NCBI GenBank assembly: GCA_017893485.1
Contig: CM030366.1
Coordinates: 183,795,681 to 183,859,680, forward strand
Direction of reading: 5' to 3'
DNA: 64,000 nucleotides
DNA from: Hemerocallis citrina
Taxonomy: Eukaryota > Streptophyta > Magnoliopsida > Asparagales > Asphodelaceae
Made by a program: the position numbers and the translations under genes. The notes below the pieces were generated by a model that was given only the letters and a program-made list of their open reading frames with translations, was not told where the DNA came from and searched no databases. The stretch's first letter is position 1. The number at the start of each line of letters is the position of its first letter. This document shows positions 1-64,000 of the stretch, piece by piece.

Positions 1-294
1 CATTTAAAAGAGTTATATGTGAGTGTATGTGTGTGTGACAAGGCTGTACATCATTCTAAGACTCAAATAAAGCAAAATATTATATTTGTTTACAAGACAT
101 AAAAATATATGACACTTGAAGCATAGGTCTTGACTTGAGTCTTGAGTGGAGCCATTGTCTTTATCCAGAGCGTGTGCTTGTTCATTTGTTCAGCTGTATA
201 GTAATGAGGCTTTTGTGTATTCAACCTGCAATTATATAGTATAGTACAGATACATGTTGCAGTGTGTTGTAATCATCAAAATCAAGAATCAACA
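1..294 (-). repeat. 3' LTR (partial) of the SIRE-like element
   Basis: Matches 6792..7085 over its full 294 bases without indels and with six substitutions. On the minus strand the LTR begins TGTTGATTC at 294, directly after the polypurine tract. The remaining 1.09 kb lies beyond the window start. Confidence 0.95.
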
Positions 295-688
295 TTCTTC
301 CCCTTTTTGATGATGACAACACAATAACTGATAATAACAAAAATAATACAAGCATACAATCATTGATATGCTTCCCCTATTAAAAGCACATAATGCATAT
401 TATATCAGTCGACTTAAGAAAGAATCAGTCGACTTAACAGAACTTCTTGAAAAGAACAGAACTTGAAAAACATTACACAACATAACACAACAGGAGGTGT
501 TCTCCCCCTTTGTCATCAACAAAAAAGGACACAAGATAATGTCTTACAAAAATAAGGAAAGCTTACAAAAGTAACAACATAAAAAAATGCAAGAAAGGAA
601 ATACATAGTAAAGAAAAAAATGAGTATATATATAAAAATACGGTATAGTCGACTTCGTGAAATCGCAGTCGACTTAACAGAAATATTT
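295..688 (-). other. Polypurine tract and 3' noncoding tract with GTCGAC motifs
   Basis: Bases 295..309 read CAAAAAGGGGAAGAA on the minus strand, a typical plus-strand primer tract touching the 3' LTR. From there to the pol stop no coding sequence is visible. The tract holds four GTCGAC palindromes (408, 428, 648, 668), three of them in the larger context CAGTCGACTTAA. No env-like ORF is present. Confidence 0.8.
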
Positions 689-3600
689 TCAACAAATATC
701 AAGAAAATTACATATCCCTAGTTCTCTTCTTAAAGAAATAAAAGTATCTTCTTTAAGGGGTTTTGTAAAGATATCAGCTACTTGTTTATCAGTAGAGATA
801 AAGTCTAAAGATATGTCTCCTTTTAAAACATGATCACGTAGAAAATGATGTCGAATATCAATATGTTTCGTACGTGAATGTTGAACCGGATTTTTAGATA
901 AATTAATTGCACTGGTATTATCACACATTATCGAAGGTTTTTCAAAAGAAATACCATAATCTAATAAGGTTTGTTTCATCCATAAAATTTGTGCACATGC
1001 CAAACTTGCAGCGATATATTCAGCTTCTGTAGTAGATAGGGACACTGAATTTTGCTTTTTACTGCACCAAGAAACTAGTGAATGTCCCAAAAAGTGACAT
1101 GTCCCACTAGTGCTCTTGCGATCAGTTTTACTACCAGCAAAATCAGCATCACTGTACGACAAAAGTTGGAAATTATCAATGCGTGGATAAAATAAACCAT
1201 AATCAGATGTGCCTTTAATATATCTTAAAATTCGTTTCACAGCTTTTAAATGAGATTCTTTAGGACTAGACTGATATCTAGCATACAAACATACACTGGA
1301 CATAATATCTGGTCTACTAGTAGTAATATATAAGAGTGAACCAATCATACCTCGATAGAGTTTCTGATCGACACTCTTACCTAATATATCTTTGTCAAGG
1401 GTAGTAGTAGTAGCCATAGGTGTGGATTTACTACTTGTACTATCATGTTAAACCGTTTGAGTAATTCCTTTGCATATTTTCCTTGATTAATAAATATGCC
1501 ATTTGAAGACTGTTTAATTTGTAGTCCAAGAAAATAATTGAGTTCACCCATGTGACTCATCTCAAACTCGTTTTTCATGGTATTAGCAAACTTCTTGACA
1601 TAGATTATTATTAGTAGAACCAAAAATTATATCATCAACATATATTTGTATGATTAAAATATCATTCTTAATTCTCTTGATAAACAAGGTAGTATCTACT
1701 TTACCTATCTCAAACCCTGTTTCTAAAAGAAAAGTTTTCAAGCGATCATACCAAGCACGTGGTGCTTGTTTAAGACCGTATAAAGCCTTTTTCAATTTAA
1801 AAATATGCTTTGGGAATTGTTCATGTTCAAAACCTAGTGGTTGTTTAACATAAACATTCTCTTTAATAAACCCGTTAAAAAAAGCACTTTTAACATCCAT
1901 TTGATAAAGTATAAAATTCACGAAACAAGCAAAAGATAATAAAATACGAATTGATTCTAATCTAGCAACAGGAGCATATGTTTCATCAAAATCTATGCCT
2001 TCTTCTTGATTATATCCTTGAGCAACTAGTCTAGCTTTATTCCTAAAAACTTTTCCTGATTCATCTAACTTATTTTTAAATACCCATTTGGTACCAATAA
2101 TAGTATGATCAGGAGGTCGTGGAACTAAATCCCATACATCATTTCTTATGAATTGGTTTAACTCATCTTGCATGGCATTCATCCAAAATTCATTCTCACA
2201 TGCTTCTTGTATATTTTTCATTTCAAAATCCGACAAGAAGGCTGTATGAGATATCATATTAATATGTGATCGTGTCTGAATACCATGGGAGATGTCACCA
2301 ATTATTAAGTCATGAGGATGATCTTTAACTTCAACAAAAGATTTTGGTAAAGGTGAAGATATCACAATAGGATCAGTCGACTTGAAAAGTTCCTCAGTCG
2401 ACTGGTTTACATCAATCAACTTGATGTCATTATCGGTCGACTTATCTGCGAGACTAGTTTGTTCTAAGGATGTAATTACTTTATTTAAAGGTGATGAATC
2501 AGTTTCATCATCTTTAATTAAATTTGATGAAGACAGAGATTCATCGAATGTAACATGCATTGATTCTTCAATAGTCATTGTTGACTTGTTGAAAATTCTA
2601 TATGCTTTACTCCTATTTGAGTATTCTATAAAGATACCCTCATTAGATCTAGGATCAAATTTATCCAAATTATCTTTAGTGTTCAGAACAAAACACTTAC
2701 AACCAAATGTCTTAAAATAAGAGACTTTGAGAATTTTGTTAAAAAATAACTCATAACAAGTCTTCTTTAGCTTAGGTCTTATTAGAATCCTGTTTAAAAC
2801 ATAACAAGCTGTAGTAACGGCTTCAGCCCAAAAATACTTAGGTAAATTGCTTTCAACAAGCATGGTACGTGCGCATTCTTGCAAAGTCCTATTTTTCCTT
2901 TCAACCACTCCATTTTGTGGTGAAGCTCTAGGAAATGCAAATGAATGTGTTATACCATTCTTGTTGCAATATTCTGTAAACGTTTCATTTTCAAATTCTC
3001 CACCATAATCACTTCTAATAGTGACTATGGTTAGAGATCTTTGGTTTTGAATTCGTTTACAAAAATTTGCAAATTCATCAAAAGCATCATTTTTATGTTT
3101 TAAACAGAATGTCCAAGTGAATCGTGAAAAATCATCTACTAAAACAAATACATATCTACTTTTATTTAAAGAAGCAACTCTAGTAGGGCAAATAAATCCA
3201 TATGAATTAAGTCAAGTGGCCTACTAGTAGAGATCACTTCTTTTGTTTTAAAAGTGGATTTGATTTGTTTTCCTAGTTGACATGAATCACATAACTTATC
3301 CTTTTTAAATAATAGTTTTGGCAGTTCTTTAACTAGGTTATACTTAGATATTTTAGAGAGATTTTTCATATTCACATGACCAAATCGTCTATGCCAAAGC
3401 CAAGAATCATTATTAGAAGCTATTAAACAAAAATCATTTGAAAACTCATTTGTATTCAAACATAATTCATAAATGTTGTTTTTGCGAAAACCTTGAAAAA
3501 TAATGTTTTGCATAGTAGAATCATAAATTAAGCAAGCATCTTTTTCAAATATAATTTTATAACCTTTATCACATAGTTGACTAATACTTTACAAATTATG

Positions 3601-3861
3601 TTTTAGTCCACTAACTAACAAAACATTTTCTATAGTAGGATTAGTATTTTTACCAACCATGTCGATTCCTATGACTTTTCCTTTGTTGTTATCACCAAAG
3701 GTAACTGTTCCTCCATTGATGCTTTGTATGGTGGATAGGAGATTGGCATGACCAGTCATATGCTTTGAACACCCACTGTCAAGTATCCAACGATCTTTCT
3801 TTGGTACCTATAAGATATTCAATGTGAATATGGTACCCTTTTCATTGGGTCCAAAAACATA
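689..3861 (-). pseudogene. pol: Copia pol (PR-IN-RT-RNase H), broken by stops and frameshifts
   Basis: The protease active-site motif DSGCSKHMTGH lies near 3750..3785. The zinc-binding integrase N-terminus (HRRFGH, CDSCQLGK) follows in 3166..3513. The integrase core and C-terminus continue after a frameshift near 3180, including PQNGVVERKNRT. RT occupies about 1600..2110, with [23 protein letters not shown] and the catalytic YVDDIIFGS. RNase H occupies 689..1400, with SDADFAGS, STTEAEYIAA and CDNTSAINLS. The linker, protease and integrase start are separated by in-frame stops. Further frame changes occur around 1583..1620 and 1381..1440, between RT and RNase H. All catalytic motifs can be read, so the damage is recent. 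Between integrase and RT an acidic spacer contains three GTCGAC motifs (2376, 2397, 2436). Confidence 0.9.
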
Positions 3862-4350
3862 TTAGTTTGGGGGAAACCAAACCCATAAAGAGTTTGATCT
3901 TCCTCCATAAGCAGGAATAAAATTAACAGAATTACATACATTTAACATATATGAATTGATATACGCAGTTTTATCATTCAGTTTCAAGTTAACTGGAACC
4001 CATACAAGTTTGTTCTGTCCAGTCGACTTTATAGCATCCTTCAGTCGACTTCTACTGTAAGTAAGTCGACCGGATGGTAATATAGGTCGACTTATATGAG
4101 GTTTTGGTCTTGTTAAATAAGACTCAGTTCCTCCGGACAGACGACTGGTGGATGGACTCAGTCGACTTGACTGAACTTTAGACTTACTTTTATCACTAAA
4201 ATTTATAAGCTTAGGCTTTTCAAAGAATTCATACAGTTTATGTTTAACACTAGAAATAGATTCAGGTTTATTTCTTCTAGTGTTTTTAGAGGAAAGATCT
4301 TTTACAAAAGATTTTTTAAAACCAAGACCAAACTTTTGACTAGATTTCAC
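3862..4350 (-). CDS. gag-pol linker ORF of the SIRE-like element
   Basis: A 162-codon open stretch in the same frame as gag, separated from it by one TAA. It joins the gag coiled coil to the protease and ends in a stop just before the protease region. The sequence is basic and rich in Ser, Arg and Lys. Five GTCGAC palindromes (4022, 4044, 4065, 4086, 4161) fall inside it and are read as Ser-Thr or Ser-Arg pairs, so the DNA motif has shaped the protein. No enzymatic motif is present. In an intact copy it would be part of the gag-pol polyprotein; here it is a polyprotein fragment. Confidence 0.6.
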   Translation of the reverse strand: MKSSQKFGLGFKKSFVKDLSSKNTRRNKPESISSVKHKLYEFFEKPKLINFSDKSKSKVQSSRLSPSTSRLSGGTESYLTRPKPHISRPILPSGRLTYSRSRLKDAIKSTGQNKLVWVPVNLKLNDKTAYINSYMLNVCNSVNFIPAYGGRSNSLWVWFPPN

Positions 4351-4356
4351 TTGATT

Positions 4357-5676
4357 TTAAAGAACATCGTTTAAATTCTCTTTTCCTTTATTGAACTTAG
4401 ATACGTTCTTGGATGTCTCTTCATAATTCTTTTTTAAAGATTCAAGATCCATATCTAAACTTGAAATACGAGAATTTAAAGATTTTACTTTATCAAGGTT
4501 AAGATTCTCTTGAGAAAGCGTTTGATTAACTTTCTCTAGGTTCTTAACTCTAATCTTTTCCTTTTTCAATTCTTGAAAAATTTCATTGAAAGCATCAAGT
4601 AAATCTTCTGAATCATAATCATTACTTACTTGATTCTGTGAAGCCATAAAACACATGTTTGCAACCTCGTTGGTTTCATCAGTTTCTTCTTCTGACGAAG
4701 AATCGCTGTCATCCCAAGTTGCTTGATATGCCTTTTTGTGTTTGGCAAACTTGTTCTTTGTGTACTTATCCTTCTTGAAGTTGGATGTCTTTCCCTTGGA
4801 CTTTGTATTTTCTAGGGGACAATCCTTCTTCATATGGCATATTTTATTACACCTGAAACAAGTTGGAGGATCATTAGAATCTCTAAATTTAGAATTGAAC
4901 TTACCTTTCTTTAGAAATTTTTTGAATCTCCTTATGAACATGGCTATCTCCTCTTCATCTTCATCTTTATCTTCTGAGTCTGTCATGGCTTTAAAGGCTA
5001 ATGATTTCTTCTTTGACTGTTGTGGTTCTGCATCCTTTTTCCGTTCTTCAATTTGAACCTCATAAGCCATTAGATTTTCCACAAGATTCTCAAGAGAAAG
5101 TTGTGATAGATCATTGGCCTCTTCTATTGCAGTGGTCTTCTTTTCCCATTCAGGAGTAAGTGCACGAAGAACTTTTCTCACCATCTCTGCTTGAGTGTAT
5201 ATTTTTCCAAGTGCCACAAGTGAGTTTGTAATGTCAGTAAATCTGGTTATCATTTCGGACACACTTTCATTTTCCTTCATGCGGAACATTTCAAACCTGT
5301 GAACAAGAACAGATATTTTAGATTCTTTCACTTTGTTTGTTCCTTCACGAGTTACCTCGAGTGTATGCCAGATCTGATGTGTGGTTGTTGAATTTGACAC
5401 ACGGTTGAATTCTTCTTTTGTAAGAGCACAAAATAATGCATTCATTGCTTTTGCATTATTCATTGTTTGGTTCTTCATGTCATCATTCCATTGTGCATAT
5501 GGAATAGTAGGAGCAGTGTATTCTGTTTCAGTCATGTTCCATATTTCATAATTGATGGATTGGAGATAGATCTTCATTCTGCACTTCCAATAATTGTAAT
5601 TTGTTCCATCGAAGAGAGGTGGCCTTTGTGTAGATTGCCCTTCATGGTACTGATTTGCATTTGACGTAGTTATCAT
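4357..5676 (-). CDS. gag: Copia gag (capsid/nucleocapsid) of the SIRE-like element
   Basis: About 439 residues when started at the first Met downstream of the primer site (MITTSNANQ); the longer open frame runs through the primer site itself and is not a likely start. The N-terminal 220 residues resemble the UBN2/DUF4219 gag family (PPLFDGTNYNYWKCRM, a helix-rich capsid). A single zinc knuckle, C-x2-C-x4-H-x4-C (CFRCNKICHMKKDC), is present; the usual Gly before the His is Cys. An acidic Ser/Asp/Glu block and a C-terminal coiled coil follow. The protein should form virus-like particles and bind the element RNA. The reading frame is intact and ends with a TAA that separates it from the in-frame linker. 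Confidence 0.85.
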   Translation of the reverse strand: MITTSNANQYHEGQSTQRPPLFDGTNYNYWKCRMKIYLQSINYEIWNMTETEYTAPTIPYAQWNDDMKNQTMNNAKAMNALFCALTKEEFNRVSNSTTTHQIWHTLEVTREGTNKVKESKISVLVHRFEMFRMKENESVSEMITRFTDITNSLVALGKIYTQAEMVRKVLRALTPEWEKKTTAIEEANDLSQLSLENLVENLMAYEVQIEERKKDAEPQQSKKKSLAFKAMTDSEDKDEDEEEIAMFIRRFKKFLKKGKFNSKFRDSNDPPTCFRCNKICHMKKDCPLENTKSKGKTSNFKKDKYTKNKFAKHKKAYQATWDDSDSSSEEETDETNEVANMCFMASQNQVSNDYDSEDLLDAFNEIFQELKKEKIRVKNLEKVNQTLSQENLNLDKVKSLNSRISSLDMDLESLKKNYEETSKNVSKFNKGKENLNDVL

Positions 5677-5689
5677 AGCCTTTAACCTC

Positions 5690-5701
5690 GCTCTGATACC
5701 A
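5690..5701 (-). other. Primer binding site for tRNA-iMet
   Basis: The minus strand reads TGGTATCAGAGC, complementary to the 3' end of plant initiator tRNA-Met, two bases from the 5' LTR. Confidence 0.92.
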
Positions 5702-5703
5702 AG

Positions 5704-7085
5704 TGTTTGATCCTGTAGGCGAGACAACAAACACTAGAGGGGGGTGATTAGTGTTTATAAAAATTAAATTGTGGAATAGAGATTTTTCTTCTGTACAGTC
5801 GACTTAAGGAATAAACCAGTCGACTGAATTAACAAAATGAAAAAGTAATTTAAACAAGTCTATGCAGTCAACTTAGAGTTGGAACAGTCGACTTAACAAC
5901 CAGAAAACTATCAGAGTATACGAGTCTGACCAGTCGACTTATCAAGTACCCAGTCGACTGTCCAGACAAGTTACACAGTAACAACAATACAAGCTGAGAA
6001 AATATAAATGCAAGTTAGACAGATACAACCACAAAGTGCACACGATGTATCCTGGTTCAGTCCTCCCGACCTACATCCAGTCCCCAAGCAACCCACTTGA
6101 GATTTCTACTATCTTGAAAAAGTTTACAAGAATACCCTACGGCGTTCAGACAACAACCTTGTCTAACCCGTAGTCCTTTCTCTTAACCAGAGAAAGCAAC
6201 CCACTCTTCCACCAAGAGTGACAAACCTGACTCTACACCCTAGAGTCCTACTCTCCAACCGAGAGGAAAAGAAAACAATAAAAATTATTTACAATCAACC
6301 TATAGCCTTGTTTGTGATTGTGATATAGTACGTGGCTAAATGGTTAACTTCTATATTCAGTCCAAAACGAAATCAAATGTTATACTGGACTGAAGACAGA
6401 GAACCAAGTATTAGTGAGTTGAAAGCTTTTGTCTCTTGAAAAATGTAAAACTTAAGATATCAAAGAAATGCTTGGAGTATTAGTATTTTTAACAGTGGAT
6501 TCTAACCTCTATTTATAGAGATAGATTCACTGGACATTGGGAATCAATTGTTCAACTGTCAACCAACGGATTTAAAAAAGATTTGAATTTGAAAAACGAT
6601 TTTAAAAATAGAAAACTGTCAAACGCACTTGAACAGTCGACTGGGTTGCCATGATGAGTCGACTGGTCAGAGTTTGAATAAGATTAGGCAGTTTTGTACC
6701 AACTCAGTCGACTGGAGCAAGTAGTAGTCGACTGGTACGCAACAGCTGATCTAGTTCAAGCTGTTTTGACTTTTGGTTTTGAAAAATCACACATTTAAAA
6801 GAGTTATATGTGAGTGTATGTGTGTGTGACAAGGCTGTACATCATTCTAAGACTCAAATAAAGCAAAATATTACATTTGTTTACAAGACATAAAAATATA
6901 TGACACTTGAAGCATAGGTCTTGACTTGAGTCTTGAGTGAAGCCATTGTCTTTATCCAGAACGTGTGCTTGTTCATTTGTTCAGCTGTATAGTAATGAGG
7001 CTTTTGTGTATTTAACCTGCAATTATATGGTATAGCACAGATACATGTTGCAGTGTGTTGTAATCATCAAAATCAAGAATCAACA
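5704..7085 (-). repeat. 5' LTR of the SIRE-like element (1382 bp)
   Basis: Bounded by TGTTGATTC at 7085 and GATCAAACA at 5704 on the minus strand, giving TGTT...AACA ends. The 6792..7085 part is repeated at 1..294. A TATA-like TATAAATA lies at 6510..6517 (minus). Nine GTCGAC palindromes occur at 5798, 5819, 5887, 5933, 5953, 6636, 6658, 6707 and 6727, plus decayed forms such as AGTCAACT near 5869. Confidence 0.94.
6510..6517 (-). promoter_or_regulatory. TATA box of the SIRE-like LTR
   Basis: TATAAATA on the minus strand, about 575 bases into the LTR. GTCGAC pairs lie just upstream of it (6636..6732) and another cluster downstream (5798..5958), as expected of a U3 promoter followed by R-U5. 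Confidence 0.55.
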
Positions 7086-7664
7086 ATATATATAAGATGT
7101 TCGAAGCGAAGATTGGAGGCAAAAGGGGCTATTATTTCTGGGCTATCGGGAAGGTGAGAGTCGATTGCTATTTATAACAGTCAACCGCAACCATCAGCTT
7201 CTTGCTATAGTGGTAACAACTATTGGACATGTTCCTCAGGAAATTGTTTGAGCCCAAGTTTGTACTCCAAGTAATATCATACGGCTCCTATTGTGTGGCT
7301 TTCTCTTCAGGATATATCGGACGGTGAAGGATCAAGACTACAACCTAAGATTTTTCTAGATCTCTATAAATCATTGTAATGACCTCCATGAAAGGTAGTA
7401 CTTTATCTGAGAGTTTTCCATTGTAAATAGTAGAGTATCTTCTAGTGAGGCTTGAGAGATACTTAGGTTCTTCAATGAGACTATTGTCACTCTTATATAT
7501 TCTCTAGTCGAATAATATCTTAGTTATTTTTTTCCCCGAATTAAGTTTACCGAACATAGATAAATCTTGTGTGCTATTGTGCTTGGTGTGGTCTTCGTTT
7601 CTTGGTTATTAGTTGTAATCGGTTGTCTCCCTTCGCTCTAACCCTCCGTCAAAATTTCCTAACA
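7086..7664 (+). repeat. Family A LTR, 3' part, cut by the SIRE-like insertion
   Basis: Ends TTCCTAACA at 7664, two bases before a tRNA-iMet primer site, so it is the 5' LTR of a plus-strand copia element. It is homologous to 23640..24230: both contain TTTGAGCCCAA, a ...TACGGCTCCTAT... block and TAGTACTTTATCTGAGAGTTTTCC. Decayed GTCGAC-like sequences (AGTCGATTG, AGTCAACCG) lie near 7158..7185. Confidence 0.8.
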
Positions 7665-7666
7665 AC

Positions 7667-7771
7667 TGGTATCAGAGCAGTGGTTGTTCTTAACAGAGGA
7701 AACATGGACAAGTTTACAAAATTGTTTGAAAGAATGGCGGATTTGGGCATCCCACCAGATGTTGTTAGGAT
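7667..7771 (+). other. Primer site and first codons of family A gag
   Basis: TGGTATCAGAGC at 7667..7678 is the primer site. An ATG at 7704 opens 22 codons of an unrecognised gag start before family B is inserted at 7772. Nothing of the rest of family A is seen in the window. Confidence 0.65.
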
Positions 7772-8456
7772 TGTGGCCTCAAATACACGTAGACACTGAG
7801 TACTTGAAGTTGGAGAAGAAGAGGAGTAGACGAAGACAACAGTAAGTAGAATAATGAAGCTAGAAGGGTTGCTGTCGACCAACTGGGAGTGTAGTCGACC
7901 GGTCATGGCTGAAAGGAGTTCTTCGAGCGTACAAGGTTCAATAGAGAAGGGGACGGTCGACCGTGCAACCCACCGGTCATTTCTCGAGTATGGACTTGAC
8001 ACGTTGCGGTCGACCGACCCAAAGTGCGGTCGACCATCATGGCATCATCGACACTGTGTGTTATTTGGACTTTCGGGTTTTGGGTCAAATAAGTTGTATT
8101 TGTATTTATCTGTTAGGGTTTACTTGGGAGCTATATATATAACAGTAGATGTAAACTCTAGGGTTATCAAGTGTTGATTGAGGTGAGTCGTTATCTTTGT
8201 TCAACTTTAAGAGGGGATTGTGCCGAGTGTTTCAAAGGTGAGGGAGAGAGATTGAAAGTTGCAATCTCTTTGTAATCTATGTATTTCTTGGGGGATAAGA
8301 AGTATTAGTTATCTCTGCATATTGATTGTATTCTTGTGAGATCTTGATATATCGTGGTGGCTTGTTCTTGGTTCATCTAGTTCTTAAAAAGTTTTTATTG
8401 ATTGTGGTGTGTGAGTTCCGATATTAGCACTACGAGTTGTGGTAGATTCTGCAACA
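7772..8456 (+). repeat. Family B 5' LTR
   Basis: TGTGGCCTC...CTGCAACA, 685 bp. It has five GTCGAC motifs (7873, 7893, 7956, 8009, 8029), mostly CGGTCGACC in context. A TATA box (CTATATATATAAC, 8131..8143) lies downstream of them. Confidence 0.88.
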
Positions 8457-8482
8457 AATGATATCAGAGCACTAGGTTCGGG

Positions 8483-9300
8483 ATGGCCGATAGCAAGTCG
8501 AAGATCGAGGGGCATGATGGGAGTGACTTCTCGATGTGGAAGATTCAGATGATATCGTATCTTCGTTAGAAAGATCTAGATGGTTCGTTGTTTGATGAGA
8601 AGCTGGAAGGTGGAGACAATGATGCAAAGATCTTGGTGGAGTGGAATCGTTTGGATCAGAAGACGCTAGAGCAGATTGAGTTGGGATGAGTAGGAAGGCG
8701 TTATTTCATATCTCGAAGGCAAATACCACAAAGGAGCCTATGAAGATTCTCATAGATATGTATGAGAAACTGTCAGCACCTAATCAAATTCTTCACTTGA
8801 AGAAATTGGTTAATATGAAGTTGAGAGAAGGGGGTTCAGTAGCAGAACATGTGAACAGTTACTGTATGGTTTACAACTAGATGGAAGCTGCATAATTGAA
8901 TTTCTTAGAGAGGGGACAGACATTGTTACTTCCATCTACTTTGTCTGATAGTTATGGTACGGTGAAAGAGACTATTACAGATACTATGACAGATTCGACG
9001 ACTCTACAGGATGTTAGTAGCATTCTAAACGAGGAGGTGAGAAGGGTGAGAAACGGAGGATTTCCAGCATCATCTTTTAGAGATTCCACAATGTCAGTTG
9101 AGAGGAGACGTGAGAGATCTAAGAGAAGTCGAAGAAGGAAGGATCAGAGTAGTTTATCTAAGAATGGGTCTGATGACAGCAATGGGGGACATGAACTTGA
9201 GTGTTGGTATTGGATGTAACAAGAGGGGGCACATGATGCGCAATTGCAAGGCTGATATGAAGAGGAAGTAAGAGAAACCGAAGAGAGATAAACCCAAAAG
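8483..9300 (+). pseudogene. gag: Family B gag relic
   Basis: Starts ATG GCC GAT 13 bases after the primer site. Fragments in several frames read as a copia gag: GHDGSDFSMWKIQM at the start, then MYEKLSAPNQILHLKKLVNMKL and a basic region. A zinc knuckle near 9200..9256 is recoverable only with a frame change (first ECWY, then CNKRGHMMRNC). In-frame stops and frame changes occur throughout. It is clearly a relic and no product is expected. Confidence 0.75.
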
Positions 9301-10480
9301 AAGCTTAAGTGCGGCTTGTTGAAGAGTTATGCTTATCAGTTCGGGAGGAGTTGGACACTCAAGATTGGTGTATTGATTCAGGAGCTTCTTATCATTACAC
9401 TCTGAAAAGAGTGGTGTTTGATAACTACAAGGATTGTTCTTTTTATAATAACTGTCCTAGTTCTACCGTATCTTTTGTTTCATTTCTTCTGGAACAATCA
9501 CAAAAACTTTTAGAAGGAATTCTCTTTTAATATAAACTTATTTAATGAGATGGGTCAGCCACCTTTTAGAATCTTCTTTGCGTACTCTCCTTAGAGATGT
9601 GATCGTGGGGAATGGTCAGAGGTGTTCTATATGTGGGGTTGGTACTGTTCGCGTGAAAGCCAATGATGATCAGAGTGTTGTCTTGCAGGAGACAATGCAT
9701 GATCCAGACTTGAAGGGAAATCTTATCTCGATTGGAAGGCTAGACGAAGAGGGTATGTCTACTATAGTTGGTAGTGGGAAGTGACGTATAGCTACAGGTT
9801 CAAGGGTGATTGCAAAAGAGAAGCGTGAGGGAATGCGGTATTTGCTTACAGACGTGAGAGGCATTTGTCCTGAAGTTGACTCTCGGTCGGAATCGAGTAG
9901 TAGGTTGTGTGGGGTGCAACCGAGTTCTTTCAGTTGTGGAGGGGAGGTTACTAATTTAGTGGAAGCTGCTGACCTTGAAAGTGATCCTAGAGAGCAAGAC
10001 GTTGGTGCTGTGAGAGTACTTTGCGATATGGAAAACGAAGCTTCAAGTCGCTTTTGTGTTGTAAAGAGCACTGGTATCGATATGCGGGGTGATGTCGATG
10101 AGGAAAACTGAAATGGGACTGTAAGGGTTGAACAGTCTGCGGATTTTGTGGAGGTGTCGTCCACGGAGACTTCTAGTGCAGAGGGTGCATTGAGAAGTTT
10201 TGAACCATGTCCGGTGTTAATGAAGATTCTGCAAGTTGGAAAGTCTTGTAACACGAAATCTAACACGGGAGATTATTTTTCTGGTATTTGTGCTTTATGC
10301 GATTGGTGGAACACATCCTTCATGAGGCGATAAGGGGTGGTTGGTGCACTCCACATGGTGGAGTGGCGGAGGTGCTCTTCATCATAGTGGAGAGTACTTG
10401 GGTCTTCCATAAAAGTGGGAGATTGGTAGAGATAATTGGAGGTAAAGATTACAATAACTTTGAAGTATTGTGTATTTGGT
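9301..10480 (+). pseudogene. Family B protease relic and unassigned spacer
   Basis: DWCIDSGASYHYT near 9360..9400 is the aspartic-protease active site. GNGQRCSICGVGTV and DPDLKGNLISIGRLDEEG (to about 9760) belong to the protease-to-integrase linker. From about 9850 to 10480 there is an acidic Ser/Glu-rich stretch, open in part (9806..10111), with no integrase, RT or RNase H motif. The internal deletion removed the catalytic part of pol. Confidence 0.65.
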
Positions 10481-10493
10481 CCAAGTGGGAGAT

Positions 10494-11179
10494 TGTGGTC
10501 TCAAATACACATAGGCACTGAGTACTTGAAGTTGGGAAAGAATAGTAGAAGATGAAGACAGCAAGAGAAGACATTAGCAAGTAGAAGATTGAAGCTGGAG
10601 GGGTTGCGGTCGACCGACTGGGAGTGCGGCCGACCGGTCCTGGCTGAAAGGAGTTCTGCGAGTGTACAGGGTTCAATAGAGAAGGGGACGGTCGACCATG
10701 CAGTCGACCGGTCATGCCTTGAGTGTGGACTTGACACGTTGCGGTTGACCGACCCAAAGTGCGGTTGACTGTCATCGGCAGTGTGTTATTTGGGCTTTCG
10801 GATTTTGGGTCCAATAAGCTGTATTTGTGTTTATCTGTTAGAGTTTACTTCGGGGCTATATATAGCAGTAGATGTGAACTCCAGGGTTATTAAGTATTGA
10901 TCGAGGTGAGCCGTTATAATTGTTCAACTTTAAGAGGGGATTGTGCCGAGTGTTTCAAAGATGAGAGAGAGAGACTGAGAGTTGTAATCTCTTTGTAGTC
11001 TTTGTATTTCTTGGGGAGTAAGAAGTATTAGTTATCTCTTCATATTGATTGTGTTCTTGTGAGATCTTGCATATATCGTGGTGGCTTAATCTTGGTTCAT
11101 CTAGTTCTTGGGAAGTTTCATTACTTGTGGTGCGTGAGTTCCGCTATTAGCACTACGAGTTGTGGTAGATTCTGCAATA
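10494..11179 (+). repeat. Family B 3' LTR
   Basis: TGTGGTCTC...CTGCAATA, 686 bp, aligning end to end with 7772..8456. GTCGAC is intact at 10609, 10691 and 10703. At the other positions it has become GGCCGAC, GGTTGACC or GGTTGACT, mostly as expected of CpG decay. Confidence 0.87.
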
Positions 11180-11204
11180 GTTGTCGCATATAGTACCATT
11201 GTTC

Positions 11205-12035
11205 ATGGTTATTATGTTCTAGGCCGATGGAAAGATGCATGACATCTTCAAGGATATGGTTGATTAAACCATTTCACCAAACGTTGTCATATTCAGCACA
11301 CCGATCCACTCTCTTTGCAAGCATGGAGAAACAGTCAAAGCACACAAGTTATTTTATCTGATGGTTGAAAGAGGTATGAAACCTAACTCCCTCAGCTCTG
11401 CTGCATGGGTATTGTATGGAAGGCCGCTATAGTGAGGTCACATAGTTGATCAGTTGTATGGGGCATCATGGTTTAACTCTCAACCTTTATAGTTTTAATG
11501 CACTAAGGGCTACAGTAAAAGCCAGGGATGGACGAGGCTATGAATATATTCGGGCAAATGCAGTAGGAAAAGTGAGGCGGACATTGTCATATACAAAACT
11601 TTACTAGATGGCTTTTGCAAGAGCAGATGTTCAAAATCTCATGGAACAAATGGCATATCAAGGGATATCTCCACATATTGTGACTTATAGCTCTTTGTTG
11701 AACGTTTATTGCAAGTTAGGGAAATTAAAAGATGACTTGAATTTTTTGTTACTGATCTGATGGAACAAGGAATTGAACTAAATGTAGTGACAATCAGTAC
11801 CTTAACTGATGCATTATGCAAAAAAGGAATGGTTAGAGAAGCAAACAAGTTACTGGATGTAATGAATCAAAGAGGTATAATGCCAAATGTTATTACATAT
11901 AGTACATTAATGTATGGATACTGTTTAATAAGAAAAGTGAATGAGGCAATGAATGTTTTTGATCTCATGATCTCTAATGGTCATGAGCCTAATGTTATTT
12001 CTTGTAGTACACTCGTCAACACTCGTCTTCATACC
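11205..12035 (+). pseudogene. P-class PPR gene relic (Rf-like)
   Basis: Conceptual translation shows consecutive 35-residue PPR motifs in changing frames. Examples are SPNVVIFSTPIHSLCKHGE, then VIYKTLLDGFCK, and in 11760..12038 two clean repeats: VTISTLTDALCKKGMVREA and VITYSTLMYGYCLIRKVNEA. Such tandem motifs bind organellar RNA, and the motif style resembles restorer-of-fertility-like PPR genes. Several stops (TAG, TAA, TGA) and frame changes interrupt the first half, and neither start nor organelle-targeting peptide is present. The relic lies directly between family B and the first OPT exon and may have been moved here with flanking DNA. Confidence 0.82.
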
Positions 12036-12301
12036 TAGTACATTAAGTTGCTTTTGGTTGGTTAAAAGGTTACTACTTGTCAGCTTCTGGATCTTCGATG
12101 TGTATGTTTTGTATTGGAAGATTTGTTTTGTGTGTGTGTGTGATTATATGAAACTGCAAACTTCAACCTATATTTGAACTTCCTTGAATCCTACGATCAA
12201 TATAACATATATTCTTACGTTTTTTACCTTTTATATTTCTTAGCACATTACTCTCGACAAACCAAATATATGTTTGAAGTCCTTTCAATTCTTGATAACA
12301 G
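12036..12301 (+). other. Intron-like sequence before OPT exon
   Basis: AT-rich, with a short TG run, ending in a pyrimidine-rich stretch and ACAG, a plausible 3' splice site for the OPT exon at 12302. No OPT N-terminal coding sequence is found here or further upstream in the window. Confidence 0.5.
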
Positions 12302-12871
12302 GGCACTTCATGAAAAAGAACCCCGACGAAAGGGCACCCTGGGGCGCGACCAGTTCTTCCTCTTGGCCTTCATCTGCAGCTTTGCTTACTACGCCTTCCC
12401 GGGCTACCTCTTTCAAATGCTTACCTCCCTCTCCTGGGTATGTTGGGTCTTCCCCTCCTCCATCCTTGCCCAACAACTTGGTTCTGGCCTCTCCGGCCTT
12501 GGAATTGGTGCAATCGGCCTTGATTGGTCTACCATCTCGTCCTACCTTGGCAGTCCCCTCGCATCCCCCTGGTTCGCCACTGCCAACGTCGCTGCTGGTT
12601 TTGTTCTCATTATGTATGTTCTTACCCCAATTGCTTACTGGCTCAACCTCTACAAGGCCAAGAACTTCCCCATATTTTCGGATGGGCTGTTTACAAGTAC
12701 AGGCCAGAACTATAATATCTCGAGCATCATAGATTCTGATTTCCATCTCGATATAAAGGCTTATGAGAAGAATGGCCCTCTCTATTTGAGTACCTTTTTT
12801 GCCATGACTTATGGTGTTGGATTTGCATCGCTTACAGCTACAATCACGCACGTGCTTCTCTTCCATGGGAG
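12302..12871 (+). CDS. OPT: Oligopeptide transporter (OPT family), first exon in window
   Basis: First of four joined exons (12302..12871, 17532..17787, 18678..18860, 19143..19757), encoding about 541 residues without a stop. The family imports small peptides or metal chelates with protons across membranes. This exon gives about 190 residues starting [19 protein letters not shown], with several membrane segments and [19 protein letters not shown], strongly like plant OPT proteins. It is entered in phase 2 after a good acceptor and leaves in phase 2 at AG|GTCAGT. Full-length OPTs have about 720 to 760 residues and carry an NPG motif in the part missing here, so roughly 200 N-terminal residues are absent. 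They may lie upstream of the window beyond the inserted elements, or may be lost. Confidence 0.88.
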
Positions 12872-13159
12872 GTCAGTGAAAATTCTCTGGTTCTCTACTG
12901 AAAATGTCCTTTTCAGGTGCTTAAGATAGTATGAAATGAAGTAATAATAACTCTACATGGGTTAAATCTGGGAAAAGAGAGCCTCACATATGTAGTTTAA
13001 CTTTTTCATATAAAATAACAGGTTTATGGATAATCCACACTTCTTATCATCATTTTTAATGTCTCTATGTCTGTGAACTAAAAACTGAAGACTACTTAAT
13101 TTTTTGATAATCAATACTACAGACTACCTACTTGCTTGTCTATCAAGTGGTAAATGACT

Positions 13160-13164
13160 TCACT
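13160..13164. repeat. Target-site duplication of the cold-shock copia element, left copy
   Basis: TCACT here and TCACT at 17378..17382 flank the element exactly. They show a single clean insertion into the OPT intron. Confidence 0.95.
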
Positions 13165-13303
13165 TGTAGAATTTTGTGAATCCCTTAATCTCATCTCAAT
13201 CAGTTTTTACAATATATGCTATGCTATATTGGGCTTACAAAACAATGGACCCAATGGACCCAATATACTAATAAAAGGACATTGTAATATATAATATCCA
13301 ACA
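13165..13303 (-). repeat. 3' LTR of the cold-shock copia element
   Basis: 139 bp, TGTTGG...TCTACA on the minus strand, identical to 17239..17377. Confidence 0.96.
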
Positions 13304-13310
13304 CCTCCCC

Positions 13311-16300
13311 TCAAGTTGGAGCATGGAGGTCACAAATGCCCAACTTGCGAAGTATGGGATCAAACTGCTGCCACCCCAGTGGCTTAGTGAAGATATCCGC
13401 CAATTGGGAAGTAGTCGAGACATGAGAAGCCACTATAGTGCCATCCAATATGGTATCCCTGATAAAATGCAAATCCACCTCAATGTGCTTACTGCGCTCG
13501 TGAAAAACTGGGTTATGTGCCAGATGCAATGCAGACTGACTGTCGCAATAAACCTGCATCGGATCCTCCTGCTGTATCCCAAAACAAGACAATAAACCCT
13601 TCAACCACTTCAGCTCACAGATAACAGCTGCGAGTGATCGATACTCAGCCTCAGCGGAAGAACGTGCAACAGTCGGTTGTCTCTTGGTCTTCCAAGAGAT
13701 AGGAGAAGAACCAAGAAAAACCAACCACCCAGTAGTAGATCTCCTAGTAGTGGGGCAGCTCGCCCAATCAGAATCACACCAGCCAGTAAGACCAAGCTCC
13801 GAATCAGATCTCAGAAGAATCCCCTGCCCTGGAGAATTCTTCAAATACCGTACCACCCTCAAAGCGGCCTGCCAATGATCCTCAAGTGGATGCTGTAAAA
13901 ACTGAGATAAAATGTGGACTGCATAAGCCAAATCAGGTCGAGTAAAAGACAAATAAATCAATCTCCCAACCAATCGACGATAAGCCTCGCCATCTGCCAA
14001 AGGAGAACTGCTGGACTTTGCTAACTTATGATTAGGCTCCATAGGAAAACTAGCAGGTCTAGACCCCAACAATCCACACTCAGAAATGATATCCAAAGCA
14101 TACTTCCTCTGACACAAAGAAATACCCTCAGGTCCTCGAGCAACCTCAATCCCAAGAAAATACTTTAGCACCCCAAGATCCTTCATGTGAAAACATGAGC
14201 TCAGATATGTCTTGAAGCTAGCCAAAGCATCTGAATCACTCCCAGAAATAATGAGATCATCCACATAAATCAACACATGCAACTCAACTTTCTCTTTCCG
14301 ATAGGAAAAGAGAGAATAATCAGAATGGGACTGAGAAAAACCATAAGACAATAGGGCAGAAGTAAGTTTGGCAAACCAACAACGTGGTGCCTGTTTCAGT
14401 CCATATAGGGACTTACGCAAGCGACACACCTTGTTGGGTTTACCAGATTCAAAACCTGGAGGCATCCTCATATACACCTCCTCTGTCAAATCCCCGTGAA
14501 GAAAGGCATTGTGCACATCCATCTGATGCAACATCCATCCCCTGACAGCAGCAACAGCTAAGAAAGTACGAACAGAAGTCATCTTAGCTACAGGTGCAAA
14601 GGTCTCAGAGTAATCAATACCTTCCACCTGGTGGTTACCAAATACGACCAGTCTGGCCTTTAGTCGCTCAACACTGCCATCCGAATTGTACTTGATCTTA
14701 TAAACCCACCTGTTGCCCAACGCCTTCTTCCCGGGCGGCAAGTCTGAAAGAGTCCAAGTCCCACTATCCTCCAGTGCCTGAATCTCTCTCTGCATGGCCT
14801 GTCGCCACCCCTCATCCTGAGAAGCCTGGCGATAAGAGGTGGGCTCAACACCTGCAGTAACAGCTGCAAGAAAGTCTCGATGTCCAGTAGAAAACAGATC
14901 ATAACTCAGATAGTGTGAAATAGGATACGGAGTACCTGAGGAAGTCGAGGAGCTAGGTGAACAGAGGCGAAGAGGGGTAATGTAATCATCAAGACGTGTC
15001 GGGCGAGCTTTGGTCCTCAAACCTCTACCCAAAACAGGTGGTGCAGAAACTACAGGGGTCGATGTAGCAACATCCAAAACTCCAGTGCCCGAAACAGAAG
15101 AACCCGAAACATCAGGGGCCGAGTGTGCAATATCGGGACCGCTGACGTCACTACTGCCAGGTATGATGTCATTGCTGACGTCAGCAGTGACGTCGGCAGC
15201 TTGGTCAGCTGTGACGTCGGCAGCAATGACGTGGGTAGGCCGTGCAACCTCAACATCCTCATCTCCAAAATAATCTACAAATGGACCCCTAATGTTTCCA
15301 CCAGTTTCTAATTGCACCCCCGGAAATTCATTTTCATAAAATTTCACATCTCGAGACACAAAAAGTTCACGAGACTCAACATCCAACAATTTCCATCCTT
15401 TCTTATCTAAGGGGTAACCCACAAAAATACATTTTCTGCTCCTACTAGCAAATTTATCCCGCTTGGATTGTAGATCAAAAGAGTAACATAAACATCCAAA
15501 AGCCCGCAAATTATCATATGAAGGTGGCTTCCCATACAACATCTCATAGGGCGACTTAAATGACACAATTCGGGAAGGCAATCTATTAATCAAGTAGCAG
15601 GCAGCCAGTACACATTCACCCCAATAATCCACAGGCAAACCACTTTGGAATAATAAAGCACGAGCTATATTCAAAATATGCCTATGTTTGCGTTCGACCC
15701 TTCCATTTTGTTGTGGTGTACCCACACATGAAGTCTGAAGAACTATCCCATGCTCAGAAAAATAAGGTTTCATACAATTAAACTCAGTTCCATTATCACT
15801 CCTAACACGACAAATATCAACACCAAATTGTCGTTTCACCATAGAAATAAATTTAATAAACATGGAACACACTTCAGTTTTGTCAGATAATAAAATAACC
15901 CAAACAGCTCTACTATAGTCATCAAGCAATGTCAAAAAATACCAAGCCCCAGAAACAGAGGCAACTCGATACGGACCCCAGAGATCACAATGTATCAATT
16001 CAAACATGTGAGTAGCTCGGCTATCACTATCAATAAAAATATCCCTAGTCTGCTTTGCCTTATGGCAAATGTCACACGCATTAGGTAAAGACAAACTAGT
16101 ACCACTAGCAAAAGGTAAATGTCGCATAACTCCATCAGAAGGGTGCCCCAATCTGCTGTGCCAAACACCGAAATCTGCTCCTCTCAAAGCTTGCAATCTC
16201 TGATGAAATGTCTCTGACATGGCACGCCAGATGTACAAACCCCCTTTGCGTTCACCAGCTCCAATCGCTTTTCTCGTACTTCGGTCCCGTATAACACACA

Positions 16301-16934
16301 AATCACGAGTAAAGGTAATATCACAGGTCCGATCATCCACCAAACGTGCAACAGAAATCAGATTGCATGTCAAATTAGGTACATACAGCACATCCTTCAA
16401 CACCATATCACCAGATAAAACCACTCTACCACGAATACGGGAATCAATAATAGTTCCATCAGGCAAAATCACAGGATTCGAATCACCCACAAAACAATCT
16501 ACTAAAAATGGTAAATGACCAGTAGCATGTATAGAAGCACCCGAATCAACAATCCAATCAACAGGAAAAGACTTACCCATAAGGGAAGAAATAAGGGAGG
16601 TAGTAGCAACATCACCACCACCTCCATAGCTTCCACCTCCACCTCCACTCCGTTGACCGCCGTAACCGCCACCCCCGCCGCCTCCAGAGCCGCGGGAATC
16701 AGATCCCCGAACTGGAGCGCCATCGGGACCAGAAACGTCGACCGCCTTTGTGCGTCCGTCGTCGCCAGTAGAGACGACGTACTCAACGGTCTCTCCCTCA
16801 GCTAGGGATCGGAAGCCGTCGGACTTGATGGAGGACTGGTGGACGAAGAGGTCCTCGGATCCATCGTTGGGAGTGATGAATCCGAAGCCTTTGGTGCCGT
16901 TGAACCACTTGACGGTGCCGGTTAAACGAGACAT
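13311..16934 (-). CDS. Fusion polyprotein: cold-shock domain + Gly-rich tail + copia PR-IN-RT-RNase H
   Basis: 1207 residues, intact. Residues 1..70 are a plant cold-shock domain with KGFGFIT (15..21, RNP1) and DLFVHQS (28..34, RNP2), as in CSP/GRP2 RNA chaperones. Residues 82..107 are Gly-rich. The protease site DSGAS starts at 130. Integrase has H259, H264, C287, C290 and the triad D317, D380, E414. RT has [12 protein letters not shown] near 803..814 and YVDD at 890..893. RNase H has D1054, E1095 and D1131, and ends at [13 protein letters not shown]. The capsid domain and zinc knuckle are absent; fusion lies between about residues 108 and 120. A spacer at 560..635 repeats DVTAD and DVSG. 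The start is the Met that aligns with cold-shock proteins; the stop lies seven bases from the LTR. The open frame and identical LTRs imply very recent activity. Capsid must come from another element unless the new N-terminus substitutes. Confidence 0.95.
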
Positions 16935-17226
16935 TAGAGGAGTATGAGGAAGAAGATGTAAGAAACCCTAACCCTAGACATGAGAGGAGGAGCTTTTGGG
17001 TTCTGGGCGACGAGGTAGGGGGCGGCGCTACAGGAGTTGGGAGCGCCGGAGGAGATGAAGGCCAGGGGGAGGAATTCAATCTGGGTGTTGGGTCGACGGG
17101 AGAGGAAGCAATGGACCCAAAAGCAAGGGAGAGGAAGCAATTCGATCTGGCGGCGCTACAGCAATGGAAGTCGATTAGGGTAAATTTAGATTAGGGTTTT
17201 TGGGGTAATTTTGGAGAAGAAAGGAG
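16935..17226 (-). other. 5' leader of the fusion element, resembling a host 5' UTR
   Basis: 292 bases between primer site and ATG. The leader is C/T-rich with two telo-box motifs (AACCCTAA near 17190, TAGGGTTAGGGTTTC near 16965) and repeats of CTGTAGCGCCGCC and TTGCTTCCTCTCCC. This is the style of plant 5' UTRs for translation-related genes, which suggests capture of a transcript including its leader. One short upstream ATG (CATGTCTAGG) is present. Confidence 0.5.
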
Positions 17227-17238
17227 GCTCTGATACCA
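17227..17238 (-). other. Primer binding site for tRNA-iMet (fusion element)
   Basis: TGGTATCAGAGC on the minus strand, directly abutting the 5' LTR with no spacer. Confidence 0.93.
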
Positions 17239-17377
17239 TGTAGAATTTTGTGAATCCCTTAATCTCATCTCAATCAGTTTTTACAATATATGCTATGCTA
17301 TATTGGGCTTACAAAACAATGGACCCAATGGACCCAATATACTAATAAAAGGACATTGTAATATATAATATCCAACA
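17239..17377 (-). repeat. 5' LTR of the cold-shock copia element
   Basis: 139 bp, identical to the 3' LTR. A TATA-like ATTATATATTAC lies near 17357..17369 on the minus strand. Confidence 0.96.
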
Positions 17378-17382
17378 TCACT
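17378..17382. repeat. Target-site duplication of the cold-shock copia element, right copy
   Basis: TCACT, matching 13160..13164. Confidence 0.95.
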
Positions 17383-17531
17383 ACTAAATTAAGACCCCTT
17401 AACTAAAGTGAAACTATCAATTTTTCCTCTTTTTTAAACATAAAATTGTGAAATGAGAAATTTGACTTAATAATTAAGCAATTTATGAATATCATGTTAT
17501 GATCGAAATTACTAAGAAATAATGTGAACAG

Positions 17532-17787
17532 AGAGATATGGCAACTGAGCAAGTCAGCATTCAAGGAGAAAAAGATGGATGTGCACACAAGGTTGATGAG
17601 TAAATACAAGCAAGTACCAGAGTGGTGGTTCATTAGCATCCTTATTGTCAACATTGCACTCACCATCTTCGCCTGCGAGTACTACATCGACCAACTCCAG
17701 CTCCCATGGTGGGGTGTCTTGCTCGCGTGCTCAATCGCCATCTTCTTCACTCTTCCTATTGGTATTATCACTGCCACTACTAACCAG
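17532..17787 (+). CDS. OPT: OPT transporter, second exon in window
   Basis: Acceptor GAACAG|A completes the split Arg codon from the previous exon (phase 2). The 85 residues include [21 protein letters not shown], a cytosolic loop conserved in OPT proteins, then two membrane segments and a [14 protein letters not shown] end. The donor is CAG|GTACTA, phase 0. The intron before it is 4660 bases because of the inserted copia element. Confidence 0.9.
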
Positions 17788-18677
17788 GTACTACTCAGTC
17801 CTTGTTTGGTTGCCTTACTTTGGAGACATAATTTTCCGCTCAAGCCATTTAATAGACTTTTTCAGTTTTTCTAAAAGACTTTTGATATTTACATATAAAG
17901 TTGAAACTATTCTCTTTTCAAGCATTTTGGGTAGAAAATGTCATTACTTCTTACTATAAATAGAGTTGAAATCTATACAATATATTATGCTAAACCACTT
18001 TTGGTCCAAGGATTTTTCTAATTTTTTCTTTTTAAAACAAAAAAAAAAAAACAAAAAACAAATGTGGAGGCAACTCCCCACCCTTTCTCCATTTAAAACC
18101 TTAAAAAGCGTGCAATATTATTTAGAGAATTTTTTTTAAAATAGTTTTGTTATTTTCTCATTTTTAAAAAATTTTGTGCAATATATTGCACAGGGTTATA
18201 CCAGTATTTCTTCGGATGAAAAAAAACTCCATCTGAAATGTGTGTTGTACATACAATGTACTATTATATGGTATGTTTGTTAGGGGTGATTTTATCATAA
18301 GAAAGTTTGATAGTCAGAAACTTCTTTTTTCATGAATGCAATCAATCTGAAATCCGAAACCAAAAGTATTCCTCGCCCAGATGCGCTCCACTTTTTCATT
18401 GTAATAAATTATATTTGATTATATTATGTTGTTAATGGTTGAAACTTGAAACATGCTGTTCTTTAGTCAAAAGATAAAACGAAAAAATTACTTGAAATGA
18501 AACAAGTTGAGGGAATTTTTTTTCAAGATTTTTTTTTTTTTTTTGGAAGTGTTCAAATTGGATCTGAAAATCCATGATAAATTGAATGACTGGACACCTG
18601 ATATAAAATTCCTTAGTTCTATTATACTTTGATTAGTTAGATATAATTTCATTAATATGAAGTAAATATTGTAACAG
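17788..18677 (+). other. OPT intron
   Basis: 890 bases, AT-rich, GTACTA...TAACAG. Poly-A, poly-T and poly-AT runs (18038..18060, 18527..18545) but no recognisable gene or element. Confidence 0.75.
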
Positions 18678-18860
18678 ACACCAGGGTTGAACATCATAAC
18701 AGAGTATATAATGGGATACTTGTACCCTGGTCGGCCTGTCGCAAACATGTGCTTTAAGGTGTACGGGTATATCAGCATGACCCAAGCACTCACCTTTCTC
18801 CAAGATTTCAAGCTTGGCCACTACATGAAGATCCCCCCACGAACCATGTTCATGGCTCAG
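18678..18860 (+). CDS. OPT: OPT transporter, third exon in window
   Basis: 61 codons in phase 0 at both ends (TAACAG|ACA and CAG|GTCAGT). It reads [20 protein letters not shown], then [17 protein letters not shown]. The KIPPR motif is a signature of the OPT family and is intact. Confidence 0.92.
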
Positions 18861-19142
18861 GTCAGTTCCTTTCACAATTTGCCTGAAGAAAGTGCTTTGC
18901 ATTTGATCTAGTCGCTATAAGTGATTATGAAGCATAAACACTTATTTAGAAGTCGTTTCATGTCAAGCACAAGTTCGGCACTCATATTGAATACACGTGT
19001 AATGCATACTAGACTTTAATTTCAGTTCAACTTCATTGTACTGAAAACCTAGTCTCTGACATATTTTCTGATGTAACTCGTAGTAGTACAATAAGCATTT
19101 TCCATCTAAATAAATAAAACGAACACTGAAAATTCGTTTCAG
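18861..19142 (+). other. OPT intron
   Basis: 282 bases, GTCAGT...TTTCAG, no other feature visible. Confidence 0.8.
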
Positions 19143-19757
19143 GTGGTAGGAACCTTGGTAGCAGCGATTGTCTACCTAGGGACAGCCTGGTGGCTCATGG
19201 ACTCCATCCCCAACATCTGCGACAGAAATCTTCTCTCCTCTGATAGCCCCTGGACATGCCCTGGTGACCATGTCTTCTATGACGCCTCCGTCATCTGGGG
19301 CCTCATCGGGCCTCGGCGCATCTTTGGTGACCTAGGAATGTACTCCAACATCAACTGGTTCTTTCTCGCAGGTGCCATTGCTCCAATCCTTGTCTGGCTG
19401 GCCCACCGTGCCTTCCCTACCCAATCTTGGATTCGTCTCATCAATGCCCCTGTCCTCATCGGTGCTACTGGCCAAATGCCGCCAGCAACAGCCGTCAACT
19501 ACACCACGTGGATCATGATGGGCTTTTTGTCAGGGTTTGTGGTGTACAGGTACAGAAGGGAGTGGTGGCAGAGGCATAATTATGTGCTGTCAGGGGCATT
19601 GGATGCAGGGCTGGCTTTTATGGGGGTGGTGTTGTATTTGTGTTTAGGAGTGAAGGATATTAGTCTCAGTTGGTGGGGGAATGACTTGGATGGATGCCCA
19701 TTGGCTTCTTGTCCTACTGCAAAAGGGATTCTTGTCGATGGCTGCCCTCTTTCTTGA
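19143..19757 (+). CDS. OPT: OPT transporter, last exon
   Basis: 204 codons to TGA. It contains [50 protein letters not shown] and a C-terminal [15 protein letters not shown]. These features, including the conserved cysteines and final membrane segments, are typical of plant OPT C-termini. No stop or frameshift interrupts it and codon use looks like a host gene, so the 3' two-thirds of the gene is under constraint or was cut off recently. Whether a full protein is made depends on upstream exons not seen in this window. Confidence 0.93.
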
Positions 19758-20134
19758 TCCACAGGTGTTGGAGATTGCGGTGTTTGTGTATAGGATTATA
19801 CTTGATTTGCAGTTGGATTTAGTTCTCATTGTTTATATGTTGATGATAATTGTGGGAATTAGGATTCTATGTTCATGTAAAAAATTCATACATGTTGGTA
19901 TGTCTTCTTTGGTGTTTCCTTGCAGAAGCCAGGAGCTTTAACAGACCTCCAGGTCCTGCGTTTGCACAGTTCAGAAAAAAAAAACAACACTTGATGAAAG
20001 TTTATTTTTATTTTCTAGTATTTTTGGGTATTCTGTACTGTGTTATGATATGATAATGACAAATGTAAGGCAAAAAAGACGCACTGCGGCGCTTTGCTGA
20101 ATTGCAGCTAAAAGGAACCACTAGAAGCTTGTGT
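19758..20134 (+). other. OPT 3' flank
   Basis: Presumed 3' UTR and downstream sequence, T-rich. No clear AATAAA close to the stop, and no other gene visible. Confidence 0.4.
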
Positions 20135-20188
20135 GCTCATTCAGATGTTGGTGGACGGTATCGTGTCCAAATCAACACCTGAATGAGC
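20135..20188. repeat. Short hairpin
   Basis: GCTCATTCAGATGTTG (20135..20150) pairs with CAACACCTGAATGAGC (20173..20188) with one mismatch. An inner TGGAC/GTCCA stem follows. It could be a small foldback element; no target duplication is evident. Confidence 0.55.
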
Positions 20189-20304
20189 GCAATCTCTTCT
20201 TTTATGATGCAAGTCCAAATCGAAAATTTATCCTCTGGAGGCAATTTTAAATTGGATGATTTGGTGAATTCAATCCAAAATTATGAAGTGTTCATAAAAC
20301 CTGC

Positions 20305-20311
20305 GGGGGGG

Positions 20312-20352
<41 letters not shown>
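20305..20352. repeat. Poly-G tract
   Basis: Seven G, one C, then forty G in a row (20313..20352), followed by AGGAG. It is exceptional beside AT-rich sequence and could be real or an assembly artefact. Confidence 0.95.
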
Positions 20353-20353
<1 letters not shown>

Positions 20354-21787
20354 GGAGACTCTCAGGTGCCTGTAATTTTTCTACTTGGTATACTTAATCC
20401 ATATAATCCATATATTACAATCGTCCAAGAAGACACCAGAATTTTGTATGTAAACAGATTTCATGATGTATATTTCCGTTGTGAGTAATTAGTATATTAT
20501 TAAGCCTAGATTATAATTTATAAGACTGATCCTCATTCCTTAACGCGCAATGTATCCTAGCCATGACACCCAACATATTCCACTCTGTGAAGCGAACTTC
20601 TTGCGCCATTTTAACATGTAACGCATGCAATACAAGTATGTTTCCTTTTCTAAAACACAGTGGCTATTAGTATACATCTAAATAAATGTCTGCTGCTAAG
20701 TTATCATTATATGTGCTTACAATTAGTTCAGAAATTACACGTGCACGTGCATCATCTATACTCTTTAACAAAAGCATGCCTTCTATGTTAATGCTCAAAA
20801 GCAAGAAAAATGGACCCTGCACCATATTATTCCTGAAGAGATAAAAGTCCCGTAACAAACCCTTAATCTAATTTCAGTCACATATATAGAGCCAAACATG
20901 CATGTACTCTGTGAAATTCGAATATGGATTGAGAAATTCTCTGTCACTATAACAAAAAAGCTGTAGTTGTAGTGAGGGTTGAGGTTTTCCACTAATATTC
21001 TAACAAAAATGCTATTTCCTATAACTGTTGAATCAAGTGGGTAAAAAAAGAAAACATATTTGAAGATTAAGTATGGAAATAGGTTCCCAGAATATGTCAT
21101 TGGCATTAGCTCACCTCTAACATGCAACCATACCCTAATTGCTCCAAGCCTTCTTCTTCTTCTCCTTCTTCTTCTTCTTCTTCAGTACTGATACTATTAG
21201 TTCTCGTAGTTTAACAGAAGAAGCATACCTGAGTGATATTGGTCCGGCTCATATACAACTAGGCACAAATCCTAAATGAAATGAGCCATACCAAAATCAC
21301 TCATGTCTTCTTCTTCTTCTTCTTCTTCTTCTTCTTCTTCATTTTAAAATGTCAGGATCAGTAACCTTTGCCACATCTATATAGACTTAATGATCGCTAA
21401 AGGTTGAAATAAGAATCAAAAGTGCATATGAATCAGCCAAAAACATGCAGCTAAGATTAGTTAGGGGTTGTACCATTAGAGTCAAAGATGCCCAAAAGAA
21501 TGCCACATAATGCCACAGATTAGACACAAAGTCTATCCCTGAGATCCAGGGTCTTTATATTTTAAGCCTCACGTGTCATTAGTATACAAATTATGGTCTA
21601 CATTTCAATTATATGTGATGTAATTTGTTTCGATATTTCAATTCCTTGTGATGCAATCAGTACTCGAAAGGAATATATAAATTTGCACTAATTATCTCTG
21701 TTTTTGTAAAAAAAGGAATGATGATAATCTTAAGAAAATATCAGTTTAATATCAACTGGCATATATGATGTCTTTTTTTTAATATTG
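20353..21787. other. Intergenic, with two CTT microsatellites
   Basis: (CTT)n runs at about 21150..21183 and 21307..21340. No ORF with recognisable domains, no RNA gene and no element boundary was seen. Confidence 0.6.
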
Positions 21788-21790
21788 TAA

Positions 21791-22367
21791 GAGCATCCAC
21801 TGCTCCTTTGCAATTTACGCATAATATGCATATTTTCGCTAAAAAAAACGCTGCAGTCGTTTGCTATTTATCCATATTTTTATGATTTTAAGACAGTAGA
21901 CTGCTATAAATGAGAGCAGATATAGGAATTATGCATATTATACAGGACGGATCTTCAAAATCCGTCCCACGCTGGAAAAATATTTTTTAATTCTTAGACG
22001 GATCTTCATAGTCCATCGCTTTTTAAAAAAAAATTCGCAATTAAAAATCCCCAAAAAAGTCCTTCCCTCGGACGGATCTTCTAGATTCGACCCTCCTTTG
22101 CGCAATTGTAGGACGGAACTAGAAGTTCAGTCTGTCTATTTTTGATTTTTCCCCCCTTCCGACGGATCTTTAACATTCGTCTAACAATAAAAATTAATTA
22201 AATAATTCATTTTATATACATTTCGCCCTAAGACGGATCTACAAAGTCTGTCTGATATTTTTTATTTATCTTAAATTGCTATAAAATAGCATTGGACGAC
22301 TGCAGCAAACGCTACAAATGCTATATGTAAATATGCATTTAGCCATTTTTTGACAATCAGGATGCTC
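21791..22367. mobile_element. Tourist/PIF-Harbinger-like MITE with internal hairpin array
   Basis: Ends GAGCATCC...GGATGCTC form an 8 bp terminal inverted repeat flanked by TAA on both sides (21788..21790 and 22368..22370), as for PIF/Harbinger MITEs. Subterminal GCTGCAGTCGT (near 21850) and ACGACTGCAGC (near 22296) are also inverted. Between them are six GACGGA(T)-headed foldbacks starting at 21946, 21997, 22071, 22112, 22161 and 22232. It has no coding capacity and needs a transposase in trans. Confidence 0.72.
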
Positions 22368-22370
22368 TAA

Positions 22371-22990
22371 ACGGTGGGTAAAACCTCCGCGTTTCATTAA
22401 AAAGCTTTTAACCAAACAAACAACCAAGCAAAAGGTAATGATGTTCATGGATCCCAACAGGTGGGATATGAGACTCATTACCCGACAAAAAAGAGAACCC
22501 ATCCCATACAAGATAGTCCCTCCATCCAAAATACGGAATAATTACAGATGAGACCAAAAAGTTGTGTAACCAGAAACTAGCCGACACAACCACGGATCAT
22601 GAACCTCGCATGCTGATCATTCCCCTCCCGGTGTCCCTGCCCTTTCCTCCGATTCGGCTTCATAGGTTGAGGTACAGATATTTGCATATATCTCCTTGAT
22701 TTTCTTTGTAGACTCTGCACCTGCCGTTTGAGATCAGAATTTGATATTAGCAATAATCATAAATAATAGTTGCTGATGCATGATGTGACTGCGAGTAGGT
22801 CTGAAAATCCTATTATTCTTTTCTAACCATATCCCCCAATAAATAGCTGCTACCTCAATCCCCCATCTGTCCCTATGGTAACTATGTAAACTATCGTCCC
22901 TCCAAACATATATGATGTCATTAGAGTCAAAGGTATGAAATTGAGAAACAGAAATGATGGATCGTTGTTCAGCAATAATCAACAGTGCTG
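22371..22990 (-). pseudogene. LINE ORF2 3' end (zf-RVT/C-terminal region)
   Basis: The minus-strand ORF 22734..22982 reads FHTFDSNDIIYVWRDD, then YWGIWLEKNNRIFR, the pattern downstream of RT in plant L1-type LINEs. The 3' terminus carries AATGAAACGCGGAGGTTTTACCCACC. A closely similar terminus is present at the end of the LINE at 63241..64000, which supports the assignment. It is a 5'-truncated relic. Confidence 0.65.
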
Positions 22991-23639
22991 TTGAATTCGT
23001 CTCCTCTCCCAGTTGACAACTTCTTTCCCGTGTAGATCATCGATTTATATTATAAACAGATGACCTAAGAATTCATGGACTCTAATTCGAACGTTTTCAT
23101 GAAATCTAGTTAGGTTGATCTCATCAAAGTTATCACGACCACGAGCTTTAGCCATGATTGGTGGTAAGAATTAAGAATTTGATGACCAAATTGCACGGCC
23201 GGTTGACACCAACCTCCACTCCTAATTTGATGGTCAAATTTCAGGGTTCTTAATCACTGCAGTACAAATTCAAACATTGCTAGTCCTATGGACATGTCAC
23301 CATCTGCACCTGACCACTGACTAACGCAACCTCACGTTAGCAATTGTGCCAATCTCAGCACACCATGTATAATTGGTAGCTTGTCAACAGAGGCGTGTAT
23401 GTACGCAGGGTCTTTGTCGACCGCAGGCAACCTGCAATTATAGACAAATCGTCGGTCACATAGTCTACACCTACTCTGAAAACAAACCTCTCACAACCAA
23501 ATGAACTTGTGTAATGATCCTCTGCATTATGCCATCAAAGGAATCATGATCAAGCATTGAAGTTTGAAGGACAAAGATAATGGGATTTATGTCTTGCATA
23601 TTAGATTCAATTTGAAAAGAAGACGGTAAAGTGAGAAGA
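22991..23639. other. Intergenic, nothing recognised
   Basis: No convincing ORF. A TTTGATGACCAAATT/AATTTGATGGTCAAATT inverted pair occurs near 23180..23245, and one isolated GTCGACCG at 23416. Confidence 0.5.
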
Positions 23640-24230
23640 GCTTCGAAGTGAATATGGAAGAAGAAAGGAGCACCACCCGCATAGAAGCAACAGTTGAGCA
23701 GTCAACTGCATGGAATTGTAATCTACTACAAAGTTCTCAGGTTCCTCTCTAACTAGAGAGCAGTCGACTACTCTTTGGAGCAGTCGACCGCAAGTAGCGG
23801 CAGCAATTGGGTCAGTTTTGGGTGAAATAGTTTGAGCCCAACTTATTCTTCACGTTAGATCGTACGGCTCCTATCACTTGGCCTCCTCTTTAGGGTATAT
23901 CAGACCGTTATTCAATCAAGACTACAACCTAGTGTTTCTCTAGATCTCTATATATCAATGTAATGGCCTTCATTGGAGGTAGTACTTTATCTGAGAGTTT
24001 TCCTATTGTAAACAATAGAGTATTTTCTAGTGAGTCTTAAGAGATAGATAGGTTTTTGGTAAGAGTGACTATAACTTGTGTATCTTCTCTAGTTGAATAA
24101 TATCCCGGTTATTTCCTCCCCAGATTATGTTCGTCCGCATCGAAACAAAATTGTGTGCTTTGTGTGCTTTGGGTGATTGGTTTTATCTACTTGCTTAGTT
24201 GATTCGTTGTGATTGGTTATCGTTTCTCTA
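23640..24230 (+). repeat. Family A LTR copy, 3' end removed by another LTR
   Basis: Homologous to 7105..7641. GTCGAC motifs are intact at 23763 and 23783 (CAGTCGACT, CAGTCGACCG) and decayed at 23700 (CAGTCAACTG). It stops abruptly at 24230 where TGTAACGCCC begins, about 24 bases before the expected LTR end. Confidence 0.75.
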
Positions 24231-24657
24231 TGTAACGCCCCCAAACCGTGAACAATCATTTTAACAACATAATACTTATCAAATTCTATGGCAATAAAAT
24301 TTATCAATAGAAAGTAGCTCAAATGACTAACAAAAGTATTTAATTCATTACAAAAAAAAACTAAAATTCTTTACGGAAGGAGTCTCCTTAAAACTTAAAT
24401 AAAATAATTTAATTTTTTTTCTTCCTAAATACGATTTATTAGCTATAAAAGCTCTCTATGAAAATTTACTCCAAAAAGACATAAACTTCCAGATCCTTTA
24501 TTCTCTTCAAGCACATGATCTTGATGCACTAATCTGAAGAAAAAAAATATTAACAACAAAATGAACTAACGCCCAAAAATAATTGAATAAATACAAGTAG
24601 TCGGCCAATTTATAAAATATCTCATTAACAATTAAACATGTTAATGCACAAACATAT
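24231..24657 (-). repeat. F-like LTR terminus, reverse orientation
   Basis: Begins TGTAACGCCCCCAAACC, the reverse of a GGGGGCGTTACA LTR end as in family F. It is AT-rich and continues until a D-like LTR starts at 24658. The rest is not seen. Confidence 0.45.
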
Positions 24658-25387
24658 TGTCACGTCTCACTTCTCAAAAAAGAATACGGAATATGGATAC
24701 GGGACACAAGTCCAGCGAATGACTTTCACCATTCATAAGCTGTAAGGATCTTTACAATATATACAGGAATAAACAGGATATATACAGAAAATAATCAACC
24801 ACGCATGCATGAATAAATTAACATTACCAACAGGATTACTTGAAAACAAAGAATACTTAATCTCAAATAATCAGGTCTGGAAACAAGAAACAAATTCCGG
24901 GACTAAACAGCCAACAAAAAATTCATGTAGCAATTACAAATTATTTAAAACAAGAAATAAACTCAAGCAAGAAACTCCAGCCAGCCTAGAATACTTGGTC
25001 ACGTACTCCCTCGAATAGCTGGTCACCAAAGTCTGCAAGTTCAAAAAATTACAGGAAGAGAAAAAAGAAACAAAACGCCCGTCAATGCAAGTTACGGGCC
25101 GCTTGTGGTGCAGGCAACAAGTACGAAAAATAGATACAAAGATACAGAGTAACAGCAAGAAGCAAGTACTGAAGTAAGCATGCAAGGCATGTGACATCAA
25201 AGTAGAATGACTAACTCCTAAACAGGAAACCTAATCAAGTGACATGATGAGATAATAGGTGCATGTAACATGTAACAAGTTTCAGGTAGCATGCAAGCAG
25301 GTAAATATGTAACAGGTGTCAGGTAGAATGTATAGGTAACAGGAATATGCAGGTGATCATGTTATTCTCAAGTCTTGTATTTAATCC
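24658..25387 (-). repeat. D-like LTR fragment, first part
   Basis: Begins TGTCACGTCTCAC and keeps the family tail (CAGCGAATGA...CATTCATAAGCTGTA). It is interrupted by the solo E LTR at 25388 and resumes at 28182 in step with the D LTR at about 52610..53180. Confidence 0.7.
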
Positions 25388-28176
25388 TGTAACTCCCTGT
25401 CCCAGTTGTACGTATTTTATTATGTGAATTTTTGTACTTCAATTTTTAGATCAGTTTTATTTTCCTCTTTGGACTCTTTATCTAAAGCCAGAATATTTTT
25501 CTGATCAATTCCATAATTTTGTGATTGTTCGACCGGAGTTTAAATACAAATTTTAAACCCTGATTAATCCTAATCCTAATCCAACAACTAACCTAACTCT
25601 GTTCTCCTACACATTATTTTCTTCCTCCCTATGCTTCATTTTCTCCCTCCCTACTTCTCCACTTCTGCATACACCAAATTTCTCCCCCTCATTTTTCTCA
25701 TTCTACGCCTAACTCTTCATTTTTCCACACATTTTTCTACACCCCTAATCATACACATGCACCTCTTTCTTTCTATATATACACACACACACACATGCAG
25801 AACCTCCCACATCTTTCTCTTTCTTATATATATACAAGCACATATCATCTCTACATCCCATTCTTCTTTTTCCTCCTTCTCTTCCTCTGCCTTCTTCACA
25901 CCCGAGAGCTCAAGCAACACCCAAGCTCCACTTTACCTTCCACCTTCGAGCCAACGACTCCGCTTCTACGATCCTGTGAACCCCAAAAATAACCCGACGC
26001 CGCGCCACCTTGTTATTGTCGTCGCTCACCGTTGCTACCGTTGCTCGCTAGCTACCGTCTTGTCGCCATTCTTACCGCCGTTGTGCCGCCATCCGTTGCC
26101 GACGTCGCTTCTTCTTTCCGTGGTTAACACCACCACCAAAATCGTCACGTTATAAGGCAAGTACCTTGTAAACTCTTTTTGTTCTCGTACAAGTATTTTT
26201 CTTGGACTCGTGGCAAGTTATCATCATGTTTTATTGTCAAACTCCGTTCTAGTCACTTGTTCCATGCTATATCAACTCAAGAGTGAACCGTTAACACATT
26301 TCAAATCGTGTTATCGAATATCGAATATTTAACCTTACTATCTCTAAAATTTCTTGACCTTGCACTGAGAATTCGACCATGTTTCCGATACTGGATTGAA
26401 GATTTTTTACATGTAAATCGTAGCCCATCGAGTCCCGAATACAGAACATCTTACGGTTTGTCAATCGGATGTATAGATTGTGAGATATCGCGATTTTAGT
26501 ACTAGCATATTGAGAATTTCTGAACCTGCACGGGATTACTAATTGGTATCTTGTACTGAGAATTCGACCATGTTCCCGACACTGGATCGAAAAACTTTCT
26601 ACATAAAAATCGTAGCCCTTCGAGTCTAGATATCCAAAATATCCTACAGTTTCTCAATCCGATGTGTAGATTGTGAGATATCGCAGTTTTAGTATTGTGA
26701 CTCCGAATTTTCAAAATGCGCGCGAAACATCGAAACCAGCGAAGAATAAATTTGTACGCATAGCTACTGTCTTTAGAATGTATCGTGTGAATATGCGTTG
26801 GAACCGAAAGAGAGTCTACTTTCTAGAATCTCTGACGGAATCGGATTTGCTTTTCTGTAACAACGGAAACGTTGATTTGAATGCAGATATGTCAAGTTGT
26901 CTAAAAATTCATCTATACATTTTTGCATATAAACCCGTTACTTTTCATATTTAATTAACTGAGTGTATTATATTGTTCTTGTAATAATAACTTGTATAGA
27001 TATAATATATTGATAGAATGCATTTTATACCACTTGATAATTTTATAATAACTACCCTCGATACATGTACTCGTTTTACGTCTCATATCCATGATTACTG
27101 TCCTTGATATTTTTCTAGATTAACTGTCTTGATTACACCATTCTACTAGTCGTACCAACTGTATGTTCATAATTAATTATAAAAGAATAACAAGCCGGGG
27201 TTATAACGGTACGGCTTAATAGTGGACAATATAGGGGAGTATACTCGGAATGGGGCCCGTGTTTCCCGAAATAGTGATTCTTGATTCTTGATTCTTGATT
27301 ACACAATTCTTGATTAGTTAATTCTCGATTACATGATTCATGATTACATGTCTTGATACTATCACTGGAAGACCCGAGTACATAATCCTATAGAATTCAC
27401 TACTTAAGTCTAAACATCACATGATTGATATGCACCGAACTTGTGGTATGGGACACAGGATTGCGTGCATTAGATAAGTTAATAAAACAGATAAACTCAA
27501 AATTTCCACTAAGCATGATTCTTGATTACATGACTCTTCGTTACATGTCTCTCGATCCTTGATTACATGATTATCGATTAACTGATCCTAGGTTATCAAT
27601 TGCTTATATCTTGAAGTCTAGAATACACTAGTTACAGTTATTACTTACATGATCATATTGTCCCAGTTCTTTGCTTACTTCCATATTGTATTTGTACTTC
27701 TACTTCTTGTTTCTCCCATGTTATATCTTGTTATATTACCCCTTTTACTGCTTGTTGCTACTTGCTGCCCGAAACTTGCTCTAACGGGAACTTTTCTATT
27801 TTTCTTTGAGTTAATAATTATACAGGTACTGATGGATCCGACGAGCAGACTCTCTAGACGATCGTTGCTGCTTCCTTACTACTTCATGTTGTTTTTCATT
27901 TAGTCGCTATTTTATCTAGTTGTTATAGCGAACTGTTTATCGTACTGTTTTAATTATGGCATAATGTATTTCCGGGCAACTTGACCCGATGTTTATGTAT
28001 TATATGGATGATGGTTATTTTATTTTTAGCTCATGTGATCATTATATTTGTCTGCGTAAATGTGTTATAGATATCTTGTTGAGCTTATAATTATACAGCT
28101 TATGAATGATGTATATCATTCGCTGGACCTCAGTTGCGTGCCTGTATTTCCGTATAGTGAGAAGCGGGGCGTGACA
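25388..28176 (+). repeat. Solo LTR of giant-LTR family E (2789 bp)
   Basis: TGTAACTCCC...GGGCGTGACA with a perfect AATCC duplication at 25383..25387 and 28177..28181. It is homologous over its length to 31533..34284 and 36971..39747 in reverse. A TATA-like CTATATATAC lies at 25773..25782. A C/T-rich leader runs to 26150, and the GCAAGTA plus CTTGTA/TACAAG hairpin lies at 26154..26195. A 190 bp direct duplication occupies about 26360..26740, and TTGATTAC-type repeats lie near 27280..27360. Loss of the internal part is explained by LTR-LTR recombination. Confidence 0.93.
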
Positions 28177-28181
28177 AATCC

Positions 28182-28680
28182 TATCTATATAGCACTTAAT
28201 GCATCCTAAATTTTACCACATGGTTGCTACATACATGCAATTTACATTTAGATCTAGTGGTGGGTTTCTATAGGGCCGTGTACTCAGGCATCATGTAACG
28301 GTAACAAGTAACAGGTTCATGAATCAAGTAGTCAGACAGGTTCATGAATCAAAGCATAAAATACAACAGGTTCATGAATCAACATAAAGTATAACAGGTT
28401 CATGAATCAAACATAAAGTGAGAAACACGGGCCACTTTTTGAGTACACATACCTATATTGTCCACTACTAAGGTTTTTCCCTTAACCCCGACTTGGTTAC
28501 TTATTATTATTATCAAAGTAGGCATATACGTGCACATAATAGGGCAAGAATAACATGTCAAGAACAAGAGACAGGTTCAGGTCGGACAGAAACATGCACG
28601 GGTGACAAACAACTCATAGTAGGCTAGGACAATAAGACACTACTGCACCAAATCTGAGATTTCCGTTGCCACAAGAATGT
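28182..28680 (-). repeat. D-like LTR fragment, second part
   Basis: Continues the fragment 24658..25387. It includes ACAGGTTCATGAATCAA repeats (28310..28420) and the conserved GGGAAACACGGGCC...TATATTGTCCACTA block in reverse (28430..28500). Homology ends near 28673. Confidence 0.7.
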
Positions 28681-29708
28681 ATATAGGCATTAAGAATAAT
28701 GAGAAAGTATGATATTCTTGATTTAAAAAAAATTATTGTGTTAAGTTATTGTTCTTCATCCCTATTTTTGTGTGAGACAATTGAGAGAATTATTAGGTTT
28801 GTGAGAAGTCCTAATAAAGTATAAGGGTTTGTGATAAACTCTAAAACTACACCCAAATCTCTAAATCAAACCCTAACCCTAATCCCTAATCTACTCTTAT
28901 AGCCCCAAACCCCTCCTCCACCGTCGTCAATTAAAAAAAAACCCTACCGTTGTCGCCTTTCCCCTCCTTCATCGTCGCCCTCTCGACTACCTCCAAACCA
29001 CCACCACGACGTCGCTGCTATGACACAATTCCATAACACCCCGAAACCCCAACGCCAACTTTGACACCTCCACCATCAGATCTCCTAGTCACCTTGCCCC
29101 TCCACCATCAAACCAATTAATAGTTTTAATTTCAGAATTAATCTGCTTTACATGTTGGTAAACTTAATCTTTTAATATTCTTCGAAATTCTCTATTTAGG
29201 GTTAAGTTTACATCAAGGTGTCAGTCTTTTATCATAATCATAAGGTGTTTTAAAACACACTTTCAGTCACTATATCCCCACTTTTGGAACACATTATTGA
29301 TTTAATGAGTTTGACTAAGAGTTATCCAATGCCAATCGAAACTCACCTTTATACCTAATATGGTGTCCTCAACACATGTGTTTCATGCTGAATTTTTTGA
29401 TATCATAGTTTTAACTTTATTTATAATAGAGTTGTCACTTACAACAATAAGCATGTCAACAATAAAAGTAAATGAGAGCCATTATATTTGATCTGAATTA
29501 CTTGATTCATTTCCTAGGCTCTTTAAGAAAATTTTCAAATTATTTATCTGTTGGCTATAATACATGTTTTAAAACATACGATGATTTTACAAATTTGTAA
29601 ATCTTGTTCACTAAACATATTAATTAGTGCAAAACTTTTAGTACAAAATTGTTTAGTACAGAAAATTTTAATACAAAACTTTTAATACAAAACCTTTTAG
29701 TACAAAAC
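28681..29708. other. LTR-leader-like and tandem-repeat sequence, unassigned
   Basis: 28850..29110 is C-rich with CCCTAACCCTAATCCCTAA, like the leader of family D LTRs. 29625..29708 holds about five copies of a 14 to 17 bp unit resembling TTTTAGTACAAAAC. No gene is visible. Confidence 0.5.
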
Positions 29709-30300
29709 CTGTAACACCCCGAATTCCAAATAAGTCTGAATTCGAAGTTTCACAGGATCTTTACACTTCACTTCGTACAATTTTACAAGAAATTTAAAAC
29801 TTTTTATACACAATGTTTACATCAACGCAGCGGAATTATAATTATAACATGATACATGAAATAAATAACAAATTAAACATTTCTTCTTTAGTCATTTCAT
29901 TCATTTTATCCTGCATAGAAACTGTGGGCACGTCAGTTGCATACAAATGACGTTAGGATATAATACATCAATTTTTCTTACTTGGAAAACACACACTTGA
30001 TCAAAAACAAAGCTAAGGGGGACTATCTTATTGATGTCGTGTGTGAATGTGTACTTAGTCTTAAATGCAATTACTTATTATTTCATGACACTAATGCGCA
30101 CTTGTTCGAACTTATGCATCCCATTCTACATAAATCTGAGGGCAAGTCCTTAACAGTTCTTCATCTTGTAGGGTTGAATCCCTCGTTATGAGTTTAACTA
30201 CTATGGTAACTACGGTAAGTATCCTAGATGTTCTATGAGTTACGAGCCCATGCTCAGACAGCCTGGAGGGGAATCTGACAAGTATGCATTAGAGAGTCAT
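29709..30300 (-). repeat. Family F LTR 3' fragment, reverse orientation
   Basis: Begins TGTAACACCCCGAATTCC and matches the end of the F LTR (47270..47947) in reverse, including AGGGGGACTATC and GGGTTGAATCCCTC. It is truncated near 30300. Confidence 0.75.
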
Positions 30301-30818
30301 CATATAGCATCTGTATTTTCTTGACTTGTTTTCATACATGTTGCTTCCTATTTTTCTACACTTGACACTTAGTCTAGTTTCACTTGATGTTTTCATGTTT
30401 TATTTATTGTTATTTCTTATCTTATTTAGTCTTGATGTTATTACATGTTGTTATGACTATATGCCTTATGTTGTTTTCTTTTGATATCACTCACACCGTT
30501 ATGGCTGACCCCTGTAGTTTTGGGAGTTAGGGTTATCTCTAGCCTCATGTTTTACAGGTAGGTGTTTATAGCTTGAGATTTAGGTGCTTGTGCTAGATTG
30601 ATGTTATGGCTTATGTAAATTATAAAAGAATGTGTTGTAAAAGAGAAAATTTGTAATTCAAGGTGTTTGTTTTCCGCTGTGTTTTTTAAAGAATTGATGT
30701 AATAAAAGTTGAAAAAAATATTTGTGATTTGGTTATGTTTACGATTACAATTGAGGTTGATGCTAGGAATTGTGCCACGTATTTCTGAGATATCATATTG
30801 AAAATTCAGGGCGCTACA
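30301..30818 (+). repeat. Probable LTR end of an F-related element
   Basis: Ends TTCAGGGCGCTACA at 30818, in the style of F LTR ends (GAATTCGGGGTGTTACA). A C-rich leader follows abruptly. Boundaries are uncertain. Confidence 0.35.
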
Positions 30819-31532
30819 CTCTACCTCCTAGCCAACCCCATCTGCACATCTCCATCCCCCTCCTTCCCCTGTGCCACCAGTCTCAGCCAGTGGCCAGCCC
30901 CCAACCCTGGTTTCCTCTCCTTTGTAGCGACCTGCAGCAGAACAACCCCGCAGTCGATATCCAGTTGCGACCACCGTCGCTCCACCCTGACCACCCTCCT
31001 ATGCTGCCCTCTCCCGAAGCCATGATAGCCCACTTCGATAGCCACCCTGCTTCCGTCACCTCTTCCATCGTCGTCAGTCTGTAGCGTCGCTGACCTTCCT
31101 GTGCTGCTCCATCCCGGAGTCGACCAGCAACATTGAGCAGCCAGCAAGCCACTGTTGCCCTATTTTGGTGATTGGTTGATCTTGGCTGTCCGATTTTGAT
31201 CACTTGGATCGCAAGCGTCTGATCTTGTTGATCTTGATCTAGCTGTCCGATTGTGTTCGCGATCATCATCATCTTCTTCACCATCCGCGATCTCAGTCGT
31301 TGATCTTTTGATCTCTTGATCTCAGTCGTCCCATCTGATTTGATTTTGATCGTCATCGTGATCCGTTCATTCGTTGAGTTCGTGCTCGGGAATCCTTTCC
31401 AGTTATTCTTGCTTTTGTGTCGTTCCCATCGTTGTCTCTTAAGCAAGTAACTTGTATTCTTTTTTTTGTGTAATACAAGTACTAAATACCGCCTGTAGTG
31501 TAGTTATGTTCTAGAGACAGTTCTTGTGTGAC
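30819..31532 (+). repeat. Family H giant-LTR leader, part 1
   Basis: A C-rich leader followed by GCAAGTAACTTGTATTC...AATACAAG (31443..31477), as in D and E LTRs. It is interrupted at 31533 by the complete E element; the sequence resumes after 39752. Confidence 0.6.
31528..31532. repeat. Target-site duplication of the E element, left copy
   Basis: GTGAC here and at 39748..39752, immediately outside the two LTRs. Confidence 0.93.
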
Positions 31533-34284
31533 TGTCATGCCCCGCTTCCCACTATACGGAAATACAGGCACGCAACTGAGGCCCAGCGAATGATATACAT
31601 CATCCATAAGCTGTACAATTATAAGCTAAACAAGATCTTTATAGCACATTTACGCAGGCAAATATAATAATCACATGAGCTGAAAATAGGATAACCATCA
31701 TTTGGATAATACATCAACATCGGGTCAAGATGGCCGGGAGTACAAGGTACCGCAATTAAAATAATATGATAAGCAGTTCGCTATAACAACTAGATAAAAT
31801 AGCGACTGAAAGAAAAACAACATGAAGTAGTAAGGAAGCAGTAATGATCGTCTAGAAAGTCTGTTCTGCGGGTCCATCAGTACCTGTATAATTATTAACT
31901 CAAAGAAAAATAGAAAAGGTACCCGTTAGAGCAAGTTTCGGGCAGCAAGTAGCAACAAGCAGTAAAAGAGGTAATATAACAAGATATAACATGGAAGAAA
32001 CAAGAAGTAGAAGTACAAATACAATATAAAAGGAAGCAAGGAACTGAGACATTATGATCATGTAAGTAATAACTGTAACTAGTGTATTCTAGACTTTAAG
32101 GTATAAGCAATTGATAACCTAGGCTCAGTTAATCGATAATCATGTAATCAAGAGTCATGTAACGAAGAGTCATGTAATCAAGAATCATGCTTAGTGGAAA
32201 TTTTGAGTTTATCTGTTTTATTAACTTATCTAATGCACGCAATCCTGTGTCCCATACCACAAGTTCGGTGCATATCAATCATGTGACGTTTAGACTTAAG
32301 TAGTGAATTCTATAGGATTATGTACTCGGGTCTTCCAGTGATAGTATCAAGATATGTAATCATGAATCATGTAATCGAGAATTGTATAATCAGGAATCAA
32401 GAATCAAGAATCACTATTTCGGGAAACACGGGCCCCTTCCGAGTATACTCCCCTATATTGTCCATTACTAAGCCGTACCCTGATAACCCCGGCTTGTTAT
32501 TCTTTTATAATTAATTATGAACATGCAGTTGGTACGACTAGTGGAACGGTGTAATCAAATAGTTTAGTCAAAGAAAATATCAAAGGCAGTAATCATGGAC
32601 ATGAGACGTAAAACGAGTACATATATCGATAGTAGTTATTATGGAATTATCAAGTGGTATAAAATGCATTCTATCAACCTATTATATCTATGCAAGTTAT
32701 TATTACAAGAACAATAATATATTCAGTTCATTAAATATGAAAAATAACGGGTTTATATGCAAAAATGCATAGATGAATTTTTAGACAACTTGACATATCT
32801 GCATTCAAATCCACTTTCCCGTTGTTACAGAAAAGCAAATCCGATTCCGTCAGAGATTCTAGAAAGTAGACTCTCTTCCAGTTCCAATGCATATTCACAT
32901 GATACATTCTAGAGACAGTAGCTATGCGTACAAATTCATTCTTCGCTGGTTTCGATGTTTCGCGCGCATTCTGGAAATTCAGAGTCACAATACTAGAATT
33001 GCGATATCTCACAATCTATACATCGGATTAAGAAACTGTAGGATGTTCCGGATATCTAGACTCGAAGGGCTACGATTTTTATGTAGAAAGTTTTTCGATC
33101 CAGTATCGGAAACATGGTCAAATTCTCAGTACAAGATACGGTTCGTAATCCCGTACAGGTTCAGAAATTCATGATATGTCAGTACTAAAATCGCGATATC
33201 TCACAATCTATACATCCGATTGAGAAACCGTAAGATGTTCTGGATTCGGGACTCGATGGGCTACGATTTCCATGTAGAAAATCTTCAATCCAGTATCGGA
33301 AATATGATCGAATTCTTAGTACAAGATCAAGAAATTTAGAGATAGTAAGGTTGAATATTCGATATTCGATAACACGATTCGAAATGTGTTAACGGTTCAC
33401 TCTTGAGTTGATATAGCATGGAACGAATGACTAGAATGGAACTTGACAATAAAACATGATGATAACTAGACTCCTTGCCACGAGTCCAAGGAAAATGCTT
33501 GTACGAGAACAAAAAAAATGTACAAGGTACTTGCCTTATAACGTGACGATTTCGATAGTGGTGTTAACCACAGAAAGAAGAACCAACGTCGGTAACAAAC
33601 GGCAGCAGAACGGCGGCAAGAATGGCAGCAAGACGGTAGCGAGCAGGCAACTGTAGCAATGGTGAGCAACAACAACAACGAGGAGATGGCGTGGCGTCGG
33701 GTTGTTTTTCGGGGTTCACGGGATCGTAGAAGCGGAGTCGTTGGCTCGAAGGTGGAAGGTAAAGTGGAGCTTGAGTGTTGCTTGAGCTCTCGGGTGTGAA
33801 GAAGGCAGAGGAAGAGAAGAAGGGAAAATGAAGAATGAGACGTAGATGTGAGAGTGAGGTGTGATGTGTGTGTGTGTGTGTATAGAAAGGAACGGAGATG
33901 GACAGCATGGTGCATGCAAGGTGTATGCATGCATGGTGTGTGTATAAAATAAAGGGAGAAAGAGATGGGTGTAAAAAAATTAGGCATATGTATGGAAAAA
34001 TGAGAAGGAGTTAGGCGTAGAATGAGAAAAATGAGATGGAGAAATTTGGCGTATGTGAGTGATTAGCGAGAGTGGGTTAGGCAGATAGGAGAAATGTTGA
34101 TTAGGGATAATTGGGGTTAGAATTTGTATTTAAACTCCCATCGAAAATCACAAAATTATGGAATTGATCATAAAAATATTCTGGCTTTAGATAAAGAGTC
34201 CAAAGAGAAAAATAAAACTTATCTGAAAATTGAAATACAAAAATTCACGTAATAAAATACGTACAACTGGAATAGGGAGTTACA
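31533..34284 (-). repeat. 3' LTR of the E element (2752 bp)
   Basis: TGTAACTCCC at 34284 to GGCATGACA at 31533 on the minus strand. It aligns with the 5' LTR with few substitutions per 100 bases and small indels. The hairpin motif lies at 33496..33537. Confidence 0.93.
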
Positions 34285-34450
34285 ATCCTACCCACCTTAC
34301 AAAAAAAATTTTGTCCTCGAAATTTACTTAGGCGAGATATAGGATAGCTTAAGAAGCAAATACAATACTCTTCAATAAAAAGTACAACAGAAGATAAAAG
34401 AAACAAAGAGTACCAAGGCACGAAAATAACTGAAGACAAATTGTGCACCC
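34285..34450 (-). other. Polypurine tract and LOG 3' flank
   Basis: Minus-strand AAGGTGGGTAGGAT lies at 34285..34298 next to the 3' LTR. The adjoining AAATTTCGAGGACAAAATTT is the usual end of Gypsy pol-like interiors and is also found at 55318..55360 in the D element. Confidence 0.75.
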
Positions 34451-35203
34451 TCAACTTGAGGACTCAACAATTTGATGTTTGGGATCAGAATCTGAACCAC
34501 CGACATCGCTAACATCCCAGTTCAGCTGAGTCACAAGCTCATCTCGCTCTGGCACATACTCCTCCAATTTTCTGAGTAACTCCTTAGGCGATGGAGCTGA
34601 AAGCAAGATGTGTCTGGCCTTACTAGATATAAACTCCTCAGCCATAGCTGAATCTATGAAGGACAAAAGTAAGTCGTAATATCCATCAATATTTAAAATA
34701 CCCACCGGTTTGCTGTGGACCCCCAGTTGAGCCCATGTGATTACCTCAAATAACTTCTCAAGTGTTCCATAACCTCTGGGCAAGGCTATGAAAGCATCAG
34801 CAGCACGAGCCATTTTAGCCTTCCTCTCGTGCATGTTAGAGACAACTCTAACATCTCCCACAGTTCTCCCAGTAATCTCTTTCGGCATCAGCGACTTGGG
34901 AATCACTCCCAAAACGTGTCGGCCACCAGCACGAACAGCGTCGGAAACTAGGCCCATCAATCTTATGCTCCCACCACCATAGACGAGATCGATATTACTT
35001 TCTACAAGCTCCTTGCCGAGCTTGATCGCGGCTTCTTGGTAGCTAGTTCTTTTGCCAGAGCTACTGCCACAAAATACACAGATCGTGCTGAATCTCGATG
35101 AAGATGATGAAGATGTAGAAAACTTCTTCATACCCACTTTTCCTTCTTCTTGCACCGATTTTCTCTTCATCCCTACCACCGATTCTCGATATTTTCTTTC
35201 CAT
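34451..35203 (-). CDS. LOG: LOG-type cytokinin riboside 5'-monophosphate phosphoribohydrolase, captured and probably impaired
   Basis: 250 codons, uninterrupted, same strand as the element. LOG enzymes release active free-base cytokinin from its nucleotide. Family signatures: [19 protein letters not shown] (41..59), [28 protein letters not shown] (124..132), the PGGxGTxxE site at 142..149 and EVITWAQLG. Plant LOGs are normally about 210 to 230 residues; here [20 protein letters not shown] (from Met25, position 35131) may be the true start. Two family glycines are Arg: R81 in GGGSIRLMG and R143 in PRGYGTLE. Both codons are AGA, one G-to-A step from GGA. E149 and R127 remain. Host LOG genes have several introns, so this is a reverse-transcribed copy. 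Catalysis is doubtful, but the frame is open. Confidence 0.9.
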
Positions 35204-35530
35204 TTGCCAAGAAATTCGAGCTCCTACTCTTTCTCTTTCTTTCTTGCTCCTGCCCCTGCTACCGGCTTCTCACTCTTTTCTCTTCTCCGAAGCTTGCTCC
35301 CGAGTTATCTTCTTCTTTCTCTTCTCTCCTTTCTTCCCCGGCTTCTCTCTCTCTTTCTTTCTTCTCCGAATTCTCTCTCTTTCTTCTTTCTTCTCTGACT
35401 TCTCTCTCTTTCATCTTCCTCTTTCTTTCTCTTTTCCTTTCTTTCGCTTTTTCTTTCTTCTTTCTTTGACTTCTTTCTCTCTCTTTCTCTTCTTTTTATT
35501 TCTTCTTCTTCTTGTCTTTTCTTCATTAAT
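35204..35530 (-). other. GA-rich leader upstream of LOG
   Basis: A strongly purine-rich tract on the element sense strand (GAGAGAGAA, GAAGAAAGAAAG) between the tRNA fragment and LOG. It could be the captured 5' UTR. ORFs here are low-complexity. Confidence 0.5.
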
Positions 35531-35667
35531 GCACCGCCTCCTATAACCGACCTATGGCCAATATTTGCACTTTGTTCCCTATCCATTCTAAATATAACAT
35601 CGAACCCTGTGTTGTTGATAAAGTTTGCTTTGAAATTCATTCCACGAATCAATAAGGAACTCTGCTG

Positions 35668-35690
35668 CGCTTCCGCTGCGCCACTCTGAT
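35668..35690 (-). pseudogene. 5' end of initiator tRNA-Met (23 bases) inside the E element
   Basis: From 35690 the minus strand starts ATCAGAGTGGCGCAGCGGAA and continues GCG. This equals the first 23 bases of plant tRNA-iMet, including the A box TGGCGCAGCGG, and then diverges (CAGCAGAG instead of TGGTGGG). A longer version with the same 5' junction (TCACC before ATCAGAG) is in the D element. Confidence 0.75.
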
Positions 35691-36314
35691 GGTGATGCTT
35701 TTAGATGCTAATATCACGTGATAGCGATCGATGAATTGAGCAGAATTAATAGATTGGTAACACGAAGATGTTGGTTGTCAAACATATTTGGTAAAGTGGG
35801 CCCCAACCACCAAACAATATTGAAAAATTGTGGCAAGATTGGTGCCGCAAAGAAAAATAGGAGAAACGGGAATGAAGAATTTGTCAGTTACTCATCTCTA
35901 TAAATGAGAAGTTTAGGAAGAAGAAAAAAATTAAGTAAGACAAAAACAAGAAACAAGAAACAAGCAGAAAAGAAGAAAAAGAATAGAGTGTATATTTGTA
36001 AAGTATAGTAATACCAGTTTTAGAAAATAGTGATCTTCTTGTTGTTATTCCAATTTCCAATTTATTTGCCATTTAGCCCAACAAAATTCCTACTCTCTTC
36101 CAACAAAAGATTCAAGAAAATAGGGATAGAAAGAAATAACTAGTATGATACTCAATAATGGATTGATCGATGAGAATGAATGCAATGTACAGAAGGTAAC
36201 AAACGATGCAGGAACTAAAGCATGACTAGATCGAAATATACCAGTAACTGTTTCTTTGGTGATCTCTGCCTCCTTTGTAATCAGGTTATGAGCCTGATTA
36301 CACTCTCCAGTCTG
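35691..36314 (-). other. E interior, unassigned
   Basis: About 620 bases between the gag-like ORF and the tRNA fragment, A/T-rich, with no recognisable coding sequence. A CACGTG palindrome lies at 35724..35732, also seen beside the tRNA piece in the D element. Confidence 0.5.
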
Positions 36315-36836
36315 TCATTCACTGGGATTTGATCCTCCTATTAGTGTGACACTTTTTCTCTTCGGGCAATCCCGAACCTTGTGATCATTCATTCCACATG
36401 CAAGATACTGGTTGTTGGCTTTCCAGCAGTTCTTGCATATGTGTCCAACTCGGCGACAATAATAGCACTTTTGGTCCTTCTTCGGAGTTGTCGATGGGTA
36501 AGGTGATGCTCTAGTAGTCGGGGTCTGAACTGGCCTCCGTATCGGTCCACCTGTAGACTGTGCGACAGTAAGGAGATGTAATGCCCCCTGAACGGCATTC
36601 CACCCTCTACGGATCTGCTCCTGGGTATCGAGCATGGCAGTGTAACTCTTATGCTGGAGTACAAACAAGTCCCATTGAGTGGAGTTTGCGATATCCTGTA
36701 CCCTATCCAGATTAGCTCTCACCAGTTCATTTTGCCCTTGCTGTAGCTCCATCATTCGTTGCCTCTCCTGGAGAATGGCGACGATCTCCGATAGTTCATC
36801 CCTGTGTATAGAAGTCGAAGAGCCTCCGTGAACCAT
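36315..36836 (-). CDS. gag: Small gag-like ORF with zinc knuckles
   Basis: 173 codons beginning MVHGGSSTSI, about 110 bases downstream of the primer site. The N-terminal half (residues 12..60) is a Gln/Glu-rich helix or coiled coil. A Pro/Thr-rich linker follows. Then come a complete CCHC knuckle, CYYCRRVGHICKNC (124..137), and a second one, YLACGMNDHKVRDCP, in which the first Cys is Tyr (codon TAT, one G-to-A step from TGT). The typical Gypsy capsid core is missing, so this looks like the ends of a gag with the middle removed. It could bind element RNA but probably not assemble particles. Confidence 0.6.
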   Translation of the reverse strand: MVHGGSSTSIHRDELSEIVAILQERQRMMELQQGQNELVRANLDRVQDIANSTQWDLFVLQHKSYTAMLDTQEQIRRGWNAVQGALHLLTVAQSTGGPIRRPVQTPTTRASPYPSTTPKKDQKCYYCRRVGHICKNCWKANNQYLACGMNDHKVRDCPKRKSVTLIGGSNPSE

Positions 36837-36948
36837 AGTCTAAAATGCATAGTCGAATGGGGTAAATCTCCAGATGGGAAGTTGGTTATTAACATTCATG
36901 TGATCCACGTGGTGTGTATATTGTTGAGCTTAGCATGGTTCGAGACTA

Positions 36949-36961
36949 GGCTCTGATACCA
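36949..36961 (-). other. Primer binding site of the E element (tRNA-iMet)
   Basis: TGGTATCAGAGCC on the minus strand, separated from the LTR by nine bases (GGTTTTTAG). The same motif with ten bases of spacer occurs in the D element. Confidence 0.92.
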
Positions 36962-36970
36962 CTAAAAACC

Positions 36971-39747
36971 TGTCACGCCCCGCTTTCCACTATACGGAAA
37001 TACAGGCACGCAACTGAGGCCCAACGAATGATATACATCATCCATAAGCTGTACAATTATAAGCTCAACAAGATCTTTATAGCACATTCACGCAGGCAAA
37101 TATAATAATCACATGAGCTGAAAATAGAATAACCATCATTTGGATAATACATCAATATCGGGTCAAGATGCCCGGGAGTACAAGGTGCAGGAATTAAAAT
37201 AATATGATAGGCAGTTCGCTATAACAACTAGATAAAATAGCGACTGAAAGAAAAACAACATGAAGTAGTAAGGAAGCATAACGATCGTCTAGAAAGTCTG
37301 TTCTGCGGGTCCATCAGTACCTGTATAATTATTAACTCAAAGAAAAATAGAAAAGGTATCCGTTAGAGCAAGTTTCGGGCAGCAAGTAGCAACAAGCAGT
37401 AAAAGGGGTAATATAACAAGATATAACATGGAAGAAATAAGAAGTAGAAGTACAAATACAATATAGAAGGAAGTAAGGAACTGGGACAATATGATCATGT
37501 AAGTAATAACTGTAACTAGTATATTCTAGACTTCAAGGTATAAGCAATTGATAACCTAGGCTCAGTTAATCGATAATCATGTAATCAAGGATCGAGAGTC
37601 ATGTAATCAAGAGTCATGTAACGAAGAGTCATGTAATCAAGAATCATGCTTAGTGAAAATTTTGAGTTTATCTGTTTTATTAACTTATCTAATGCACACA
37701 ATCCTGTGTCCCATACCACAAGTTCGGTGCATATCTATCATATGACGTTTAGACTTAAGTAGTGAATTCTATAGGATTATGTACTCGGGTCTTCCAGTGA
37801 TAGTATCAAGACATGTAATCATGAATTATGTAATTGAAAATTATGTAATCAAGAATTGTATAATCAGGAATCAAGAATCAAGAATCAGTATTTCGGGAAA
37901 CACGGGCCCCCTTCCGAGTATACTCCCCTATATTGTCCATTACTAAGCCGTACCTTTATAACCCCGGCTTATTATTCTTTTATAATTAATTATGAACATG
38001 CAGTTTGTACGACTAGTGGAATGGTGTAATCAAATAGTTTAGTCAAGGAAAATATCAAGGACAATAATCATGGACATGAGACGTAAAACGAGTACATATA
38101 TCGATAGTAGTTATTATGGAATTATCAAGTGGTATAAAATACATTCTATCATCCTATTATATCTATGCAAGTTATTATTACAAGAACAATAATATATTCA
38201 GTTCATTAAATATGAAAAATAACAGGTTTATATGCAAAAATGTATAGATGAATTTTTAGATAACTTGACATATCTGCATTCAAATCCACTTTTCCGTTGT
38301 TACAGAAAAACAAATTCGATTCCGTTAGAGATTCTAGAAAGTAGACTCTCTTCCGGTTCCAACGCATATTCACATGATACATTCTAGAGACAGTAGCTAT
38401 GCGTACAAATTTATTCTTCGCTGGTTTCGATGTTTCGCGCGCATTCTGAAAATTCAGAGTCACAATACTAGAATTGCGATATCTCACAATCTATATATTG
38501 GATTAAGAAACTGTAGGATGTTTTGGATATCTAGACTCGAAGGGTTACGATTTTCATGTAGAAAGTATTTCTATCCAGTATCGGGAACATGGTCAAATTC
38601 TCAGTACAAGATACCGTTCGTAATCCCGTACAGGTTCAGAAATTCGTGATATGTCAGTACTAAAATCGCGATATCTCACAATCTATACATCCGAATGAGA
38701 AACCGTAAGATGTTATGGATTTGGAACTCGATGGGCTACGATTTCCATGTAGAAAATCTTCAATCAAGTATTGGAAACATGATCGAATTCTCAGTGTAAG
38801 ATCAAGAAATTTAGAGATAGTAAGGTTGAATATTCGATATTCGATAACACGATTCGAAATGTGTTAACGGTTCACTCTTGAGTTGATATAGCATGGAACG
38901 AGTGACTAGAATGGAACTTGACAATAAAACATGATGATAACTAGACTCCTTGCCACGAGTCCAAGGAAAATGCTTGTACGAGAACAAAAAAAATGTACAA
39001 GGTACTTGCCTTATAACGTGACGATTTCGATAGTGGTGTTAACCACAGAAAGAAGAACCAACGTCGGTAGCAAACAGCAGCAGAACGGCGGCAAGAATGG
39101 CAGCAAGACGGTAGCGAGCAGGCAACTGTAGCAATGGTGAGCAACAACAACAACGAGGAGATGGCGTGGCGTCGGGTTGTTTTTCGGGGTTCACGGGATC
39201 GTAGAAGCGGAGTCGTTGGCTCGAAGGTGGAAGGTAAAGTGGAGCTTGAGTGTTGCTTAAGCTCTCGGGTGTGAAGAAGGCAGAGAAAGAGAAGAAGGGA
39301 AAATGAAGAATGAGACGTAGATGTGAGAGTGAGGTGTGATGTGTGTGTGTGTGTATATATAGAAAGGAAAGGAGATGGACAGCTTGGTGCATGCATGGTG
39401 TGTGTATAAAATAAAGGGAGAAAGAGATGGGTGTAGAAAAATTAGGCATATGTGTGGAAAAATGAGAAGGAGTTAGGCATAGAATGAGAAAAATGAGATG
39501 GAGAAATTTGGCATATGTGAGTGATTAGCGGGAGTGGGTTAGACAGATAGGAGAAATGTTGATTAGGGATAATTGGGGTTAGAATTTGTATTTAAACTCC
39601 GATCGAAAAATCACAAAATTATGGAATTGATCAGAAAAATATTCTGGCTTTAGATAAAGAGTCCAAAGAGAAAAATAAAACTTATCTGAAAATTGAAATA
39701 CAAAAATTCACGTAATAAAATACGTACAACTGGAATAGGGAGTTACA
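36971..39747 (-). repeat. 5' LTR of the E element (2777 bp)
   Basis: Aligns with 31533..34284; a small duplication of ATCAAG-type repeats near 37580..37630 explains much of the length difference. It should carry the promoter for the interior, including LOG. Confidence 0.93.
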
Positions 39748-39752
39748 GTGAC
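39748..39752. repeat. Target-site duplication of the E element, right copy
   Basis: GTGAC, matching 31528..31532. Confidence 0.93.
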
Positions 39753-41396
39753 CCCCCTTGTTGATCTTGTCTCTATTGTGTTGAACCGCCCGTAGTTGCC
39801 ACATGACACCCATGACATGAAATAATTTAGGGATGACCACTTTGTGTTGTATACATGCTTGTTGTTCATATGATATCATGTGCTTGGATATGTTAGCTGT
39901 ATTAGACTTGTTGTAGACTTGTGAAATACCCTATATCATGTGGTTTGGATATCTAGTACACTATATTTCATGTTTGGTTATGTTTTGGATGAGTTTTATA
40001 TGAATTAGTTGATTTTGTGCATGAAGGATATTTTCTATTTTGTCGATTCCCCGTTTTTTATCAGTATTTTAGACCCTATTAAGATCAGTATATGAAAACT
40101 ATTTGTGGATATGAATTATAGAGAATTCTGTCTACTTTCCAGATTTTCTGACAGATCTCAGTTTCGATTTATGAGTTTCGAGTTATGACTATTTTACTAT
40201 AGATGCGTTTAAAAATTCCAGATCTAGTTTTGTATGCATATTGTATAGAAATCTATTTTTCTACTGATGCTAAAGATAATATTTTAATCCAATATTTTTC
40301 TGATTACAACTAGACTTGATTGGGATTAACCCCTAATTTTTTGGATCTAATTGATGCCTTTTTCAAACTATTCTATGCTTGCAAACAACTACTATACTTG
40401 CAGAATTTTCATACTGTTTAGTAAAGATACATAATTTCGACCTGATTCTATTTGTTGTTTCTAAAAACTTTGTGAATATGAATTATAGTCTACTGCATCT
40501 ATTTTTTCATCCTTCTGATGGATCTAGATTTTGATTTATATTTTGTGAGATATTGTTGTATTAGTACTACCGTGTTTATGATTCCAGATTTACAAAACTA
40601 CTATATCTTGCTACTTTCTGATTTTACTTGACTATTCTATCTATATTGAAAAATTATGAAACTTTATTTTCTTATACTAAACATACTAGGAAATACTCCA
40701 GATTTTTCTTGGATTTAGTCAAGTAAGTTTTGATGCTGTTTTCCTGTTCTTGAATACAAACTTCTGATTTCTGGCTAAACATGTTTTCTGGATTCAAATC
40801 TGTTTTGAGACTTGTTTTTGTGAAATACCATATGACTTATATATATTTACTGGATTCGGCTGAGAGTCTATTTTCCAGATTCTTTGATGGATCCATGTTT
40901 GCATGTTTGTAGCAACGAAAATCCCAGATTTAGTGCAGTACTGTCTTGCTGTCCTGAACTAGAATTCTCATTGTCCTAACCTTTTATGAGTTTTCGTTCA
41001 CCTGTGCATGTTTATCTTTCAACCTGAACTTGTTACTTGCTTATACATTGTTATACTTGCCCTATTTGTGACACATACATGCTTGTTTGATAATAATAAT
41101 AAATAACCAAGCCGGGGTTAAGGGAAAGATCTAGTAGTAGAAAATATAGAAATGTGTACTTAGAAGGGGGCCCATGTTTCCCATTTTGATTCATGTTGAT
41201 ACATGAACCTATTGATGCATAGACCTGTTGGTTCGTGTACCTGTTACCTGTTGATGCATGGACCTGTTGGTTCGTGTACCTGTTACCTGTTGGTTCGTGT
41301 ACCTGTTACCTGTTGATGTATGAATGAATCAGATGATCCGTGTACCTGTTTGATTCATAAAGCCGTTCCTGTTCCTGTTCTCCTGATGTAACACCC
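39753..41396 (+). repeat. Family H giant-LTR, part 2
   Basis: Continues 30819..31532. It holds a module resembling TCTAyTTTCCAGATTyTyTGAyGGATCT three times (about 40125, 40495, 40865). The conserved CCGGGGTTAAGGGAAAG...GGGCCC block is at 41112..41192, and a tandem ACCTGTTGGTTCGTGTACCTGTT tract lies at 41215..41350. It is cut at 41397 by the F LTR; the H end is not in the window. Confidence 0.65.
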
Positions 41397-41849
41397 TAGA
41401 TTTGATTAATAAGATTGTGTGATTTTACGTGTTGTGCACGTATGATTTCGTTTGTAAAATTTCTCGTATAAATTTTTTTTTATAGTAATTGTTCTCTTTA
41501 TTTTTCTAAAATTATTCTCTTTAAAAGCCTAATTTAAATCTAGGCCTATTTGTCCTTTTAAGCCCACTATATTTATTGATTATTTAATTATTCTGAGCCC
41601 ATGGTTAGTTTGGCCCATTAGTGAGCCCATTTACTTTAATTCTCTTTTGAAATGGTCTAACTTGTAGTGTAAACTCATTTCAAGGACAATTAAATTTGTC
41701 ACATAAACAAATTTGTAAATGGGGGACACTAGAGTGGCACGTGCATGCATTAGCATGTGCAATGTGCACACTCTAGGAGTGGCCGGATTGTGATGGAGAG
41801 AGTGGGAGAGATGGGGTTGGTTACTCTCATCATGGGTAGTTTATATAAC

Positions 41850-44800
41850 TGTAACTCCTGTTTCCCCGTATTTGTATTTTTATACTATATTTTTCTCAAT
41901 TGTACTCTTTTATCTATTTGAGATCCCGTATTTTGTTTCTATTCGAATAAAATCATTAATTTATTTTCGACTCAATTTTTAGTCCTTTTATCTAATTCAA
42001 TCGTATGTACTATTGTGTCGTTCTTCATGAAGAATGAACTGTTCTATGTCATCCATCTCTTCATTTCCCCATTTTTATACATTTATACCAATTCTCCAGT
42101 TGGATCCTATTCGAAACGGATATCCTAAAACCCACAAACCCAAACCCTATACTATATATAAATCATAACCCTATACCCTAACCCTAACCCTAACATCTAC
42201 TGTTAAACCCCTAACAAACCCGCCGCTCTCCTTCTTCAACCTCCGCTTCTTCTTCTTCGATCGCGTCTTCCACGCCAACTCAATCCCCTCACCTCCATTC
42301 GCCCTCGGCTCCGCTCTCACCACCACCGCATCGCCCACTCCCCTCGTCAACCCCATAGCTAGTTCTCGCCTCCCTCACCATCGCCTTCGACCCTCCATCA
42401 CCTTCGTCAACACCACCACAACATCCAACCACCACCGTCGTCCCCAACCATCGACTCAACACCCCACCTCTGAAACCATTTCGCCATTAACACCATTACC
42501 CAATCCTTCGCCATTTCCATCGCCAGTCACCGCTCGCCGCCTCGCCTTCGATTCCTTTTCACCGTCACAACCCCAGCACCTCGTCGCCAACATCCTCCAT
42601 CGTCAATCAACACCCCAAACCCACTCCCCAAACTCCTCCCCTGTTCGAACCCAAGAAGCAGTGTCACCGCCAGTCGCTGCCAGTTGCCGTCGTCGACCTT
42701 CCCAGTTGTCGTGTCGTCAGTTCGAAGCTTCCGCAGCCGCCTTGCCGATCGCCGCTAGCCGCCGCCGAGATCCTCTCTCTCGAACTCTGTTTCGTCGAAG
42801 AAGAGAACGAAGAAGATGGAGGATTGGCGGGATTCGATCTCGACCATCGGATCGCATCAAGATCCGCACGATCGAGTCCAATCTGATCACTGTTCGGTGT
42901 TCGGCCACAGCGGATCCTTGAACGCTGTCCGCTGTTCTGGCCAGATCCGCTGCGTAGGAGAGTTTCCATTGGACGGTTTTGGTGTTCCGTGTTTTGGCGC
43001 AGCTGATCCCGCTCGCTGTTCTGTGTTTGGGCTTGGATCCGGTGTGGGGAAAATTCGATCTACGGTTGATTTTTGCACGTGCTTCACACGTGCTTTTGGG
43101 AGACTCCGCCCGGGATTCTTTGACCTCATTTTCTTCAACAATTGGATCTAATCGTCGTCAATCAAGGCAAGTATCTCTTGTACGATTTTAATTGTTCTAG
43201 TACAAGCATCCCTTGAAAAAATACTACAAATAGTTAGAATTGTGACTCCTCCTTGACTATCGTTGTTGATCAATATCAATCCTCCAAAATTTTATAATTC
43301 TAAGAGTCACAAAAATTTCATCGTATTAAATTATAATTACTTGAACTCTTTTACCCCTTGAACACATGAACACATGAGATTAAGGAGCCCTAAATTTGTA
43401 GACACATGGTATATTTTGTATTTGATGAACTTGCAACCATTTGACTTGGAAAATAATTATTACTTGCTGTTTGGACCACCAATATCATGTACTTATATCA
43501 CACAATAACTTAGACGCCTAATAACAAATTTCCATGAAATCTATTCTAGTAAGTTATTCCCACATGTTGTTGTCCTGAATCTTCTTTTGCTGTTTCGACC
43601 CATTTATCATTAGAATCTGAACCCGAGACCTGAATAGAAATGTAGCTCTAGATGTCTAAATATCGATAGCCTCCGGAATTTTTGAATTCGGAGTTATGGT
43701 CTAGGAGTTATTGCAGTTTTACTGCAGCTGTGTTGGTAGACGCAGATTCGCAAAACTGCTGCACACCTTTACTTTGCAAATTAATTTAACTATGTTAACA
43801 GCAAGCATTTGACTCGAAATTTTATATGCTATTTCTGGACACCCTAGAGAACCTTTCCAAATTTTCTTAGAATTAATTAACAATATTTTAACCCTATTTC
43901 ACATATTTAAACTTAGATTCATAAATTCTGTCTGAACACATTAACTATGTAGTTCGTTGGACACATGTTCCCACCACTTTCTTGTACCTTGTTTCACACA
44001 CCTGCATGCTTGCTTGATAAGAATTAATAAAAGTAACAAACCGGGGTTTAAGGGAAAGACCATAGTGGTGGACAATATAGGTAAGTGTACTCGGAAGGGG
44101 GCCCGTGTTTCCCAGTACTCGGTTCATGAACCTGTTGCACTTGATGTATTCATGGAGTCAGTTACTTCGCTCATGAACCTGTTGTATTCATGAACCCACT
44201 GTGTGGGTCTTGAACCTGTTAGTATTCACGAACTTGCTTCGTGAATCTATTATTTATTTTCGTATTCATGAACCGTGCCTGCTTGATACTTGATACCTGA
44301 GTACACTGCCCTATAGACTCTATTACTAGGCCTAAACATAACTGATTTGTCTGTAGCAACCATGTAGTAAAAGTATGGATGCATGAAGTGCTACCTAGAT
44401 AGTAATAACTACAAAACTTGAAAATGATACATGAGACTTGAAACCTGAACTTGAACTTGATATGTTACCTGATACTTGACAACTTGTTACTTGAGACCTG
44501 ACATTTGAAATAAAATTTTGACACTAGACTTGGCACTTGTTATATGATACTAGACTTGAGACTTGTCACTTGATGTAGATACCCCTATAGGTTCACTTGT
44601 CATGTGTTTTACCATTAGCAGTTGTTATCCAACCTGTTTACTAAGATGTCCCTCTTGCTAGCTAGTTCTTGGTTTTTCCACTACTTGTTATAACTCTGTT
44701 ACATTCTTGATTCCAATTCCTGTTCCCCATACTTGTACTTGTTTTCACTATTTGTGGCCCTAGCTTGCACTAAGGGCATCTTCTCTTGTTTTTTCCTGTT

Positions 44801-45178
44801 TTCCCTTTTTATATTTATTAAGCAGACTTTGGGACAAGCTACCTGCTGGAATTGGAGAGCAGATATTTCAGGTTTCGCTTGGAGCAAGGACTTGTTTAAA
44901 TAATTGTTTTCCTTAAGTTATTTATTTCTTCTGCTGTATAAGATTTGTTTCTGAGTTTACACTTGATCCAGACATGAGAACTACTTGAATATTATTATTT
45001 GTTTAAATTGTTTTCTGTTACTTAATAAATTCTTCATGCATGCTTGGTTATATATAAATCTGGTTATATTCTTGTTATGATGCTGAGTCGATCCTGCAGC
45101 TTATGGATGATGTAAAAATCATTCGCTGGGCTTCGTCACGCGCTCGTATTCCATATTTTTGGGAAGCGGGGCGTGACA
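41850..45178 (+). repeat. Solo LTR of giant-LTR family D (3329 bp)
   Basis: TGTAACTCCTG...GGGGCGTGACA with a perfect ATAAC duplication (41845..41849 and 45179..45183). It is homologous in reverse to 51779..55307 and 57615..61109. A TATA box (CTATATATAAAT, 42152..42163) is followed at once by CCCTAACCCTAACCCTAAC (42176..42194). Next are a C-rich leader, the GCAAGTA hairpin (43164..43207) and the conserved block (44039..44116). ACTTG/CCTG repeats occupy 44390..44570. Confidence 0.93.
42152..42194 (+). promoter_or_regulatory. TATA box and telo-box cluster of family D LTR
   Basis: A TATA motif followed within 15 bases by tandem CCCTAA repeats. The same arrangement occurs in the two D LTRs of the complete element (near 54965..55005 and 60783..60805, reverse strand). 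Confidence 0.6.
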
Positions 45179-45183
45179 ATAAC

Positions 45184-47947
45184 TCTCTATTTCATCTAAA
45201 TCCTTAATCTCTAACCATTGGATCTAATCCTAGCCCTCCACACCTCAAAAATGTGTATAAATAACCCCTTTATTACTTCTCATTAGCACACTAAACAATT
45301 CATTAAGAGAGAAAAGGATTGAGAGGTATTAGTAAACAAAAGATTAGAGAGTGCTTTGTTTGTATGTTCCATTCAAGAGGAGGCCGACCATCATCATCAA
45401 GCACAAGGAGGGCTCGGTTTCTAGCAGTGCATCAAGGAGGAGGTGGCTTGTGGCTTGATCTAGGAGGAGAAGGCTTTGTTCATTTGTTGTAGGAGATTCT
45501 TTAGGAGTTCTTTGATTTTCTCTCCAAATAAGGTGGGTGTTTTTCATGCTTCTAATCTAGTTACCATGCTAGGAATGAATTGCTACTAAGAGAATACTAA
45601 GTAATTTGGACTTTTAGTTGTTTGAGATGAAATTATAAAATAGAGAATGATTGATAAATGATTCCTAAATTGGGAATTAAAGTGTTAGAAATTATCACCT
45701 TACCATGCTATATGTTTATGAGTTATGCTTTATGGAGATTTTGTACTTGTGAGACAATAATTAATTAAATGCATCATGGATAATTGTTTGTTTGAATTAA
45801 AGTTACACTAATGTAGAAAAATAAGAATTGGTATCCTAAAAATGTTGTAGGTTGACTAATGAGTAAGAAAACAAAGAAATTAGTTGTCTTGTGAAAAATC
45901 TAATTCTTGAATTATGTGGCATAGAACATAAAATAAGACCAAAAATACATTTTTATAAGACAAATAATGATTATAAAAATATTAGTTTATTGTAATTTTA
46001 TATATTTTACGTTCTGGAAAGTTTGGTTTCAAAAGGAGAAGAAAAGAAACTAAAAACGTTTTGGGATTTATGTGAACCAATTAGAAATGGATAGAGACTA
46101 GATTAAAATGCAAATCAAACTCTTTTCTTTACAACCTGGCCCCTTAGACCAAGTGGTTGAGTTGCGTGGGCATTTACTATAGCGTGTGAGTGACCTTGCC
46201 CTTTTTTTACTGTGTTTGAATAAAAACCCCAAACCCGAAACTAAAACTCACGTTAATAAAACCCCTTCACTTATAGCATTGGCGCCTTAGCCCAGTTGGC
46301 ATTCAGTGGCGGTTGACTTGGCTCAGGTCTTAGGTTCGACACCTGGCTTTGGCAGGTTTAAAATATTTGATTATTTTTTTTGGGTTTTAAAAAATGATTC
46401 TTGGCCCTTAAAAAATCCGGAAAAAATATACTAATTATTCTAAAATTACGTAGAGCTTATGAAAAATATTAGAGCATTATTTTGACTAAGTTAAAAGTGA
46501 ATTAGTGGTGAAAATTGAGTAGAATTGCATAAAGTGATAATATGAAAAAGTGATTATTTCTTACATAAGAAAATTTTATTAAGTTATAAAAGAGTTATTT
46601 TGAATGAAGAAAAATCTAAGTGAGTTGATTATGGACTTTTATTCATTTGTTTGAATTTGTGTGCACTTTAAAGATTGATGAAAAATATAATTTTGTGATT
46701 CGAATTAAGTAAAGAAAATGAACAATTGTATGAGAATCTAATGGAATTATTGAAATAGAATTTTGAGTATGAAATACATGAATTGAAATCTAACTTGATA
46801 TATGAGATTGGTTCGTAGAAAAGAATTGAAATCATGTTAATTGTGAAAAAGAACTTATGAGTATGAAGACTCAAATTTTGTGATTATGAAGTGAAATTGA
46901 GAACTAGAGTGTAGCTAAGCCTCATACAGGCATTGAAAGAAAGTTGTTGAAATGAAATTTGAAATGAAAAGACCAAGATTGGGTCATGTGGTATAAATGA
47001 TTAAGACCGGTATAGTGAGAGTGCTAACTCTAGGAGATTGATTTTTATTCATGATTCAAGTAAAATTAAGGACTAGATATATAGTGAAGATATGATGAAA
47101 GTGAGAGAAAAACACAAGTAAGAGTGCCTCGGGTCTACGGTGTGAGAGTGATTCATAGGTTGCCTACTTGATGCGTCAAGTCTTGGCGTGGACACTACTC
47201 CGGAATTATCAGGACTGTGGCAACGCTTGTGGGGTGTTTTGTTGATTACGGGTGGTGCCATGGTCTATGACGGAGGATGAATTGACCATAGGCTTTGCAT
47301 GATGCGTCATGTCACGACGTAGGATTTCCCTCCAAGTTGTCTGGACATGGGCTCGTAACTCATAGGACATCCAGGATACTTACTGTAGTTACAGTAGTAG
47401 ATTAATTCATGGCGAGGGATCGAACCCTACAAGTTGAAGAACGATTAAGGGTTTGCCCTCGGACCTATGTAGTATGGGATGCATAGAATCCGAACAAGTG
47501 CGCATTAGTGTCATCTAATAATAATAATAAATTGCATTAAAGACTAGCCGTACATCACAACACGACATCAATAGGATAGTCCCCTTAACTTTGTTTGTGA
47601 ACAAGTTTGTGGTTTGTTAAACTTTAAGAATTGTTATACTGTTTCGGCATAGAGAGGATGGCCGTGTATAATATCTCGTTAGTTGAATGAACTGACGTAC
47701 CCACAGTCTTTATGCAGGATAAAGGAATTCACAAAGATTAAAGTATGCAAGCAGTTTAAAGAATGTTTCAAGTGTTATACATCTATTTATGTAAATATTG
47801 TAAATTGCTTCTGCTGTTTAAGTTTAAATGTAAATGTAACTCTGATGTAAAGTAAAGTTTAAATTTCCTTGTAAAATTGTACGAAGAGAAGTGTAAAGAT
47901 CCTGTGAAACTTCGAATTCAGTTGGATTTGGAATTCGGGGTGTTACA
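45184..47947 (+). repeat. Family F LTR, part after the solo D LTR
   Basis: Contains the F promoter, a leader, AT-rich sequence and the LTR end. Its last 680 bases recur in reverse at 29709..30300. No protein-coding signal is seen. Confidence 0.75.
46286..46351 (+). other. tRNA-like sequence inside the F LTR
   Basis: An A-box-like TAGCCCAGTTGG (46288..46299) and a perfect B box GGTTCGACACC (46333..46343) at tRNA-like spacing. T-arm pairing TTAGG/CCTGG needs G-T pairs. A second A-box-like TAGACCAAGTGG lies at 46145. It is probably a tRNA-derived SINE relic or internal Pol III promoter rather than a tRNA gene. Confidence 0.4.
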
Positions 47948-47950
47948 GAG

Positions 47951-47963
47951 TGGTATCAGAGCC
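47951..47963 (+). other. Primer binding site of the F element (tRNA-iMet)
   Basis: TGGTATCAGAGCC three bases after the F LTR. Confidence 0.92.
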
Positions 47964-48105
47964 ACGCTTCTAAGTAGTACAAATTTATAAGGAACGACAC
48001 CCTAGAGTGGACATTAGAGCGTGTGTTAAGTCTAGAGATTTAAATGTAAGTCACTTACATTTGTTTCGCTCTATGATTTATGCTTCTTCTCCTCTTTTCT
48101 CTAAG

Positions 48106-48489
48106 ATGGCGGACCACTTCGACCCAGCTAGAGATGACAATTGGCACATAGTTGAAGAAGATTACTACCCCGGGCAAGCTGATTCAGACGAAGAAGATCC
48201 TGAAGAATTGGAAGAGGAATGGCCTGAGTTCAGAGAGATCACTCCACCTCCGAATTCATCTGATGATTCCTCCGACGAGGAAGAACCAGTTCCGAGTAGT
48301 CTCATTGTGTCTCTTCAGAGGCAGGTAAAAACTCAACGTGAGAGAGTCGGGCTACTGGAGACTCAGTTGGCGAAGCGAAAGGATGATATTGCACTTCTCA
48401 GTCATCGTGTTTGGGAACTCGAGAAGCGAAAAAAACATGTACGATGTACTGAAGGAGGAAGTAGGAGAACTACGGGAAGAGCTTCGTGA
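48106..48489 (+). CDS. Small acidic coiled-coil ORF before gag in the F element
   Basis: From the Met MADHFDPARDDNW the ORF has 127 codons. A very acidic part (QADSDEEDPEELEEEW, SSDDSSDEEEPVP) is followed by a basic heptad-like coiled coil (SLQRQVKTQRERVGLLETQL, ending near 48440). Some plant Gypsy elements of the Tat group have an extra ORF between the 5' LTR and gag, and this fits by position. No domain is recognised and a function is not known. The reading may end early through a frameshift, because the next frame continues a Glu/Arg-rich helix. Confidence 0.55.
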   Translation: MADHFDPARDDNWHIVEEDYYPGQADSDEEDPEELEEEWPEFREITPPPNSSDDSSDEEEPVPSSLIVSLQRQVKTQRERVGLLETQLAKRKDDIALLSHRVWELEKRKKHVRCTEGGSRRTTGRAS

Positions 48490-48660
48490 AGCCAAGAGGA
48501 ACCGTAGGAACTAGACTGTTGTATCTTCTTACTGCTTTCATCTGATGTCAAAAATATTTCAAATTCGAATGTGTAAAGTTTGAAATTCAATAAAATGATA
48601 AGTTAACTAAAAATTCATGTTTTTCTACTTCGAATTCAATGGATCTTTTTGCATCAGAAT

Positions 48661-49640
48661 ATGGCTAGAAGAGGAGCTCGAAATGGTGAAGGTGTGGACT
48701 TGGAAACGGAATTAGCGATGGTCTATCAGACACTCAATGCCGTTGCCATGAATCAGAACCAAGGGAGGGTGCCTGCGAATCCAGTACCTAAAACTATCAA
48801 ACTCGTGGAATCATTCCAACGGATGAAACCACCAGTATTCGAAGGGAAGTCAGACCCTGACGCGACTGACAACTGGATCCGACAAGTAGAGACTATCTTC
48901 GAAGTCTTGGAGACACCAGAGGGCAGCAAGGTGAGGTTGGCGGCGCTGCAGTTCGAGAAGGATGCGGCTGTGCAGTGGCAGTCGATGAAGTGAACGATGG
49001 GAGATGTTGTTCTTGGCTGGAAGGAATTTTTAGAGGAATTCCGCAGTCATTATTTTCCGTCAGACGTCCAGAAGAAGAAAGCCATGGAATTTTTGGCACT
49101 GCAGCAGGGCGGCATGTCGGTTAGAGAGTATGAGACGAGGTTCAATCAGCTCTCGAGGTATGCTCCCGAATTGGTGATGGACGAGACATAGAAAGCTCGA
49201 AAGTTCGAGCACGATTTAAGACCAAGTATGAGATCCAAGATGATACCCCTTAGTATCTGAAGGTTGGACAAGTTGGTCAAACGAGCTGCAGCTACGGAAG
49301 AAGACATGGAGCAGTTCCATGCTGTTCAGAACAGGAGGAACAACTAGAACGTGGGGAAAATGCCCACAACATCTGGCAATTTCAGGTGACAACCACCAGC
49401 TCAAAGGTTCAAACCGACAGGGACGAACGCTGTTAATGTGGCTGGAAGACCCGGAAATAGTTATGTGAGACATCCCATAGTGACTTGTTTCAATTGTGGA
49501 GAGATCGGTCATTACAGATCTCACTGCCCAAAGTTGCGAGATGTCGTCCGCAATGGACCAACTCAGCAAAATGGGAAGAAGCCATACCAGCAGGGGTGAG
49601 TATTTGCCTTGACTGAAGCTGACGCCGATGAGGTGGATCA
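48661..49640 (+). pseudogene. gag: Gypsy gag relic of the F element
   Basis: Starts MARRGARNGEGVDLETE. The capsid domain (Retrotrans_gag family) reads RMKPPVFEGKSDPDATDNW, AAVQWQSM and EEFRSHYFPSDVQKKKAMEF. A zinc knuckle CFNCGEIGHYRSHCPK follows at 49489..49536. Stops interrupt it after QSMK, VMDET, PLSI, RNN, NFR and YQQG. Most are explained by a single C-to-T or G-to-A change in a Trp, Gln or Arg codon. It ends near 49640, where copia integrase sequence begins in the same frame. Confidence 0.85.
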
Positions 49641-51778
49641 TGTCATCCTGGTACGAGGGGGGATGTTTGTATACTTGTTACATAGCAAAAATGATGCATT
49701 GGATAAATTCAAGGAATATAAGCTTGAGGTTGAGAATCAACTTGGCAAAACGCTTAAAATCGTTAGGATTGATGGAGGAGGGGAATATGATGCACCGTTT
49801 AATATGTTCTGTTCTGAACATGGAATAGTTCATCTGACTACTGCTCCTTACTTGCCTGAATCAAACGGTCCTGCCGAGTGCAAGAACCGAACTCTAAAGG
49901 AGATGATGAATGCCTTGTTGTTGAATTCTGGGCTACCCTAAAACATGTAGGGGGAAGCGTTGCTGACTGCCAACTATATTTTTAATAAAATACCTCACAA
50001 GAAAACTAGCAAGACACCATACAAACTACAGAAAGGTAATGTACCTTCGTATAAATACCTTAAAGTGTGGGGATGTCTAGTAAAGGTAGCAGTACCTAAT
50101 CCAAAACAGGTCACAATAGGACCTAAGACCACTGATTGCATATTCATAGACTATGCACACAATAGTAGTGCATATCAGTTCTTGGTATATGAATCAGATA
50201 TACCAGACATCCATGTGAATACAATAATGGAATCGATGAATGCTTCCTTCTTTGAACACGTGTTTCCGTGCAAGGATGCTACGTATACAAAACGTACACG
50301 TGAGCAAGGGAACGCAATAACTTCGGTTGATGAACCAGGGCATGATAATGATGAGTCTAGACGAAGTAAAAGGGCTAGAACATCAAAGTCATTTGGTCTT
50401 GACTTTGTAACGGCCTTTCTGTTAGAGAATGAGCCCAGAACATTTAAGGAAGCTATGTCTACGCTTGATTCTCCTATGTGGAAGGAAGCAAACAAAAGTG
50501 AAATAGTCTTCATTATGCAAAATCATACATGAGAGTTGGTCGATTTGCCTTCTGGGTGTAAAGCTTTTGGAAGCAAATGGATTTTCAAGCAAATATTGAA
50601 ACCAGATGGTTCGATAGAAAAACATAAGGCGCAACTTGTGGTACAAGGATTTAGGCGAAAGGAAGGCCTAGATTTCTTTGATACTTATTCTCTGATCACA
50701 AGAATAACTTCCATAAGAATGCTGATAGCTATTGCAGCTCTACATAACCTCGAAATACATCAAATGGATGTCAAAACAGTATTTCTAAATGGGAATTTAG
50801 AAGAAGAAATATACATGAAACAACCTGAGGGTTACGTAGTTCCTGGACAGAAAAACAAGGTGTGCAGACTTGTAAAATCCTTGTACGGACTGAAACAAGC
50901 TCCAAAGTAGTGTCCTGCAAAATTTGACAATATTATGATGTCTAATGGTTTCAAAATAAATAAATGTGATAAGTGCATCTACATCAAAGATACTCCAAAT
51001 GGATATATTATGGTGTGTCCATATGTAGATGACATGCTCATCATTGGTAGCAATAATGATATTATCAAACAAACTAAGAACATTCTTAGTGGTAAGTTTG
51101 ATATGAAAGATTTGGGAGTTGCAGATGTCATACTAGGAATCAAAGTTTCCAGGACGTCTGAGGTAATTACTCTGTCTCAAGCTCATTACGCTGAGAAAGT
51201 ACTTGAAAGATTCAAGAATTACTCCAATGGGACTGCCAAAAGTCCTGTGGATTCCAGTCTTCACTTGTTCAAAAATACGGGTGACAGCATATCACAATTG
51301 GAATATGCACGTGTAATCGGTAGTCTGATGTACTTAACAAATTGTACAAGATCGGACTTGGCACATTTAGTAAATATACTGAGCCGCTACACAAGTAATC
51401 CAGGACGAAGTCACTAAAAAGGAATAATTAGAGTATTGAACTACTTGCGACATACTCAGAGTTATGAGCTGCATTACAACAGATTCGTAGCAGTATTAGA
51501 AGGCTACAGTGATCCCAACTGGATATCAGACTCCAAGAACTCGAAATCCACAAGTGGGTATGTCTTCACTCTTGGTGGTGCAGCTATGTCATGGAAATCC
51601 TCTAAACAAACGTTACTGGCCAGATCCACAATGGAATCTGAGTTTATTGCTTTAGACAAAGCGGCAGAGGAAGCAGAGTGGCTTCGAAACTTTTTACAGG
51701 ATATTCCTAGGAAAAAACCAGTACCTGCTATATGTGTACACCGTGACAGAAAATTCGCTATAGCAAGGGTACTGAGTT
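49641..51778 (+). pseudogene. pol: Copia integrase-RT-RNase H relic, 5'-truncated, part 1
   Basis: Begins inside the integrase core (VYLLHSKNDALDKFKEYK), with PYLPESNGPAECKNRTLKEM; the integrase N-terminus, protease and gag are missing. RT follows at about 50540..51100 ([34 protein letters not shown]). RNase H follows from 51430 ([33 protein letters not shown]) to the insertion of the D element at 51779. Stops near 49940, 49950, 50531, 50909 and 51416 replace Gln or Trp codons. It continues at 61110. Confidence 0.88.
51774..51778. repeat. Target-site duplication of the D element, left copy
   Basis: GAGTT here and at 61110..61114. Confidence 0.93.
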
Positions 51779-54700
51779 TGTCACGCCCCGCTTTCCAAAA
51801 ACATGGAATACGAGCGCGTGACGAAGCCCAGCGAATGATTTTAACATCATCCATAAGCTGTAGGATCGACTCAGCATCATAACAAGAATATAACAAGATG
51901 TATATATAACCAAGCATGCATGAATAATTTATTAAGCAACAAAAAACAATTGAAACGAATAATAATATCCAAATAGTTTTCAACTTTGGAACAAAAGGTA
52001 AAACTCAGGAACATCAGCCCTTTACAAGTCTTAAGTAACAACAAATGAAATAACTCAATTACAAAACAAAATGATTAAAGAAAGTTTTTCCCAAGCAAGG
52101 CCTAGAACGTCTGCTCACCGATTTCAGCAGGTAGCACCCCTCCAAAGTCTGCTTAATAAATATAAAGAAGAAAAAGTAGGGAAAATAAGAGAAAATGCCC
52201 TTAGTGCAAGTTAGGGCCACAAATAGTAAAAACGAGTACAAGTAATGAGGAACAAGAATTGGAATCAAGAATGTAACATGGATGCAACAAGTAGTGAAAA
52301 AACCAAGAACTAGCTAGCAAAGAGGACAACTCAAGTGAACAGGGCCAACAGGCTGAATAACAAATTCTAATAGTGGAGCACGTGGCAAGTCTCAAGCCTA
52401 GTGTCAAGTAACAAGTGCTAAATCTAGTGTCAAATATTAATTTCAAGTGTCAAGTCTCAAGTAACAAGTTGTCAAGTATCAGGTAACATGTATCAAGTTC
52501 AAGTTTCATGTATCAGGTTTCATGTATCAAGCTTCATGTATCATGTTTCATGTATCGAGCTATCAAGTATCGAGTAAGCAGGTAATATGTTCAAGTCTTG
52601 TAGTTATTACTATCTAGGTAGCACTTCATGCATCCATCTTTTTACTATATGGTTGCTACAGTCAAAATAATTTCGTTTAGGCCTAGTAATGGAGTCTATA
52701 GGGCGGCGTACTCAGGTATCAAGTATCAAGTATCAAGCAGGCACGGTTCATGAATACGAATTTAAATAACAGGTTCACAAAACGAGTTCGTGAATACTAA
52801 CAGGTTTAAGGACCATACAGTGGGTCCATGAATACAACAGGTTCATGAGCCAAGTAACTGGCTCCATGAATATGTCAAGTGCAACAGGTTCATGAACCGA
52901 GTACTGGGAAATACGGGCCCCATTCCGAGTACACTTACCTATATTGTCCACTATTATGGTCTTTCCCTTACACCCCGACTTATTACTCTTTATTATTTTA
53001 TCAAGCAAGCATACAGGTGTGCGAAACAAGTCTAGAAATCAGGGTCATGTACATGGAACAAGTTTAGGGTAATTATATGGCATAATCGAGGGTCGACATG
53101 AATAAAAATAACACGAACAACGAAAATCCCAAATCTGGACAGCACGACGTTGCTGGACCAAAACTGTGATTCCCGTTGCTACGAAATAGCAAAAGTGGAT
53201 CCGTCAGGAGATCTAAAAACTAGACTCCTGCCCGGTTCCAACGCATATAATTAAGGTACGAGAAAGTGGCGGGAACATGCGTCAAAACAGCGAATTACAC
53301 AGCTAAAGTGTTCAGGCAGAATTTGTGTATTTGTATTTATACATGTGAAATAGTGTTGAAATAATGTTAGTTAATTCTAAGAAAAAAATTGGGGATGTCC
53401 TATAGGGTTTCCAGCAACCGCATATAAAATTTATAGTCAAACGCTTGCTGTTAACATAGTTAAATTAATTCGTAAAGTAAAGGTGTGCAACAGTTATGCG
53501 AATCTGTGTCTATCGACACAGCTGCAGTATAAATGCAATAACTCCTAGACCGTAACTCCGAATTCAAAAATTTTGGAGGCTATCGACATCTAGACATCTA
53601 GAGCTACATTTTCTATTCAGGGCTCGAATTCAGAATCTAATGTTAAATGGGTCAAAATAGCCTAACAAGATTCAGGACAGCAACATGTGGGAACATCTTA
53701 CTAGTATAGGTTACATGAAAATTAGTTATTAGGCGTGTAGGTTAATGTGTGATATAAATACAGGGAAATGATTGTCAAAACAGCAAGTAATGATTGTTTT
53801 TTAAGTTAAATGGGTGCAAGTTCATCAAATGCAAGATATAACATATGTCTACAAATCTAGGGCTCCTTAATTTCATGTGTCCATGTGTTCATGGGATAAA
53901 ATGAGTCCAAGTAGTTATAATATAATACAATGAAATTATTTCGACTCTTAAGATTATGAAATTGAGGAGGTTTAATATTTGATCAACAACGACAGTCAAG
54001 AAGGAGTCACAAAATCTAACTATTTGTAGTATTTTCAAGGAATACTTGTACTAGAACGAAAATGTGTATAAGAGGATTACTTGCCTTGATTGACGACGAT
54101 TAGATCCGATTGTTGAAGAAAATGGGATCGAAAATTCTCGGGCGAAGTCTCCCAAAAGCACGTGTGAAGCACGTGCAAAATCCAACAGTAGATCGAATTT
54201 CCCCTACACCAGATCGGCCAAAACAGCGGACAGCAAACTTGGATCTGGCACGGCAAAACAGCAAAACACCGAACCAGTGAATCAGATCGCTCCAATGCAA
54301 CGGATCGGGGCCAGAACACGGAACAGCAATCGGGATCCGGTGTGGCCAAAACACGGGATAGCGATCAGATCGGCTGAGTTGCACGGATCTTGAAGCTATC
54401 CAATGGTTGAGATCCAGTCCTACCAATCCTGTTCTTCTTCTTTGTTGAAACAAAGATCGAGAGAGAGGATGGCGACGGCAGGGCCTTCGACAGTGACGAG
54501 GCGGGGCTCGCGACGCTGGCGACGGGGCGGCGTGACTGCGACAGCCACGGGGGGGCGTTGGCACTGGGGGGTGGCGCATGTTGCTCTGTGTTCGAAAACA
54601 GGGGAGGAGGAGAAATGGGGTGTTGGCAGTTGATGGTGGTGGTCGGAGCGGAGGTCGAGGGTGTTGAGGGGATGGTGCCGAGGTTAATGGTGAGGTTAAT

Positions 54701-55307
54701 GGCGGAGGGAGAGGCAACGACGATGGGGAAATGGTGAAATGGGTTTTCGAGAGTTGGGTTCGATGGGTGAAGACAACGGTGGATGGCGATGGCGATGGTG
54801 GATGGGTGATCTGAGAACGAGATGGTGAGGCGGTGGTGGTGCGAGGGCAATGAGGACGATCGGAGTGGGTTTTCATCGTGGACGAAAGGAGAAGGAGACG
54901 GAGAAAGATACAGAGGAAGATGGAGAAGGTAGCGGCGGTATTGATTAGGGTTGCACAGTATAAGGGTAGGGGTTAGGGTTAGGGTTAGGGGTTAGGGTTT
55001 AAATAGTGTGGGTTTGGGTTTTGGGTATTAGGGTACCCGATTTGAGTGGGATCCAACTAGGGAATTGGTCAAAATGTATTAAAATGGAGAATAAAGAGAT
55101 GAATGACATAGAACAGCCCGTTCTTCATGAAGAACGACACAAGGAGCACATACAATTGAATTAGATAAAGGCACAAAAATTGAGTCGAAAACAAATCGAT
55201 GATTTTATTTGAATGGAAACAAAATACAGGATCTCAAATTGATAAAAGAGTACAATGGGGCAAAATACAGTATAAAAAAAATACAGATACGGGAAATAGG
55301 AGTTACA
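51779..55307 (-). repeat. 3' LTR of the D element (3529 bp)
   Basis: TGTAACTCC at 55307 to GGGGCGTGACA at 51779 on the minus strand. It aligns with 57615..61109; a short extra GGTTAATGGTGA-type unit near 54680 is absent from the other LTR. Telo-box repeats lie near 54968..55000 and the hairpin at 54043..54086. Confidence 0.93.
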
Positions 55308-55711
55308 AATCCTACCCACCTTACACAAAAATTTCTTCCTCGAAATTTGCATAGGCGGTACATAGGACATGGAAAAAACAAACAACCTTGGGTAATCAAA
55401 ACAGAGAACCAAAGGGGAAGGGATAAGGCAGAGATTTAAAGGGGAAGGAACGAGCAGTGGCAACACCAAAAGAATAAGGAAGTGGATTACAACGAGGTCA
55501 AATGGAAGGCATGGAAGAAATTAAACAGTATCAAAAGGAAGGAACATCGCAAGATAACAAAGCAAGGAGATGATGAAGTAGATAGAGCTGGAGTCTAAGA
55601 AAAGATGGACAAGGAAGAGTTGAACCAAGTAATGAGTCAACGGATGAGAACAAATGCAAGAGGTAAGAAATAGCAACCAATGCAAGGGAAAAAAAAGAAA
55701 CAACAATAGGA
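55308..55711 (-). other. Polypurine tract and D interior next to the 3' LTR
   Basis: Minus-strand AAGGTGGGTAGGATT abuts the LTR. The first 65 bases match the E element. The rest is A/G-rich with no recognisable gene; the E element has LOG in the corresponding interval. Confidence 0.6.
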
Positions 55712-55764
55712 CCCTGGGACCTGTGGGTTATGAGCCCACCACACTTCCGCTGCGATACTCTGAT
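55712..55764 (-). pseudogene. Initiator tRNA-Met fragment (bases 1 to about 53) inside the D element
   Basis: From 55764 the minus strand follows plant tRNA-iMet through the acceptor 5' strand (ATCAGAGT), D arm (CGCAGCGGAAG), the anticodon arm GTGGGCTCATAACCCAC with the CAT anticodon, and GGTCCCAGG. About four mismatches occur, mainly C-to-T or G-to-A. The match stops in the T loop, so the B box and acceptor 3' strand are missing and no tRNA can be made. It is oriented like the element RNA. Confidence 0.8.
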
Positions 55765-56371
55765 GGTGACGTTCCAAGCTCTAGACATGTCGTTGTAGAC
55801 CACGTGATACCAAGCGACGATCCGAGCAGGAAGAAAAGAATGAGACACCAAGATCAAAGAGAGTATGGGCTCCAAATAGAGATAAGCAATATTGCAAAAC
55901 GGATATAAGGCTTGAACTTCAATCTTCATAATTAAAAGATAGAATACAGATCAAAACTAATGGTTTTTAACAGAAATAATAACACAACAATTATCAATAA
56001 TAATAATATCAATAGTAACAGAATAATAATAACAATAATAAAAACTAATAATAATAATGATAGCACTAATAGTGATAATATCAACAATAATAATAGCAAA
56101 AATAATAACAACCATAATAATAACAGCAATAGAAATAATAATAATGATAACAATACCAAAAATATTAACGAAAACAATAGCAATAGTAATAATAATAGCA
56201 ATAATAATCTCATACACAAAATAGAGTAAAATCAACTATACGAATTCAATTTGTATGGAAACATAAAGTGTACAGTATAAACAAGATGTCATAAAGGAAA
56301 CATTTCTTTACTTTTAGTTTCATTATATAAGTAATAAGTCTTGAAATATCAGTTAGTAATAGGTAGAAAAT
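55765..56371 (-). repeat. D interior with AAT/AAC-rich simple repeat
   Basis: 55950..56225 is an imperfect array of AAT, AAC and AGC triplets. Long ORFs here are low-complexity Asn- or Leu/Ile-rich artefacts. A second such array lies at 56580..56860. Confidence 0.7.
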
Positions 56372-56532
56372 ATTGCCTCCTTAATATCAAGTTGCATGTT
56401 TGTCTTCACGACATCAGGTTGCAGGTTGCTGTCTGGGTATTCGGTTGCACATTTTGCCTCCCCGATATCCAGTTGCAATTTGCCTCCATTGACATCGAGT
56501 TGCATATTTGCCATCTCGACATTAGATTGCAC
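56372..56532. repeat. 27 bp tandem repeat, about six units
   Basis: Units resemble TTTGCCTCCxxGACATCxAGTTGCA. On the minus strand they stay in frame within an ORF (56353..56718) as nine-residue repeats of the type MQLDVNGGK, LQLDIGEAK, LQPDVVKTN, MQLDIKEAI. The ORF upstream of the repeat is low-complexity, so coding status is uncertain. Confidence 0.7.
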
Positions 56533-56579
56533 CGAAATAGTGAAATGTATATAAAATTGAGCATGCTCAAGTTCAAAAC

Positions 56580-57591
56580 AAATTAATAATAATAATAATA
56601 GTAACGATAAAAATAATAATACCAATAACAATAATATTAACAAAATATCGATACTAATAACAATAAGAATAACAATGATAAGAACAATGATCATAACAAT
56701 AATAATATCAGTAATCACAAAAAGAATGATAACAATAATAATAAAATAATGAAAACAACAATAAGAATATCAATAATAGTAACAATAATAATAATACTAG
56801 TAATGATAATAAAAATAATAACAATAATAATAATGGTAGTAATAATAGCATTACACAACAAAATAAGAATTTGTCTTATCAAAATAATCCAGTAGAAATT
56901 TGTAGTCGATCAAACGTGAAAAGTGAAGTTTAAAATATACCATTGTTCGGAATAACAAAATCTTTGTTGAGAAACATTTTTATAGAAGATCGAAAATAAG
57001 TATAATAATTGATAATCGAATGTAGAAAGTATTCGGAAAAGAGAAAAATAGGTAGGAGAAAAACGAAGCTACACCCAATAAGGAGTTAAAGAGGAGGATG
57101 ACTAGAAGGGACAGAAGAAAATTAAGGAATTGAATACGAAGGGAGAAGGACCAGGGGCAAAATCGGAATTGAAGAGAATATAGCACGGAAGAAATAATCA
57201 ACATGATACTCAATTTGAATCAACAAATGAAAATGAATGCAAGGCAGGAAAAAGCAATGAATGACACACGAGTTGGAATAAGAAGGAATTAACGAGGCAA
57301 GCAGAAAATAAGGGATCGCCTGCACCGGAATCAGAAGAATATGGGTACGGAAAGAATAAATTTGTACCCCATAAGGAATCAACAAATCAGGATGACTGTA
57401 AGAGATGGAAGGAAGCAATGAATCAAAGAATTGAATATGGAGGGATCAAAATGGGTGGGATAAGACTTGCGTCCAGATCGAGTTGATTATTAAATTATTC
57501 ATGTGGTTGCATGGCCTGATAAATGTTGAGTTAATCCTGACTGAGTCAAGCCTGTCTAATGTATTAGTCAAACTAACACATTGTCAAACCT
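56580..57591 (-). other. D interior, second AAT-rich array and unassigned leader
   Basis: 56580..56860 is AAT-rich. From 56861 to the primer site (leader in element sense) nothing with recognisable domains is seen; in particular there is no gag. Confidence 0.6.
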
Positions 57592-57604
57592 GGCTCTGAT
57601 ACCA
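57592..57604 (-). other. Primer binding site of the D element (tRNA-iMet)
   Basis: TGGTATCAGAGCC on the minus strand, ten bases from the LTR. Confidence 0.92.
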
Positions 57605-57614
57605 CTAAAAACCT

Positions 57615-60600
57615 TGTCACGCCCCGCTTCCCAAAAACATGGAATACGAGCGCGTGACGAAGCCCAGCGAATGATTTTAACATCATCCATAAGCTGTAGG
57701 ATCAACTTAGCATCATAACAAGAATATAACAAGATGTATATATAACCAAGCATGCATGAATAATTTATTAAGAAACAGAAAACAATTGAAACGAATAATA
57801 ATATCCAAATAGTTTTCAACTCTAGAACAAAAGGTAAAACTCGGGAAAATCAGCCCTTTACAAGTCTTAAGCAACAACAAATGAAATAACTCAATTACAA
57901 AACAAAATGATTAAAGAAAGTTTTTCCCAAGCAAGGCCTAGAACGTCTGCTCACCGATTCTAGCAGGTAGCACGCCTCCAAAGTCTGCTTAATAAATATA
58001 AAGAGGAAAAAGTAGGGAAAACAAGAGAAAATGCCCTTAGTGCAAGTTAGGACCACAAATAGTAAAAACGAGTACAAGTAATGAGGAACAAGAATTGGAA
58101 TCAAGAATGTAACATGGATGCAACAAGTAGTGGAAAAACTAAGAACTAGCTACCAAGGAGGACAACTTAAGTGAACAGGCTGAATAACAAATTCTAATAG
58201 TGGAGCACGTGGCAAGTCTCAAGCCTAGTGTCAAGTAACAAGTGCTAAGTCTAGAGTCAAATATTAATTTCAAGTGTCAAGTCTCAAGTAACAAGTTGTC
58301 AAGTATCAGGTAACATGTATCAAGTTCAAGTTTCATCTATCAGGTTTCATGTATCAAGCTTAATGTTTCATGTTTCATGTATCAAGCTATCAAGTATCGA
58401 GTAAGCAGGTAATATGTTCAAGTCTTATAGTTATTACTATCTAGGTAGTACTTCATGCATCCATCTTTTTACTACATGGTTGCTACAGTTAAAATAATTT
58501 CGTTTAGGCCTAATAATGGAGTCTGTAGGGCGGCGTACTCAGGTATCAAGTATCAAGTATCAAGCAGGCACGGTTCATGAATACGAATTTAAATAACGGG
58601 TTCACGAAACGAGTTCGTGAATACTAACAGGTTCAAGGACCACACAGTGGGTCCATGAATACAACAGGTTCATGAGCCAAGTAACTGGCTCCATGAATAT
58701 GTCAAGTGCAACAGGTTCATGAACCGAGTACTGGGAAACACGGGCCCCATTCCAAGTACACTTACCTATATTGTCCACTATTATGGTCTTTCCCTTAAAC
58801 CCCAGCTTATTACTCTTTATTATTTTATCAAGCAAGCATACAGGTGTGCGAAACAAGCCTAGAAATCAGGGTCATGTACATGGAACAAGTTTAGGGTAAT
58901 TATATGGCATAATCGAGGGTCGACATGAATAAAAATAACACGAACAACGAAAATCCCAAATTTGGACAGCACGACGTTGCTGGACCAAAACTGTGATTTC
59001 CGTTGCTACGAAATAGCAAAAGTGGATCCATCAGAAGATCTAGAAACTAGACTCCTGCCCGGTTTCAACGCATATAATTAAGGTACGAGAAAGTGGTGGG
59101 AACATGCGTCAAAACAGCGAATTACACAGCTAAAGTGTTCAGGCAGAATTTGTGTATTTGTATTTATACATGTAAAATAGTGTTGAAATAATGTTAATTA
59201 ATTCTAAGAAAAAAATTAGGGATGTCCTATAGGGTGTCTAGCAACCGCATAAAAATTTTCTAGTCAAACGCTTGCTGTTAACATAGTTAAATTAATTCGC
59301 AAAGTAAAGGTGTGCAGCAGTTTTGAGAATCTGCATCTACCGATACAGCTGCAGTAAAACTGCAATAACTCCTAGACTGTAACTCCGAATTCAAATATTT
59401 CGGAGGATATCGACATCTAGACATCTAGATCTATATTTTCTATTCAAGGCTTGGATTCAGATTCTAATTTTAAATGGGTCAAAACAGCCTAACAAGATTC
59501 AGGACAGCAACATGTGGGAATATCATACTAGTATATGTTACATGAAAATTTGTTATTAGGCGTCTAGGTTAATGTGTGATATAAATACAGGAAATTGATT
59601 GTCAAAACAGCAAGTAATGATTATTTTTCAAGTCAAATGGGTGCAAGTTCATCAAATGCAATATATAACATATGTCCACAAATCTAGGGCTCCTTAATTT
59701 CATGTGTCTATGTGTTCAGGGGATAAAATGAGTCCAAATAGTTATAATATAATGCAATGAAATTATTGTGACTCTTAAGATTATGAAATTGAGGAGGTTT
59801 AATATTTGATCAACAAAGACAGTCAAGAAGGAGTCACAATTTCTAACTATTTGTAGTATTTTCAAGGAATGCTTGTACTAGAACGAAAATGTGTACAAGA
59901 GGATTACTTGCCTTGATTGACGACGATTAGATCCGATTGTTGAAGAGAATGGGATCGAAAATTCCTGGGCGAAGTCTCCCAAAAGCATGTGTGAAGCACA
60001 TGCAAAATCCAATAGTAGATCGAATTTCCCCCACACCAGATCGGCCAAAACAGCGGACACCAAACTTGGATCTGGCGTGGCAAAACAGCAAAACACCAAA
60101 CCAATGAACCAGATCGCTCCAATGCAGCGGATCGGGGCCAGAACACGGAACGAAAATCGGGATCCGGTGTGGCCAAAATGCGGGACAACGATTAGATCGA
60201 CTGAGTTGCACGGATCTTGAAGCGATCCAATGGTTGAGATCCAGTCTCGCCAATCCTGTTCTTCTTCTTCGTTGAAACAAATATCGAGAGAGAGGATGGC
60301 AATGGTGGGGGCTTCGACAGTGACGAGGCGGGGCTCGCGACGCTGGCGGCAGGGCGGTGTGACTGCGACAGCCACGGAGGGGTGTCGGCACTGGGGGGTG
60401 GCGTGCGTTGCTCTGTGTTCGAAAACAGGGGAGGAGGAGAAATGGGGTGTTGGCGGTTGATGGTGGTGGTCGGAGTGGAGGTCGAGGGTGCTGAGGGGAT
60501 GGTGCCGCGGTTAATGGCTGAGGGAGAGGCAACGACGATGGGGAAATGGTGAAATGGGTTTTCAAGAGTTGGGTTCGATGGGTGAAGACGACGGTGGATG

Positions 60601-61109
60601 GTGATGGCGATGGTGGTGGGTGATCTGAGAATGGGATGGTGAGGCGGTGGTGGTGCGAGGGCAATGGGGACGATCGGAGTGGGTTTTGGTCGTGGACGAA
60701 AGGAGAAGGAGACGGAGAAATATACAGAGGAAGATGGAGAAGGTAGCGGCGATATTGATTAGGGTTGCACAGTATAAGGGTAGGGGTTAGGGTTAGGGTT
60801 TAAATAGTGTGGGTTTGGGTTTTGGGTATTAGGGTACCCGATTTGAGTGAGATCCAACTAGGGAATTGGTCAAAATGTATTAAAATGGAGAATAAAGAGA
60901 TGAATGACATAGAACAACTCGTTCTTCATGAAGAACGACACAAGGAGCACATACAATTGAATTAGACAAAGGCACCAAAAATTGAGTCGAAAATAAATTG
61001 ATGATTTTATTTGAATGGAAACAAAATACAGGATTTCAAATTGATAAAAGAGTACAATGGGGCAAAATACAGTATAAAAAAAATACAGATACGGGAAATA
61101 GGAGTTACA
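57615..61109 (-). repeat. 5' LTR of the D element (3495 bp)
   Basis: Aligns end to end with 51779..55307 with scattered substitutions and small indels, so the insertion is older than the cold-shock copia element. Confidence 0.93.
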
Positions 61110-61137
61110 GAGTTGTATGTACAATGGTAAGTCTCGT
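61110..61137 (+). pseudogene. Copia RNase H relic, part 2 (short piece between insertions)
   Basis: Begins with the GAGTT duplication and continues the RNase H reading from 51778 (MYNGKSR). It is interrupted at 61138 by a MITE. Confidence 0.8.
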
Positions 61138-61449
61138 TAGGGCTGTAAATCGGACTGGACGGTATCAGACAGCCATTTGTTCAAGCTCGAACCAAAATTG
61201 TACTCGGACGGGCTTATGTCTGGCTCGGTCTAGGCGGCCAAAATTTTTATAGTCCGGACTCGGTTTGGTAAAGCATCGGACCACAATAATATTCGGATGG
61301 ACTTATGTCCGGTTCGAGCTCAGTAAAGAATCGGACCAAATAATTTGTTCAGGATCGATTCGTATAACAGTTCGGACGGTCCACGGTCAGACCATTCTTG
61401 AGCCAGACTCGGACGAACGACGAACCGTCCTGTTCATTTTACACTCCTA
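61138..61449. mobile_element. hAT-type MITE
   Basis: 312 bp with ends TAGGGCTGTAAA and TTTACACTCCTA (12 bp inverted, two mismatches). An 8 bp duplication AGTCTCGT/AGTCTCTT (61130..61137 and 61450..61457, one mismatch) matches the hAT superfamily. The insertion splits the RNase H KSRHI codons; removing it and one duplication copy restores continuity. Confidence 0.82.
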
Positions 61450-61600
61450 AGTCTCTTCATATTAGAAGGCGACACAAAACCATTTGACAACTGCTCTCTA
61501 ATGGAATAATCTCTATAGAGTATAAAATCGGCCGACAACCTAGCAGATCCATTTACTAAAGGTTTGTCATGAGAGCATGTTGTGAGATCATCAAGAGGAA
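61450..61600 (+). pseudogene. Copia RNase H relic, part 3 (C-terminus)
   Basis: Reads HIRRRHKTI, stop, QLLSNGIISIEY, then a decayed ADPLTKGL-type end near 61555. This completes the pol that began at 49641. Confidence 0.8.
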
Positions 61601-62231
61601 TGAGTTTAATGCCTATGACAAAAGAGGATACTTGATGGAAACCTTACCTAGAAATTGGAGATCCCAAGATCTAGGTTCAAGGGGACAACTAAATCTTGTT
61701 GAATTGACGTGAGCATTGAGAGATTAAAATCTCGTATCCACTCTTAGGATGATAAAATAGTGCTACCTGTAAAAGGTTAGGATAAGCTTGGCTTTTAATG
61801 ATTTCCATAGATTTGAAATAAAAGTAGGGTATGGCAGGATACTCTTTATGGGCAATCACCTTGTGAGTGTGAAATGATGCCGTTTCTAGAAGAATGAAGA
61901 GAGGCTACATTCTCCAAGTTCACTCACGATTAACCAGGGTTGTTCAAGGCCAAAATGAATACAACAAGAGAACCTAGTTCTCTGAGGAGATAAAACTGTG
62001 TGATAGTTATTGTCTAGGTTCACATCAAAGCTCGGGTAGTTCAAGACATCATGTTTACTACCTGGTCAAGTGAATCTGATAGCTACTCAGTAAGGGTGGT
62101 TCAAAGTTGAAAAATTACTACCATTCCTGATGTAGTGATTTTCCGATTGTACTCTCAGAGTCTTTTCTGTCATGTCTTTTTCTGTCGTGTCTAGATTACA
62201 TGGTCTTATCATTTCCATTCATGTGGGGGAT
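61601..62231 (+). other. 3' noncoding part and polypurine tract of the copia relic
   Basis: 630 bases without coding signal, ending ATGTGGGGGAT at 62221..62231, which touches the 3' LTR. Confidence 0.75.
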
Positions 62232-62870
62232 TGTTGGAAATAGTTTTGGCATATTTTTCGGGCCAGATTGTGGTGGGCTCCGGCCACCGGCGGCACCGGT
62301 AAGTGATTGGATTACGTTCCTATCGTTGAGTACTATTCCGTAATGTACTCACTTGCCAAAAACGGTTTCCGTATGAATGAGAAATGTAGGTCCAAAGTTG
62401 GGTACTCAAAATGTACTAACTTGGGCAGTTGGAATGGATAATCTCACATCGGAAGATGAGAAAGATTTTCTCTGGTATATAAGATAAATAAATGGACTAA
62501 AGGGCGTAGCCCTGGGGTTACCACTAACGTGTAGTGGAGAGAGGACCAAGCCAAAATAACAAACACACTCACGCGTGCCCGGCCCGGCCCCGGCCTCGGC
62601 TTGGTTTGGTTTGGCTTGGCCTATATTTTTTTTTTGCCCCGCTCCAAAATTTTTTGCAGGTGCTGTTCTTCAGGGAAAGGTAATACAGTTGTATCCTGAG
62701 AGCTAATTCGTCAACCACCGTCACACTACGGGGCAAATTTTACTTTAAGGACAGAGATCTTAATATTGACTCTGTATTAAAGTTCTGGTTTGTTCTTTTA
62801 TTTCCTGTAATTTTATTTCTTCACAAATATTGTTAGCAATTTCCTAGTTTATGAAATTCAAGTTCTAACA
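62232..62870 (+). repeat. 3' LTR of the copia relic (639 bp)
   Basis: TGTTGGAAATAG...AGTTCTAACA. A TATA box TATATAAG lies at 62476..62483. A GGCCCGGCCCCGGCC tract at 62580..62594 and TTGGTTTGG repeats at about 62600..62620 follow. The matching 5' LTR is not in the window, consistent with 5' truncation. Confidence 0.85.
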
Positions 62871-62940
62871 CTGCATAAGGTTGTAAAAGAGGTTGTGGGT
62901 GTAACATTATTGTTAGATGATAGTTACTGTATATGACTTC

Positions 62941-63145
62941 CAAGGCCGGCCCCCACCTTGTGGCAGGTGAGGCGGCCGCCTTAGGCCCCGAATTTTTTAC
63001 AATTTTAGGGGACCCAAATTTGCATTCCCCTTATAAATATATTCACATATTTTAAACGTAATAAAATTATATTGTTATTAGGGGTCTCAAAAATAATTAT
63101 TTTTACATTTCGCCTTGGACCTTCGGGAACTCAGGGCCGGCCCTG
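62941..63145. mobile_element. GC-ended MITE
   Basis: CAAGGCCGGCCC at the left and GGGCCGGCCCTG at the right are inverted with one mismatch, around a 205 bp AT-rich body. No clear target duplication. Such GGCCGGCCC-ended MITEs are common in plants, so the call rests on the ends. Confidence 0.6.
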
Positions 63146-63240
63146 ATTTCTTTGATATGTCTATCTTTTTTTTACAAGGTTACAGTCCGGACACTCAGGC
63201 ATAGGGTTGCCCGGTTAGTTAACTTGTAAAATATCAAAAG

Positions 63241-64000
63241 GTGGGATAATGCCACCCTGTTTCATTAATAAGAAATTAATAAAACAACTCCGGTGTACCG
63301 GAAGAACTACAAAAGTACAATGCAGGAAATAAAACATAACCCCCAACAAAACCCTGGGGGGTGGGTCTAATCCTCCATGCATCAAACAGACAAAGTACAG
63401 TAGGCCAAAAACAAACTAGCAGAGACTGCAGCTATTGAGACTCTGATGAGTATGGATGGCACCGTCCCTCAGTCCAGTGTTGGCCCAAACTCTACCTCCT
63501 CATCATCAAAATCTTCCACCTGGAAGACTCTGGCAATCCTCCCTCTCGCTCCTGTGGCGGCATCTGTAGCCCAAAAAGAAATGAGATGCATTATATGAGT
63601 AAGGTTACCAGAAATACTACTACATGAAGCACGAAAATAAAAGTTGTTTCTGTCTAGCCATAACACCCATGTAGTTGCCGCAATGGCAATGTACCACGCA
63701 TCCTTCATTTCGTGATAAATCGAGGCGAATTTGGGGCCGACCCACAAATTCTCATATTCGCTGGGGTAGTCACTTGTTCCTAGGGCTCTTAAAACCTCTA
63801 CCATAGTTGCCTTACTCCTTGGGCAATGAATAAAAAGGTGATTCAAAGTCTCCGTATGCATATTGCAGAATCCACAATCAGTCACAATCTGGGGTTGTCT
63901 TTTGGCCAAATTTCCTCTTGTGAGGATTGCATTATTGAGCACTAGCCAGAGGAAGACTCTGACTTTCAGTGGTGTTTTCACTTTCCATAACACTTGTGCC
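63241..64000 (-). pseudogene. LINE ORF2 C-terminus (zf-RVT) and 3' end
   Basis: The minus-strand ORF running from the window edge to 63469 reads WKVKTPLKVRVFLWLVLNNA, then CGFC, then HLFIHC, the zinc-binding zf-RVT region that follows RT in plant L1 LINEs. It continues with WVLWLDRNNFYFR. The 3' end carries TAATGAAACAGGGTGGCATTATCCCACC, similar to the LINE tail at 22371. The frame is open to the window edge, so the element may continue intact beyond it. Confidence 0.8.

Follow-up and report, generated by a model that had tools for sequence, protein, structure and literature searches.

The window, a 64,000-nucleotide stretch of the Hemerocallis citrina genome, contains a complete Ty1/copia element in which a host cold-shock domain (CSD) stands in the place of gag. 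This element appears to belong to a recently active family that lost capsid and nucleocapsid by an in-frame deletion and that now carries, at one and the same joint, any of several host RNA-binding domains fused to Pol. On balance, and with moderate confidence, we favor the interpretation that these elements are gag-less parasites of a gag-bearing sister, that they gain host RNA-binding cassettes by template switching, and that the cassette ties Pol to RNA.

Results

Structure of the window element

The features of the element, all on the minus strand, are the following:

13165..17377, minus strand: full-length copia element lacking gag, 4,213 bp, with an LTR pair, target site duplication (TSD), primer binding site (PBS) and polypurine tract (PPT); OPT Pfam matches on both sides
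17378..17382, minus strand: TSD AGTGA, 5 bp; second copy at 13160-13164
17239..17377, minus strand: 5' LTR, 139 bp, TGTTGG...CTACA, no difference from the 3' LTR (139/139)
17226..17238, minus strand: PBS TGGTATCAGAGCC
16935..17238, minus strand: untranslated leader including the PBS, 304 nt, with blocks common to the gag-bearing sister L052
16636..16986, minus strand: captured host cold-shock gene segment (part of the 5'UTR and coding start), 93.7% identity with host locus L019 over 351 bp
13311..16934, minus strand: single ORF, 1,207 codons, no stop, from translation
16728..16922, minus strand: CSD, residues 5-69 (PF00313, 7.3e-25)
16605..16709, minus strand: Gly-rich tail, with a 12-residue motif that resembles the GRP-type RRM copy L048 and not the host cold-shock protein (CSP) L019
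16569..16625, minus strand: joint, 19 residues, gag N-terminus remnant joined across the capsid/nucleocapsid deletion (L052 gag VGGGGNVATAPLISPL ... NSDRLMGKS)
16335..16556, minus strand: aspartic protease, DSGA, residues 127-200 (PF22936, Pol_BBD/protease)
15714..16010, minus strand: integrase core (rve), residues 309-407 (PF00665)
14037..14759, minus strand: reverse transcriptase (RVT_2), YVDD, residues 726-966 (PF07727, 4.2e-76)
13314..14027, minus strand: RNase H region, residues 970-1207, by position, no Pfam assignment
13304..13312, minus strand: PPT GAGGGGAGG
13165..13303, minus strand: 3' LTR, 139 bp, from the LTR pair comparison

The termini are those of a Ty1/copia element, with an LTR pair, a 5-bp TSD, a PPT and a PBS that we take to be of the initiator-Met type. 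An earlier figure of 97% for the terminal repeats is lower than 139/139 because its alignment extends beyond the LTR ends. The element is antisense to an OPT transporter gene and sits between two OPT exons; as one flanking Pfam match stops at profile position 331 and the other begins at 329, it presumably lies within an intron. The OPT exon is no more than 84% identical to the proteins listed, the named ones reaching 80% (Triticum), which places it in a flowering plant.

An earlier note on this DNA had described an intact 1,207-codon frame leading from a CSD into copia pol, which translation and Pfam bear out. The Pfam domains follow the order CSD, protease, gag_pre-integrs (residues 233-295), rve, SH3_retrovirus (467-538) and RVT_2. 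The copia succession of protease, integrase, reverse transcriptase (RT) and RNase H is thus found in one ORF, the first three by Pfam and the last by position only, the C-terminal region being presumably RNase H from its usual place in copia. The same note held that a host CSD occupies the place of gag, with capsid and zinc knuckle gone. This also stood, since no capsid or zf-CCHC family was matched in the ORF (Pfam, E<=0.001), and the comparison with the sister agrees; the Gag with capsid and CCHC that is usual in Ty1/copia is lacking. A gag hidden elsewhere in the element was ruled out, as just 304 nt separate the LTR from the ORF. The motifs RNP1 (KGFGFIT) and RNP2 (DLFVHQS) are present as described, and both are intact in 18/18 CSD copies.

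Copies carrying a cold-shock domain

A PF00313 search of the genome gave 33 places, of which 32 were fetched and the remaining one was the window itself. Eighteen of these, window included, combine a CSD with copia pol and an LTR pair. Their LTRs show no mismatch in 11 copies, one in four, two in two, and six with gaps in L014; a 5-bp TSD was scored in 13/18, and pol diverges among them by 0.1-1.5%. An ORF of 1,199-1,217 aa was found in 12 copies, the other six being interrupted by stops or frameshifts, and the protease active-site motif is altered in two of these 12 (DSSA in L015, NSGA in L023). The near-identity of the LTRs, together with the broken frames and motifs, implies that most CSD copies are very young and that not all are competent.

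We assign a negligible probability to a misassembled chimera or to one isolated, inactive recombinant: the 18 CSD insertions have LTR pairs, 13 of them TSDs, they are distributed over many contigs, and 24 more fusion rows accompany them. Chance or assembly error was excluded, since the CSD-pol joint is spanned at 18 separate sites with differing flanks; the many other copies spanning it answer the concern about misassembly that the earlier note had raised.

The CSDs of the 18 copies form three classes, each matching one of three host cold-shock genes. Class A (5 copies) is 92.6-94.0% identical to host L019 over 351 bp, class B (4 copies) 96-97% to host L011/L012 over about 305 bp, and class C (9 copies) up to 99.2% to host L016 over 371-379 bp. 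Within the first 225-228 coding bases these values correspond to 7-11 substitutions for class A, 3-7 for class B and 0-2 for class C; L019 may not be the exact donor of the class A sequence. In the host CSPs the CCHC knuckles are located after the Gly-rich stretch, and the captured part ends inside that stretch. Donors and elements align unbroken over the captured part, so this comparison is uninformative on intron loss.

Census of the family and its gag-bearing sister

A protease-integrase search of the genome gave 150 places (the best 150 of 46,837 candidates), 64 of them at >=92% identity, with the best of the remainder at 51%. The match begins at residue 1, 2 or 4 of the query in 43 of the 64, at 8 or 9 in 20, and is partial in one. 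Gag adjoins 18 of the 20 rows that start at 8 or 9, as well as C285, which was placed in the gag group because of the gag match beside it (gag search, best 145 of 7,175 candidates). The tally for the 64 places is 42 fusion rows that lack a gag match versus 21 gag-type rows. None of the 42 coincides with a gag match in the genome search at E<=1e-60 (best 145 of 7,175 candidates), and gag is confined to a distinct sister group, which disposes of the lone recombinant that the earlier note had considered. The same search of 145 candidates yielded at least 20 gag matches, 11 of 20 inside open frames of >=1,290 aa, and a related gag-bearing partner, as expected for a parasite of the BARE2 kind, is present in this genome.

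A gag sequence was read in a single copy, L052, which represents the 5' portion of a sister element. Its LTR is 73% identical over 134 bp to that of the window element, and the two leaders have blocks of 83 bp (96%), 82 bp (91%) and 26 bp (100%) in common. The L052 gag starts with MAGGEAKDQ...ADATEKAVLAAKMSAAVAALQVGGGGNVATAPLISPL, continues with Retrotran_gag_3 and a CCHC motif (seen by eye and absent from the Pfam listing), and ends with NSDRLMGKS before the protease. Class B and L048 have ADATEKAVLAAKMSAA(V).. followed by the 19 residues, and then directly NSDRLMGKS or a near match; L013, L031 and L048 have 114-115 bp in common with L052 at 97-98%. The other classes that were read retain just the 19-residue joint stretch or, in RanBP copies, GGDVATT. 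At the level of sequence, this comparison shows that an in-frame deletion took capsid and nucleocapsid, and that the Gly-rich start of gag and the protease-to-RNase H part were kept.

The leader blocks shared with L052 are found in the window element and in L047. In short-leader copies no more than roughly the first 15 nt of the leader remain, the PBS among them, and this would argue against packaging through a leader signal shared with the helper. That many copies have had nearly all of the leader replaced, leaving no obvious common packaging signal, would also fit a Gag-independent cycle, in which a ribonucleoprotein (RNP) of RNA-binding domain and Pol reverse transcribes in the cytoplasm without a capsid, like the LINE proteins ORF1p and ORF2p; so would the excess of fusion rows over gag-type rows, 42 to 21 among the best 150 of 46,837 candidates. 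We consider such a cycle improbable, since LTR elements, to our knowledge, rely on Gag particles, and gag-bearing relatives with long open frames exist in the same genome.

Diversity of the host cassettes

The 42 fusion rows carry a CSD (18), RanBP2 zinc fingers (7), a SERBP-type domain (5), an RZ-1-type domain (4), another RRM (6) or none (1), and one, C2:277731293, is untyped. The six other RRMs comprise two of GRP type, two chloroplast-RNP-like, one mitochondrial-type GR-RBP and C412, whose typing relies solely on an RRM match directly preceding its protease. In total, 40/42 fusion rows carry a host RNA-binding domain, from about 12 donors, and in 22 of the 41 typed rows the domain at this joint is not a CSD. 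The labels GRP, RZ-1, SERBP1, chloroplast RNP and GR-RBP are names that we assume, as Pfam gives families only, namely Stm1_N, RRM_1, RRM_1 with zf-CCHC, and Zn_ribbon_RanBP, the last just over its cut-off.

This typing draws on an LTR search that gave at least 42 places, new pairs included (40 of 134 candidates scored), with the 5' ends read for 11 of them, L041-L051; six further fusion rows were read (L053-L058, Pfam on three) and seven were placed from coordinates alone. L042 consists of two LTRs near each other and has no pol ORF. The other ten, L041 and L043-L051, have the joint and pol start of the window element and no CSD. SERBP1/Stm1-type cassettes are found in L041, L044 and L045 (one donor) and in L046 (another), RRMs of two GRP-type proteins in L047 and L048, an RZ-1-type RRM with CCHC in L049 and L050, and RanBP2 zinc fingers in L051. 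At the joint of L043, whose LTRs are both 99% like those of the window element, there are 13 residues and no domain. The RGG part is missing from the SERBP copies L041 and L046, and the RanBP copy L054 is internally scrambled. All of these cases tell against a role for the domain.

The donors that were read have Gly-rich stretches, or at minimum GG at the joint, and their similarity to the gag remnant may by itself account for the choice of donor. This leads to the main rival explanation, hitchhiking through Gly-rich homology. Here the cassettes would be idle, RT switching to abundant GGN-repeat mRNAs with any in-frame start tolerated, on the premises that Pol acts in cis and Gag in trans and that Gly-rich plant mRNAs happen to encode RNA-binding proteins. 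The joints that were read do fall in Gly codons beside the gag remnant GGGGN, and L043 does without any domain. We regard this explanation as possible, if unlikely, because RNA-binding domains of several types from about a dozen donors recur in all but two of the fusion rows, although plants make many Gly-rich proteins without RNA-binding, and because the RanBP joint requires GG only.

Cassette exchange and capture from spliced mRNA

Breakpoints were compared among 16 representatives. L048 (RRM) and class B have the gag-remnant tail in common, 144 bp at 96.5-97.9%. The 12-residue tail of class A matches the GRP tail of L048 (47 bp, 96%) and not the host CSP L019. In the class C copies L018 and L022, a class A leader of 54 bp and a class A tail of 59 bp, both at 100%, flank an L016-type CSD, and L015 resembles class A in leader (98%) and tail (97%). 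The second SERBP type, L046, shares with class A, at 100%, the initial 37 bp and the terminal 92 bp, and the RanBP copy L051 has the first 105 bp of the class C leader at 98%. We read the order as RRM first, CSDs next and others later, each displacing its predecessor. In the pol tree, which is unrooted and weakly resolved, the classes are separate and class C is not placed within class A.

In the four RZ-1 elements residues 1-129 are matched in one uninterrupted stretch, and at the host loci residues 1-39 are distant from the rest by about 11.8 kb (C6), 10.7 kb (C11) and 6.2 kb (C547); these loci are 84-97% identical to the elements, and the exact donor is perhaps another. The two chloroplast-RNP-like elements match residues 1-95, of which the host pieces on C7 (30-65 and 65-95) are about 1 kb apart. 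The GRP-type L047 matches RRM residues 1-93; the closest host place (98%) does so from residue 38 on, and no host first exon for it scored above the cut-off in the genome search. As the elements are continuous at positions where these three donor genes are interrupted, capture from spliced mRNA is supported for RZ-1, the chloroplast-RNP-like donor and, more weakly, GRP, with intron loss judged from match coordinates rather than from host intron sequence. Host exons without introns, as in Bs1-like capture, are accordingly found within the RZ-1 and chloroplast-RNP-like elements, and with less certainty in the GRP type. A 142-aa frame on C1 without a pol match is 100% identical to the RanBP cassette, which implies a very young capture.

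In keeping with an mRNA origin, a TATAAA is found upstream of the captured part, by eye roughly 30-40 nt before it in L016 and L019 and about 70 in L012. The three CSP captures include host 5'UTR that starts close to where the cap site presumably is, which would suit the idea that the elements profit from a host 5'UTR and start codon, through good translation or through escape from small RNAs directed at the old leader, and not from the RNA-binding domain. Such a benefit leaves the RNA-binding coding part in 40/42 rows unexplained, and we consider it very improbable as the explanation.

Selection on pol and on the cold-shock domain

Across pol in the 18 CSD copies, the changes seen in at least two copies comprise 28 nonsynonymous (N) and 26 synonymous (S), where 70% N would be expected (p=0.0035), and singleton changes are 82 N and 42 S (p=0.19, three stops excluded); kinship was ignored in both counts. 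These counts imply that the family's own Pol stayed functional during its gag-less spread. For the CSD within elements we counted 8 N and 8 S (p about 0.05-0.07, from hand-summed events with kinship ignored), which is no more than suggestive of selection on the CSD itself. Class C alone has 4 N to 1 S and appears neutral; this and the weakness of the signal are what hitchhiking would predict, yet RNP1 and RNP2 are undamaged in every CSD copy.

Discussion

Gag is thought to be indispensable to LTR elements, as it builds the particle and unites RNA and Pol. Our results suggest that the second of these tasks may have been taken over, repeatedly and recently, by host RNA-binding proteins whose folds are unrelated; three CSD donors were taken within 1.5% of pol divergence. 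The earlier note had proposed that the CSD takes over the RNA handling of gag. This idea is strengthened, because about nine further host RNA-binding proteins besides the three cold-shock proteins are found in the same place; the CSD may act in replication. As a picture of the family, a CSD in place of gag describes the window element and is incomplete, the CSD being one among several interchangeable cassettes.

In the parasite model that we favor, the 5' end would have been replaced again and again after the deletion. During minus-strand synthesis, RT would leave the element RNA within a GGN (Gly) tract common to both templates, continue on a spliced host mRNA through its coding start and 5'UTR, and return to element RNA near the PBS; we infer that these polymerase steps and the capture take place in particles. 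Every capture would fuse a host RNA-binding domain in frame to Pol. As the fusion contains no recognised capsid-former, the missing Gag probably comes from the sister; the element RNA would most likely be packaged in sister-Gag particles, as in BARE2, and the RNA-binding domain would most likely tether the Gag-less Pol to RNA for particle entry, in the way proposed for foamy-virus Pol.

A further-reaching possibility, which we put forward tentatively and find doubtful, is that Gag fusion has been abandoned, any generic host RNA-binding domain on Pol sustaining mobility and being continually renewed from host mRNAs; this may involve borrowed particles or even a capsid-free RNP. If it were true, about twelve donors and several domain types would amount to a natural domain-swap experiment on the functions needed from Gag. 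The gag-bearing relative in the same genome offers a comparison, and the requirement of Pol for finding its RNA is directly testable. The data also point to frequent recombination between retrotransposon RNA and spliced host mRNA as a route to new fusion genes.

Both gag-less parasites and LTR elements that capture genes are already known; among the papers listed we found no precedent for exchangeable host RNA-binding domains that replace gag. When residues 1-120 were compared with 5.8 billion proteins, 5 matches were obtained, none with copia domains in the precomputed Pfam annotation. The literature search, whose coverage leaves out most subscription journals, gave no host RNA-binding domain fused in place of gag among the matches listed. 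The nearest copia proteins are at most 57% identical to the window element among the matches listed, and close relatives are seemingly absent from the proteins searched. Similar cases could have escaped notice, since in a plant survey GAG was unidentified in 442/5,410 copia elements, which that report attributes to divergence, absent conserved sites and stops (PMC6317226).

Plant copia elements with Retrotran_gag_3, many of which carry gag, have the pol domains described here and the gag family of L052. LTR-element polyproteins translated in fusion with an additional domain are known, the domain being a viral SF1 helicase, a chromodomain or a DnaQ exonuclease (PMC6338049); those domains are additions, whereas the cassettes described here take the place of gag, are of host origin and are interchangeable. 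Bs1 of maize is likewise an LTR element with pieces of several host genes (ATPase, xylan endohydrolase and glucanase; PMC13317346, PMC7264820). Unlike Bs1, the present family carries single cassettes swapped among copies at one site, all recognised ones being RNA-binding.

In foamy viruses Pol is made without Gag, and RNA has been proposed as the bridge that brings it into particles (PMC3705302). A comparable bridge would operate in the present family through the cassette. We know of no host RNA-binding domain in foamy Pol, and in this the two differ. A similar lifestyle is that of BARE2 of barley, a Ty1/copia parasite without usable Gag that outnumbers its gag-bearing partner BARE1 and is packaged by it in trans (PMC3735527), as we suppose for the elements described here. 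In BARE2 the start codon of gag is lost and conserved packaging signals are kept (PMC3735527); in contrast, the present elements have capsid and nucleocapsid deleted, a host RNA-binding domain on Pol and, in many copies, a leader that is mostly replaced.

Insertion site of the element

The gag-less copia element that carries the cold-shock domain (CSD) lies between two exons of a gene for an OPT oligopeptide transporter, antisense to this gene, whose exons flank it on either side and which is adjoined by a short open frame with PPR repeats:

11760-12038, + strand, short open frame with PPR repeats
12174-12929, + strand, OPT exon
17524-17874, + strand, OPT exon
19143-19757, + strand, OPT exon

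Variation among related copies and host loci

One copy of the fusion family, L043 (C8:222570300-222571660), has an N-terminus of only 13 residues and lacks an RNA-binding domain; its leader has 250 bp in common with that of the RZ-1 copy L049, at 99.6% identity. Two protease-integrase matches of the gag-bearing sister group, C11:15914403 and C3:297827566, had no gag match in the genome search for gag (E<=1e-60, best 145 of 7,175 candidates), and could represent copies that lost gag and bear no cassette, or else truncated ones. At L042 (C610:512400-513700) the starts of two LTRs lie about 230 bp from each other, and a 3' pol end is all that separates the two LTRs. The host cold-shock protein loci L011 (chromosome C9) and L012 (unplaced contig C514) are almost identical and are perhaps alternative haplotypes.

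The leaders of L049 and L050 contain a second TTATCAGAGCCTCTAATGTC stretch resembling a second primer binding site together with the class A (CSD copy) leader start, which looks like a template-switch scar. In L055 and L057 the gag remnant at the joint is changed to APDRGKAVLGVLQVGGGGN; that both have it with differing cassettes (RRM and SERBP-2) is a sign of inter-element recombination.
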